Assembly (NCBI GenBank): GCA_019096065.1
Contig: JAGUCH010000001.1
Location: forward strand, 3,410,001 to 3,474,000
DNA: 64,000 bases
Origin: Paracyclopina nana
Taxonomy: Eukaryota; Arthropoda; Copepoda; Cyclopoida; Cyclopettidae
Reading direction: 5' to 3'
The notes beneath the pieces are model-generated. The model was not told the DNA's origin. It was given only the letters and a program-made list of their open reading frames with translations, and made no database searches. Each line of letters starts with the position of its first letter. Position 1 is the first letter of the stretch. Positions 1 to 64,000 of the stretch are shown here, piece after piece. The position numbers and the translations under genes are program-made.

Positions 1-933
1 TTTTCAATAGATCATATTTTTTTGCGGCCCATATTAATGATATTGAGCTAGGAGTCGTTTTTCATTTTTGATAGACAACCGCTAGTTATCTAGCTGGCCA
101 AATGAGTGGCAATTTTTCATTCGCCTTCACTGCACTGTTTATTTGCTAACAAGCCTTGCTCGTTGAACAAATTCGATAAGTCATTAGAAAGTTACAAAAC
201 GATTATTTGTTCCGCTTTCAATGAGCGATTTTCAATTAGCACCTTTTAACGTGAGAGTCAACCTGCCAGTTACGACTCATTCCTACTTTCTTCGCAGCTT
301 TTCTAAAATGAAATTAATTAAAAACTCCGACTTCAGTCTGCTGCATTCAACCCGTCCAATTTTTGCTTTTCAAAGTTTCCAATGAACATTCCGAAGAATT
401 ATATTAGTAGCTCTCACAAATGTTTTGAATGACTTTTTCTCTTGGTGAACTTGGGTAAGAAAGGCCATACAGATCGAGTCAGGCAAAGTTGAGCACAATG
501 TCATTTTGAAAAATTGGAAGTTCAGTTCCCAATTTGGATTATCTGAGAACTTTGTTAAATTACAAGTATAGTGAGAAGAAATTGTTGGCCACGAAGCCTT
601 CTTCTCATGTTGAAAAGTGCTGCACGATAATGGCATAACTATGGTCGCCTGTACATGTGAAAGTGTCAAGCATGGAAGTTATGTGCACTTTGTAGTTGCG
701 TTTTACATAGCATTTCTCCCAGTTTCTTTGGATTTCATAAATTGCTCTAACGCTGAAAGTACTCACAAGCAATCACGAGGAGCTGGAGCACAAATAGCTA
801 AATTCCTACTTAGGAGATGGGAAAAAAGGTTTTCACAGTTGGTAGTTAAGGGGGAAAGGCACAGTACACTACCATAATCGAAAGTCCCTTAACTAGTGTT
901 GTTCCTTTTCAGAGTTTGAGAAAAGACAGCAGG
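1..933. other. upstream region, no gene recognised
   Basis: No supported coding exon was found on either strand. A pyrimidine-rich 3' splice site (TTCCTTTTCAG, ending at 911) precedes the NPF receptor start by about 22 bases. It implies either an upstream 5' UTR exon somewhere in or before this stretch, or a leader acceptor. The short open frames here have no recognisable content. Confidence 0.5.
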
Positions 934-2542
934 ATGTCGGACAACTCGAGCAAAATGGTTGACGAATATCTGATGGAGCTGTATATGCTCAACCGAAGTC
1001 TTGGCCAGCCCTGGTTCTCGATTTGCGTTGCACTCTACTCAATCCTCGTGAGCATTGCATTCACGGGCAATGTTCTCGTGCTCGTAGCCATGGTGAGGAG
1101 TCGCGACTTGAGGAAATCAGCACGGAATGTCCTAATTGGGCTGCTCGCGATCTCGGATCTCTTTTTGAGCTGCACAATGCCCTTGACAGCAATTGATGCC
1201 CTCTCAAAGTATTGGCCTTTCGGCAAGACCACCTTGACGTTCTGTCGAACGGTGAAAACTTCGTCTGCCATGGCTGTTTACCTATCCAGCATGACTCTCA
1301 TCGCAATTGCTCTCGATAGGCACCGCTGCATTGTCCATCCAACTCGGTAAAGCTAATACAATAACGAGCTATATAGCCTTTCTTCCCTCCTGCTGACAGA
1401 AAGTAAGAAAAGTTCCGACTTGTGCTTACAGCTCCCAATTGAGCGTATTTGCTGCGAGTCTGGTCGCATCGACCTTTCTGCTCGTCGCTCTGCTCATGGC
1501 AACTCCCATCTTTTTCCACACGAGGCTTCATGTGCCAATTTCGGAAACGACTGCAAATACTGCGGAAAACCAGACAGAGGATGATTGGTCCCATTTGGTC
1601 TTCTGCGTGGAGGACTGGCGCTTTGGGAGCGATCAGGACGCGGATCCACGCAGGCGAATCTACTATTCCATATTTTCGATGGCCATGCAGTACATCATCC
1701 CGTTCATCAGCATGACCGCAATCTACACCAAACTCTTCTTCTACCTAAAAACCAACAGGATGGTGAGATCTGAACGGCCGCAAGACAAACAGAAAGCACG
1801 AAGGACAAACACGATGCTGGCCACCATTTCCATGGTGTTTTGTATATCATGGCTGCCTCTTAACCTGATTGGAATATGCTTGGACGCGCAAATTGACATG
1901 TTTGGCGACAACATTGAGATGATGACGTTGACCTTTGTGGCCTGCCATTTGGTAACTAAATTGAGTGCCAATCACATTTGGATTTCATAACATTTCTCCT
2001 TTCAGATTGGCATGTCCAGTGCATGCATCAACCCAATTATGTATGGGTACCTTAATGAGACATTCCGCACAGAGTTCCTCAATATTGCTCAGGATTTGAA
2101 AAATCTGGTGGTCAAGTCGAGAATATGTACTCTAGCTTTGGCCATTAGCTCTTGCAAGCAGTGCAGGAATAAGAAGAGTGAAAGCAAATCCAAAGCCAGC
2201 TATGCTCAATGCTTGGATCCGAACAGGCAGACAATTGAATTGAATCAAATTGACAATTGCAAAGCAAAAAAAGGAGGTAATGCTGAAAAGAAGATCTCGT
2301 CTGGATGTGTTGCTGCGAAAAATCAAATGACAAATCTCACAGAAATGAAACGAATATCACAAAACCCCGCGGCTCAAATAGGCAGTGATCAGCCCTTGAT
2401 TGGAGACAAACATGATGCTACCTCAACTGTTTCCCCACCTATCATGATAAAGGAGAGTGGCAAATCTCATATAAATCTCATAATTATCGAACGACCTCCG
2501 AGCAAGAAGACTGATGATCATCGATCAGCTTTTGATTTGTAA
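934..2542 (+). CDS. NPFR: neuropeptide F (NPF/NPY-type) receptor, class A GPCR
   Basis: Three exons (934-1346, 1432-1951, 2006-2542) encode about 489 residues. All seven membrane helices are visible. The diagnostic pieces are SKYWPFG before the TM3 cysteine, DRH at residues 128-130 in place of DRY, IVHPTR after it, FCVEDW in the second extracellular loop, YYSIFSMAMQY in TM5, CISWLPLN in TM6 and NPIMY at 320-324. These match the arthropod NPF receptor pattern closely, while the DRHRCIV stretch also recalls vertebrate NPY2R. The family signals through Gi/o at the plasma membrane and controls feeding and related behaviour in insects. The cytoplasmic tail, about 165 residues rich in Ser, Lys and Asn, is longer than usual. 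The start was taken at 934 because the frame lacks an earlier ATG after the splice site at 911. The ligand is inferred from the family only. Confidence 0.88.
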
Positions 2543-2752
2543 CGAACTAAAAGTCTACAACGCATATAGCATATGAAAAATGCTTACTTGTCACAATATC
2601 ACAATGTTCCTGAGTAAATAGTATAGTATGTCTGTTTAATATTGCTGCTGCGAGTACTTGCGATGCTCCTTATTATAAGGATGATAGCATAAATCTCTGA
2701 ATGATCTTCGCGTGTATAATTGAGTATCAGCTGAAAACATCATTAGTGCCTT

Positions 2753-3526
2753 CTATTTTTGGTCCAGATGTTGCGCGATTTGTTTGAGCGAGTCACTGCA
2801 ATCTGGTGAATTCTGGACGTAGGATGCATAAGTGTCATATACAAGAGATACAGCATTGTCATACACAACGCGATATTTTGTAGGTAGGAAGTAAAAGTTG
2901 ATGAATTGAGCGGGCGGCCATAATATCCACTCTGCCACATAAAGGTGGGATCCTTCAATCAAAATAATGGGAATAGGATCTTTTTTTAAATAACTAAAAC
3001 TACCTTTGTAAAGGAGCTCTGTTTTGGTTTTGGACCAGTCGTGCCCATTCATCAGGTTTGCAACCACCAGACAGCTGAGGATGCAGATTGGACTAAAGAT
3101 GATTTGATCATAAAGCACTTTTTTAGACACTATTCTCAAGCCTTTTCCGGGCAATAGTCTGTCAAGGTAGTTGTACCAAAAATGGCAGAGAAAACCAGAA
3201 GTAACCCCAAATGAAGCACTCATGTGGCAAGTCCTTTTGAAATTCCATGAAGATGTATTTTGCGATATTGAGCTGCTGAAATAAGCTCATGACTTTCTGC
3301 TTTTTGTGCTTTAATAAGATGATGACTCTTACGTTTTACTTTTTCCAGGTTTGTTCTCATAGAATTGCTGTAGAACATCGCCGATGGCTGATAAACTGAC
3401 TGACACGGCCACATTGGTAGCTAAATGATATTTGTGAAATAAAGTGTGTACTAAGCCAGCCATTTCTGTTGTTATGAAATTGACGGGAAAGTACCGACAT
3501 TTAACCTCTATCCAACTTATCCTCAT
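2753..3526 (-). CDS. MPV17L2: MPV17-like protein 2 (PXMP2/MPV17 family)
   Basis: Three exons on the minus strand (3463 or 3526 to 3333, 3275-3004, 2931-2753) give 193 or 214 residues. The conserved family core is present: RTCHM, then FLCHFWYNYLDRLLPG, LYKEWILWPPAQFINFYFLP and KYRVVYDNAVSLVYDTYASY. The family consists of four-helix proteins of the inner mitochondrial or peroxisomal membrane. MPV17L2 is reported to support mitoribosome assembly. Two ATGs are possible. The one at 3463 (MAGLVHTLF) gives a normal family length, while 3526 adds 21 residues. The 57-bp intron has a CAGCAG acceptor, so a one-residue alternative is possible. The gene is convergent with the NPF receptor, with about 210 bp between the stops. 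Confidence 0.87.
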
Positions 3527-3906
3527 ATAATTTTGTCTTCTTTTTCCGAATAAATCAGTGGTAAAATATTTATACTTTTAGACAAGAGTTTTTTTAAATG
3601 CTCGAATAATTAGAAGCATTACTTTCTAAAGGACATTAACTTCGATTCAATCGGCCTCACTAAAATTCTTTCGCCTTAATTTTCTTTGCTCAAAACACTT
3701 GAAATTTATTTTGATTTTTTTCTGCGTAAGTCAAAGCCTTGTATAGTCTCAACTCTCAACGCTACAAACTCCGCTACAAAGAGAGCGGCTTTGTAACATT
3801 GCGTATAGGTGAGTAAATTCACATTTTGAGGCTCTTAGGCATTTCTGGGAATGAAAGTTAGTTCTAAAAGCTGTTTTCATCATTGGCTTTATTGCACAGA
3901 AGAGTA

Positions 3907-4967
3907 CTAAACAATGGTATTCTTGATTGAGCCAATTTTCTCCACAAAGCATTCCACTACGTCGCCTCTCTGTGGAAAATAAGAATGTATCAAAGCGGAG
4001 AGAAAATGAACATTTTCTCACCTTGAGGAATTGAGGGGGTTTCATGAAGGCTCCGACACCCGGAGGAGTACCCGTGAGAATCAAGTCTCCTGGCAACAGA
4101 GTACAAAACTTGGAGCACCAAGCCACAATTTCGTACGTATTGAACACCAATTGCTCAGTCGTCGAGTTTTGCTTCACCTGGCCATTGACGGAGCATTTCA
4201 AGCTCACTCGATGAGGATCCCCCATTTCATCGCACGTCACGATGGCTGGACCCAAGGGACAGAAGCCGTCCATTGCCTTGCCCAACAGCCACTGGCCTCC
4301 ATTTTTGCGAAGCTGCCAATCTCTAGCACTCACATCATGAGCAACGGTGTAGCCGAAAATGTGCTCAGAAGCTTTGTCAGCGGAGATGTTGAAGCCTTGC
4401 TTGCCGATAACTATGGCAAGCTCAACCTCCCAATCAAGCTCCTGCAATTTTACCCATTTACTTTAACTAGTGGAAGGGATTTTGATTATGGGCTACCTTT
4501 GTGATGTCAGGATACTTGATGGGATCAAATGGTCCAATGATGCAGCTTGGGTACTTATTGAAAACTAATGGCTCCTCTGGAATGGGCTTATTTTGCTCCT
4601 CGCAATGGTCCTTGTAGTTCATGCCAATGCACAAAACCTTGTCGGGCTTCGTGATGGGAGCCAATAGGCTGACATCCTCATAGGGAACCTTGTGCAGATT
4701 CCTACCAATCTCTCTAAAAATCAAGGATCAGGGATAACCTTAGCAATACTGCGCTAAAATAGGCGTGATTTACTTCTTTACTGCGTCCAGTAGAGGTTTG
4801 CCCCCATAAAGGAAATCAAGGGTCGATTCAATTTTGAGGACTTCAGTTATGTCGATAACATCACCGTGCTCGTCTCCTGATTGCACTCCAAACCTTGATC
4901 TGCTGTCATCGCGATTTTTATATTTGAATTGAACGAATCTCATGATGAAAAATAAGCTCAGCTGCAC
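3907..4967 (-). CDS. FAHD2: fumarylacetoacetate hydrolase domain-containing protein 2 (FAHD2-like)
   Basis: Four exons (4967 or 4943 to 4774, 4713-4497, 4441-4022, 3969-3907) give 297 or 289 residues, close to the mammalian length. The fold's signature runs in order: [20 protein letters not shown], then [14 protein letters not shown] with the metal-binding acidic residues, [28 protein letters not shown] and [14 protein letters not shown]-fold enzymes act on oxo-acids with a divalent metal. FAHD2 members are thought to be mitochondrial, but the physiological substrate is unsettled. The second ATG (4943, MRFVQFK) matches the start of the conserved part. The upstream MQLSLFFI could be a short leader. 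Some of the long open frames antisense to exon 3 are shadows. Confidence 0.9.
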
Positions 4968-5854
4968 CCGGCAACAATCTTAGACTAAATTGGGAGCACA
5001 TGACAGAACCTAAAAACCGGTTTCTTTATGACAATGCTAATTCGTAAACCAAAGTTCATTCTCATTTTTGGGAACATTTCATATATTTGCTGTAGATAAG
5101 ATTAGCAATTCCTCCTTAGGATAAATTTGTTCAATTGTAATCGTGCGTTACTTACCAACTATACTCCTTCAATAGTTATGAATTACTTTAAAAGTCATTA
5201 ATGAAGGCGCTAATTAAGTAATTTTATTTCATAAGAAATAAGTAATTTTATTTCATAAGAAATAAGTAATTTTATTTCATAAGAAAAATTTTCATTCCTA
5301 CAAGATGCATTGATGCAATTGCTTTCACTGAATCGGCATCTTAACATTGGAGGATATCAAATTACGATATCTTTGCAGCTTCAGCCAAATTAGCTAGCAT
5401 TTTCAATGTTAAGTACTGGTTTAGCGAGTCGGAAAATTAAAGGCGTTATCCTTCTTTTGCCATGTTTTATCATACTCAATGAACGTATTGACGTATCAAA
5501 TTACCCAAAAATTACAGAATTACGAATTTTCAATACAATTTCATTTTTCTTAATGAATAAAAAATATTTTAAAGTACTAGATAAAGTTTAACAATATTGA
5601 CGAGATCGGTGTTATTTCCGCTCCGTTTTAGAATCCGCGCTGAGCAGGGGCAAGAAGCCACGAACAGATTCAACAGAACTCAGAAGCGCATTTACCATTT
5701 GCAACTGCTGACAGTGCACTGCTGCTGTGACTCATTCGATTCGAGTCATCTCAGCCCTCATTCTCGAATTAGAAGCTGTCTGTTGAAGATCTGATTATTT
5801 CCATTAAGAGACGCATTTCCTATTTTCGAGAAAAGTTCACGCCTATTTGACGCC
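4968..5854. other. intergenic region between divergent genes
   Basis: This AT-rich stretch lies between the FAHD2-like start and the next plus-strand gene. It must hold both promoters, but I see no clear TATA box. It contains the 24-bp tandem repeat listed separately and no supported coding exon. Confidence 0.5.
5216..5287. repeat. 24-bp tandem repeat, three copies
   Basis: Three near-perfect head-to-tail copies of a 24-base unit beginning AAGTAATTTTATTTCATAAG, with no substitutions visible except at the 3' edge. It lies in AT-rich intergenic DNA and looks like a young minisatellite. Confidence 0.9.
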
Positions 5855-6533
5855 ATGTTGCCAAAATACGAGAAATGCTGCTGCTGCTTTTCTGTCCGGA
5901 CTGGAGCCATGATTTTGGCTATTCTTGGCTTGGCTTGGGCTGGAACCTCCATCGTCGCCAGTTCATTTGGTAAGTTCAACTTTTTCCTCCTTTTATTTCG
6001 CCCATGTGGAAAAAAACTTTTATTTTTCAGAAATCAGCCTTGAGCCTCAGTTCAGAGAATTCATTGACCAAGCCAAGGAGGAACTCATGAAGGAATACCA
6101 AGACGCTGGAGCTCGTGAGGATCAAAAAGCTGAAATGGAGCAAATGCTGAGCGTTTTGGACGCCATGAAGGAAGCCATGCCCTACGTCTTTGTTATAAAC
6201 TTGGTCGGTGGATGCGTCAGCTTCCTCATTTATGGACTCCTCATGGGCGGACTTGTCAAGAGCAAGGCTTGGATGATGCTACCCTGGCTGATTTCTCACC
6301 TGTTCTCCCTCATCCTGACTACAATTGGATTGGCTATTGCCTTCATTGTCCTCTGCGTGGCCGCTGCTGGAGGATTTGTCTCCGGATTGATCCTGTTGGC
6401 TATCACCTCTCCCTTTTTGGCTTTGCAATACTACCTTTGGTTCGTTGTCAGGTCTGTCTACTTGGACACCAAGGACCTGGACAAGAGGGATACCTTGCCA
6501 TTGTTTGAATCTGATGGCTATGCCGAATTGTAA
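5855..6533 (+). CDS. four-helix membrane protein, LAPTM-like
   Basis: Two exons (5855-5969, 6031-6533) encode 205 residues. The start is cysteine-rich (KCCCCFSVRTG) and leads straight into TM1. An acidic and charged loop of about 60 residues follows, then three closely spaced helices (VFVINLVGGCVSFLIYGLL; ISHLFSLILTTIGLAIAFIV; a Gly/Ala-rich segment to LALQYYLWFVV) and a short cytoplasmic tail. The CC-x-RTG opening and topology resemble lysosome-associated LAPTM proteins, but I cannot assign it firmly. It could be another arthropod-specific tetraspan family. The gene at 7045 is a probable diverged tandem paralogue. An AATAAA at 6701 fits as its polyadenylation signal. Confidence 0.8.
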
Positions 6534-6700
6534 GAAACCGGAAGTCTCTTCATGCCATTGGAATTTTGCAAAATTGTCAGACCAAATTTTTACTAACTTT
6601 CGATGATGCTTTATGATCTTGAATTAGTCAGCCTTAAGCTTCGGATGACTAACACTGTATGTCAGCCAAATTATCATAATTAATTTTGATGGTAGAAAAG

Positions 6701-6706
6701 AATAAA
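6701..6706 (+). terminator. polyadenylation signal AATAAA
   Basis: Lies about 170 bases downstream of the stop at 6533, on the coding strand, in AT-rich DNA. It is the nearest canonical signal for that gene. Confidence 0.5.
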
Positions 6707-7044
6707 GAAAAGAATAATTTGATAGTACGCATTTATTTGTCACCCAACTTCTTCTATTTTTTGCGAAGCATCGTAAATATTCAAGCTAAACATTTTAAAC
6801 TGAAACATAAATACCATAATATAATTTTGAGTCTGATCTTTCTGGCAATTGCTGAGTTGGATATTACATTTGGAATCTCCAACAAATAAGGGAAAACTGC
6901 TAAACGTAAAGCCTAAGAAGGTTAATGCTACTATTTTAAACCTTAGTCTGTATCTGTCCTAATAGCTGAAAAGGCTATTTTGTCTGTGTAAATAAATGTG
7001 AATGTGATGGGAGGAAAAAAGTCGCGAAATTGTAAGAGCGAAAA

Positions 7045-7563
7045 ATGGAAGGAGTAAGGTTGCAGCGATTTTGCCGCTTCTTTTCTATAGAGGCTGGTTC
7101 GGTCATCTTGGCCACGTTTTGCCTCGTGAGCTCCCTTTCAGTACTTTTCATGTACATTGCCGTCGAAGGAAAAGCCAACTTTATGAAGGAGATCGTCGGA
7201 AGTAGCGTCAATGAAGAGCTCGAAGTCTTTCAAGCTTACTTGAATGGCCATCACATTGCCGTGCTGACGATTTCCGTCGTCACTAATGGCCTCCTACTGA
7301 TTGGAATTTTCAAGCAAAAGTCTTTGCTTATGCTGCCTTTTCTTTGCGTCGGATTCATCTCCCTGATTTACTGGATTGCTATTTTAATCGGGGTTACAAT
7401 TTGGATGTGGGAAAGGAGCCTGAAGTTTACGCTGATTTTTGTGGCCTTTAATGTGCCCATCTCGATTTTTGCCCTCTACAGTTGGCTTGTACTTTTCACC
7501 GCCTACTGCGAGCTGAGAGACCGTGAAAAACTTCCACAGCAGGCTGCAAAATCTCAAGCATAA
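7045..7563 (+). CDS. four-helix membrane protein, paralogue of the 5855 gene
   Basis: A single exon of 172 residues. It opens with RFCRFFSIEAGSVILATFCL, which parallels the CCFSVRTGAMILAILGL opening of the upstream gene. It has the same plan: TM1, an extracellular loop, three clustered helices and a short polar tail ending after a YxWxVxF-type segment. Unlike its neighbour it has no intron, and its loop is shorter and lacks the charged coil. The shared topology, opening motif and tandem position support a duplication. Function is unknown; lysosomal or endosomal membrane is a guess from the LAPTM resemblance. Confidence 0.75.
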   Translation: MEGVRLQRFCRFFSIEAGSVILATFCLVSSLSVLFMYIAVEGKANFMKEIVGSSVNEELEVFQAYLNGHHIAVLTISVVTNGLLLIGIFKQKSLLMLPFLCVGFISLIYWIAILIGVTIWMWERSLKFTLIFVAFNVPISIFALYSWLVLFTAYCELRDREKLPQQAAKSQA

Positions 7564-7620
7564 AAATGTAGTGTAAAAGGACATAATGGAAAAATTATTG
7601 CTTGTAAGCACACTTCATCG

Positions 7621-7626
7621 TTTATT
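7621..7626 (-). terminator. polyadenylation signal for the bestrophin gene
   Basis: AATAAA on the minus strand (TTTATT on plus), 8 bases after the bestrophin stop codon. Confidence 0.6.
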
Positions 7627-7633
7627 TTTGTAA

Positions 7634-9463
7634 TTAAAGCTTGTTCACTTCATTTTCCACATTTATTATCTCCCCATTGATCCTGGCGGTCGACACTTCT
7701 TCGGCGGTCGAATCAACTGACTCCCGACCTTCAGGAATAGTTTCTCGACCGCTGAGCACGGAAATGTTTCTTCTCAAGCTTTTGCGCTTGATTGACGGTT
7801 TCCTTCCAGGTATCACCACGTTGGACATTTTCCGAATCTTGTTCACCAAGCCGTCATCTTCATTTGGACCAACAACGTCTCGTGCAGCAGCTTCCCTTTG
7901 ACTGTCGTCCTTGTATGGAAGTTCTGCTGGAATGGCAATACCTGCTTCCAAAAAGGGATCATTTGCCATTTCAAACTCCACATCAGCATCATCAACAATC
8001 ATATAAGACACTTGGACATTTCTGTCAATCAGGTAATTAATTTGGAAGTCCTCGTCGTCTTCCCCAAACGGATTTAGCAACGTTTCTGCTACCTTTATCC
8101 ACCCAATATAGCTTATGAACTCGATGATGGTGAAAAATGGTATTTTCATGTCTGGAGTGTGAGCCTTGAAGGGGTCGGTTGTTGCAAATGTAATATTGAG
8201 TGCTGGAAACGCCGACAAGTTGAGGAGGCTAGAGTCACTAGGATCCAAGAATTGGCTACCAAACAAGGAGGCGAAAAGGTATGCAAATACTGAAAGGGTA
8301 GCAACCTGAGTGTAGGCCAGAGGGAAATTGACCCAACCGTAATTGAGAATTTTTCTGTTGCTTATCTCGATGTACTCAAAGCTAGATACGAGGCTTGCAA
8401 AAATAGGCGCCTCGACCTGCAAAAAATATTAGGCTCTGCTTGTTGATAATATGTCAGTGGTAATTTTAATTACCGTAATTTTTTTCTCTGTCCTAGCTCG
8501 CTCTAATAGCTTCAAGGCCCACAGTACTGGTGTCCATGTTGCCTCATGAGGTGTTTGAGCCTCAGCATTTTTAATGCGCTCAACTTCACTAGGCAAAATC
8601 AGCTTTGCATGAACCAGGCTATCGTAGTCGGGAAATCTGGCTTTCACTTTAGATGAGACTAATCTGAAGACTAGGACAATCGAAAGGTTGACATATCTCA
8701 TCACAGTCCTCCTAAGGTTACGTCGGAAATCGTCCTGCAAGAAATTGCGACGCGTCCTTTCTTACCAATTTTGATATACTACAGAGTTGATTCTTACCCT
8801 TCCAGGAACAAAGCTGACAAGCTTTAGGGCCAAACGGTCTGGATATGGCAAGGCTAAATACTGATCCCAGTATCTTCGAACCACTTCTGAGACATAGAAA
8901 CCAGTCAAAAATGTCACTGGAATCATCGTTTTGAACCTATTTTAGCATGAGGTTTTCAATATGTTTTTTGTTTGTTACTGTTGTTGGTTTTGGGGCTACC
9001 TCGAGCAAAAGACGCACCACACTTCAAAGCACTCTTTCACGAATGGATCTTCCACAAGAACATATCTGTACAGCAAAGCCATGATGCTGTAGAGTAACAT
9101 AAATGCCAACAAGTCGTGCCAAATGAGCTTGAACGCACTGCCGCTCCACTGGCTCATGAGGTGGAAGAATCCTCGGAACCTTTTGGATGTGTCGGCATAC
9201 CTGTTGGCGTATATGTTTCGACCTCCGTGGCCTTGCCTTACACGCAAATTGCTTATTTCAGGATCATTATCTTCGTAGTTGGAACTCTTCACATAATCAC
9301 CAAGAATTTTATCCGCCAGTGCTTCAATTTTCTTTTTATTGGACCCCTCATTGCCTCCATTGACGGGGTTGACGCCGTCACCATCAAACGAGAACTTCAT
9401 AATAATCGGATTTTGCACTGACGAACCTGTCGCAACGTTCTGCAATGAATTCGAATGAGTCAT
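7634..9463 (-). CDS. BEST: bestrophin, calcium-activated chloride channel
   Basis: Four exons (9463-9000, 8936-8798, 8734-8474, 8416-7634) give 548 residues. Family features in order are RGFFHLMSQWSGSAFKLIW, LLAFMLLYSIMALLYRYVL, TFLTGFYVSEVVRRYW (neck helix), LRRTVMRYVNLS, YGWVNFPLAYTQV, GSQFLDPSD and the calcium-clasp NPFGEDDEDF at 403-412 followed by LIDRN. Bestrophins form pentameric anion channels in the plasma membrane. The C-terminal tail is basic and serine-rich. About 90 residues precede the point where most bestrophins begin (see findings). The first residues MTHSNSLQNVAT recall the usual MTxxYxxxVAT start, so the extra segment looks inserted after the normal N-terminus, or hides a small unrecognised intron. 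Confidence 0.93.
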
Positions 9464-10285
9464 TGAAAACTGATATCCAGCAGCAGCCCATTATCGGGCT
9501 CCCAAGAAATCCCGCGAGATTTATAGCCGTATACTAAATTTCATTTACTTAGCGGAAAAAGCGGACGCTAAAACTTTTTCTCCATCAGGTTGCTCAGGAA
9601 GAAATGTAAAAGTAAAATCATCAAGACCTTTCTTGTATTAAGGGCTTTCACTATAATCGGCTCCACTGTGTATTTGTAGTTCAACACTTTTACTGTACCT
9701 CAACTTTGACACCCATGCAGTAATCAGATTTTTGCGTGTTCTTAGCTCCAAACATTTTTCCAATCTCCGCACGAGACGCTTGCTCTTATAGATTGCTTGA
9801 ATTGCAGTGTCATTCTGAATTTGAGATTACTTTTTATTCCTAGTAACATGATACGATGGCTGAAATGGGAATGTCACTGGTGCGATTGTGTGAACGTGTC
9901 TAAAATAAAAAATAAAAGACATACGCGTTTGGTCATGTCTAAAAAACCTGAATCAACTATAAGTAGCAAAGATTGAACTGTTGCAGAATGCAAAGACGAG
10001 CGAAATGCATGAGAACCGCGATCTCTGGTCCTCGATAAATAGGAACGATTGGTCGCAAGTTTCTCCCAACCTTTCTCGCCCTGTCACTTAGGTAATCTGG
10101 TAGAGTCTAGACCTGGCCTATACATTTTTTCCTGAAGAGTACAGTTATGCGGCCGTCCAAGCATAACATATAGCCAACGTAGCGCGAGCAGCAGGTGAAA
10201 GAAGAGCCGTCGGCTCTGGATGAGCTTGCCACCACCCCAAGTACATCAGCTGCGAATGCGACTCCAAAAACTTTCGAAAAGGAAA
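9464..10285. other. intergenic region between divergent genes
   Basis: This is the divergent promoter region between bestrophin (-) and DHCR24 (+). I see no repeat, RNA gene or supported exon in it. 5' UTR exons of either gene may be present but cannot be identified. Confidence 0.45.
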
Positions 10286-12251
10286 ATGTCGGACACCAAG
10301 AAGAGGTCCATCGCCGTGGATACTGAAGATGAAGAGGAGATTGACCTGAAGAACAATGTGCCCAAGGAGGAAGAGGAGAAGAAGAAGGAGGAGCCGCCCA
10401 ATCAAGGCGTTCTGTTCTACTTGATGACTTATCATATGTGGATATTTGCCATTTGGCTCATTCCACTATCGGTGTTCTACGACATCTTCTGGTGGTTCCG
10501 AGCCAGATTCAACTACTGGTTCTGCAGGAACAACGCGCATCTCCGGCACGATGAGAAGGTAAAGTGTTGCGAAGCTTCACGCTCAATTACAGGCACCACT
10601 AACTTTTCCATCATCACTAGGTGAAGGAGGTCCAAAGGCAAGTGGAGGAATGGAAGAGTTCAGGATGCGAGCAGCCCATGTGCACCGCTCGCCCCGGATG
10701 GCAATCAATCACGCTGCAACGCCAATTGTACAAAGATAGGATGTACAATGTCAAGATCGACCTGCCGGATATTCTGAAAATCGACGAGGAGAACAAGTTT
10801 GTCAGAGTCGAGCCGATGGTGACCATTGGAAAGTTGAATGACTTTTTGATCGGCTATGGATGGACTTTGCCGGTCGTTCCAGAATTGGACGACCTCACCA
10901 TTGGCGGACTTGTCATGGGAGGTGGAATCGAGTCGACCAGCCATAAATACGGGTTGTTTCAATACATTTGTCGCCAATTTGAAATGGTCATGGGAGACGG
11001 CAGCAAGGTAAACTCAATGCCATATTCTTATGAACGTTAAGCATAATAAGGTTGAAATAACTTTTGTAGCTTTGGTGCTCTCCCACTGAACACCCCGAGT
11101 TGTTCTCGGCTATCCCCTTCAGCTATGGAACTCTGGGCTTCTTGACTTGCGTTGACATCGACATCATCCCCTACAAGCCCTACATTGAACTGACCTACCA
11201 CAAGGTCGACACTTTGGATGGCGTGGTCAACAAGTTCACGGAGGTGACCAATGATCCTGAAGTCGATTCTGTGGAGGGTATCATGTATACCCTCGATACC
11301 GCAGTCATCATGAGCGGAAAGTTTGTCGACGCGGTTCCTAGGGGTGCAAAGTTTAACCGAGTTTCAAGGTAACTTTAATTCAATTGTGGTTGCTGCTTCT
11401 GCATCATTTCCATCATTAATTTTAATAAGGTGGTACAAACCCTGGTTTTATACCTACGTGCGCAACTACCTGCGCGACGACTGGCAGAAGAAGGGTAACG
11501 TGGAATACATGCCGACGAGGGACTTTTTCCATCGCCAAAATAGGGCCTACTTCTGGCTGCTCAAGCACATCATCCCCTTTGCCAACAATCCCATCTTCCG
11601 ATACCCCTTTGGATGGACCATGCCGCCAAAGTTTTCCCTGCTCAAGTGGATGAGGCAAAAGATGATTCCTCAGGAGCAAAACATCAACTTTGTTTGTCAG
11701 GACTTTGGCTTCAAGCTGCAAGACCTCAAGGACTCGCTCCTCTTCTCCGACGAATGCTTCAAAGTCTACCCCATCTGGTTGTGCCCAACCAGACATTGCA
11801 TCCACAAAGGCCTCGAAGAATTCTCCATGTTCCACCGCGAAGATTGCCACGTCGATGTTGGCTTGTATGGGTAAGGCTATAGCCATTTAGTTTGTGTGTG
11901 CACTTTTCTCTCACGTGCGGTTGTCGCTCTTGCAAAGTGTGAATGTCCCTGAATCGCGGTCAATCAAATTGCGTTGAAACTTGGATTCAGTCGTCCTTAA
12001 AAGCGTTTTTTTACAGGTATACCCCGATCAAAGACTTCGATCCGATTGGCAGCCAACGCAAAATGGAGCGATACGCAATTGATCACCAAGGCTACGTCGC
12101 TCCCTATGCTGAGACTCAGCTCACCTTTGAAGAGTTCAATGAGATGTTCGAATTCAACTTGAGAATTTATTTGAGGATGAGAAAAGAAATGAACTGCGAG
12201 AAGGCCTTCCCACATGTCTATGAGAAAATCAGCAAACTGGGACGAAGCTAA
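10286..12251 (+). CDS. DHCR24: delta(24)-sterol reductase
   Basis: Five exons (10286-10558, 10621-11007, 11070-11368, 11430-11870, 12017-12251) encode 544 residues. The enzyme is a FAD- and NADPH-dependent reductase of the ER that removes the C24 side-chain double bond of sterols, for example desmosterol to cholesterol. Visible features are a lysine/glutamate-rich cytosolic leader, one N-terminal membrane segment (MWIFAIWLIPLSVFYDIFWW), the FAD_binding_4 core (CTARPGW, WTLPVVPELDDLTIGGL, MGGGIESTSHKYGLFQ), FSYGTLGFL and the C-terminal half (YKPWFYTYVRNYL, IIPFANNPIFRYPFGW, FKVYPIWLCP). Start 10286 was chosen for its good context (AAAATGTC). An in-frame ATG at 10220 would add 22 residues. Arthropods cannot make sterols de novo but use this step on dietary sterols. 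Confidence 0.96.
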
Positions 12252-12283
12252 GGATACACATTAGTGTCATCAAGGATGCGTTT

Positions 12284-13646
12284 TTACATAATTTGATGTG
12301 GTGATGGTGGCGGTTGCCGAAACACCAAGGCTTGAATTATGGCCTCACGGAGTTTTTCATACCGCGCTAAAAACACGATTGCCAGAATAAACATGATCAT
12401 GCTTGATGCCCAAAAATAGTTGCCAAACAGACCAAACAAGTTCCTTTTGCTCGCGTGCTTTTCCGGATCAATTCTGTTAGCATAACAAGAAGGCTGAAAA
12501 TAGCCTCATTTTTCCTCATTCATGGAGTGAATACTTACGTCATCAAGAAGTAAGACATCGCCAGGGTTGTCAAAAGCAACAGAGCTGTGATCAGCCGAGT
12601 CAGCAAAGTGCCAAAGTCAAGGTTGGTTGGTCGAATACCTCCTCCAACAAGTTGAGCGCTTTCACTAGATCGTATTTTCCTTTTCTGTACCATAAGAGCA
12701 ATGCTTAGCGCAGAATGAAGCACCAAGCAAACCATTCCAATATAGATATCAAACGGTACTGGCTTAGGGCCACTACGCCACTTCTTCTTGTAAATGCCAC
12801 TACAGATCATCTAAGGGATTTTATCTTAGAACATCTAACTATGGCTTCATTAGATAGGAATTTACCTGGTTTATCACAGGCTCTCCAGGCCCATAAAACT
12901 TGGCAGCGCAAGCTAAGCTATTTAAGGTGTACGAAGTGATGTAAATGAAGGTCGCAAAAAAGTTGTCATCAATGGTAGGCATCGCCTTGTAAACGCATAT
13001 GAACAGAAATTTCACAACAGTGATTGATAAAATAGAAACGCCAAAGTTTGAGTAGACTACGTTTTTCACGATGATTTGTAATGTGCATACTTTTGGGTGC
13101 AGAGGCCCATAAATAGCTCTGATCGCATCAACACCGAGGCAAAGCGAATAGTAAATCAGTATCTATTATTGGAGAATGAGATGAAATGAAGCAAGAGTTT
13201 AAGCTGTCTTTTTAAATTATCAGTACATCCGAGTACATCCTCATAATTACAAAAAGCAAACATTTTAAGCTTAATTTTAGCCAAACGTACGTACGTACGT
13301 AATGTATCATTGATAGGCAGTTTGCTATAGCTATTAATAAAGTTGCGTAGGATTTACCTGCTCTATTAAAAACGAAGTTAATTGGTTGATCAGAGATCTG
13401 TAATTCCCTGCCAAGCCAGATCTTTCAAACCACAGTACAGCTGATAAAATGGCAAAACCTATGTAGCCCAATAGGTAAACTACAATCGAGCTCCACAAAA
13501 CAGAGGGGTTATCGTAAAAGTCTGCGAAATAGTCCTCGGAAGAATTTACGGCAAAGGACACATTCCCAGCTGAATCTATCAAGAAAATATCTGCAGCAAG
13601 CTAAACTGCAATTTAAAAAACAGTCAAACTCACTTGAATCCTCCAT
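12284..13646 (-). CDS. orphan seven-transmembrane protein, GPCR-like
   Basis: Five exons join in frame (13646-13634, 13575-13358, 13162-12866, 12810-12539, 12473-12284) to give 329 residues. The tiny first exon, ATG plus 10 bases, leads into MEDSNSAGNVSFAVNSSEDY, an extracellular-type start with two N-glycosylation sequons (NVS, NSS). Seven hydrophobic helices follow, so the topology fits a GPCR. It lacks DRY, a CWxP motif and NPxxY. A YGPLHPKVC motif lies at the TM2/TM3 junction and a CAAKFYGPGEPVINQ segment after TM4. I do not recognise the family. It could be a lineage-restricted receptor or a transporter-like membrane protein. Its stop lies only 32 bp from the DHCR24 stop, facing it. Confidence 0.75.
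13285..13301. repeat. ACGT tetranucleotide microsatellite
   Basis: Four tandem ACGT units, self-complementary, inside an intron of the orphan seven-helix gene. Confidence 0.8.
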
Positions 13647-16551
13647 AGTCGCTTTCGTCCTTCTTACACTCCTCTTCAAGGAAAAATGAGCGCAGAAAAT
13701 TCAAGAGACTGGAACGCTAGGGCGGCTCTCAAATGCGGAGAGCCTCAAACAGAGCATCCATTTATCTCGACTGCTTTTAGAAACATTTTAATTTTGACTG
13801 ATGCACTGTAAAAGTCAAAACTTGGCTTGTCATGTCCTTTAGATGTCAAAAAGCTTGAAAGATATGTCCATGTTATTTTATCCGTGTCAGTAATTAGGCC
13901 TTAGGCATGCATTTGCGTACATTTGATTTGGTAGTTTACCTTTCAAGGGAACAAAAATCAATCATGTATTGAAAAGGTGTATGAAGTAGTTAGGTTCATT
14001 CTCTTTGGTTGTGGCTTCTTATAAAAAATAAAATAAAATATCAGCTACTAAGGATACTTTTCTTTTCGCTGGCTAAGTTAAGCCGAATTAAAGAAATAAG
14101 CTCCTAGAAACCTTGATATGAAACAAGCGTTTCACAAGCAAAGAGCATTTTGAATTTGAGCATCGATTCGCATCATTGTAATTTCTGATAGATAACGTGA
14201 TGCGCTACTCAAAGCAATTGTCCGTTATGAAAACTTAATTTTCATAATTATGCATTAGCGTGCACGCATATGATTCAGACCTTTTACGCGGTGACTGCCA
14301 TTGAATAAAGTGAAACTACGCTTGATTTCTCATGCAAACCCTTGATATCAAGGATACTGCTTCCTAATTTTAAACGCCTTTTTTGGCTCATACATCAAGG
14401 TTTTTGTCAACAAATGAATGAGGCACATCACCCTGTATTAAGAATGTCCAAATATATGAAAAAAAATTATTCGGGAAAACCTTAAAGCGTACCTTATGAA
14501 TGCCTAAAGGGAACTCTCAACAAGCTTAGCTGTAAGCCGAGCAGCGTTTTCATGGGCAAGTTGGGCACTAGGTATTTCCGAGCCTTAATCAACATTCCTA
14601 ACCTTCTGTATACATTGCATAGGTGAACAAAAAAAAAATATACTGTATAAAGGGCGATCCCAAATTCGAATTTTTAGTCAAGTTACCTTGCTAAAAAAGC
14701 AACCTTACTTGATCAGTTAAGTTCAGCTTATTGTAGGCAAGTTCAGATCGTGTTATGTCCTGTTCATGTACGCCCCTAACTCCTTAGGAAAATGCATGAA
14801 AAACACTTCAAGGAAAGGAGAAAAAATTTCTTACATCAAGGGCCAGCTGACACTAAAAAAATCAGATCGACTTTAAGCCAACTTGAAAGAAAACAAAACT
14901 AATTTTGGCTATTAAGTGCATCACATTTTAGTACTTATGAGCAAAATCAATCATTAAATTTCATCTTTTATCAAGGAAATGTGATGACAGATAGTTTGTA
15001 TTAAATACGCTGAAAACTATGAGACAAAATAGCAAAAACTTCCATTAAAAATTCTGCTCGGCCCCAAGCTGAACTTGTAGATTGGCAGTCAGCAACAGAT
15101 TCACTTTTCCTTAAGACAATTTTTTCTTACCTTAAGGTATTCTAATACATGAACAAGGCAATATTCATGTTCAGTTGACCACTGAGCTGAAACGCCAATG
15201 CGTTGTAACCACTTTTTGTAGCTAAGTTCAGTTTGGTATCTTAACTTCACCTAGGCCAGCAAGCCAGTTGTACATAAAATTAAGCTAAGTTAAGCCCTAT
15301 CAACATAAATATCTGGGAACTGAACTGGACAAAACTTAACTATTTACCTAAAATATAACTTGACTAACAGGTCAATGAATGCCATTTAATCATTAGTTGA
15401 TTGATAAAAAAGTTCATATTGAGAATAAAACTTGGCAAAAAATTGAGGTTGCTCACGGTTTACATATATGCCTTAGTGAAAAGTGAATCTCTTGCTGACT
15501 GCCACTCTTATGAGTTCAGCTTGGGACAGTTTTTGCTATTTTGTCTCATGGCTTTTTGCATACTTCAAAAAATTATCTGTCATTATGTGTCTTTTATAAA
15601 AGATGAAATTCAACTATTGATTTTGCTCAAAAGGACTAAAATGTGGAGCACTTATTAGCAAAAATTAGATTTGTTTGCTTTCAAGTTTGCTTAAAGTCGA
15701 TCTGATTTGTTTAGTATCAACTGGCGCTTGTCATAATACAATTTTTCTCCTTTCCTTGACGTGTTTTTCATGCATTTTCCTAAGGAGTTTAGGGCGCACA
15801 TGAACAGGACATTATTCACAATAGTATCATAACAATAACATTGATGTTGTGCGATCCCAGCGGCCTTTATGGGCAACTTTTGGGATTTTCAGCTGACACT
15901 ACTCGAGTAAAAAAACTGAGATACTGCTGTCTATAGACAATCTTATTTGTTTTGCTTCCCCTGAAAGCTAAACTGATTGCCAGACTCATTTTGTTGATTA
16001 AGAATTTGCGATTGTTATTCTAAGTTCATAGTCACAAGCCTTTTCTCAAGCTAAAGGCTCCTTCATTTTTGTATAGAGTTAGTTTCATACATGAACACGG
16101 CATAAGTGTGCCCGGGAGATGAAATAAGTCTGTGTGAGCTTAATTAACCATAGTTCTGAAAAGAATAGACCTAAGATCTACAGTTAACGTCACATCAGAG
16201 TAACAATAAGAATTGGACTGGATTTTATTTAGACATTTAGCTACTAGTGTAATTGATTAAGGTATTTTGCAATTTTGGCAAATTTCGTGAGATTAGTTTT
16301 TTCACTCCTTTAGCAATATGTGGGAAAATGCAACTAAGAAAAAAAGACATATCCACTGATCTGAAACTGTACTTCTCAAGAATAAGGTGATCAAAAGGTA
16401 ATTTCAATGATGACTTGAGACATTTTTCTCAAATACCAATTTTCAAGCATGCAAAATTCGCATCGTAATGCTGCTTCCTCCTCTGCTTCCTCAAGATGGT
16501 TTGTTTTCAAGCTTTTCATGCTTCTTACATTGATTGACATATTTTTGTTGC
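13647..16551. other. gene-free region
   Basis: No supported exon. The open frames here are short and unrecognisable; two of them fall inside the inverted-repeat element at 14756-15811. The rest is AT-rich unique sequence. It separates the orphan seven-helix gene (-) from the cuticle-protein gene (+). Confidence 0.6.
14756..15811. mobile_element. non-autonomous inverted-repeat transposon (MITE/foldback, TWA target duplication)
   Basis: The ends are TGTCCTGTTCATGTACGCCC and the imperfect complement GGGCGCACATGAACAGGACA, flanked by a direct TTA on each side (14753-14755 and 15812-15814). The similarity is not limited to the tips. By eye each arm continues for roughly 350 bases inward with only scattered mismatches and small gaps, and a unique centre of about 350 bases lies between. 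There is no transposase frame. A 3-bp TWA duplication is typical of PIF/Harbinger elements, which is the best guess for the mobilising family. A shorter relative is at 35441-35870. Confidence 0.82.
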
Positions 16552-16583
16552 TATAAAAATAACGCCGCCTATGCGTTCATCAG
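16552..16583 (+). promoter_or_regulatory. candidate TATA box and initiator of the cuticle-protein gene
   Basis: TATAAAAA at 16552-16559, followed about 30 bases later by TCAG (16580-16583), the usual arthropod TATA-to-initiator spacing. It sits about 190 bases upstream of the start codon at 16774. The leader between them contains an upstream ATG, and may contain a small intron. Spacing and motif only, no functional proof. Confidence 0.5.
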
Positions 16584-16773
16584 GGCGCGTAATCATCCCT
16601 ACGTTGACGCGAAGCTTGATCCTCGTTCGTCTCGCGTATGGAATGTACCGTGTGAAAAAACGCAGGTTAAGTGCAAATACCATAGCACGATTTTTTCAGT
16701 TGTTCTTTTTGCGTCAGTGTAGCAAGTCATGCAGAGATTTCCTAGCTAAAACTATAGAACAAGGCTTGATAAA

Positions 16774-19700
16774 ATGATAGCCCAAAAACTATGGTCATCT
16801 GCCTACTTTGCGTTCCTCGTGATTAACTTTGCAAATTGCCAAGAAAGTGTAACAGAAGTGCCTAGCATTGAAGAAACGACTGTTTCAGAAATCGTAATAG
16901 AAACTGAAGCTACTCCAGTTGAAGATGAGCCTACTTTGGTGCAGTCATCCCCACCTTCTCTTACACCAAGCATAAGCGGAAACATTGTGACAAGCTTAGT
17001 GCCTTCCCTGATGAACAACATGAAGGAGGCACAGAAAAGCATGGAATCCATGGAGAATGAAGAGGATGGCGAGGAGCTGAGTGATGAAGAAGAAGTAACC
17101 CCTGAGGAGAAGCAAGAAATCGACCAAGTCATAAAAACCAGAGACATTTTCAAGAAGAGGAGGGAGAAAAAAACACCAGTGCTTTCCCTTAGCCAAAACA
17201 TGTTTAGATCTTCAGTCAAGAACGCCACTGCTGCGAAGATTTTGCTGGAAAAGCTTCAAGAGGAACAGTCTAGGAAACCCACCTACCATGATCCTGGTTT
17301 CAGGTCTAAGAAGCTGGTTCGCGTGCGACCAAGAGCAAAAACGTTGGCAGAGCTCAGGTCAGAGTCAGAATCTGAAGCTGCCACTACTTTAATTCCTGAT
17401 GCTTCAGCCTCGCCTATCTTAACCTCTAATGCGCTACTCTTGGATAGAGACCAGAAAATTGCTGCTCCACAAGGCAGCCAGCATTTCGATTGGTCCCAAA
17501 GAAAAACTGCAGCAGACAAAATCAACAACCGATTTCGCATATTTAGAAACCAAAATCAGATTCACGAAACCACTACCAAGAAAGATGAGGGAGTCCAGCC
17601 GACTTTGGAGCCAGCAGGCAATGAAGAGCCCTATGATAGCACAGAAGTTCACGTAGTGACAAGCATGAGTGACGAGGTGGTTGTACCCACTCAAGTGGCA
17701 GAGCTGGCTGTTACAAGTACCCCTGCATCCTCTTACCAATACGTTAGTATAGGAACTTTAAGGCCTATTCCACAAGAGAATGTTCTGGAGCTGGAAAGAC
17801 TCTTCATGAATGAAAATCTTCAAGCTCCCAATGACCCAGAAAAGAAGAAAAGGAAGGTTGAGAATATTTCCTCTGTTGACAAAACTGTTGCAGTTATTCA
17901 GCCAACACAGGGCATTTTTCAGCCAACTGTAGCCCAAGGTCCATATCAGCCCAGTGAGGCCCCTCCTATAGCCTATCAAGCTCCCAGTGAGCCCTATGAG
18001 ATGCTGTCAGAAGAGCTTAATGAAATTGAGCCAGAACGCATTAAGGATATTGTCGAGGATGAGTCAATCAACGAGGAGTACGAATATGACGAGCACGAAG
18101 AGGACAGCAATTTCGCAGATGTTCAAGACCGAATTTCGCCCGTAGAAGAGGAGCCAGAGCAGAGCAATTTGGATGATATGATAATCAAGTCAATTGAAGA
18201 GGCCCTTCAAATTGATGTCCCTGTGGACGCAAAGCTGCGTCAGCGAGACTCCAGCCCAAGGCCAAACAGGAATCCTGAATTGAAAAGCTACTCCACAGAA
18301 GGAGGGGTAAGATCGTTTTTCGCACTTCCTAGATCCTTAATTCGCGAAAAAAGAAGCAATGAATGGCGTGTTCATGCCTTGATAATGCAATTGCATGACG
18401 AGTTTTGTTGCTCCAATCTGCTTTGATATCAGTGTTTCCTTACAATTTCTTACGTGTTAGGCGTAGCTAGGAAGAAGAATTAACAAACGTCACAAGTTTT
18501 CCGTCATTAAGTTCAAGGTCAAATTCGGGAAATCCGCAGCAAAACGAATGTGTGAATAACAAAATAAAGTTTTAAAGGTTGCGCTGCTTCGACAAATTGT
18601 TTGACATTGAAACTGGATATGCCTCATTACTCCAAGAAATTCTCGATTTTTTCGGACTTCGAATTAGGATCAATTTATATTTGATATGATGGCTTTGACA
18701 TCTCAATTGGAATGCTGGCAAAAAAAGCTAAAATTGGCCCATCAATTTCGAAAATGATTCTTATGTAAGCGCAGCATTTGACTGAAAGCATCCATTTTTC
18801 CATTACAGGATATTGCAAATGGGGCCTATTCATTTGAATATGCGGTGCAGGAGGAGAGCTCTGGCATCACACATTCTCGTAAGGAAAATGCTGATGACCA
18901 AGGAGTAGTACGAGGCGTGTATGAAGTTCAAGAGCCAAATTGCATCATCAGAAGAATTGAATACCAAGCTGACCATACTGAAGGGTTTCAAATTCTAAAC
19001 ATGACCAGGAGGTCTTGCCAAGAACTGCCACAAGTTCAAAATGTCGACAACCCCTACACAGTTACAGCAAGTGCCACAATTTTGCCACCAACATCAGCTC
19101 CCTCCAGGCCTGCCCAGTATGAACAGCAGAGGTTCAAGCCAACAATATCACCGTACGATGGAAATTTGCCGCCACCACCTCTCGTTCCAAGTCCAGGTAA
19201 ACATGATGAAAATCTGGTAGTCATCGTTGACCCTTTACAGAGCTATGCCAAGAATTGTGCAAATAAGGCTCTATCTGATCTCAGATCTCTATTATGCCAG
19301 CATTTTTCATTACCGCTTACGTTAGCTCCTAGCCGTACATAAGCTGCGCAACGAGATCATGCCAAATGAAAACTTGCAATTACCTACACGTCATAATTAC
19401 AGTAGATATATACCATTTTTTCCAACGAGTTCATTTGCGGTAGAAAAATGAGGCCAGTCAAGCGGAGTGAACAACATTTTTATGCCATTATGGCAATGAC
19501 ATTGATAGTGCAAATCTAGAAATCACATTACAGAGTCTCTCATTTTTCCTTCCTTGTGGCTCTTCCGAATCGATTGCTGGGGAAATTGGTAGGAAAACCT
19601 TATTGTCCTTGTCTGGTGGTGTTACAGATGGAAAATCATAAAGATGTCTTTCTCATACCAATTTGTGCATTGTAAGGTCAAGAGAAATAATTCCAATATC

Positions 19701-21415
19701 TTGACGTGGGAATTACAATTGCGTTCAGTGCGAGAGCTGGGGAAAACATCTGCCGCGCGCACAATTCATTATCTAGGATTCTTTTTTTTGCAGAAAAACC
19801 TCCAGCAACACCACCTCCAATTATTATTTCAACTCAAGCCTCAGTCGCCGAAAACGGATACACAGTCAGTCCGAGCAATAAGGGTTATATATCTACACCT
19901 CTGCCCATAATTGTACGCAGCCAATCTGGCATCCTTGTATCGAATTCTGAGGTACCGCTTTCCCAACAAGATACGATCAATGAAATTAGCTCCAGTCGAG
20001 GATTAACTGGGGTTAAAGTAAGTTTCATGGACCTTAATTTTAAAGCGGAAAAAACTCTTTTGTTTCATAGGAATTCAAAATGGATGAGACAACGAGAAAT
20101 CAACCAAAACGAGAAAGGCAGCTTCCTCCTTCGGTTCAAAGTCCAAGCCCCCCATTATTTGGAGGCTTTCAGCAAAACTTGCACGAAAGGCCTTCCCGAC
20201 CGGAAAAACCGCACCCAGTGTATCATCAGCCCCAAACCGAGCCCACCTACTCCACGCCCACATTTACCATATCCTCAACTCCCTCTGGAAGCCAATCGTC
20301 GACCTACGACCCATTTGCTTTCCAAATCAGCTCAACTACCAACCCTCAGGAGAGACAGGACGTGCTGTTTGGCGAAGAGATTGACACCTTAAGAGAAGCC
20401 ATAACTGGGTCGGGGAAACTGTCACTGGGCCACATTCATGAAATATTCGACGTGACTACAGAGTCGTCTGAAACCAGAGATGATTCAACAGTGGTTCCAG
20501 TTTTTCTGAGCTCTAACCTGCCCGAACTAAGACGAGTCCCAAAAGATGTCGCCTCTAGCGCAGTTCCAGATGCAAACGACGAGTACGTAGCTGATAACAC
20601 ATATTCCTGTCATGCGATAACGTATTTAATTTTCCAGGCAAACCAATGAGATTCCAGATGACAACTCTGAAGAGTCAAAGAAAAGTCTACTCAGGCGAAA
20701 CATGCTCATGAACATTATTCTTCGGCCTGGAGGTGGCGACAAATCTCGCGCTCTCCCCCGTCCCAAAGTTGATGTACGAGCAGATGGTCCTAACGTTATA
20801 ATTGTTCGCATGACGTTCCCCGACAACGAAAATATTCAAGGCCTTCGAGCATTCACGCCGACAGAACCAGAGGCCATATCGCAGTTTTCGGCTATCAATG
20901 AAATCCTCCCTCCCAATACAAGCGTGGAAAGAATTGCTGCTTCGAGCTCTGAGGAAAGTAGCCTTGATGAGGGCGAGGAAAAACAACCTGAAGAGGAACT
21001 AGAATATGAGTACTACGAAGACTACGAATACCCTGAGCAAAACAGAACAGAGAGGCAGCTAGAAAAATTCGAGGCTCCACCCACTTCTACTCCCCCACCA
21101 GTGACAAATCCCACGAGGCCTTCAAGACCTCCAAGGCTACCTGCCCTTCCACCTCAACCTGGGGTACTTCTAGGGCATCACCCCGTCGTCCCCCCTCCCC
21201 CTAGTCATTTCAAGCCCCAAATTCCCCCTCCTCCTCCCCGTCAATCAAATTCATTATTGCCTGGTCCGCACGAAGGAAAAGGCCAAAAGGCGCCCAGGTT
21301 ATTCATACAGTCAAGTTTGAGTGCTGGTAACAAAAACTTTGATTATAACGTTGCGATTGATAGGCAGGACTGGCGACCTTTACCGTCCAACTTTCATCCA
21401 GCCCATCACTTTTAA
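16774..21415 (+). CDS. very large cuticle protein with Rebers-Riddiford chitin-binding domain
   Basis: Five exons (16774-18306, 18809-19196, 19794-20017, 20071-20582, 20638-21415) join in frame to 1144 residues. A signal peptide (cleavage probably after FANCQ) directs secretion. Exon 1 encodes about 510 residues rich in Glu, Pro, Ser and Thr with a basic patch (KKLVRVRPRAK). Exon 2 opens with the chitin_bind_4 domain at about 512-575: GAYSFEYAVQEESSG, then GVVRGVYEVQEPN and RRIEYQADHTEGF. The remainder is proline-rich with an acidic tyrosine cluster (EYEYYEDYEYPEQ) and poly-proline runs near the end. The RR fold binds chitin in the exoskeleton, and Tyr-rich acidic regions suit crosslinked or elastic cuticle. 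Typical members have 100-300 residues, so this size is unusual. An AATAAA follows at 21446. Confidence 0.88.
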
Positions 21416-21445
21416 CTTAATGTAGTTTATGATCAAATGATAAAT

Positions 21446-21451
21446 AATAAA
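21446..21451 (+). terminator. polyadenylation signal of the cuticle-protein gene
   Basis: AATAAA 31 bases after the stop at 21415. The opposing DPY19-like gene ends at 21538, with its own minus-strand AATAAA at 21533-21528. The two convergent 3' ends are therefore separated by about 120 bases. Confidence 0.65.
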
Positions 21452-21537
21452 AAATGCTTGCTTTGTTCACAAGATTTGCCGTGGGAAGAGTTGCAAGAGG
21501 TGGTTGTTCACACATCACATCATCATCTTTTATTTTG

Positions 21538-24500
21538 TTAATTAGAAAAATTGCCCTTCCATGGCTTGACCTGATACACTCGAAATGTTTTGTTGTGGAA
21601 CGCCAATCGAAAGAATTTGGTATAGCTCGGTGATCCGTAGCGAATCTCATCGCAAAATCGAGGATATTTGCTCTGTATCAAGTGAGGAGGGTCTCGTTTT
21701 CCGTCAGCAGGAATCTAGAAATGAAATCATTCCATTGCATCACCTTGGCAAAATTACATTGAACTCAACTAGGAAAACCATGCACACTAATGCCTTACAC
21801 CTACACCTACCATATATAAGAAACTCAAGAGTAATTTTAATGCATAATTTTTGGACCATCTGCAATGCAGGATAACAAGTCCTGAATTCATTTTCTACAA
21901 ATATTGTGGTAGCTGACCTAACCAAAAAATGATCGTTTCACATAGGAAACTCATGATTGATCCTGTCAATAAATTGACCAATCCAGATGATTGGTTTTGA
22001 CTTACGTGACCGTATGTGAGATCCACTGTGTCTGGCATTGCACATCTATCAGGACTCCGACCCGCTCCAAGGCACTGGCTATCCTCCAAAATAACATAGC
22101 TAGCATTGTACTTGACTAATGCTTCATAGACCTCCTCTGGACCCATTTGACCGTACATCTTATACAGTTCCCTAGTCCTGAGGCGCAAGTCTTTATCTTC
22201 AAAATGAGGATGATTGGTGATGGGCCTCAGAGTGCACAGTTTCACACCGGCCATCAACTGCATCGTGCCAGAAAAGGCAGCCGTTTTCGGTGTTTTCTGA
22301 CTGATCCACTCCATTAGGTCCACAGTGTCAGGGTCCCAAAACTCTCGTAACTCTTCAAGGTGTGCCAAAATGGCTTCTTTGTGGCTCAAATAAATCACAA
22401 CCAGAGCAAACAAAAGGACAAGGTGGCGCAGCATCGATACGATTATTTTGTTGTCAGTCGATGGGCTGATCTTGTTTAGCAAAGCTGTCCACAGCTTTTT
22501 ATCACAGATTGAAGCACTAGCGAAGATGAGAATGAAGGGCGACCAAAATACGATCATTCGCAGCATCAGCATTCCCAATAAAGCAAAGACGGCCGAGATC
22601 CCTGAAATAAAAAACTCAGTTGACGCCTGCTTACTCATATTATAACTATGATGGCACACCTGATATGTAAATGGTCGCTGGTTCGCTTTCCAAACTCCAC
22701 AATTCATTTCCTGTTTCGGCTTCAACCTCTGCACTCCTGGGCTCCATAGCTTTCTTTTTATTTGATTTGTGCGACGGAGTTTCTCGTCTTCTTTTAATCA
22801 CAGGTTTCTCAAATAAACTCATTGAAGGCTGCTCGTCTTTCAGCTCGACACAATCTTCAGCTTTCTCTTTGAAGTACCACTTTTTGATGATGGTCAGCCA
22901 CATGATTACAAGCTGTAAAACGATGTATGCAAAGTACAGGGGCAAGGCAAGGTTGGAGGCGAGGGCTTTGTAAGATGCATAGGAAAGAGGTCGAAATACT
23001 GACAAGCATCGGTAAAGTCGAGTATCAAAGTCGGTTTCATCTTGAAAGCCCATCCAACTTGCCACAAATTGAAAAATATGATTGTCTGCAGTTTGATTCA
23101 TGACACTCTGAATGAGAAAAAATGCAAGGTTAGAATAGTTTTCAATTGTATTGATTTATGCATACCTTAATTGTCATGTTCAGCGCCACCATTGCGATAA
23201 TTACAAGTGTTGCACGAACAACCAATGCAACAATATTTTTAAAAATAGTTTGAGACCTAACTAGTCCAGCATTGTGGACTTGACTTTGCAACGACATAAC
23301 AGCCAAGGGTAGAAAGGACACAGTCAATGAAATGATGACCATAGGCTGATAAAACTGAAGATACCACACGAGGAGAATCGCCAAAAACTGCACTCCAAAG
23401 ATACGACACACCTTAACAATAAATCGATGAGAGAGCTTAAGCACCTTAAAATGATGAGCGGACATACCGTATCCTTGTTGAGTAGTTGTGCGGAGGATAG
23501 AACATACAGGGCGAAGGAATGCAGCAGCAAGGCAAATTGAGCAAACTGCCAAGTAATTGTGAAGACGAACGTCATTACGAAAATCTGAACCAGCGAAAAC
23601 TCCTGCATTTTGAACAATTTCATAAAAGGATGCCAAATTGGCTAAGGATTGGGTTATACTCACGGAGCTGTTCCATAGAGTCGAGGAGTTTGTTTTTCTC
23701 TTGTTGGAAGGCGAGTGAGAAATTTCCAACAATCGGGCAACAGAAACTACCATGGCATAAAAGAACGGCAATGAGAAATGCTCTCGTAGAGGAACAGTAT
23801 AGGAGACTCTGGTAATCTCAGACCTGTAAATAACCGTGAGTCAAGTCAGCAACAGAGAGATGGAAAGGGATAAGCAAGTACTTACCTGTGAGGGAAGAGC
23901 AAAAAAATAGTCAGCACTCCAGAGACCCAAGTCCCGCTGAGCTTCCAGGAAATCAGAAAGAGCATGGCTGCATGAAATCCTTGAAGGCTGAACACAACTT
24001 CAACGTAAAAGAGAATCGGCTCCATATTGAATGAGTAAAGTCGATGAAGAGAGGCAAGAAAAAGCTCTTGGTAAATATTAAAGCGTTTCCATGCATTTAT
24101 GGTATTTGGATGCTCTGTGGTATTTTCCTTTTCGAGCTCAGAGATTCCTTGAGATAGGCTTGGTGCTTTTATGAGATGCTTGAAGTACGAGTAATAAAAT
24201 CCTTGCTCAGTTCTAAACGAAATTTCCCGCTCCACTTCCTAAAGTATCAAGCAATATTAAGAAGTATAATTTTGAAGGTGTAAAAAAAGAAAATAGTGTT
24301 TACCTTTATGTTGGAAAACCACATATCATTTTCATGAAGCGTTTGCAGATAGTTGGACCATTGATTAGTCAAATAGACCATAACAATCAAGCCAACGATA
24401 GTATTGCCTGATTGGAAGTACGGGCCCCACTTCACATCCATTGCAATCTTCAAACTGGGGGCAGTGGTTTTCAGACTACTTTCCTCTATAGTATCGTTCG

Positions 24501-25648
24501 GCTTCTGAAATAAGTTGACGATGTAATTAACTTCCCCAATTTCTGGCCAGATATGCCTTGAACTGGCACTTTTCATCGAAGGCCAGCCAACTCTATTTGT
24601 GAAAGCAGGCTTGAAAATCGATAGCAAGCCCTATCAACAGAACGGAAGGAAGGATATCAACAATGGCTGTGATTAGTTAACACCTTTCACGTAAGAGAAA
24701 GAATGCCACTCACTTGCAAAAATGTGCAGCTTTTACAATATTGAAAAGCTCGCTAGCTGAAGTATCAATTCAGGTATGTTTTTCTTGGCTATCATTAGCA
24801 ATAAATCATGCTGGAGTTATCCGAGCTAAGATGGATGAGGGATTCGTCAAGTAGATTACCTTGGCAATATCCTCTTCCATTGCGGAGTCAATACTGCTGT
24901 ATATTACATTGCCCCCTGTATCTGATTGACTTTTGACGGGAGCTAGAACATCATGAAGGGGCAGTCGCTTCTGACGGACTCCGTTAGGAAGCTCCACCAA
25001 AAAGGTTCCTTTTCTCTTGGCCAAAATCTCCGGATATTCTTCGTCCTATGATAGCCAAGCCAACAGATTAAACAAAATACTCCTTATCTTTTTCTACATT
25101 TTTCATACTTTGTGAATAATGTCTTTTCTGACGCTTCTTATCAGAACTTTGTCTTCAACTTCCGGAGTGTAGAATTCCTCGTCAATTGATTCTTCCGGAG
25201 AAATTTTTGAAGCATGTTCAGACCTTTGCTGTCTGAGAGATCCGTATCGCTGAGACCGTCTTAGCTTTTCTTGCCGACTTGGTGATGGGAAAGAGAATAC
25301 GGATCCCTGGAGAACAAACAAGCCAAGTCAAGGTAATTTTGATTGTTGCCCGCTCTGCGACGTACATACCTGAATTTGAGAAGAGTCTGTTCTGCAAAGA
25401 GTTTTCTTGTTGCCATAGACTGATTCGGATCCGTGGAAGTTTCTCCGCTGAATTTGATACAAGTCTTCATAGTAGTTTCTGCTAGGTGGATGAGGGTAAG
25501 CAAATCCATAGTTATTGACAGTCACAGAAGATTGCCGTTGAAGAGTTCCCTTGCGACTGACACCAATGTCCTGCGTGGATTCTGAGTAAAGGTCATCTGT
25601 GGAAGATTTGTTGTAAAGTAAGTCTATAATGTCCTCATTAGGATCCAT
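21538..25648 (-). CDS. DPY19L: DPY19-like protein C-mannosyltransferase
   Basis: Eleven exons, all phase-consistent: 25648-25370, 25306-25109, 25045-24860, 24630-24304, 24238-23886, 23823-23664, 23602-23468, 23444-23166, 23107-22660, 22601-22006, 21714-21538; about 1045 residues. The enzyme moves mannose from dolichyl-phosphate-mannose onto tryptophan of secreted proteins in the ER lumen. Recognisable parts are HENDMWFSN, EISFRTEQGFYYSYFK, SEITRVSYTVPLREHFSLPF, ITWQFAQFALL, DFDTRLYRC, TLRPITNHPHFEDKDLRLRT and KYNASYVILEDSQCLG. The last exon ends YTKFFRLAFHNKTFRVYQV, the conserved C-terminus. The first three exons (about 220 residues, polar, arginine/serine-rich, no helices) have no counterpart I know in DPY19L1-4. 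They may be a genuine cytosolic extension, or belong to an alternative or separate transcript. Confidence 0.88.
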
Positions 25649-26795
25649 TTGAAAATGCCGAGAAGACCGATCTTTAATTCTTTTCGATGCTTTATTTTAT
25701 GATGTTGATGGCTTTACTTTTCGTTTGGAACTGACAGCAGACTCCAGCAGCAGACTGGCTACGTGAACTTTCTTCTACCAGCAGCAACAGAAGAAAGCTG
25801 AATCTACAAAGGCGAACCCAAAGCTAATCATACTAGCTTGCAGCAATAAATTAACCTAGCAAATTACTTGACAGGAGGGAAATTGCAAGTGTTCTTTGGC
25901 TATCGTACTCGATTTCTCTTTGTGCTTGATGTTAGATCAACCGTGAAAGGCAAACATGGATAATGATCAAATTTTTTAACAGCTCAATTCTATGAATAAG
26001 TGATACGAGATCATCTTGAATTTAAAAAAAGTATCAAAAATAGAAGTGACACAAAAACTACTTACCTCCAAGGGGCAAAATTCAAGTCAAAATGGTAATA
26101 CAGTTCCCATTGATTTTCGACAGTGGGCAGTCAAAACGGGAGATTGCCATGTTGTGGCCAAACTCGTAGCAGCAAAACGCGAAATATCACGATCAGTTCA
26201 TCACTTTCAAGTTTTAAAGCCGGAGCTCCTAATTCTGAAGTCTCAGCTTAAGCTTATTATGTCACTGTCTTGGCTGAGAAGTTTCCGCCATGCTTATAGA
26301 TGTCGCCACGCAGACCCGGCAGGCCCGTCATTCTGTCTCAGTTCTGTGCTGCCACCGGTACGCGCTCGCCGCACTCAGTGTTGTTTACATTCTCTGATTC
26401 TGATATAACCACCTGTCAGTTCGCGACTTTCCGGCATGGAATTATTTTTCCAGCTCTCCTTTGCTCCTATGTTTATTGGCTTTATTCTGTTAAAAAACAG
26501 CAACATAGTTGACAAGTGTGATTGACGCTGAAAATCCTCTTACGCTATCGATGTCATGTCATCTCAATGTAAGTTTCATAAAAGAAATTTTAAGCTTGCC
26601 CACGAATTCCTGCAATCTAATTACGGTGCTTAGTAAACATGTGCTCTCCTCATAGTTTTGAATTGTAGTTAGCCTGTTATCTATCACCGAATTATCTAGT
26701 TTTTAGGCTACTGTAGTTGTTATATTGTAGGTCCCTGAACAGCTGCAACTCTGACAGGTATTTTTTCTTTCAGTTGCCATATTATTGTGCAAACC
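25649..26795. other. intergenic region between divergent genes
   Basis: Holds the promoters of DPY19L (-) and the sugar transporter (+). An open frame at 26016-26408 has no recognisable domain and no splice or codon support. A probable 5' UTR intron of the transporter ends at TTTCTTTCAG (26772). Its likely donor is CAAT|GTAAGT at about 26570. Confidence 0.5.
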
Positions 26796-29700
26796 ATGAA
26801 CATATTCTCCTATGATGCGTCTCAGGTTAACGAAGAGGAAGAAGAGTTGCTTCTTAGCGAGGAGGATCTACTGTTACCTCGTCGTTCAACAATGGTCAAC
26901 GACAGCCGATCGGGTGCTTCTGGTGGAGTGATGTCCATGAACAAATCAGTGGTCGCACTGACACTTTTATCTGGTGTTGGCGGCTTTTTGTTTGGGTACA
27001 TCCGGATACATATGTGATGTCAGTTTTTCTAAAAAAGTGGGTAACTTAGATATGATACTGGGGTGATATCCGGAGCCATGCTGCTCATAGAGGATGATCC
27101 TAGGATTCAGCCAAACACGTTATGGAAAGAGTTGATTGTTTCTGCCACTGTGGGAGCAGCTTGGATGTTTGCCCTTATTGGAGGCCCTTTTAGTGAGTTT
27201 TTTGGCCGAAAACCTACCATTCTCCTAGCAAGGTAAGCTGCCTAGAATTAGCCAACTTTTTAGCTAAATGTATTTTCTTTCAGTGTGATATTTACTGGTG
27301 GGGCGGCTGTCATGGGCCTGGCTAATAGCAAAGAAGTTTTGCTGATTGGCAGACTTATTGTTGGTGCAGGCATTGGCCTAGCCTCAATGTCAGTCCCTAT
27401 GTACATATCAGAGGCTTCTCCTCCCCATTTCCGTGGCCTTTTGGTGTCCTGCAACGTCCTAATAATCACTTTCGGCCAATTTGTGGCTTCTTGCGTTTGC
27501 GGAGCATTCTCAAAAGTAGAGCCTGACGGCTGGAAATACATGCTTGGCCTTTCTGCTGTGCCTGCAGTAATGCAATTCTTTGGATTTATCTTCATGCCCG
27601 AGTCACCAAGATGGCTGGTCATGAAGGGAAAAAGCGAGCAAGCGAAGGTGGTTTTGGAACGACTGCGCTCACCGGAGGAGAATCCGGAAGAAGAATTACG
27701 CGAGATCCAAGCTGCAGTTGACATTGAACAGGTGAAACCTAAAAATAAATTGAGTTCCATTTTAGCGTTGAATGAGCATTAGAATAGCTAGCATGCTCGT
27801 CAGCAACAGTGAATTGATCGCGAAGGCAATTGGATCTTTTGATGGCGTAAAAAAACGTACTCATTCACAGTAGGAAATTTTACCAAGTAACAAGTTTAAT
27901 TAGCGGAAGTTCAGAATAACAGTTTCTCTTATTGACCTTTCTCACCGCGTGTCTTGATTGCCCTCTGATCATTGCCAATTACTACAATTCCTGAAACGCT
28001 TTTTGAAGGCAGCAATGGAAGGCACAAACGTGATTATTAGAGCTTTGACTACACCATCGACCCGAAGAGCAATTACTTTGGGCTGCCTTTTGCAATTGTT
28101 TCAACAAGTGGCAGGGATCAATACTGTGATGTACTACTCTGCCAAGATAATTTCCATGGCTGGGTACTCCGACAACACCCAGGCAATTTGGATGTCTGCT
28201 GGAATTGCCAGTGTCAATTTTCTATGCACGTTCATCGGTTTGTTTTTAGTTGAAAAAATTGGGCGAAGAAAGCTGCTACTTGCCAGTCTCCTGGGCGTAT
28301 GTATTTCCCTTGCTTTTCTTGCTATTGGCTTTCAATTGGCAGATACGGACACTCCAAAAGTTACTTGGACAGAAAATCAGACGGATCCATGCTCAAAGCT
28401 TTCAGTAAGAGTCTTTCATCTTCACACTTTCATAGATATCCCTACTGCTATAACAAAAATTGCTTTTCCATTCTTACAGGATTGTAGTGCTTGCACTTAC
28501 GATACGTCTTGTGGCTATTGTTATATACCTTCTGAAGATAGTGGCTTATTAGCTGTCAATGCTAGCTGCGTTCAAGTTGACTCGTTGCACTCAGAGTTTG
28601 CTCAATACGGGAGATGCTCCCAAAGGAGTTTAGATGAAGATTCTAAAATTACCTTCGCTAATGACTATTGTCCTTCTCAGACTGCATGGCTCATCATCCT
28701 TGGATTAGCCTCTTACCTGTTCTTCTTTGCACCAGGCATGGGTCCAATGCCATGGACAATCAACTCGGAAATCTACCCATTGTGGGCAAGAAGTTTTGGC
28801 AGCTCTCTGGCAACTTCTACCAATTGGGCTTTCAACTTATTAGTCTCGATGACGTTTTTGTCGTTAACAGAAACGATCACCAAGCAAGTACGTATGAATA
28901 GGGAAATCTTTTATGCGCCCCATCAAATTTTTAATTAACGCCACGTTCAGAAGTCTATTTTTACTTTCTGTCAACCAACCTCCACGCGTAGCCTACTTAT
29001 TATTTTAGTTCAGTATCATAATTGATTAGGGAAAAATAGGCAAATGTGCTAGTTTTTGAAGAGCACAGCTGTTTACAGCGAAACTCAGCCTAAAACTAAA
29101 CTTGATCAGTGGGTTTTTTTAAATCAAAATATAATCTCATGGAACTTGTTACAATTTTCCAAGTAGTGCATTATTTTTTGTTGCCTAAGAACCAGCAATA
29201 ATTGTGACGCACACGATCAAATTTGGTCGAAACATAAGGCTCTTTGCGGGCAGCCGCAAAAAGCAGTGACTCGTAACATAATTGCCACCGCTTTTACCCG
29301 TGATTGTGAACGAGGAGTACGAATTTGACGACATTAGTTCTTGCAGGCACCAAGGGGCCTTGAAAGTGAGTTCTATTTAAATTTCTTCATGAAGCCCACC
29401 ACAGCTCAGTCAGACGTGCCCTACAGAAAAGCAGCGACAAGAATTCTCCCCTTATTAAAATAGATCATTTTGGCAGGCATATTTAGATGACTTTCCTCCT
29501 TCGACAGTGTTCCCAAAAAGCAACTCAATCTCACTGTTTAGACTGCTTACGCATAATCCTCCTTGTGGATTGAGTTGTGTTGGCTTGTTATAGCTATTAG
29601 CTGTAGCTATTATAATGTTAGGAAGCTTTAAGGCTGCTGCATACAAAGTTGATGTTAATGACATCGGCTCATAACTTTCAACAGCTAGCGGTAAAAGCAG

Positions 29701-29874
29701 CCTATGTCAACATGAAATTTTTCAATTTCAGGGAGCGTTTTATTTGTTCACCGGAGTTGCGGCTGTGGGTTTTTTCCTCTTTTTTGTATACTGCCTGAAA
29801 CGAAGGGGAAAAGCTTGGAAGAAGTTGAGCAGCTTTTCGAGGAGCCTACAAATTGCTGCATCACTAGACGCTAA
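26796..29874 (+). CDS. SLC2A13: proton/myo-inositol cotransporter (SLC2A13, HMIT type), with a frameshift in the last exon
   Basis: Six exons: 26796-26995, 27050-27232, 27284-27731, 28009-28404, 28480-28887, 29732-29874. Major-facilitator sugar-transporter motifs are present: GGFLFGYDTGVISGAM, GRKPTILLAS, PESPRWLVMKGK, FQQVAGINTVMYYSA, VEKIGRRKL and APGMGPMPWTINSEIYPLWAR. The cysteine-rich extracellular loop (DCSACTYDTSCGYCYIP) is specific to the HMIT subfamily. The protein imports myo-inositol with protons across the plasma membrane. In the last exon the final helix (GAFYLFTGVAAVGFFLFF) reads in one frame, while the family C-terminal signature PETKGKSLEEVEQLFEE lies in another frame. The switch falls just after a run of six T at 29780-29785. 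As written, the unshifted frame continues to a stop at 29942-29944. A polyadenylation signal is at 29951-29956. Confidence 0.9.
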
Positions 29875-30250
29875 TGTTTTCAATCGTCTAGTGCGGGATT
29901 TATTCACTAGTCAGAAATCAATTTATTTTATTACCTACCAATGATACTTGAATAAAAGAAATTGGATTGGCTAAGCTAAATGGTAGCTACCGTATATATG
30001 TATGCCCTACAAGCAATATATTTTTCGGCTCCCGAATCCTGTTCCTATCCATAGGGATCAACTTTAAGTGCCTCTCCAACAGATCGAATTGTAAATCAGC
30101 CTTAATTGGCATAACGAAATGGCAACCAATTATGCGCAGAGCTTTTTTTCAGGGACATTATATTCTTTAATAAAGTACATTCTAGACAACATTATTATAT
30201 AGGGGTCATTTTATAACAATACATCCGTCTTAGAGGAATTCTGATGCCAT
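29875..30250. other. short convergent intergenic region
   Basis: Contains the SLC2A13 polyadenylation signal AATAAA at 29951-29956 and otherwise AT-rich sequence before the last exon of the opposing peptide GPCR. Confidence 0.5.
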
Positions 30251-33200
30251 TCAAACATCGTTGCTACACCTAGAGTGGCGACGAGCAACTGTTTGTACAG
30301 AGTTGTTGTGCACTATGATAGGTGAAATCACATGATCCGGCGACGAGTTTGGGCCCTCGCCTTGCCTTAAAGTTGCATGTACCAATCGTGGAGTGTTTGA
30401 TCGTGTGGTCGCTATTCCCTCAGCGTACTCGTGGCTTGTCGCGGAATTGGCCAGTTGCCTTTGCAACAGGTTATTCGTTTGCCTTGAATACCTTCGATTC
30501 TGGCTAAAGTTGCCTTGTGACTGGTTAGACCTCCGCTTGATTTGGAACACCGACCTACCCCCATATTTGGCAAAGTATATGTAGAAATTGGCGGAAGATG
30601 CGAACGTCACCAACAAATGGCTTAAATTGGTGAAAGCCAGTACCCAAGGGGGAAATGAGAGACGCTCGTTTTCATCCTGCAGAGCAATGTTGTTGCTGTA
30701 GTATTAGAAAGTATACGAATGCTCAATGCTAACCTTGGTGTAAGTACATATCATTTCATAAGCATTTGGCACAATGCGGACACTGTGACAGAACAAGAAG
30801 ACGAAGACTATGTAAATCGATATTCGGGACAAGACAACTTCTCGTTTCCTTAACGATGTGGCCTTATTGGGCCCAGTCCCGTTTTCTTGGAAGTTGATAT
30901 TCCGAGCTGAAGCAGAGGATCCTCTGCGGGTGGTTCCACCTGCGGTGCACGAGGATCCGTTGGGAGACACCTCGTCTGTCGACTGACCTTGCTTTCGTAC
31001 GCCATGAGCCCTAGATGATTGGCTCTCCCTTCTGCCTCTGGTTGAGTAATGAATTCTGTCGAAAACGAAATTATCATGTAGTATTACTAAATCGAGTCAC
31101 TTATGATGCCTTTCCGAGCGGAAAAGGCTGTTGGAAATATGCTGCATTGGTTTTTTCCTCGCAAGTGCTGACCTGATATTTTGCAGAAGAGTCTTCTCGG
31201 ATTCTTTGATGGTTCGATATGTCAGAAAGTTGAAGAGGATGAGAACTGTGAAAGGGATGAGGATTTGGACGACAAAGTTCATACAAATGAGATAGACTCG
31301 GATGTAAATCTTGTTTTTCCTCAGACTCGTCGGTATAAGCCTGACTTCGGTGAAAACTGGCTCAGTGGTGTTGCTCTTGAAGACCGGCTCGTCAACGAGG
31401 CGAAGCTCGAAAAACTTGGGCAGAGTGTAGAAAAAAGCGAACAAGACCACAGGAATAATAAATGACGCTCCATTGTAGCGATTCCTACATAAAGTAGATA
31501 TTACATGCTGCATTTTCACGCTCGCGCGCGGCGCATGTATTTTACCTGTATCTTACGAATGGATGGCATATGGTGATGTATCGTTCGGCTGCGAGCGCCA
31601 CCGTGCTATAAATCGATCCGAGAAGAGCCAAATGAATCACTGGCAAGATGTATGGCAAAATGTACAGTTTGACGTTGAGTGTGTAGCTTTCTATAAACAT
31701 GGGCATGGCGTAAAGTAATACCGATGAGATGATGTAAAGCTGTAAGAAATTTTGCTGCATCAGTGACAAGCTTGCCATCAGGCCTCCTAATCTCGTTCGG
31801 ATATAACTCAATTACAGCTTGGGGCAACGCTGATCAAATACGTTATGCTGGGTTGCATTTCTGCGTCCTCGCAGAAAGTGTCAAGTGTGACTTTTACGCG
31901 AGGTTTCAAACTTGAGATGATCACAAAGATATGGAAGGCCAAACGCGCGCGCGCGGATGTCACATGGGTGTCAAAGTGAAATATGACAGCATAGAAATGT
32001 ACCAACGCATCGAGGTTGCTATACAATGAATGCTGAGGTTTGTCTAACGAAAGCTTTTCGCTGCATTCATGTATGTCGATACTTGTTGTCGAGTGAAGAG
32101 ATGCGTGTTGCATTGTCTCGTCCGCGTACGTACGAATGTGTTGTATTGGCAGACTCGCGTGGATAAAAAGCCAGGTAGTAATACAATTATTTTACTATCT
32201 CCACGGACCCTTGGGCTGCTTATCAGCACAGAGCGAAGGAGGAGCAGCATTAATATAGTTGTGTAGATAGAACATATCAGCTGCGCTCTTCGCTATATCT
32301 CCTTTTTTATAAAACAAGTGTGCGACAAACTTTTGCCTTGCTGTAGAGCATACTGGACAGGTGTTTCCATTTCCTTGGCTCTTTAAGCAATGAGACATCA
32401 TGAAGACGCTCAAAAAGGCCTCTAATGAAAAGTCTCATCTACTCTCAGCCGAAAGAAAAATCTTCAGAAGTCTGGGAGGAGGTGGAAGTGGCTCAATAAT
32501 CTCTTCAACAAGTGATAACAACTGCATGCCTAGCTACAACCCTCTGGATGAACAATGTGATCAAAATCAACTGAGCCAGCAAAGAACTTTGAACACGTTC
32601 AACGGCGTTTTTGCTCCTGTCAGCTTGTCAATGCTAAGCTCTATCCTCTTTCTTAGAGTGGGATATATTGTGGGCAATGCTGGCATTTTGGAGACGTTTC
32701 TGCTCCTCGGCATCGCTTACATCATTCTGGTGTCAACCGTACTGTCAATTTGTGCCATCGCTACCAACGGAGCAGTTGAGGTATATCTTACTATGCTACA
32801 GAAAAAATTGTCAAAACCCATCATCACTATTGTGTCATGCGCAGGGTGGTGGGGTGTATTACATGATCAGCCGAACTTTGGGGCCCGAATTTGGTGGAAG
32901 CATCGGCACCTTGTTCTATTTCGCCAACATTGTGAGCAGTGCGCTGTATTTGGCCGCGTGCACTGAAGGAGTCGTCAACAATTTTGGCCCCAATGGATCA
33001 ATTCAAGAGATTTTGCCAAGCAGCTTTTGGCACAATTTCGCCTACGCGAGTCTATTCAATTTTCTCAATCTCTGCGTCTGCCTAGTTGGAGCCAAATGGT
33101 TTGGTCGTACGAGTGCTGCTATCTTAACTGGAGTATTCATGTGCACGCTTGTCACAGTTGGGAGCTTTTTCCAAGGAGCTTACTACACAATCAATCTTGA

Positions 33201-36200
33201 AGAGCCCTGCATTAATCAAAGCAGAATAATGCTAGCAGTCCCAGTAGAAAATTGCTCAGAAGTTATTAATGGAACATTCACGGGTTTGGCCTCTTCCAGG
33301 GCGCACATAATTGGCAACACATTCAGCGAAAATCTGCTGCCAAAGTTTACCCGCGACTGCTCTGATCCCACAGTTGATGTCAGCTTTTTTGTCGTTTTCG
33401 GAGTCCTGTTTTCAGGAGTGACTGGCATCATGTCAGGCGCCAACATGTCTGGTGAATTGGTATCACCTGGCAGAAGCATTCCCAAGGGAACCCTTTCAGC
33501 CTGCTTATTCACTTACTCAGTTTTGTCGATCATGGCCCTATTGACAGGCTTAACGTGCAGTCCTGACGTTTTGCTCCACGATTGCAACTATCTGAGTACC
33601 ATCAGTGTGTGGCCACCTGTGGTTGCAATTGGGGTGTTGCTAGCCACTCTAAGTGCAAGCCTCAACAATTTAATTGGAGCCAGCCGAGTTCTCGAAGCAA
33701 TGGCGAAAGATGTTTTGTTCGGGCCATTTTTACGATTCATCACTGTGGTAAGACTAACTTCTGTAGATACGATACAGGAGTGAATAGCTCGAACGCTTTC
33801 TAAAACTAAGCCCTAGTTTTTTTCTAAAATTAAATTTCTTAGGGAGCCAAGAAGGACAACCCTTGGGCAGCTGTGCTGCTCACCTGGTTCTTCGTCCAGC
33901 TCTTTCTCCTCATGGGAGCCCTGAATAGGATAGCCCAACTGTGCTCTGTCCTTTTCCTGCTTTCCTATGCATCCGTGAATGTAGCCTGCCTAGGACTGGA
34001 TTTGGCATCTGCGCCCAATTTCCGACCTGCTTTCAAATACTTCTCATGGCACACTTGCTTGACAGGCCTAATTGGAACATCAGTTATGATGTTTTTCATA
34101 AGCCCACTTTTCTCCGCGGTTGGCATTCTTTTATGCTTGTCTATTATACTGGCCCTCAACTTTTTCAGTCCGGTGAGACATGCCAATTGGGGCTCAATCA
34201 GCCAAGCTCTCCTATTTCATCAGGTAAGAATAGACAATACTCGTTTAAAAATGCTCCAGAACTATTTTTTTTATTGCGGTTCAAGGTGCGAAAATATTTG
34301 CTGTTACTAGATCCTCGCAAGGATCACGTGAAATTCTGGCGCCCGCAAATGCTTTTGTTGGTGAACAACCCTCGCACCTCTTGCGCCCTAGTCGATTTTG
34401 TCAACACCCTCAAAAAGGGCGGACTCTACGTGATCGGCCACGTTAAAGTGGGCAGCATTGAAACAATGACAGAAGACCCCTGCGCAAAATCCTACCCTGG
34501 ATGGTTGAGTCTGGTTGACTTTCTGAAAGTGAAAGCTTTTGTCGAGCTCACAGTGGCGCCCTCTTTGAGGCAAGGCATTCACCAGCTCGTAAGAATATCA
34601 GGGATAGGAGCAATGAAACCGAATACGGTTGTTTTGGGATTTCGCGACACGACTTTCCATGGAGATGATTTCGCTTCTCCCTTTTCCCCTTACGCAACGG
34701 CTCAATTCGACGGTATTTTCGGTTCAATTAGACAGCCAAAATCTAAGCCGACCTCGATCTTCGAATCGACTGGTACTGAAGAGTTCTCCGAGGCTCAGAG
34801 AGAAGACAGCAGGTGAGTTAGCATATAATTGCATAGATTATGAACGCCAGAAGGCTAATCATTTCTACATGCAGGATTTCTAATACCGAGTTTGTCGGAG
34901 TCATAATTGACGTGTTAAAACTGCGGAAAAACGTATGCATTTGTCGTCATTTCCAAAGCCTCAATAAGGGAATGCTATTTGGAGCTGGAGCTGAAAGAGC
35001 TTCAATTTTCGGAACTAGAATGAGAAAAAAGCTTTTTCTAGACGTTTGGCTGGTGGACTTTTTTTCTCCGTCTCAAACAGACGTCACGGACACGACCAGT
35101 CTTTTCATTTTACAATTAGCATGCATCGTCAATATGGTGCCGAGATGGAAAAAAATGAATATCAGGGTGTTCGCTGCGGCTCGAGAGGCCTCTAGCCAGA
35201 CAACAAGTGAGACGGATAGCACAGATCTTGAAGGGTTCAAGTTTCAAAAGAGAAGGTAAATTCAATTTCAAAAGAGAGAGAGAGTTGCACATAATGGGCG
35301 ATTACGTATGCAGCGAGCATTTTAAAAAACGCAGCTCAAAAGTCGTACATTAGTAACGCTGTTTCTTTTGAGTTAAGGTATTTCTTTTCCTTCTTTTGTC
35401 AAGTCTTCGTACCAACATCAAAAAAAGCACGAGCTTTTAATGTCCCGTTCATGTGCAAAGTTGCTTTTCGGAAAGTAAAAAATTGTCATAAGGCAACGGA
35501 GTTTTGCTATCAAACCACTGAAGAATTGCTTCTCAACTAGTTGAACCAGGAATCGAGTTAACAAATTTAGGGCGAAATTCCGAATTTTTTTTTTTATTAT
35601 TTCAGCTGTATCTTATTTGTAATAACTCAGCAATTTTTTAGCTGGTTCATATGAATTTGTGTGAAACAATTTGATTCAGAAGGAACCAGTTTGGCAATGA
35701 AATTTAAATAAACTTAGAGTGTTTACTTCTCAATAGTCTTAAAATTGGCCCGTTTTTTCCAGTGTTAGCAGAAGTTTACTTTTGTGTTTGCCATACGACA
35801 ATTTTTCTCCTTTCCGTAAGGCGTTCGGTGTGCATTATCGTAAGGAATTTGGGGGCACATGAACGGGATATAAGAGGGATCTCTCAAGAGCTGTACTCAC
35901 AACTAGATAACAAAAGACTGCTCAACGATCTGCACCATATTATCCCAGATTAAAACATATGCTGCAAATTGCTATTCACGGACCACAAATGGCGGCATTG
36001 CAGCTCAGAATCTACTCGCGACAAACAGAATTCTAAAAGTGGAAATTTAATGCGATTGCCGTTTTTTTCCTCCAAAACAAACAGGCAGGAGGAAACTGAA
36101 GTGCAATTGGAGAGAATGCTGGAGCTGTTGCGAATCAAGGCCACAACGCATGTCTTGAATTGGGTTCCAGAGGCTGAGGAAAATGCCGCCACGGCCACCG

Positions 36201-37256
36201 CGAGCATGGATCGATTGACTCCAGCATACTTGAAATCTGCGTGCGAAACAGTTCGAAGGAGAAGTGGCGAAACGGCCGTGACTTTCCTCTACTTGCCTAC
36301 TCCACCCCCAAAGGAAGACCATTATCACAAGTATCTTGAGTGTCTGTCTATCCTCACGGAAAACTGGCCGCCCACTTTAATTGTCAGAGGAGTCTCTCCG
36401 GTCACATCGACGACGCTTTAACAGTTATTCTACATATCATAGTAGCAGATTCAACCTTTTGCTTCTTCATTGAAGCATGCTATTGCAAATGAACGGTCAG
36501 CCCTATTCATGGCGCACGAATGAAAATCAATGATGAAATTACTTTCTTTGTGCAAGAACTTGGCTTCATCAAAGTAGCGAATTAACTGCCAATCTACGAA
36601 TGCCTACGTCATTCCTTTAATCTCATTTATACACCAGTCTTCCATTTACGAGAGAGGCCTTTTGTTCTAAACAGATACCACCACAAGAGCAATATCATAA
36701 AAGAGCAGGACAGGCGAGGATCATGATCATAGTGATGATGACTAGTAGCTATATGGATTATAAATGCATTCATGTTATGGCTGTTCTACGTACTCTCTAT
36801 GTGAAGTGGGCGACATCGCATGAAGCATCCAAGTTTCCTCATACTTTACGGACATGCTCACCCAGTGCTTTCAAAAATTTCCAATTACTGAAATTCTACG
36901 GGAGTAATCAGAGTGCCATTGTAACAATCTGATTACCAGATTTGTTGCCTAAAAATTGAAAAATGGAATTTCGGTGCACGCTAATTTTGACATTGTTCGA
37001 GTGTCAGGAACAGAGAAGCAGGCCCTTAGGTTATGGAAGATGAAATATGTAGTTTTCTACTTACTGCATCAAAGGTGGCCAGAACAAGGAGCAGTCTGTG
37101 GAATACTCGTTGAACTCTTTGCCTTGAGCAAGTGACCACGGAGCAACTGTTTCCCACGAGGCCAACGCAACTGACCAGGAACAATAGCAATCCCTCAGTG
37201 AACCATTGGAAGTCATACACCGAGTTGGACGTGACATTTTCAGTGGAGTTGGTCAT
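30251..37256 (-). CDS. FMRFamide-receptor-like class A GPCR hosting a nested gene
   Basis: Five exons (37256-37065, 31739-31546, 31484-31101, 31055-30734, 30676-30251) give about 505 residues in one frame. Exon 1 encodes a glycosylated N-terminus (NST, NVT sequons) and TM1 ([20 protein letters not shown]), ending within TM2 at LVLATFDA. Exon 2 resumes [15 protein letters not shown] and carries ERY after TM3. Later features are PKFFELR, the TM5 run [20 protein letters not shown], a long serine/arginine-rich third loop, TM6 with [14 protein letters not shown] and TM7 with [12 protein letters not shown]. This pattern matches insect FMRFamide/peptide receptors. Intron 1 is about 5.3 kb and contains the whole SLC12A9 gene on the other strand. 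A possible earlier coding exon is listed at 37831-37893. The C-terminal tail is long and Ser/Asn/Arg-rich. The ligand is not determinable from sequence. Confidence 0.85.
31740..32399. other. GPCR intron sequence upstream of the nested SLC12A9 gene
   Basis: No exon supported. It must contain the SLC12A9 promoter. A CG-alternating run lies at about 31945-31956, and a CGTACGTACG stretch near 32125. Confidence 0.45.
32400..36421 (+). CDS. SLC12A9: solute carrier family 12 member 9-like cation-chloride cotransporter
   Basis: Six exons: 32400-32780, 32845-33747, 33843-34223, 34286-34812, 34875-35255, 36085-36421; 969 residues, close to the vertebrate protein. The start of the transport domain reads [19 protein letters not shown] followed by [13 protein letters not shown]. 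Next come [20 protein letters not shown], a glycosylated extracellular loop (NGT, NCS), [20 protein letters not shown] and a C-terminal cytosolic domain ([46 protein letters not shown] stretch). The family moves Cl- or other solutes with cations. SLC12A9 itself is poorly defined and is linked to lysosomal ammonium/chloride handling. The gene lies entirely inside intron 1 of the minus-strand GPCR. Its 829-bp last intron holds a MITE. Confidence 0.94.
35441..35870. mobile_element. short MITE, same family as the 14756 element
   Basis: Ends TGTCCCGTTCATGTGC and GCACATGAACGGGATA, flanked by TAA on both sides (35438-35440 and 35871-35873). The right end shares the block CAATTTTTCTCCTTTCC with the right arm of the 14756-15811 element. 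The left arm is internally deleted. The element is 430 bp with no coding capacity. It sits in the last intron of SLC12A9. Confidence 0.75.
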
Positions 37257-37830
37257 CTCCTAATTTTGGGCAAAAAATAAGCTATCACTAACTTTATCTA
37301 CTGAATCTACACCAATTTATGTTCAGTTCTCATGCAAATAATTACGGCTTTCGATGCAGCTAGTAAAGACACTAACTCAAAATGAGCTGAAGGGGAAAAT
37401 TATCTTATATGTATTTTGAACTAAGCTTTCATAGCTATTACCTGAACATGAGAGGCCGCGAATATGATAAAAGGCACGTCCAACGCTATTTATTAACGAG
37501 ATTACTTTGCTCTCATTTGGAATTACTTGAACGGACCTTCTAACCGTCTGCTTAAAGTCAGTCCTGAGCTCTAGTGAATAGTTAATTTACATTATGCTCA
37601 GTCAAAACTTACTTGGTTTTTTTTGTGCGAGGTAGACGACAGCAAGCGAGCGGAGTTGCAAGCAATATGAATGCTAGTAAGCAACTTCTCTGGTGCGATG
37701 AGGCCCACCTTCTTGGAGAGCAGAGAGAGGAAAATGATGAAGGCGAACCACCATACACCTCACAGCGACAGGGCCGAATTAAATGAGTGTATGTCAAACA
37801 ACGCGATAGATTGAAATAAAAAAAGCCTAC
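37257..37830. other. upstream of GPCR exon 1
   Basis: A 3' splice site (CCAAAATTAG) lies directly before GPCR exon 1 at about 37260, so an upstream exon must exist. No other feature is supported. Confidence 0.45.
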
Positions 37831-37893
37831 TTGGTTTCCTAGAGGCGCAACATTCAGGGGACCTTCACCATTCATACTTTCAAAATAAACCAT
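37831..37893 (-). CDS. candidate 5' coding exon of the FMRFamide-receptor-like gene
   Basis: A 63-base open stretch starts ATG (37893), has a second ATG six codons on, and ends AACCAA at a GTAGGC donor. It is phase-compatible with the acceptor just before 37256, giving a join reading [12 protein letters not shown]. That would lengthen the extracellular N-terminus by about 15 to 22 residues. The alternative is that this is 5' UTR and translation begins at 37256. Confidence 0.4.
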
Positions 37894-40394
37894 CTACCAA
37901 AGGTCATGTAAAACTATGAGCACAATAAAAAGGGAGTAAGGCTACTTTTGATGTAGTATGCATAGGTCACTCCTATTAAAAAGGGAGAAAGCGATGGTTA
38001 CAGTATTTATATGAGGGAAAGTAATTTTCGCATGCATAATTTAAGTTTACCAATTTCTCTCAGGTTATCTCTCAAAATCATTTGGCTGAGCCCGGGTAAG
38101 CCTGATAACTAAATCAATAATTCAAAATTACAATCGTATGTAGTATGAAAACAAATTACAAAATTATCATATACATATAAATGAAGAGATCATTTAAAAG
38201 TAAGTCGTAGTGAAAATATCGTGGCAAATACTTGGCTCTGGCAAGCTCGAGCCCGCGAAGAGGCCACTACTTGAGTTTTGTGTATAACAGTTTGAATCAT
38301 ATTTTTTAAGGTATGAGGACAGGCTTAGGTACAAAAATATGGTAATAATGGAAACACAATCAACTTTGCTATTTGACGGCACTCAGCGGGATGTTGGCTG
38401 CATAAGTTTGACTAATATTACTCGAGTAGAAAACCAACGCGACGCTATTTGCATTTTCTTCACAACTCCAATTGAGTTGCAATCCTAGCTAAATAAGCAC
38501 AAAAATAGGAGTGAGGAGTCGACTAAATACGCGTATTTTTTTGCAGGCGTGACCTTCATTTTTTTATGTAAATCCCTTTCAACGTGCCTTTTTTTGCACA
38601 TTTTTGAAATTAAAAAAGCGCGTGCTATTTTACAACTTCTTCAGCGTTTTATTTTTTCTTGTCTGCACCATGCCATGTGAGCATAGGAACACGTAAACAA
38701 GTCCCATATCTATCCTACTGGCGAATTATGTAACATTTTGGATGTCCGATCGCTGCCTGGATCAGACCTCCAATTTCTAATGAATCAGTTTTTCTCAAAA
38801 ATTTTTTTCACAAGGAGGGATTTTGTCAAGCGTAACTTGTACTTAGTGGAAGAAAGTACATATTTTATTGTAATTTGACAATGTTTTGAGCCATATTTTG
38901 CAGGTAAATTCAACTATTCTGCTAATTTCGGGCTGGCTCTTGGGCTGGCTTTTAGGCAAGCCAATGCATCAATCAAAGGTGTTCCCAGAATGGCATTACT
39001 TTTAAAAAGTGGCTAAATAGTCTAAAAATGTTTATGATAAAAAGCTATCAAAAAAGCTATCATAAGGGTTCCTTTCATGACCTTATGGCTTAGAATACAA
39101 TGATGTATATAGAAATGATAGGGAGTACACCTTTAATGAAATATTTTCAAAAAAAGTGCATCCAGTGTGGCGTACTTACTTAGACTATAAAAGCGGTTGG
39201 TTGGAGCCCAAGCCATTTCAACTTTGTTTTGTGCTCAAAAAGGATCAAAGAAAGCACCACCCACTTGACACCAGATAATCTCCTGTGTTTCAGTGTTTTA
39301 ACTCACTGTTCAGTCTTTTAGCAAAACCGGCAAACAACTGATGAAAAAGGTTCCAGATATGTTAAAACGATTCCAAACAAAAATCTGGCGTCAATTCCAA
39401 TTTTTTGGCCGATTGCACCGCTTCCACACATTAACCCGTTTCTGAAGTAAAGTTCAAGCGAGTAACCCAAATACTGAGACGAGGACAGCGTAATTTATTT
39501 TACTAACTGTAACCGGTTTTACTCGCGAGTAAATTCACTTTGCCGATCGTGTCAGCTTTTTGCAAACCCCGTGACGTCACAACATGGCATTCCGGCAAGT
39601 TCATTTCGCTCGGAAAATCGGTCACAGTTAATAAAATTTGACTTGCTGCTTCTCGGGACTTCGAAGGTAACGTAAATAATGCCCTCGGTGAGTAAAATAA
39701 AACCTCGCCTCACTATTCCCCTCGCTTCGCTCGGTTCAAGATTCGGCTTGGTTTCATTTACTCACCTAGGGCAATTTTTACTTACCTTCTCAGTCCCGAA
39801 AAGCAGCAAGTAAAATACTATTGCTACCACCTCGTTTAGGCTTTTTTTTTAAATGTGAAAAAAATAATCGTGTTATTCTTAGGAAATTAGTCTTCCATTG
39901 TTTATGTATGAACAAATAGGATATAAAGGACTTTATCCCAACATTACGATTCTATGCTTGCCTACTATCATGAAAGCTAATCACAAAAACCTTTTTCATT
40001 CATCTCGCCCTTGATTCTCCTGTTACCTAAGCTCGGTTCGTGCATTGCCGATCCACAGGTTTTCTTATTTTCATGCAAATGTAGGCTTCTGGCATTTAAA
40101 GTACTTCCTTTAGCAACGATCGACAATAATTGGATCAACAATAGCGCACATTTTTCAATCAGATTCTCTTGTTTCTTCGTAAGCATATTTTTTCTATGCT
40201 TTTTAGCATTTGCATTTCATATTAACAGGTTGCGTGTGTCTTGAAAGAAATTTGCGAAAGTGAAACATGTAAACAATCCTGCTTTTGTGAACGCTGTCCA
40301 CCAAAAACCTTATTCCTACTTTCTTTGTAATTTCCCCTCCTGAAATAGCTCGTAGCCTCCCGCCAAACTTCATTTAGAAGGTAGTAGCGGCAAA
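37894..40394. other. gene-free region
   Basis: No supported coding exon. Sequence is AT-rich and low in information until the inverted repeat at about 39632-39838. The divergent arrangement implies promoters for the GPCR (left) and exportin-4 (right). Confidence 0.5.
39632..39838. repeat. long imperfect hairpin (about 70-bp arms)
   Basis: The left arm from about 39640 (ACTTGCTGCTTCTCGGGACT, then GAAGGTAA, GCCCTCGGTGAGTAAA) is complementary to the right arm ending about 39833 (TTTACTCACCTAGGGC, TTACCTTCT, AGTCCCGAAAAGCAGCAAGT). A loop of about 45 bases contains CTCGCTTCGCTCGG, itself a small palindrome. It probably derives from a foldback or MITE element. No clear target duplication was found. 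Confidence 0.75.
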
Positions 40395-43300
40395 ATGGCC
40401 GAAAATCTAATCCTAGAGCTTGAAACAGCTGCTCAAATTCTTTTGGTAAGTTGAAAGGTTGGGTTTTATCTTCAGATAATTTTTTTCATCGATTTTTCCA
40501 TTTCACATTCAGGCCCCACCCAATGTCATTACTAGCGAACAGAGACACACTGCAGAGGCTGTCTTCCTCAATTTTAGGAAAACTAAGTCACCTTTTGGCC
40601 TTTGCAAACATATTTTAGGTGAGTTGTACCGCATTGATTTCACCTAAAAAAATAATGAATCTCATTCCCGATTTTTCAGAGTCTAGCAAAGTCGACTATG
40701 TCTTGTTTGAGGCATCTGGCCTTATAAAAGAAGGTCTTATACGAGAATGGTCCACGTTGGACAGAGGCGAAATCAGTGGGCTGAGGGGCTACTTGCTTTC
40801 CTACGTCATTAACCATCCCACTTTGTCCAATTACATCAGAGAACGGATTGTGCAGGTTGTAGCGATTGCCATCAAACGTCAAAGTGTCGAGGATTTGGGG
40901 GAGGACCGGAGGCAAGTGCTGAACGAAGTTAGCCAACTGATCACTGGAGGCAATATGCAAATGCAGATGATAGGATGCAGCATTTTGGGGGCTCTGATGG
41001 CTGAGTACGCAACCACAGTGAAATCCTCCGATGTAGGCCTCGCCTGGGAGATCCATTTCAAGGCCAAAAAGCAGTTTGAGCTCACTGATCTCAAGTCGAT
41101 CTTTGAGTTTTGCTTCCAAGCCCTCTCAGAGCTGACTCCCAACTTGACGGTTCCTATTGCACCAGAGCGAAGCAACTTGGTGCTTCGACTGAGCACCTTG
41201 GCTGAAAATATCCTAAGCTGGTCTTTCATCAGCATCAATTTACCCAAGAAACTCATCAGTGTATTTGAAGCCGACCAAAATCCCTCCCTAAGGCCGGGTC
41301 CGTCTTGGAGAGACATAATTCTAAAACCGCAAATCCCCGAGCTTTTCTTCGAGGTAAAACAATTTCCCTTGTGTGTGTGGTTTTTTTTAAACTTAAAGGC
41401 TCTTAATCTAGCTGCACTTAAAAGTGAGGCACTATCCCGAGTTGGCTCACCACACAATGGCTTGCCTGGTTCAACTCTCTAGCCTCAATGGATTTGTGTT
41501 TGGCAAGAAAGAAGATCGCATCAGTTACATTTCAAACTACTTGTCGCATTTCTTGAGGCTCTTGCAAGGTCTGGAGCAAAGTGGATCTATCCAGCCCAAT
41601 GAGGCGCTGGGTATTTCCAACATTGTCCGAAAAGTCATGCTTTTCTTCCCCGCCACTGTGCTCACCAATCTCCACCCGCAATTGCTAGATCAGTACTTGC
41701 GGCAAATCACTCGTTTGACTTGCCACTTCATGAAAGCCTCTACGCAAAAAGACCCCCTGGATGACGAAACCCTGCTGTTTTCTGAAGCTTTTGAGCACAT
41801 GCTTGAAGGTTGGGTGTCAATCTTGCATGAAAACCAAGCCTTCCCCCAGGGCTTTTGCCAACAGAGTGGCGGAGTGGATGTGTTCGACTGCTACGTTCAA
41901 TGTAACTTAGCTGCTCCTGATGGAATACGCGGAGCTATGAGCTCCAATGGAGACAGCGGAAATGAGTCGGACACAGAAATCAACGACACCGAAGACTCTG
42001 ATAGGGTCAAATACAAAGATGTTCTTGCAACCATCGGTGCATTAGGAAGGGAAGCGCCAGACCATAGCGTTCCACTTCTGTGCCAATTACTTGAAGGCAG
42101 ACTTTCAAGGCTTCATGGCCAAATTCAACGATTGGTAACCCACGGCAACTTTTTGATTGACAAAGTGTTGGGCGACTTGTATGAAGATATCCACTGGATA
42201 CTTCTCATTGCAGGTACGACTGGCCACGAGGATTTTAAAGCATTGTTCATTCTTTTTTCTTTCTTCGTAGGAAATGTCTTAACTTTGGACACCGACGGCG
42301 AACCCGCGATGATACCTAGTGAAATAATGAAGTATAGCTTGGAGAAGGCCCAAGATGTCAACGTTGAAACATCATTGAGGGTTCTTGCGTCACCCGGCGA
42401 GCCAAGCTCTTCGATTCCAGGTCACGAGTCGACAGACCCAGTAGTCAAATTGGCAGCTGCAGTGTTCAGGATGTCTGAGATCGAGAAGCGGGCAGTCGAT
42501 GCTGGCTTCAAAAGCCTGCTCAGCCCTGAAGTCAGCTCTACCATCATGTGGTTTCTACGGAGATGGGTCCTCACCTATTTGGCTGGCCAAGAAAACTTGT
42601 ACTCAGACATGAGCCTTGCCATTTTGGCAGCGTTTGGACAAAACACAGAAGGTGCAGCGTGGACAATCAGTTTTTTGCTTGAAAAGATAATTTCAAACCT
42701 GACTGCGATGAACTCCGAGCCACAGCTGGTAGAAGATACTGTCAATCTTTTGGTAGCTTTGGTTGATTCCAAGGAGAGGGGTCGACAAGTTTTACAGAGC
42801 CACATTTTCAACAATCTTGCCAGCTGCGTTGAAAATAATGGCCTGGACTCGTTGCCGTCAGCCGCCAACCGTGGCCTCATGAAAGCGTTAATCACGGTCG
42901 CTTCTTCTTGTGAAGATCAAGCGGCAAAGGACGCTCATTGGAACAAAGTGTTGAAGCCTCTCTGTGACAGGTGAGGCGACAACTTTCCCAAGTTGACTTC
43001 GAAGTTGTAGATCCTTTTTTCGTCCACCACAGGTATCAAAGATTCATTTGCCAGCCGGACCTAAAGAAGCGTCACCACGAGGATGGGCTCAGAAATCAGA
43101 TCATTAGCATTTGCGAGTCTTTCATTGGATGCGTTCAAGGAAGTCACATCACGACCTGTGGCCAATTGTACAACCACATTCAACCCGTGACGAATACCAT
43201 GGTTGATCTGTTGGGGCTGTACCACAACTATCCCAACATTGTGGAGCTCATCCTTGAGTTTTACCACGAGTCAGCCAGAAAAATGCTTTGCTACCTTAAC

Positions 43301-44297
43301 TTGTCCGCGAGCAGGAGCTTCTATCAGCAGACTGTTAACTTAATTCAGATGTATGCGCATCATAATACTGTAAGTGATAACAATCGCAATTTTTTGAAAT
43401 ATTGTTCGCACAAAAATTGTACCCTAGGGAAAACGAAGCATTGAGAAAGAGGCCGAAGATGAGCAATTCAGAGATATTCTCTTGTTGATGGAACTTTTGA
43501 CTAGCGTCCTGTCGAAAGACTTCATCGACTTGGGGCCGCCTGATGCAAATGCAGCAGAAGATGGAGTGACTGCGGCAGATGTCTGCTTGCACGGGTTGAA
43601 TTTGATTATGCCACTCATGTCTGCTGAATTGCTCAAATTCCCCAAACTCAGCCTCCAGTACTTCAAAACCATCACACTCGTGTGCGAGCTCTACCCGGAC
43701 AAAATTAGCACTCTCAACCCAGAATTGCAGAAAAATCTGGTGGCTTCTTTGGAGTTGGGGCTCACGAGCATTGGAGTCGATTCTGTGTACACGCTTTGCT
43801 GCGATTTCATTCAAGTGCTGTGCTGCTACATCCAAAGGTCAAACTTGCCAGATCTTCCCATCAAGGAGCCACTTAGACCATTTTTAAAGGTAGTACAGCA
43901 CCAAATTACCTGAGCATGATTTTACAGCCCTTTTCTCTCCTTTGAACAGGTCATTATGGATCTCATCTTATCTCACGGAATCAACTCCGAACTTATGCCT
44001 GCCACTGGAAGCACGCTCTACGTTCTGATATGCGTGTTCAACGTGAGATGCATTTTTACACCATATTTGGAGGCCTTTAATTACCAAGCTTTTTCATTCC
44101 AGGATACTTATCATGAAATGGTACAGTATTTGGTTTCCACCCAAACCGATCCGAATAATAAAGCACGGCTCTTGGACGCGTTCCAAGAACTGACCAAAGA
44201 CATCCCATTGACCGGCGAACGGGTCTACCGCATGAAATTTCGCGAGAGCTTTGACAAATTCGTTGTTAATGTGCGAGGCTTTCTTTTGGTTAAGTAA
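40395..44297 (+). CDS. XPO4: exportin-4
   Basis: Nine exons: 40395-40445, 40513-40618, 40680-41353, 41412-42213, 42271-42970, 43033-43369, 43428-43889, 43950-44042, 44103-44297; 1139 residues against about 1150 in vertebrates. It is a HEAT-repeat karyopherin that carries eIF5A and some SMADs out of the nucleus with RanGTP, and imports certain SOX factors. Matches to the family include APPNVITSEQRHTAE, FRKTKSPFGLCKHILE, SKVDYVLFEA, CNLAAPDGIRG, VPLLCQLLEGRLSRLHGQ, LDDLYEDIHW-type (LGDLYEDIHWILLIAG), ASPGEPSSSIPG, LLLMELLTSVLSKDFIDLG and a C-terminal VRGFLLVK. The start is a good-context ATG (AAAATGGCC). Polyadenylation signal AATAAA at 44311-44316. It is convergent with the F-box gene. Confidence 0.95.
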
Positions 44298-44441
44298 CTT
44301 ATCTCGAGAGAATAAATACTCCTCCTTTCCAAGCTGGATTCATCCAATTTTATTTCGCGTATCACTGCATTTTACATTTCGGTAAACTTAACGCAATTAA
44401 AAGGAGTGAAGCTCATTAACATAACGATTGAAGGTACCAAA

Positions 44442-46597
44442 TTACCAAAATAGCATAACATCCGCTGCAATTGGGAAATTTCTCTGGGAGTGAAAAATGA
44501 GGATGCCATCTTCTGCAAATGCAAAATCCGTATGACCCTTCCAGCAATACTTGTCTTTCAGCTCTGACATGTCTTCTCTGAAATCGTAGTGAGCGGGTAT
44601 ATCAATTGTTCTAACGTATTTGCCATTCCTCGCGTTCCATATGACAATTTTGTTCTGATCAGCAGCACAAAAGAAATTTCCGTCGATGTCGATGGAAATG
44701 TAGCCAGGTAGCTTGTGCAGTTTGAAGGCCTGGTCATCTAGGTTGATTGTGTAGAGAACCCGCCCTTGCTTGGAAACGTCATAGGCATAGATCCGTCTGC
44801 CAGACTCGAAATGTTGCATTACCAAAATAACTTCCCCTAAAAGAGTATTCATGGTTGCATTAGCTGATTTTTTCACACATGTGGATAATTCTACTACCAT
44901 TACTTGATGAGCACAACGACGGGCCCTCGGTGTTGATGTCGTCTAGGTCAGAATCTAGATCCTCCTTCAGATTTTCGGGGCACGGAATCACCAAGACATC
45001 CACGTGGAAACAGGAGTTCATCGAGGTAGATTTAAATTGGCGTATAACCACTTTGCCAGATGACAAAGCCACAGCCAATCTGTTGGACGACATGACCGAG
45101 ATCGTGGTCATGTAGTCATCATTGCAATCGAAAGTCTCGTCAACCTTGAGATTTATTGGCCCTCCACTTTTGACAAAACTTGAAAAGTCCACAAACAGGA
45201 GTTTGCCATACTTCCTCTGATTGCCTTGCTGAGCTTGGAGTAGGCCGTTGCTCCCATGATTGAACAAATGGGTGAAGAAGTCTGGATCGTGGAACATGAA
45301 AATCATCGTGTTCTCTTTCATGAGAAATCGTTGGTCCAGCTCGTTAATTTCGAGTGGACGCGGAATTTGGTCTTGCAGGCAAACTTGCTTGAGGAGTTTG
45401 CAGTCTGGCAGGTTGAACACAAAAAGGCTCAACTTGGGAACCCTGCACAGAGCCACAGCCTTGTCACCGAGCTTATGGAGGTGAGCAGTTTCATTGCATA
45501 TATCTGTCTTCACATGCCTACACAATGAAAGGATAAAGCTGGACAGCCTAAATTATCAAGTCACTCGTTGACTCACCTTCGGAATGGACTATCTTGAGGA
45601 AAGTCATAGGAACCAACGAGTTTCATGGGGCTGTTCAAGTCATGAACCCTGATCATTGATGTGAGCACCTTTTCCTCTTTCATATACCCGGTGTCAGGCA
45701 TGAGAACGAGGAAATTGTTCCACAAGAAGAACGCAGTGGGGAAGAGGCCTTGAGGGTACTCCTCAAAGAAATCATAGTTGTACAAGAATTGCGGGTTCCG
45801 ACACTCCTCCCATTTCCATACGTAGAGATCATTGAATTGCCTCGGGCTGAATTGGACCACTACCAAAAAATCATCGTTCCAGTACTTGTGAATCCTCACT
45901 CTCCTCCGAGGATCTTTTGCCTTGGATGAGCCACGATGGAAAGACCTACACGCCATAAGTGAAAAGAAAGTAAAGCAAATGGGCTCAAGTCATTGATAGG
46001 GGGTCCACCTTAGCTCTCTGAAAGAAGTGTTCTTGTTCATCTTCTTGACAGGAAGATTGTCCTTGTCACTCAAGAACAGCCTCCAAAGCTCGAATTTGCC
46101 ACTGCAAATGTTTTTTCGCATCCCTATGCCGCGCCTGAAAATTTTCATCCATTTCGACGTTTCCGGATCAATGCGGACATCGTGGAACAGGTCCATTGAC
46201 CAGGACAGTCTTTGCTCCTCCTCCTCCGTGTCATCATGCCTAATATAAAAGGTTGCCTACACAAAGCATCGCATGAATCACGCTAATTTTTAGGTTACCG
46301 CAGTGCACTGTACTGGTAGAAATTCTCGAGCGCGCATAGATGCTTCCAAAAGCCCGGACTTCGGTTGAGCTTCTCATAGATGGTTTTGCAGGATCTCAAC
46401 AAATTCAGGCAGGAAGTTGAGTCCAAGTTGAGCGTGATGGCTTCGAGTTCGTCTGAGCTCAGATCAGACAAGCAGCGTGAAGGCTTGACGTGGTCAAGCT
46501 TGGACTTTTTGGTGCATGGAGCTGCGGCCGGAAATCCTCGCTTTTTGGACCGTAAATTGAGGACTGTGGAGGACTGACCGCGGCTAGCCATCATCAC
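44442..46597 (-). CDS. F-box protein with a beta-propeller-like C-terminal region
   Basis: Five exons (46597-46299, 46239-46009, 45945-45577, 45517-44898, 44836-44442) encode 637 residues. A basic N-terminus (RSKKRGFPAAAPCTKKSK) precedes an F-box-like segment at about 42-85 (LSDLSSDELEAITLNLDS, CLNLLRSCKTIYEKL, FWKHLC). The rest is rich in short beta-strand motifs ending in W-x-x-x-N or D-x-x (DLYVWKWEE, KIVIWNARNGKYV, CWKGHTDFAF), which suggests a WD-like propeller. Such proteins serve as substrate receptors of SCF ubiquitin ligases. I cannot match it to a named vertebrate FBXW, and it may be lineage-specific. There is a minus-strand AATAAA at 44354-44349, and the stop is about 145 bp from the exportin-4 stop. 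Confidence 0.8.
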
Positions 46598-47651
46598 GAG
46601 ATATATTAGCTCAAAAGTATCTTTCTAGCTGACTGACACACCGGTATGGTCACTCGCGATGCCAGCAACTAGCAAGCAGGGTGACCAGAAAATTTGAGCG
46701 GGCTGTAGCCAGATTTCTCTCTAAAATAGCCACATTTGGCTATCTCAGAAAAAAGACTCAAAATAGCCACAAATTGCCAAAAAATAGCCACATTTTTAAG
46801 AATTTTCATGATGATAATAATTATTATGAAAATTTGATCCAATTTTTAGGATTTTTGTAGCTGAAATCAAAAGTGAAATGATGATTTTCGCCTTTTTTTT
46901 TTGGTTGGCAAAAGATATAAAAAAGTCTGCCGTTTTTGCAAATTCAATTTTTTTCTTAACTTTTTTGCAGAATTTCAAGCGTTTATTAAGTAAAAATATC
47001 AAATTTTCGGGCTTTTCAAAAATAGCCACAAATGGCTATGGCTATTCGGCCTAAATTTGCGTAGCCACACATGGGTCAAAAATAGCCACTTTGGCTATAA
47101 ATAGCCACATCTGGTCACCCTGCTAGCAAGCCCATCTGAGGTGAGAGAATGCGCAAAAAACGATGACTCCAGCCTACCTTTAAATGCCTGCTTTTACAGC
47201 TTTATCTATTTTTTATGGACATTGAAAACAAAGTGAGCCTTTGAATGAATTTTTTTTATCTTTTTACTAGATTTTCCCAATTTTGAACGTAAGTCTAAGG
47301 TAAAAAAGGCTACGTGAGGTTTGGAGATAAGCCTAAAAAATATATGTTCGTCTTCCCGGACTGAAACATCTGTTCTGCGTTCTTGCAAAAGCCGCAAACA
47401 AAATGTGAGGCAAATTGGCATAGTGAAATAGGCTTTTTCAGCTTTCACAAACATTGATTGAAATTTTCGCTTACACATGACTGCTTTGGAAAATTCATGC
47501 ATAAAATGTGACGCAATATAAATCGATGATACATGAAAAGTTCCCGAAATTTTCGACCTGTCATCTATGGAAATAAATTGTAAACAAACACAGCGAAACT
47601 CTAGTGAACTTTCAAAACAACACGTCAAACAGTTTTTAAGCTGACTTGAAA
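46598..47651. other. intergenic region with hAT MITE
   Basis: This lies between the divergent F-box and BNIP1 genes. The left half is the transposon described separately. The right half (about 47131-47651) is AT-rich with no supported exon and should hold the promoter of the BNIP1-PPOX cluster. Confidence 0.55.
46677..47122. mobile_element. hAT-type MITE with perfect 8-bp target duplication
   Basis: Terminal inverted repeats CAGGGTGACCAG (46677-46688) and CTGGTCACCCTG (47111-47122) are exact complements. They are flanked by the direct repeat CTAGCAAG (46669-46676 and 47123-47130). An 8-bp duplication and a CAGGG start identify the hAT superfamily. The 446-bp element is AT-rich and non-coding. 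Both subterminal zones are packed with TAGCCACA and its complement TGGCTA, probable transposase-binding repeats. The intact ends and duplication suggest fairly recent insertion by an autonomous hAT element elsewhere. Confidence 0.93.
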
Positions 47652-48535
47652 ATGGAGTCCTTGCAGTTCGGCTCGGAGATCTCTGACGTACAGGAAGACT
47701 TGGTCAAAATCAACCTACGAATTCGTGCATTGGTGGAAAGTTTTTCATCGGTCGACTCGAGCCATGCTATGGAAAAACTTAATTGTGAAATACGTGCTCA
47801 ATTTGACTTGATGAGGAAAAGCATATCTGGATTGAGAGATTTGGCAAAGAAACAGCAAAACCCTCAATCATTTGCTATGCTAAAAGCGGATGCAGATAGC
47901 CACGAAGATCAAATGTCTGCTTGTCATACAGCTTTCAAAAAGGCCAATCTTGCATGCATTTCTAAAATTAATGCCCGCGGCCGAGATAAACTTTTCTCTG
48001 GCAAGCCAGGTACAAAAGTTTGAGAATTGTCTTTTAACTTCATCTTCAGACGATTTTCAATTTAGAGCTCAATTCTGCCCAAACTGACAAGGAATCGGTT
48101 GTGCGCGACAGCGGAAAAGCAACCGAGCAGCTAAAAGCCATCTCCAGACATTTGGCTGCGACAGTTGAAAGGTCTTCGAAAACCATGGAAGAGCTAACAG
48201 AGTCTTCAAAAACCATGAATGACGCGGGAGAAGAGTTCAAATCTATGGGGTCAGTGATTGGACAGTCTCGGAAACTGATCACCAAGTATGGTCGCAGAGA
48301 AGTCACAGACAGGGTCCTTATCCTGTTTGCGGCTGCATTTTTCTTTGCTGTCGTATTCTACATTTTGAGAAAAAGGGTCCTCGGTCCATTGGACCCGTTC
48401 TCGCTCATCTGGGCTTCTATCACTGCATTCATTCGATCGGTCATAAATCTGCTTGCTCCTGATGAAGACGAAGCCACATTAGATCCAGTGTCAACAGAGC
48501 CTACAAATGGAGGCCAAATACATGCTGAACTATGA
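47652..48535 (+). CDS. BNIP1: BNIP1/Sec20-type SNARE
   Basis: Two exons (47652-48009, 48066-48535) encode 275 residues. The acceptor TTTCAATTTAG was preferred over an earlier CAG because the earlier one runs into a stop. The N-terminal half is helical (the Sec20 N-domain). The SNARE-like coil at about 145-205 includes SSKTMNDAGEEFKSMGSVIG and RKLITKYGRREVTDRVLI, which is the family signature. A single membrane helix (LILFAAAFFFAVVFYIL) follows. The protein is the Qb/Qc SNARE of Golgi-to-ER retrograde transport and is linked to mitochondrial dynamics. A lumenal tail of about 50 residues ends in HAEL, whereas animal BNIP1 usually stops just after the membrane helix. First gene of a tightly packed four-gene cluster. 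Confidence 0.9.
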
Positions 48536-48578
48536 AATAGCACAGCATGATTGTGATGATAATTAAAATTTATTTTTC

Positions 48579-48587
48579 TTCTAGGCC
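48579..48587 (+). promoter_or_regulatory. candidate trans-splice acceptor before TIMM29
   Basis: A pyrimidine tract (TTTTTCTTCTAG, AG at 48583-48584) stands 3 bases before the TIMM29 ATG and 48 bases after the BNIP1 stop. There is no room for a promoter and no partner 5' exon is visible, so a spliced-leader acceptor is the simplest reading. Confidence 0.5.
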
Positions 48588-49214
48588 ATGGCATACAGAG
48601 CTGTTGTTGCTAATTTCATGCATCCCGTGCGAAACAAGCTAGTGCTTCCAGAAAGACTCAAGGGTGGAAGGCTGGAAAAGCTGGTGACTTATTGGAAAAA
48701 TGTTGCCCTAGATTACGAAGAGGCAACTAAGGACCTGTTCCGTGGCTGTCAGCAAAAGCCAGTCAAGGCCGCATTGATAGCATCAAGCTTGGCCTCGTTT
48801 TTGTACCTCTATGAAACCAAACCAAACGAGGAGAATTTCCGCGACACGTACATCAGAATGCATCACGATCTCACTCTTTTGCCGGACTCTAACAGAAACA
48901 AGGCAGCGCAAAGCCATCGAGATCGAGTGACAAAATGCGAAAATGAACAAACTCTCAGGTTTACGAGTCTCGCAATCGCTACTTTGGTTTGGGAGGACAG
49001 GTTCGCATCACAAGTGGGGCTCTTTAGCGCTCAGTGCTCTTATGTAAAGCCCACCTTTAAAGAGATTCTGGAAGAAAGAATTATAGACTTTGGTTTCAAC
49101 GGAAAGTGGCTGCTGATGGAGAAAGCAATGAAAGACTACGACATCAATCCTGACGAATGGGACGAGAAGGGAAACCCCAAGAGCCCAGAGGCCCAGTTAA
49201 AGCATATGTGGTGA
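48588..49214 (+). CDS. TIMM29: mitochondrial import inner membrane translocase subunit Tim29
   Basis: A single exon of 208 residues. Family resemblance to TIM29 is spread along the protein: an early basic region, the YxEAxKD segment (LDYEEATKDLFRGC), one membrane-type stretch (ALIASSLASFLYLYETKP), then SNRNKAAQSHRDRV, RFTSLAIATLVWEDRF, LFSAQCSYVKPTFKE, RIIDFGFNGKWLLME and KDYDINPDEWDEKG. TIM29 is a metazoan component of the TIM22 complex that inserts carrier proteins into the inner membrane. The start ATG lies in strong context (GCCATGGCA). The gene is 52 bp from its upstream neighbour and 85 bp from the next. AATAAA lies 15 bases after the stop. Confidence 0.88.
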   Translation: MAYRAVVANFMHPVRNKLVLPERLKGGRLEKLVTYWKNVALDYEEATKDLFRGCQQKPVKAALIASSLASFLYLYETKPNEENFRDTYIRMHHDLTLLPDSNRNKAAQSHRDRVTKCENEQTLRFTSLAIATLVWEDRFASQVGLFSAQCSYVKPTFKEILEERIIDFGFNGKWLLMEKAMKDYDINPDEWDEKGNPKSPEAQLKHMW

Positions 49215-49228
49215 TTCAAGAGTGGTCC

Positions 49229-49234
49229 AATAAA
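49229..49234 (+). terminator. polyadenylation signal of TIMM29
   Basis: AATAAA 15 bases after the TIMM29 stop and about 58 bases before the acceptor that precedes HSCB. A poly(A) signal followed by a 3' splice site is the standard arrangement inside trans-spliced operons. Confidence 0.6.
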
Positions 49235-49284
49235 AAAGCCCGTATGAAGATGCCCTCTGGCAAGAATTAATCTTTACTCCCTTC

Positions 49285-49299
49285 ATTTTCCAGGTTGAC
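49285..49299 (+). promoter_or_regulatory. candidate trans-splice acceptor before HSCB
   Basis: CTTCATTTTCCAG, with AG at 49292-49293, is 6 bases before the HSCB ATG. The intervening GTTGAC resembles GGTGAC in front of PPOX. Confidence 0.5.
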
Positions 49300-50141
49300 A
49301 TGGCAGCTAATTTGCCAAAATATGCTAGGCAAGGTCACCGGATCATTAGATCTTCGTGCAGACCTGCTTACACATGTTCCAAGATACCACTAGAAGCAAT
49401 GCTGCTCAGTGAAAAGCGGTAGGTATCATTTTAATCATTTTCCAAACACCTTATATGTAACCGCCTATTTTTCATAGGGGTTGCAGCAAGACGTCTTCCG
49501 TGTTCAAGTTTCATGTGTCAGCCTTTCTATGCCAGACTGAAAAGTGTTGGAACTGTGAGATACCGCGCGATTGCGTCGTGAACACTTTGCACTGCAGCAA
49601 CTGCAAAGTGTTATGTGCACCGCCCAAAGCATCCGACTTTTTTGAGCTTATGGAGCAGCCTGTGAAATTCGATCTGGACGCCAAAAGTTTATCGAAAAGA
49701 TATAGGCAACTACAGAACATTCTTCACCCAGATCGTTACTCGCGCAAGTCTGACCAAGAGCTAAAAAACTCGGAAAGCTGGTCACCGCTAGTCAACGAAG
49801 CCTACTCCACGCTATTGGACCCGTTGAAAAGAGCCAAATATATATTGGAATATTTTGGCCATCCCTTTCTCGAGGGAGATCAGCCAAATATGGGGCCTGG
49901 CTTCCTGCTTGAAATTATGGAAATCAATGAAATGCTTCACGACGCTTCAACGGGAGCCGAAATCGATGAGCTGATTGAAGCGACCGCACAGAAATTGCTT
50001 TCACTCTATACGAAGCTATCAACAGCTATAGACGAAAGAGACTTTGTTGGTGCCAAGATCATCGTTGCTCAAATGCAATATTTCCACAATATCAAAGAGA
50101 AAATTAAAGAGAAGGAATTCGAAATGAATATCGTGAGGTAG
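49300..50141 (+). CDS. HSCB: iron-sulfur cluster co-chaperone HscB
   Basis: Two exons (49300-49418, 49478-50141) encode 260 residues. An arginine-rich, acid-poor N-terminus is a probable mitochondrial presequence. A zinc-binding segment CWNC...CSNC is typical of metazoan HSCB. The J-domain at about 95-160 carries HPD in NILHPDRY and WSPLVNEAYSTLLDPLKRAKYIL. The C-terminal ISCU-binding three-helix bundle includes GPGFLLEIMEINEML and ends near MQYFHNIKEKIKEKEF. HSCB delivers ISCU-bound clusters to the HSPA9 chaperone in the matrix. The stop is only 37 bp before the PPOX ATG. A 40-base GTAGAT-CAG segment there could act as a tiny intron, changing only the last residues. Confidence 0.94.
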
Positions 50142-50163
50142 ATTTTTCCTTTAAATTTCAAGT

Positions 50164-50178
50164 TTTTTTCAGGGTGAC
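50164..50178 (+). promoter_or_regulatory. candidate trans-splice acceptor before PPOX
   Basis: TTTTTTTCAG, with AG at 50171-50172, is 6 bases before the PPOX ATG and 30 bases after the HSCB stop. Confidence 0.55.
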
Positions 50179-51637
50179 ATGAAATACTCAGTTGTGGGCG
50201 GAGGGGTGTCGGGCCTTTCGACTGCCTACTATTTGGCAAAATACATTGAGCCCTCACTCATCACTGTGTATGAGTCCTCATCACGAGTTGGAGGATGGAT
50301 TGAGAGCACCAAGACTGACGATGGCTTCATCTACGAGCATGGGCCTCGTACAATTCGGCCAGTAGGCAGGCAAGGTGCCAATACTCTGCAGCTGGCCGAA
50401 GAGCTAGGCCTTCAGCATTTATTGAAGCCCATCAAGTATGGCCACCCAGCAACTACCAATCGACAGGTGCTGGCTGACGGAAAGCTTCATCAACTGCCTG
50501 CAAGCATGGGCAAATTGTTCTCCAGACAGCCCCCTTTTTCAAAGCCTCTGTTCATGGCTGCAGTCAAAGATATGTTCACTGTTCAGAAGAAGTGCGACGA
50601 CGAATCATTGCATGCCTTTGTGTCCCGAAGGCTGGGAGCAGATCTCGCTAACTTTGCTATTGACCCGCTTGTAAGAGGAGTGTGTGCTGGAGATGCTCGT
50701 GAAATAAGTGCCAAAGCCTTTGTTGCTGGCCCTTTGTTTGAGCTCGAGCAGCAATATGGAGGAATCGTAAAGGGCATGATCATGCAGTCCATGCCTTGGA
50801 ACGCAAAGCCCCAAGAACCCGAGGAAACGTCCGTAAGCTAGCCTTTAAAGAATCAATGCTGCATCAAGGTTATTATAATTTTCATATTTTATGCAGACTT
50901 TGGTTAAAAGGGCTCGCGCTGAGAAATGGAGCGTGTGGAGCCTGGAAGGCGGGCTATCCCTACTTCCTGAGACTTTGAAAGCGAGGCTCGTAGACATTGG
51001 TGTCAATGTCAAAACGGGCACTGAGTTGGACAAAAAAGATGTCAATAGCCAAGGAGTGATTGCTGCGTCTGACTTCACATTCTGGACCACGCCTGCCAAC
51101 GTAACAGCCCAATATTTTGGGCCCATCCCTGAGATCCAAAATCTCCTGGATTCCATTCCATTTGTTGATGTGGCAGTCGTCAACGTGATGTTCGACGGCA
51201 ATTTACTGCCAAGCCCTGCATTTGGCTTTCTTGTGCCATCGACCGAAAAAAATGTTCCCATTTTGGGAGTCATCTATGACAGTTGCTCCTTTCCTCAAGG
51301 AGGTGATACAACCATTATGACTGTGATAATGGGTGGTGCTTGGTTTGAGCCCCTTTTTGGCCGGAATCCAAGGCAAAGTGACCTTGAAATGGTCGCTGTT
51401 GATCAGCTGAAAAAGATTCTGAAAATCTCCGTTGATCCTACTCGTGTGATTTGCAAGGTGCAGAAAAAGTGTATTGCGCAATACACCATTGGTCACGTAC
51501 AAAGAGTACAAAAATTGAGGAGTCTCGCTCAAAAACTTCCCGTTGCATTTAGTGGCAGCTCCTACGACGGAGTCGGTATCAATGACGCAATCATGTCTTC
51601 CAGAAAGCAAGTTGATCAATTGTTCGGTGCTAAATGA
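50179..51637 (+). CDS. PPOX: protoporphyrinogen oxidase
   Basis: Two exons (50179-50832, 50897-51637) encode 464 residues, near the usual 477. It is an FAD enzyme on the outer face of the mitochondrial inner membrane that oxidises protoporphyrinogen IX to protoporphyrin IX, the penultimate heme step. The dinucleotide motif VVGGGVSGLSTAYYL is at 5-19, followed by ESSSRVGGWIES, EHGPRTIRP, DPLVRGVCAGDAREIS, WSLEGGLSLLPETL and a C-terminal VAFSGSSYDGVGINDAI that contacts FAD. There is no cleavable leader, as usual for this family. Last gene of the four-gene cluster. It converges on the TRIC gene with 55 bp between stops. Iron-sulfur (HSCB) and heme (PPOX) genes side by side is suggestive but unproven as functional linkage. 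Confidence 0.95.
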
Positions 51638-51656
51638 TCTAACATGCTAAAGTTGT

Positions 51657-51662
51657 TTTATT
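51657..51662 (-). terminator. polyadenylation signal of the TRIC gene
   Basis: AATAAA on the minus strand, 31 bases beyond the stop at 51693. It lies only 20 bases past the opposing PPOX stop, so the two 3' UTRs almost certainly overlap or abut. Confidence 0.6.
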
Positions 51663-51692
51663 GTCAAAGACGAAGAATACATGTTGGCTGAC

Positions 51693-52521
51693 TTAGTCAT
51701 TTTTCACGGACTCGTTGAGTGATAAAGCCCTTAATAGGCCCCAAAATGCCTTCTCGATGGGCTCAAAAGGGTCGACAGTCTCTCCGAATATCCCGGAGAG
51801 TTTCACAGTGACAAATAGGCCCACAATGGCCAAATAGACGACGTCCAAATCAGCCAGGAGAGTTAAAGCGAGTGCAGCGAAAAAGCACAGTTTGGTAGCC
51901 ACAGAGGGCTTGATTAGCTCCTGATTTCCAGCTTGCCAATCTCCCCTGACAAACCTAACTATGGGCCCAGCAAAGGCAGATCCATTGCCTTTGAGTGTTG
52001 CAATCAGAAGAGGAATGAAAAAGGGAGAGCCGTTGTAGTGGCGTACGAAATCAGTTCCCTCCTGGAGACCTTTGTACACCTTTTTTGCTCGTAACACCTC
52101 TTTGACGGCACAGATTGTCACGTAGACGGGTACCAGCTTTACAAAGTTGTACACAATGTCCCCAGGCGAGAAGAAGATAGCCAGGAATATTCCAGTCGAG
52201 ACCAAGACCATCTGTTCATCGTTGAAAGCTCCCAAAATAGGCTTGCCTAAAAGAAAAAAAAGGATAAAAATAACATATCTTAAATTCATATTGTGCATTG
52301 ACATTACCCAACAAAGGGTTGCAAATGATGCTTCCTGCGAAGGAGGCAATCATGCAGGAAATCCAGGCCGAAATGGGGTGCTTCCAAGCATAGCCTCTCC
52401 CAGTTTCCTTTCTCACTGCCAGTACACAAAGAATGACGTGACATACATCAAAAAGGGGATAGAAATCCTGGGGCAGATTTTTTAGCTGCTGGCTATACAT
52501 TTCAAGTTGCACTGAATCCAT
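51693..52521 (-). CDS. TMEM38: trimeric intracellular cation channel (TRIC/TMEM38)
   Basis: Two exons (52521-52308, 52246-51693) encode 255 residues. Seven hydrophobic segments are visible. Matches to the family include KHPISAWISCMIASFAGSII near TM2, the SPGDIVYNFVKLVPVYV stretch (equivalent to FPFDVVYR), KEVLRAKKVYKGL (the conserved basic lipid-contact segment), KGNGSAFAGPIVRFVRG and the ATKLCFFAALALTLL helix. TRIC channels are homotrimeric potassium channels of the ER/SR that balance charge during calcium release. Invertebrates usually have one gene, so assignment to A or B type is not meaningful. The C-terminal tail is short. Confidence 0.92.
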
Positions 52522-52693
52522 TCCGGCTTGAGCTGCCCACTGGGTGAGGTCATGCTTGACAAATCCTTTTTACAAGCCCTGATAAGAGGCAATGTTTACA
52601 TTTCGGATTGACTAGCTAGTAATCATGCATGAAGACATATAGGAGACTGTAGATTAGTGGTTCACCCAACCTCGATGGAATTTTATTGCGTGT

Positions 52694-53913
52694 TCACCTA
52701 CAGCCACAAGATTTTGCAACCAAGTTATGAGTGATGACAACAGCTATTTCTGAGTGTGTGACTATCAGCATGGTCCTGGGACCAAACGAAGTTGGCACGC
52801 AGCATGATTTCCAGCCAGGTTTGCTGAAAAGAGCAGCATCATTTATTTCCGCATAATATAATGGCTGGAATTGATGCTCCTTACCCGTAAGCATGGAGAA
52901 ACCTCGCATGATTTGTCATTTCAAGGTCGCCGTCAATGCTGTCTGAAAAGTTGCACTCTCCTGAGCATCTATTGAGGTTAATTTTGGAGGGCAGCAGAAT
53001 GCGCTGTGACAAGGAGTGCCCCAGTTGCGAAGTTTTCACTTGCAAGGCCTCCAACTTGCACATATTGGCCTTCAACTGTCTTTTTTGTCGCAGCAGCTGG
53101 AGGGTGACGTTGCTGTATAGATAATTCTTCTCAATAAAGCTGGAGCTATAGGAGGATCTTTGCTCTCGCCTTCTTTTGCGAGTATTTCGGAGGTCGCCAT
53201 GCTTGCCACCATTTGCGCAATTGTCATATCTTACGAGTAGGAAAGGCTGCAACTCTTTCGAGGTGAGCTCTATGAAATCACTAAGGATGGCTGCGGAGGA
53301 ATTTGAGCTTTGTATCAGATGTATGCTTATTTGAAGCTGTGTTTGCCCTGTGATAAAAAAAAACCTGTGAGGAAAAATGTGATTGATGGTTTTTATGCTC
53401 CTTACCGTTGCGGATGGCTTTGAGTAGCTTTTTCACATTTTCGAGAAGGTAATGGGTTTTGAAGGGAGCGTAGAACGACTTGAATTGCGTTTCTACCCCA
53501 TTCATCATACTTTTAAGGGCTATGATAGGTTTCACGGGTGTGGCTTCGTGGTCTTTGGAAACGAGGACCAATTTCATAGATCTCAATTTGGGCGAGATTG
53601 CAGAGTCCACAATGGGCAGGTTCCAGCTCAATACAGCGCGCGATGGGTCCACTGCTCTCGCGAAAAAGAATACTCTTAGCACTATAAAGCTCTTATAGAG
53701 CCATTTAGGTAATGAACCTTCAGTGGAGTACGGTCCTATCCCTTTGGCCATCAATTTGGTTTGGCCCTCTCCGGAGCTTTCGCCAGCTCGCTTCAGCTTT
53801 GATTCACATCTCCGGTGCAATCTTTGCATAAACTCTAGGCCAGAGTGAGGGATGTTTTCCCCATGGCTGAAGAAACCCGAAAGTGCTAAGAAACAAAACG
53901 TTCTTAGTAACAT
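52694..53913 (-). CDS. TGF-beta superfamily ligand, AMH-like
   Basis: Three exons (53913-53406, 53347-52885, 52823-52694) encode 366 residues: signal peptide (LLRTFCFLALSGFFSHG), a pro-region of about 240 residues, and two basic sites, RKRRR at 226-230 and the furin-type RQKR at 256-259. The mature part (260-366) has seven cysteines in knot order: NMC, RCSGEC, SCC and CGCR at the C-terminus. It lacks the usual tryptophan-rich W-x-x-W-I finger and instead reads QRILLPSKINLNRCSGEC and KSCCVPTSF, ending in HNLVAKSCGCR. That pattern is closer to anti-Muellerian hormone than to BMP or activin ligands. Receptors and biological role are unknown. A minus-strand AATAAA lies 7 bases beyond the stop (52687-52682). 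Confidence 0.87.
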
Positions 53914-55315
53914 GGTGTTCCTCAGGAGAAGAGATCTGATTAAATACTACATTGCACTCCGAGTAATTTGAAGCCAGTTCCTTTCATATGCGAGCTCTCA
54001 CGGAAATCCAAAACATTTTCCAAAGTGCATTCAACAATATTGTGGCCGATGATGAGCCAAATAAGCGTTCGGGCAAAAGAATTGAAATCCGATTTAGGAG
54101 CTTTATTTCTCTTGGTATTCCATCATACTAAATATTGGCAAAATCAATAAGAAACGATGGCTTCTGTTACGTAGTACAGTCAGCGCACCCTAGCGTGAAA
54201 AGCCGTGTAGTATGTTCACTACAAAGGCAGCTACATAGCAATTCGTAATTTGCCAAAAAATTGGCCTTCCCTTATGATTTATCAAAAATTTGAAAAATAA
54301 TATTGGATCCATATTACGTCTCATGCTACTTTGTGAAAAAAATTAGGCCAATCAGCTGAAAAAAGCATGAAAATTCTAAAGTTCTTCAATTGCAACCTAA
54401 TTTGAAATTTTCCGCCTTTTTGTAGACCAATCACAGCAGAGTTAAAAAATGTTGGCTTTTATGGTGCTACCAGATAAAAACTTTTGTCATCACGTAACGA
54501 TTGACTTGGGCTGTTTTAAGCAAAAACTGGAAACTTTTAACAGCTTTTAGTATATAGCCCAAAAAAATTTTTTTTCCACTTTACCGTCAAAGCGTCCTGC
54601 GTAAACAGCTGTACTACCTTACATTGGCGCCATCTAGCATGATAAATTTCAAAATCAGCTCTTATATGAGTATATACTCTTGGGAGGGATATGCATCTAG
54701 TCTATTTCTTTCCTTAAAACGCATCACAGCAGTGCGAATAACACTTTTTGAAAATGGGGCCGCGCGAACTCTACTTTTTTTTTTTTTGCAAAAGTGCTCG
54801 ACTCTTTGCAAAAGCCGAGCAAAATGGTGTACACGACTCTCATTGCGAATCTGTACACTCAAAAATTAAGGCACAATTACAGCTAGCATGCCAAGCCGTA
54901 AAAGCTAAGCTATTTTTTGTGATGTGTTTTAGCCCTTGAACAGCCTTGAATTCAATAACTTTGACAATCCACAAATGTCCTCATAGACCGGCTTCTCAAC
55001 GCGAGCCAGTGGACTGATATTGAAAATCGTTAGGTTTTTTCCTGCGTTCGAGGAGGAGTGTTGTCCACCTATCGAGGCAAAAAGCCTTTTTTCATAAGCT
55101 CCATATGGCGGGCTTTCTCTCATAGTCTTTTTTAGCCATACAGGGTCTTTTGCGATAGAGTAGGAAAAATCCTGTTTACAACAGGAGGGACACAAGCACA
55201 CTTTCAAGCATAACTGCTTTGCCATATCGGAATTGATCACTGACCCTTCTTTCTTCTTACAGTAGTAGTTGTAGTAGTGTCTTTTAATGTATCATAGTCA
55301 TCACAGATATAATTA
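53914..55315. other. gene-free region
   Basis: No supported exon. A T-rich run of about 14 lies near 54776. An open frame at 54929-55240 on the minus strand has scattered cysteines but no recognisable domain or conserved splice context. It may be 3' UTR of the sphingomyelin synthase gene. Confidence 0.45.
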
Positions 55316-58300
55316 TTACTGATGATCGGCTTGGCTCGGTGGAATGGCCGGCCTCGATCCGGACTCGATGTCTTCCTCAGACTGGAGCAGATTCCTTCGC
55401 CGGAACACATTCCACTGGAGCAGCTTTTCGGGCAAAGGCCACCCATACTGTCGGGGGAGCTTGACTGGGACCTGGCCCTCAAAGTAGGTGAATATGTACC
55501 ACCACCACACTTTTTGCATGTAGTTGTGCTCATTGTCCCAGTCCTTGAGGACTTCGTGATTGGCCATCGTGTGGTAGAGCCACCACAGTCGCGTTGTGAT
55601 CCAGTAGGCAACCACAACGTCGATCGAGTAGTGGCCTCTCGCCAGCAGGAGGGCGAGAACCCCGAAAATGGTGAGAATTAATGACAGCCAATGGAACAGA
55701 TACCAACGTCTCGGAGAATCTGAAAATTGCACGAGTTTTTTTAGACGTAGCCAATGTGGGTTTTTTTCATATCAAAATTACTTACATTCCCTTATGACCA
55801 GATAAGCCATGATTAGCGTCATAGTGTGGCCAGAATAGATGTAATCTCCACAATACACGTGTTTCCCATTGATCGACAGACCAAAGCCCGAGAGGAGTTT
55901 GAAGACCCTCAGGAAAATATCGTAGGCTGTGGTTTCGTTGGACTTGGGCTCGCACATGTAGTGCTCGTTGGGTTTTGGCAAAACTGTGACGTACATTGTG
56001 ACAGCTCGGTAATAGTAGTGAATGCCAACCAAGAGGAAAATACGACGCAACACAATCGATCTGCAAGCAGGAATTTTAGCACACTATATGAAACGATGAC
56101 CGCATCTCCAAAATACCTGTGTTTGTGGAAAATGGAAACGAGAAAAGCCGTCAGAGTGGAAATCATGATGATGATTTCCGAAGCGTCCAGGCCCCACGGC
56201 TGATACTTGATGTTGTCCAAAAAGAGATCGGGCAACGGGGCGTAATCAGGCACTCGTTCGTGGGTTAAAGCCAAACTGGTGGTGGTGGCGATCCAGGCAA
56301 AGACCAGGAAGACTCCACCCAGCAGCGTCTTCATCGGCTCCCCCTTTATTCGCGTGGGCATCAGATCTGTGTCATCCGACCTCTCACTGTCAGACACGGA
56401 GAGACCAGATTGGTTGTTGTTGCTGCTCAGGCCTTGCCTGTGGCTCCTCGCTTTGCGCCGCATGTAGCCCGAGCTGTTGGCACCGGCGTCATCATCGGAG
56501 CTACTGTCATTGATATCTGGCGGAAGGAGGGGCTGTCTTTGTGTATCTCCGCCATGGTGGACTCCAGGGTCCGGAGACGTCATTGTCAGTTCTCTGGGGG
56601 GAGCGTTGCCTTCTACGTGCGAGTCTGAGCTAGCGGCGAGGTGGCCAAACGTATCACTGGGCGTGTGGCAAAATGACCCGTAGTCGCTGTTCTGACTTTT
56701 GGCATCGCCAGGCAGCATTCTGCAAGAATGAATTTGTTAGATCACACACTGCTTTTCCTCTGAGTCATTGCTACGGATTCGTACGTCAGCAGCTGCCATG
56801 TATATACACTACTCCTGCTATATTCTGTCGCACTGCTGCTTTGTTTGAAGAACTTCACGAGACTAGCTGCAGAAGTAGATGCATGGGAAACACTTGGACA
56901 AAATCTGCTGGCTCCTAGTCAAGAGAACGTTCCAGCAAGGCTTTCACGAACAATAAAGTACGCATGGAAATCAATCCATCGTGATTACTTTTAGATAAGC
57001 AACGTTCATGCATATCAGATGAACAATGCTCGAACGCCTGTCAGGCCACTCCAAAATACGTAGTATAAGTAATAGGTGGCGGAGGCAGCCTTAATAGGGC
57101 TGGTAGTTCAAGGACACTCGTAGAGGATAGTTATTGACTTTCCTCAACTTTGAGTGCACGTGCACTCGAAAGACTGGGGAATCGGCCAAGACTGGGCATG
57201 GCTGGCCCAGAAAAAATATGCTGTAAAGAGGTGCACGAAGAAAGTTACCTCTTCTCCATGATTTTGAATGTGTGAACTAACGACTGCAGATGTTGCCAAA
57301 GAAGTCGCTGAATAGCAAGTGTCATTTAGGAGGGTCGAAACGCCTCCATGATCGACGACAAACAGCAGCAGCAGATGCTCGCACTAATCTAGCTTAACTT
57401 GCTGCGTGATTTGCAGATAACACAATTTACATGGTGTACAATCAACATTCATTATTAACGCTGTTAGACAGCTGTAGAACAAATTGCTCTTTTACCGTCG
57501 CCGTTTCCTTTCCAGGCCAAGGCTTACAAAAAACTTGTAAACTATGCGCAAATCGGCAAAAGGCCAAGGCTATGTTAAAAAACGGAAGAATTTCTAAACA
57601 CTCCCGATCTCGCTTACCTAATTCTGCTTCCATTATGAATACATTCTGAACAAGTGCAAGCTATCGCCAAAAGGTTGGCATAACCTTTTGAATTAACTGC
57701 AAACAGCAAAGGCTACCATAAAGTCAGTTTGACAAATAACACTAATGATGGCGAAGCTTCAAAGGAACTAGTTTCAGCTACAATATACGGCTAACAGATT
57801 GTACAATTGCGAACATCACAACATCGCCAATAATACCCGGTCGTCCAAATAGTCTTGTTGTATTGTGGGCTAAATGTTCAAGATGCGGAAATGCAGGCTG
57901 AGAGAATTCCTCAGTAATTCAAGCGGAAAAAGTAGAAAAGAATTCCACCTCCCAGTAAAATTCACTGTTCGAGTATAGAGCCTAAAAATATTCTGTGATC
58001 CACGAAGAGGATTTCGAAAGAGGAGGCAAACGAGATAAAAAGTTTTACGTAACGCATATCCGTTTTGACCAGGTGCAATCTTTTTTCTTTCCTATCTTTT
58101 TCGGAGGACTGAAACTGTGCATTTGTCATGTGGTTTAAAGAGTCATGTAATGGGCAAAAAGTTCCCAAGATTTCTGATACCCCCTAGAAGGCAGAAAATC
58201 CACTGCTAGAATTTCACATGCCCGCACAGTCCATATGATTGTCCCTGAGAAGAAACAATGCAAAGCGAGTTCAAAACCTGAGGCTATTATTTCCTGATTG

Positions 58301-59006
58301 TATTGTTTTTCTGCGGTTTCTCCTCAAAAAGATTTTCTGTGCGGAAAAAAGAACACAGAGCACATGACTTGGGAGTACGCAATTCAAATGAATAAAAAGA
58401 TAAGGAGGGCTAATTGCAACGCATCACCACCATATGTGCTTATCTGCACATGTATCTATTTGAACAGCAAGCAAAATCTAGGATATGGAAAAAACCATTG
58501 ACGTGCTAGTAGCATGGCCTACATTAGTTGCGGATATTTTGCAGATCAATCATCAGAACCAGTATTAGCGTCGGTTTTTCTTACCTGTCCACATCCTCCT
58601 CTAAATCGGGAGAGAGCCTGTCCTGCGGAATACTTTCACAGCTCTTCGATGCTTGATGGAAGCCATCGTCGTCTTCCTCCTCCTCGAGATCGTCGTGGCT
58701 GAGCCTATCACTGAGCGTCAGATCTTCTTCGGCCTCTGAGCTGCGGCCGCGAAACAGCCTCGCGTTGGTCGACACCGAGGCCGTCTCGTCGTTCACCGAG
58801 AACTTCACGCTGAGGTTGGAGGCCCCGCTGCTTTCACGACTATGAGTCTTTTTCGAGGAAGATGTGGTGGCCTTCAGCGACCTTTTCCGCACTGGTTTCA
58901 CCGCCGTGGTCGCGTTCTGCTGCTGGCCTTGGACTTGGCCTTGCGGAGGCCTCGCAGCGACGGCTTCCGAGGCCGGAACTTTCAACACCAACTCGCTGAG
59001 TCCCAT
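55316..59006 (-). CDS. SGMS: sphingomyelin synthase family protein
   Basis: Four exons (59006-58585, 56719-56117, 56060-55786, 55719-55316) encode 567 residues. The first intron is about 1.9 kb; the join between exons 1 and 2 preserves phase (DR|M). The catalytic region has the signature motifs of the LPP-like SMS family: SIVLRRIFLLVGIHYYYRAV, TMYVTVLPKP, CGDYIYSGHTMTL and ARGHYSIDVVVAYWITTRL, with the His-His-Asp triad in the last two. Helices begin near residue 260. The enzyme transfers phosphocholine or phosphoethanolamine from a phospholipid to ceramide at the Golgi or plasma membrane. The N-terminal 250 residues are long, acidic, Ser/Gln-rich and low-complexity rather than a SAM domain. 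Translation could alternatively start at the ATG at 56718. Confidence 0.9.
56720..58584 (-). other. first intron of the sphingomyelin synthase gene
   Basis: Runs from a GTAAGA donor at 58584 to CATTCTTGCAG before 56719. No repeat, RNA or nested exon was recognised in it. Confidence 0.55.
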
Positions 59007-62000
59007 CCTGTGCGTTAGATAACCGAGCTCTGCTTCATCCTGACGAGGCGGCTGCAGTGCCTATAAAAGAGAACATGCTTATAGTTTATATTGTAGGCCT
59101 TATCGCACTTTTGGGAAGCCTGTCGTTCGCAGGAACAGCCGATGCATTGCGACAATGTTTCGGATGCAATGTTGCCTGACACAACAAGCTGAACGGGCAA
59201 TAATGTTTTACCTAAATGCTTAGCGTTCCTTATCAATCGGTTTCTGCTGCGTGCGTAGTAAAAAAACAGCGCGAGTGCACGCCAAGTGGCTCTGCACTTA
59301 TGATGTATACCTAATCGACAACAGCTGGAAGTGTGGCTAAAAATAAAAAGGTTGCTTGGAATCATGCGCTCGCATCATCAAGGTGACTCGCCTTATTTGT
59401 ATAAACTCCGGCTTCATTACTTTTTAGCTCTATTGCTGCACTCTTGGCGTTCTACGAAAATCCAGGCTTCCTTTGACACTATCCAAGTTGCTGTTAGCTT
59501 TTCCGGAATCGTCACCGAATTGATAGGGCTAGGAATCGACTAGTTTTGCGCGGAAATTAAAAGTCTGCTTCGATGACGTAAGGCGCCAAAGGGGAAAAAT
59601 CAAGTTATCGAGATGGAGTCATCCGATGATGCAAAAACGAGCATTGCGCTGCTGTTCAGGGTCATGCTTATGCATGCTCGGATTCGGTTTCCTTTTAGAG
59701 CGCAACACGATGCCAGCGCTGCCTTTTTTAACAGCTCCACTAGGTGTGGAGGCGACGATGAGTCAAGCCATGAAAGCCGACAGACTTATCAAATGACTCG
59801 TTATTCGCCACCAAAGTCAAGTCGGGCGGCTAATAATGGTTGAAACCCAACGCCATCGATTGACATCGGCTTTTAGCAACGAGAATAAGACCTACCCTAT
59901 GAAGGCTCGATCTTGGTCAGCTCGCAGCGACGAATTGGGCAGAAATGATGCGTTTTGAGGAGCAGCGAGCATTAGCGCAAGTAAAGGGCTTGGCTGTGGA
60001 AGGTTGTGAAAAGGCGACTGCTGCTGCTGCTGCTTTGGATCACATCGACACGTTCTACCTGGCCCAACGAACGCATCTCAGCAGCTGAATTCAAGCCACA
60101 CCGTCGCACAGGTGGGTTCAAGCCTGCCTGCATGCCTGTGTACGCGGGCCGACGACGGACGTTGCATTGCAAATGGAGGGAACGCGGTGCCAGGGGAACG
60201 CGATAATTTCCCACTTCCTATCCTGCCCCATCACTCCTTTATCATCTAGGATGCTTCATCAGCCAAAAGGGCTGAGCTGGCGATTCGCAAAAACGCGAAC
60301 GCTGCCTTTTTACGCCATTCATGCCGCAAAAGCATTAGCGCGTCACCCTGCCTTTGAGTGCACGTGTACTGGTTTTGCACCGAACCAAGCCGAAAAAGAC
60401 ATGTACTTAGCGCTGCTAATGTCCCCAAGATAGGTTATGGCAAATCTCGGCAACGACGTTGCCGTTTGGCAGTGCCGATATCTCGTTATTATATGCGACG
60501 CGAGATGAACCTTCGCGCCAATATATGATAATAATGCCAAGCAGAAGCTTCGCAGCCTTGAAGTGCCAGACGGTCTTCAGTGGGACAGACCAACCCTACG
60601 GGGTTTTGTCTTGTCTCGCGTTTATGGATGTTCCAGGAAGGAAAACGTTGCAGCGCGCCAAGCGCTTCGTATCGGGGAAATAATTTTTAAAGCAACTGTA
60701 GGATTATCTCCAAGATGGGAAACCGGCCACGTTCCAGTTAAACTGGTTTTGCGCTTCGAAAGTGCTTATGATGACAAGTTGCTGGTCCACGGTTGGCCAA
60801 GTGCATACTACTCAACAGGCACAGGAGTGGCTCTGTGGCAGCATTCCAATCGGCTGCATTAGCAGTCAATGCGTTCTGCTTCAAAGCAACGACGGTTATT
60901 CAGCCAAAAGCCACAGTTTCTTAGTCGGTTTCAAGCAGTTTAACCTTCCGTATAGCTATCTATCTTTCGGCGCGTATCCAGGCCACACCATGAATTAAGC
61001 ATGAAGGGCAACCCACTGAGTTTTCAGGCCCAACCGAAGCCAAGCCGCGATTGCGAGTATCGGCCTTTCCCCTATACCTACGTATGTACGTAGCATTGAC
61101 TAAAGCCGCATTATAATGACTCGTTCAAAGCGAGCCTTCTATTGGCCATGGCCTTCATCAAACTGCCCGCCCCAAAGTGCAGTATCTTTGTCGACTGCTT
61201 TCGTGTTTATGAAGGGAAGCTTTCATCAACTATTTGGCACCCGAAAACTGCCATTGCACAATGGCAGTGCGCCGTGCCAAGTTTTTATAGGCCAGTCGTC
61301 TTCTTCTATTTCGGGCCCCTGTCAGCTTAACCAGTTGACGATGGCCTCGCTCCTAATTACTTTTTGTTGGCGCCGTACAAAGAACTACTAGTATCATCAT
61401 GCATGCTTAATTCATGGCAGACGATGCAATCAAGGAAACAGAATCCTTGTTTTGTCTCTTTTTTTCGTATGACAGTGCCCTTCCTACAACAATGCTATAC
61501 GTTATAGCACGGTAACCCTGAAAAGCCAATCTGTAAGAAGAAGCCTTTATTCGTGTCAAGGCCTTTTGTTGGCCATGCCAACTGAAAATTTATCTAGGCT
61601 CGGACCTTAATGGCTCTCGGAGCCGTAGGATTACATTCCAGGCAAAAATTCTACTACACGCCCTCTTATATAGACAAGTTACCAAAAAAAACTGCTGAAA
61701 AGCCTTTAATTAACCTAATGCAAGGTGGGGCCTTTATTTCCCATACTCTCTATGATTATCATGGGCCTTTTTTCAGTTACGTGAAAACGCATTCACTCAT
61801 ACAATGCCAGAAAAATAATCCACTCCTCTGCCTAATAAATTGTCGATTTGAATGGGAGGCCGACTATTGAATTCTTTAGGTATGATGATTTGTTCGGGAC
61901 TTTAATTGCAGCCTTCGATTCTCTTCTCGAGCTTTATGGATCAATTCAATGCGGCATGAAATAATGCATGTCTTAACTATGCCCGTTCTTTAAAAATAGC

Positions 62001-63569
62001 ACGCGCTTTAATGAGAACGGCGAAATGGCCTTACCGCTTTCAGCTTGATTTCGGCAGATTATGCTATGATGAGAAGTTCAATTACACTTTGCACACTGAC
62101 TTTGCGAATTTTCATGAATGGCTGGTGCCGATGGTAGCTGCTTTTCGGCTCGCCATTCTAAGCCGACTAGTGCGACTTTCAGGACTTTCGAGGAAAGTTG
62201 CTGGAAAGCTTTCTACTAGTATATAAGAAAGAAGTATCCCGGGCCCGCCAAATACACATGCAGAGGCAGAGTAGTGACTCATCAGTGCATGTAGCACAGG
62301 GCTTTCATTCATTACTTCACCACATTGAAGATAAAACGTTTGACACCGTTTCTTTCCGTCGCTCCCTCAAAATCGCAAGCCCACAATTTCCGTTCCGATG
62401 CAGAATCTAATCATCCCCTTTCTCCCAGGCAACGGACTAGCCGGCAAATGGAGGATCACCATTACAATCCGACCCTAGCCGACGCATTACATAACCTATA
62501 GGGTTTATTGCATTACTCGGCTTTCTCGGAAACAATGCTACACGCACGCTTACAGGTTACAACTCTTTCCTCGCTTTCCATGTAAAAGTGCATTTGAGAT
62601 CAGCAGATGCGAATCGAGGTTGCATTCCTTTGAAATTCGAGCAATAATGAAATATTCACCCTAGCATAGTGGCAACCTGGTAGACTAAATAATGTTTTCA
62701 CACTCTGCTATGGTGGGCATCTTAGGACTTAAGAACCTTTTGCAGCTCCCCCAAGAAAGTACGTATAGTAGCTTCTGCCATTATTTCAATCCAGAACGCG
62801 AAGATGGTATAAGGGCCAAGAGTTATGTTGTGCTTATTTTTTGTGCCCATTAATCAAGGCCTTTTTTGTTCTACCAACATAATATTTATGTGGATAGATC
62901 GGTAGTTATAGGCCTAAATGCATCAAAACATAGTTACTGATTTTCCACAGCTTGATAATCGGAGAAATGTAACCACTTAATCTAAAATACTTCGGTGCTC
63001 TCGGCAGTCGCTTGTCTCGGAATCAGTCTCAATGCAGCTCTAACTTTATGGATCAAAGTTATAGTTACGTAACATACTGGAAGATTTGATTACTGAGCTC
63101 TCCACGTATGTCTACGGCAATATTGTATAACAGAAACTGACAATGACTTTCTGAGGAAATAATGGAAAATCTAAGTGCATTTGCTACTCATAGTACAATT
63201 AGTCAATACAAACTGCAAAAGGCTGACAATTTCTTCTATGAGTAAACGGTTTAAAATCACTCACCTTTCAGCCAGAGTTTTCGTTTTAATGCTCAAATTT
63301 CTAGGAGCGACCAAATGGGTGTGAACGTGAGAATATTTCCCGAATTCGTCTGAAAAATCACCTCACTCGAGCGCGCTTTTGAATTCCCGCATGACGTCAT
63401 CGTCAAAACAATGCACAACAACAAAACAGTTGAACAGCGCGCCATCATCTGTTTACGAGATAACGCTCCCTCTGTACTTTGAGGACACGCAACCGTCGTT
63501 TCACTGCATTACGCCCCCTGGCGGCCATTTTGATTCCTAAAATAAATTGTTGCATTTGCTTGTTGAATC
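59007..63569. other. long gene-free region
   Basis: 4.5 kb without a supported exon. Several open frames of 60-100 codons exist but show no domain, consistent splice pattern or codon bias. The sequence between about 59600 and 62450 is noticeably richer in GGCC, AAGCC and CG words than other spacers here. It contains a CTG run at about 60016-60034. It could hold 5' UTR exons or distal control sequence of either flanking gene, a non-coding RNA, or a decayed transposon. Confidence 0.4.
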
Positions 63570-64000
63570 ATGAATCACCTCAGCGATGAAGAAGAATTCG
63601 CCCAACTTTTGCCAAAAATTGAATTGCACTTGCACTTGGACGGATCCTTAACACCTGGTACATTAAACTATGCATTTTCATTCCACTTTACTGGCAATTT
63701 ATGAATTTATTACAATTGCTTTATTGAGTTAGAGGAGCGTTTTAATGTAGGGCCTTTTCGCAGAGTTTATGGCGGCAGAAGCCTCCAAATTGGGCGTGGA
63801 GGTTCCTAGCCCATCTCGCATGAGACAATGGCTGATGGAAAAGAAGGTGGCAGCCATTAAAGAAACCTCCAACAAAGCCGAAAAGGGGGGGAACTGGAAG
63901 GTTTTCGACTTTTGCAATCAATTCCTGCAGACTGAGGAGCAATTGATGAATGCCACCATTGACCTTTGCAAAAGGCTGCATGAGAAAAATGTTGTCTACG
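63570..64000 (+). CDS. adenosine deaminase family protein, N-terminal part (runs off window)
   Basis: Exon 1 is 63570-63657 and exon 2 starts at 63764 and continues past the window end. The N-terminus MNHLSDEEEFAQLLPKIEL leads into the metal-binding HLHLDGSL motif (HxH zinc ligands) that opens the amidohydrolase barrel. Exon 2 continues with a long variable segment and FLQTEEQLMNATIDLCKRLH, then EKNVVY, matching the strand-helix unit before the YxExR segment of ADA enzymes. The family deaminates adenosine or a modified adenosine nucleotide. With only about 108 residues visible I cannot decide between ADA, ADAL and a divergent paralogue. Confidence 0.88.

Follow-up and report, generated by a model that had tools for sequence, protein, structure and literature searches.

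Trans-splicing is patchy among animals, and it is an open question whether operons arise wherever it exists. Among the closest known arrangements are those of tunicates, where, according to passages of Wenzel et al. 2021 (PMC7986045), operon genes lie head to tail less than 100 bp (Ciona intestinalis) or at most 60 bp (Oikopleura dioica) apart, those of Ciona often having no intercistronic region. Tunicates use a single leader, which is joined to acceptors at the start of the downstream genes. In the SL2-type operons of Caenorhabditis the polycistronic unit is resolved by polyadenylation and trans-splicing; the same passages give a median intercistronic distance of 99 bp for C. elegans by SLOPPR and treat a leader specialised for downstream genes as a nematode feature (PMC7986045). 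For the chaetognath Paraspadella gotoi, parts of PMC12460157 define operons as leader-bearing genes less than 250 bp apart, which comprise 18% of genes. Closer to the species studied here, calanoid copepods possess a proven spliced leader (CopepodSL) and siphonostomatoids have EST-based leaders, the mRNAs having short 5' UTRs, and Yang et al. 2015 did not find the known leaders in cyclopoid or harpacticoid data (PMC4664967). The main text of that study does not contain the words "operon" or "polycistronic", and passages of Wenzel et al. 2021 name rotifers, copepods, amphipods and some other trans-splicing groups as those in which operons and polycistronic mRNAs are unreported (PMC7986045). We found no published report of trans-spliced operons in copepods.

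Here we describe a cluster of four housekeeping genes, BNIP1/Sec20, TIMM29, HSCB and PPOX, lying head to tail on the + strand of a 64,000-nt stretch of the copepod Paracyclopina nana genome (hereafter the window). As in tunicates, the genes are less than 100 bp apart and acceptor-like sites stand at the start of the downstream genes; as in Caenorhabditis, a polycistronic unit would be resolved by polyadenylation and trans-splicing, although the third P. nana gap lacks a poly(A) signal of its own. The tunicate operons are documented by leader-bearing reads and number more than 1000 per species, and those of P. gotoi are likewise backed by leader reads, whereas P. nana offers one locus known from sequence alone and a sample of 20 candidate sites gave no second clear case. 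The cluster is probably an operon with one promoter, whose pre-mRNA would be resolved by polyadenylation and spliced-leader (SL) trans-splicing. On balance, we also favour the fuller view that it is a four-gene trans-spliced operon of a non-calanoid copepod, possibly the first in an arthropod, served by a leader yet to be described. If true, this leader type would be new to a branch of copepods in which the sole dedicated study found neither known type, and a leader would be predicted in copepods beyond the two orders accepted by Yang et al. 2015. A clean example of four genes, from a copepod genome of 92 Mb, would allow RNA reads to be used to test whether operons accompany trans-splicing in general.

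Gene order and gene models

BNIP1/Sec20 occupies positions 47652-48009 and 48066-48535 around a 56-bp intron (48010-48065; Pfam Sec20, 9.2e-26) and is followed by the single-exon TIMM29 (48588-49214; Tim29, 9.4e-50), by HSCB (49300-49418 and 49478-50141, with a 59-bp intron at 49419-49477; HSCB_C, 2.9e-15, and DnaJ, 2.8e-7) and by PPOX (50179-50832 and 50897-51637, with a 64-bp intron at 50833-50896; Amino_oxidase, 7.6e-20, in exon 1), all on the + strand. The gene identities originally proposed are upheld by these Pfam-level matches and, for PPOX, by relatives annotated as protoporphyrinogen oxidase. The corrected models likewise confirm the head-to-tail order with very short intercistronic distances of 52, 85 and 37 bp from stop to ATG, which are exact for the first ATG of each model. 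The region read upstream of BNIP1 (46600..47651, +) is the assumed site of the single promoter, any promoter element in it being putative. Downstream, the cluster is limited by a convergent TRIC channel gene outside it (51696..52569, - strand; Pfam TRIC, 3.3e-33 and 6e-7 in two frames).

Most gene ends agree with those of relatives. PPOX has the same N-terminus as its relative P0001, HSCB ends in step with its relative P0121, and the TIMM29 C-terminus QLK.MW is common to all four relatives found (75, 74, 58 and 58% identity). The first ATG of TIMM29 also fits, since it gives a 23-residue leader ahead of LKGG or WKGG, comparable with 16, 18, 29 and 22 residues in the relatives. The start of HSCB is less certain, which weakens the operon reading: its first ATG places 62 residues ahead of CWNC, against 35 and 27 in relatives. 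A later ATG at 49399 would agree better with the relatives than that at 49300; should translation truly begin there, gap 2 would be longer than 85 bp.

In a PPOX tree of 44 rows, 32, including P. nana and Eurytemora carolleeae, form one clade, and the split (98/97) separates them from insects, branchiopods, a barnacle and Penaeus; on this one gene the host thus groups with copepod sequences. An 11-row subclade carries the label Tk, which we take to be Tigriopus kingsejongensis. The grouping with Eurytemora favours an operon because copepods have published leaders.

Acceptors, introns and poly(A) signals between the genes

Gap 1 (48536..48587, +) holds an ATTAAA at 48562 and the acceptor-like TTTATTTTTCTTCTAG ending at 48584, followed by GCC and the ATG; gap 2 (49215..49299, +) holds an AATAAA at 49229, as foreseen between TIMM29 and HSCB, and CTCCCTTCATTTTCCAG, whose last base is 49293 and after which come GTTGAC and the ATG; in gap 3 (50142..50178, +), AAGTTTTTTTCAG ends at 50172 and is followed by GGTGAC and the ATG. 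The pyrimidine tracts with AG predicted 3-6 bases before the three downstream ATGs are therefore exactly placed, at 3, 6 and 6 nt. None of the 11 poly(A) hexamers tried was found inside gap 3; ATTAAA (50103) and AATGAA (50123) occur upstream of it, in the last part of the HSCB reading frame.

With an acceptor taken as a YAG preceded by at least 9 pyrimidines among 12 bases, no such site lies within 20 nt of the BNIP1 ATG. Across 104 kb, and with the three cluster sites counted in, 77 of 3894 ATGs (2.0%) have one within 8 nt and 195 (5.0%) within 20 nt, so that acceptors at three of three downstream ATGs are more than expected by chance. As a comparison set we used Ras-family starts: from 143 matches, 39 starts were chosen and 19 retrieved, and 13 were scored, six being left out for an unclear initiator (two with a Met in a long frame, four without a Met). 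Acceptor-like sites occurred within 8 nt in none of the 13, within 20 nt in three and within 45 nt in seven. The contrast with the three downstream starts of the cluster gives a Fisher p of 0.0018 for a comparison picked after the data had been seen. Acceptors at somewhat greater distances from ATGs are common in the P. nana genome, which tempers the argument. A tandem Ras-like pair elsewhere in the genome, 104 bp apart, has no such acceptor, and this favours the operon reading.

The three introns of the cluster measure 56-64 bp, whereas the sole GT of gap 1 and the sole GT ahead of the acceptor in gap 3 would yield introns of only 32 and 11 bp; these gaps are therefore too small for a cis intron of that size, and a promoter, an exon and an intron do not fit inside them. 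Gap 2 could contain one, its three GTs allowing introns of 72, 69 or 52 bp.

This single locus, read from its structure, argues strongly for a putative operon: spacing this tight with acceptors at all three downstream ATGs, and none at the first gene, is most simply read as a shared transcript cut up by trans-splicing. Further support comes from the tightness of gaps 1 and 3, which leaves no room for ordinary cis introns, from the poly(A) hexamers of the first two gaps (ATTAAA and AATAAA) and from the TAG of the gap 1 acceptor, which is in frame just ahead of the TIMM29 start, while the missing signal of gap 3 and the possible cis intron of gap 2 weaken the case. We infer co-transcription, trans-splicing, a leader and a leader gene as follows. 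One promoter upstream of BNIP1 would drive one pre-mRNA covering the four genes, which would be cleaved and polyadenylated behind each; a spliced leader encoded elsewhere would be trans-spliced to the acceptors at 48584, 49293 and 50172, giving the mRNAs of TIMM29, HSCB and PPOX their 5' ends. The acceptor would lie almost on top of the poly(A) site in the first and third gaps, a situation reported for Ciona.

The alternative that survives best, though we regard it as unlikely, is dense packing, with TIMM29, HSCB and PPOX each having a promoter and a 5' exon within the upstream gene (for HSCB, alternatively within gap 2) joined by cis-splicing. Besides the gap 2 GTs, the upstream genes contain donor-like sites (a match at 6 or more of 8 consensus positions) at 48250, at 48684 and 49211, and at 49419, so splicing from such hidden exons is possible, and ordinary cis 5'-UTR introns seem present in the genome since one Ras start (L092) has a good cis donor, judged by eye, about 80 nt upstream. 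Yet the best donors match only 6 of 8 positions, three separate promoters would be required within coding sequence, and an acceptor 3-6 nt from the ATG, which no scored Ras start has, would be required three times. The site at 49419 is HSCB's own intron donor. In-frame fusion of neighbouring genes by cis-splicing was considered and rejected, three of the four donor-like sites leaving the downstream ATG out of frame (48684 is in frame).

It is still less probable that the genes have separate promoters and that transcription from them starts inside the gaps, leaving very short 5' UTRs; the acceptor-like strings would then be promoter elements or pyrimidine tracts that splicing does not use. In favour of this, T is abundant in the gaps, and pyrimidine runs ending in AG turn up within 20 nt of 195 of 3894 ATGs; three of three sites at 3-6 nt, against the 2.0% of ATGs with one within 8 nt, and the small size of a 37-bp gap for a promoter and a start site argue otherwise. 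Least credible of all is that the genes remain on polycistronic mRNAs whose later frames ribosomes would reach by re-initiating or through an internal entry site: the short gaps and the lack of a poly(A) signal within gap 3 would suit it, but the acceptors and the hexamers of gaps 1 and 2 would be left without a role, and relatives' contigs, which could be genomic pieces, are mostly of single-gene size (1054, 1243 and 1745 nt for the nearest TIMM29 relatives, with a fourth of 5988; 903, 1035 and 2008 nt for HSCB; 1460 nt for the nearest PPOX relative). As an indirect comparison of synteny, the contig sizes of the TIMM29, HSCB and PPOX relatives have no value in common.

Searches for a leader gene and for further operon-like loci

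The original prediction of an SL trans-spliced operon retains its anatomy, the tightness of gaps 1 and 3 and the precedent of copepod leaders, but it is weakened in that no SL RNA gene was recognised and no second clear operon emerged from the sample. The leader gene was sought with four patterns, of which the 100 matches listed for each were read, in two 5S arrays and with a published-leader model on 191 kb, all of which presuppose known leader features. The calanoid hairpin CCAAGCTN{2,9}GCTTG occurred at 229 scattered places; unlike the calanoid CopepodSL, it gave no array, that is, no leader gene with CCAAGCT...GCTTG in repeated copies, among the 100 matches listed. Neither CCAAG-AGGTR-ATTTTTG (127 places) nor ACCAAG-GGTA-TTTTTG (126 places) revealed an SL RNA gene among the 100 listed. 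The snRNA promoter core TCAA is present at -57 to -54 in nine U2 and seven U1 genes, and combined with a donor and an Sm site it matched at 277 places, with no SL RNA gene among the 100 listed. A sequence recurring at four listed places in this last search proved to be a tandem satellite, and another from the ACCAAG-GGTA-TTTTTG search a second satellite of about 175 bp. By itself, AATTTTTGG was too common as a query (2067 per strand). Reversed versions of the four patterns gave fewer matches (15 for the hairpin, 20 for CCAAG-AGGTR-ATTTTTG, 65 for the snRNA core and 89 for ACCAAG-GGTA-TTTTTG) and are no null, as they lack the splice-site and palindrome content. In the 5S search, scoring covered 47 of the 2503 candidates from the first look, and further 5S arrays may exist.

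A scan for close neighbours by codon composition, a rough test applied to 104 kb, returned 16 rows. Three belonged to the BNIP1-PPOX cluster, the TIMM29-HSCB junction being missed; one was the PPOX intron, two were tandem repeat, and seven, beside or inside genes, were taken by eye as introns. The claim that no other same-strand neighbours are so close is thus borne out to the extent that no other clear tight pair appeared in the 104 kb, and is qualified by the three remaining rows, which are without assignment (window positions -17001, 10624 and 11372).

Genome-wide junctions were sought with a pattern joining a poly(A) signal, an acceptor and an ATG, AATAAAN{5,35}TTTTCAGN{0,6}ATG, which occurs at 165 places against 56 for its reversed version. 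We sampled 20 of the first 25 rows, leaving out two overlapping doubles and three repeated sequences. None of the 20 is a clear two-gene junction, one (L081) being ambiguous, and most are internal exons or chance matches. Three resemble gene starts without a close upstream gene: L070 and L080, which match the Pfam domains BTB and KIND, respectively, and L075, judged a gene start by reading.

Cluster anatomy and gene ends

BNIP1, TIMM29, HSCB and PPOX lie head to tail at 47652-51637 on the forward strand of a 92-Mb genome in 10 contigs, and their gene models leave the same intergenic gaps as the original prediction, i.e., 52 bp (gap 1, 48536..48587), 85 bp (gap 2, 49215..49299) and 37 bp (gap 3, 50142..50178) from stop to start. 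All four encode open proteins: BNIP1 (275 aa, one 56-bp intron, Pfam Sec20), TIMM29 (208 aa, Tim29), HSCB (260 aa, one 59-bp intron, HSCB_C and DnaJ) and PPOX (464 aa, one 64-bp intron, amino-oxidase domain), the last being identified from relatives annotated as protoporphyrinogen oxidase. A convergent TRIC gene on the opposite strand marks the end of the cluster.

Because the PPOX N-terminus matches that of a relative (P0001, MK.SV.GGG), the C-terminal end of HSCB is in step with its relative P0121, and TIMM29 ends in QLK.MW as do 4 of the 4 relatives found, the 37-bp gap is, judging from these comparisons, no annotation artefact. TIMM29 has 23 residues between its first ATG and LKGG (16-29 in relatives). 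HSCB has 62 before CWNC versus 35 and 27 in relatives, so its true start may be a later ATG at 49399, which would lengthen gap 2.

No other clear tight gene pair emerged from a coarse 104-kb scan, which agrees with the prediction that no other same-strand neighbours in the window are equally close, although 3 of its 16 rows were undecided. Upstream of the cluster, a stretch at 46680-47120 is rich in ATAGCCACA and TGGCTAT; it is probably a dispersed repeat since a near-identical piece occurs at C2:8737420.

Splice acceptors and room for introns

As predicted, a pyrimidine tract and AG precede each of the three downstream ATGs by 3-6 bases. The AG ends at 48584 for TIMM29 (3 nt before the ATG, 11 of 12 pyrimidines ahead of YAG), at 49293 for HSCB (6 nt, 11 of 12) and at 50172 for PPOX (6 nt, 9 of 12); in gap 1, the acceptor's own TAG is in frame with TIMM29. 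Of the 3894 ATGs in the 104 kb, 77 have such a site ending no more than 8 nt away, and 195 no more than 20 nt away. Near-ATG acceptors are not rare in the source genome, since the 13 Ras-family starts scored as a yardstick include 3 with an acceptor within 20 nt and 7 within 45 nt (0 within 8 nt). At one of the starts with a nearby acceptor (L092), a good donor seen by eye about 80 nt upstream points to an ordinary 5'-UTR intron. What distinguishes the cluster is that 3 of 3 acceptors lie at 3-6 nt, directly behind the neighbour's stop codon (3/3 versus 0/13 Ras-family starts, Fisher p 0.0018, the test having been picked after the data were seen). Two same-strand Ras-like genes in tandem 104 bp apart (C4:4781991-4782340) lack a strong acceptor ahead of the second ATG.

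Gaps 1 and 3 have no room for an intron: the sole GT of gap 1 would give an intron of 32 bp and the sole GT ahead of the acceptor in gap 3 one of 11 bp, while three GTs in gap 2 would give 72, 69 or 52 bp. Donor-like sites matching at least 6 of 8 consensus positions fall inside the upstream genes, at 48250 for TIMM29, at 48684 and 49211 for HSCB, and at 49419, HSCB's own donor, for PPOX. Consequently, TIMM29 and PPOX must each receive a leader in trans, have a 5' exon lying within the gene ahead of them, or start transcription within a few bases of the ATG. Readings other than an operon have to account for three acceptors in three small gaps, either by promoters nested in coding sequence or by chance. 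We consider it fairly probable that the cluster is an operon, whose genes would be co-transcribed and resolved by trans-splicing of a spliced leader (SL).

Searches for a leader gene and for further junctions

The SL RNA gene search suggested by the original prediction yielded no convincing candidate among the matches listed for four genome patterns (100 each of 229, 127, 277 and 126) or in two 5S arrays, and a sequence model built on the published leaders of copepods gave 0 matches on 191 kb. These searches presuppose CCAAG in the leader, a promoter of the snRNA type or a particular Sm site; the missing leader is therefore weak evidence, yet it counts against the operon reading. Two recurrent leader-gene candidates were rejected, both being satellites. 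These satellites (L064-L067, L088-L091) are tandem, have units of about 175 bp and occur on several chromosomes, the second resembling a leader gene (CCAAG, GGTA, TTTTTG) but with its T run flanked by GGCC on both sides. One 5S rRNA array (C1:1276501-1286500) consists of roughly 347-bp units whose spacer carries a 5S fragment, and one of a second kind (C1:913001-918000) has a 472-bp unit with two 5S variants; a lone 5S at C2:6683836 obtained the top score among those scored. Nine U2 and seven U1 genes (L044-L059) are scattered and have a common promoter core, approximately TCAA at positions -57 to -54.

Twenty sites combining a poly(A) signal, an acceptor and an ATG were sampled; none was a clear operon junction, and one (L081) was ambiguous. 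Operons, if present in the source genome, may be few, or the sample too thin.

Copepod context

Yang et al. 2015 (PMC4664967) describe a 46-nt leader in nine calanoids, encoded by genes that form arrays or adjoin 5S rDNA, accept EST-based leaders for siphonostomatoids and give no leader match in cyclopoid and harpacticoid data. Wenzel et al. 2021 (PMC7986045) count copepods and amphipods among the groups from which neither operons nor polycistronic mRNAs had been reported by then. Among the open-access journal papers listed by the literature searches, titles and abstract openings mention no operon in a copepod or other arthropod.

A PPOX tree of 44 rows sets apart (98/97) a group of 32, among them the query and Eurytemora carolleeae, with insects, branchiopods, a barnacle and Penaeus outside it. 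The query falls within an 11-row part (98/97) together with a sequence labelled Tk10742, presumably Tigriopus kingsejongensis, while a 21-row part contains Eurytemora and an entry that we take to be Calanus. From this tree we take the host to be a copepod outside the calanoids.
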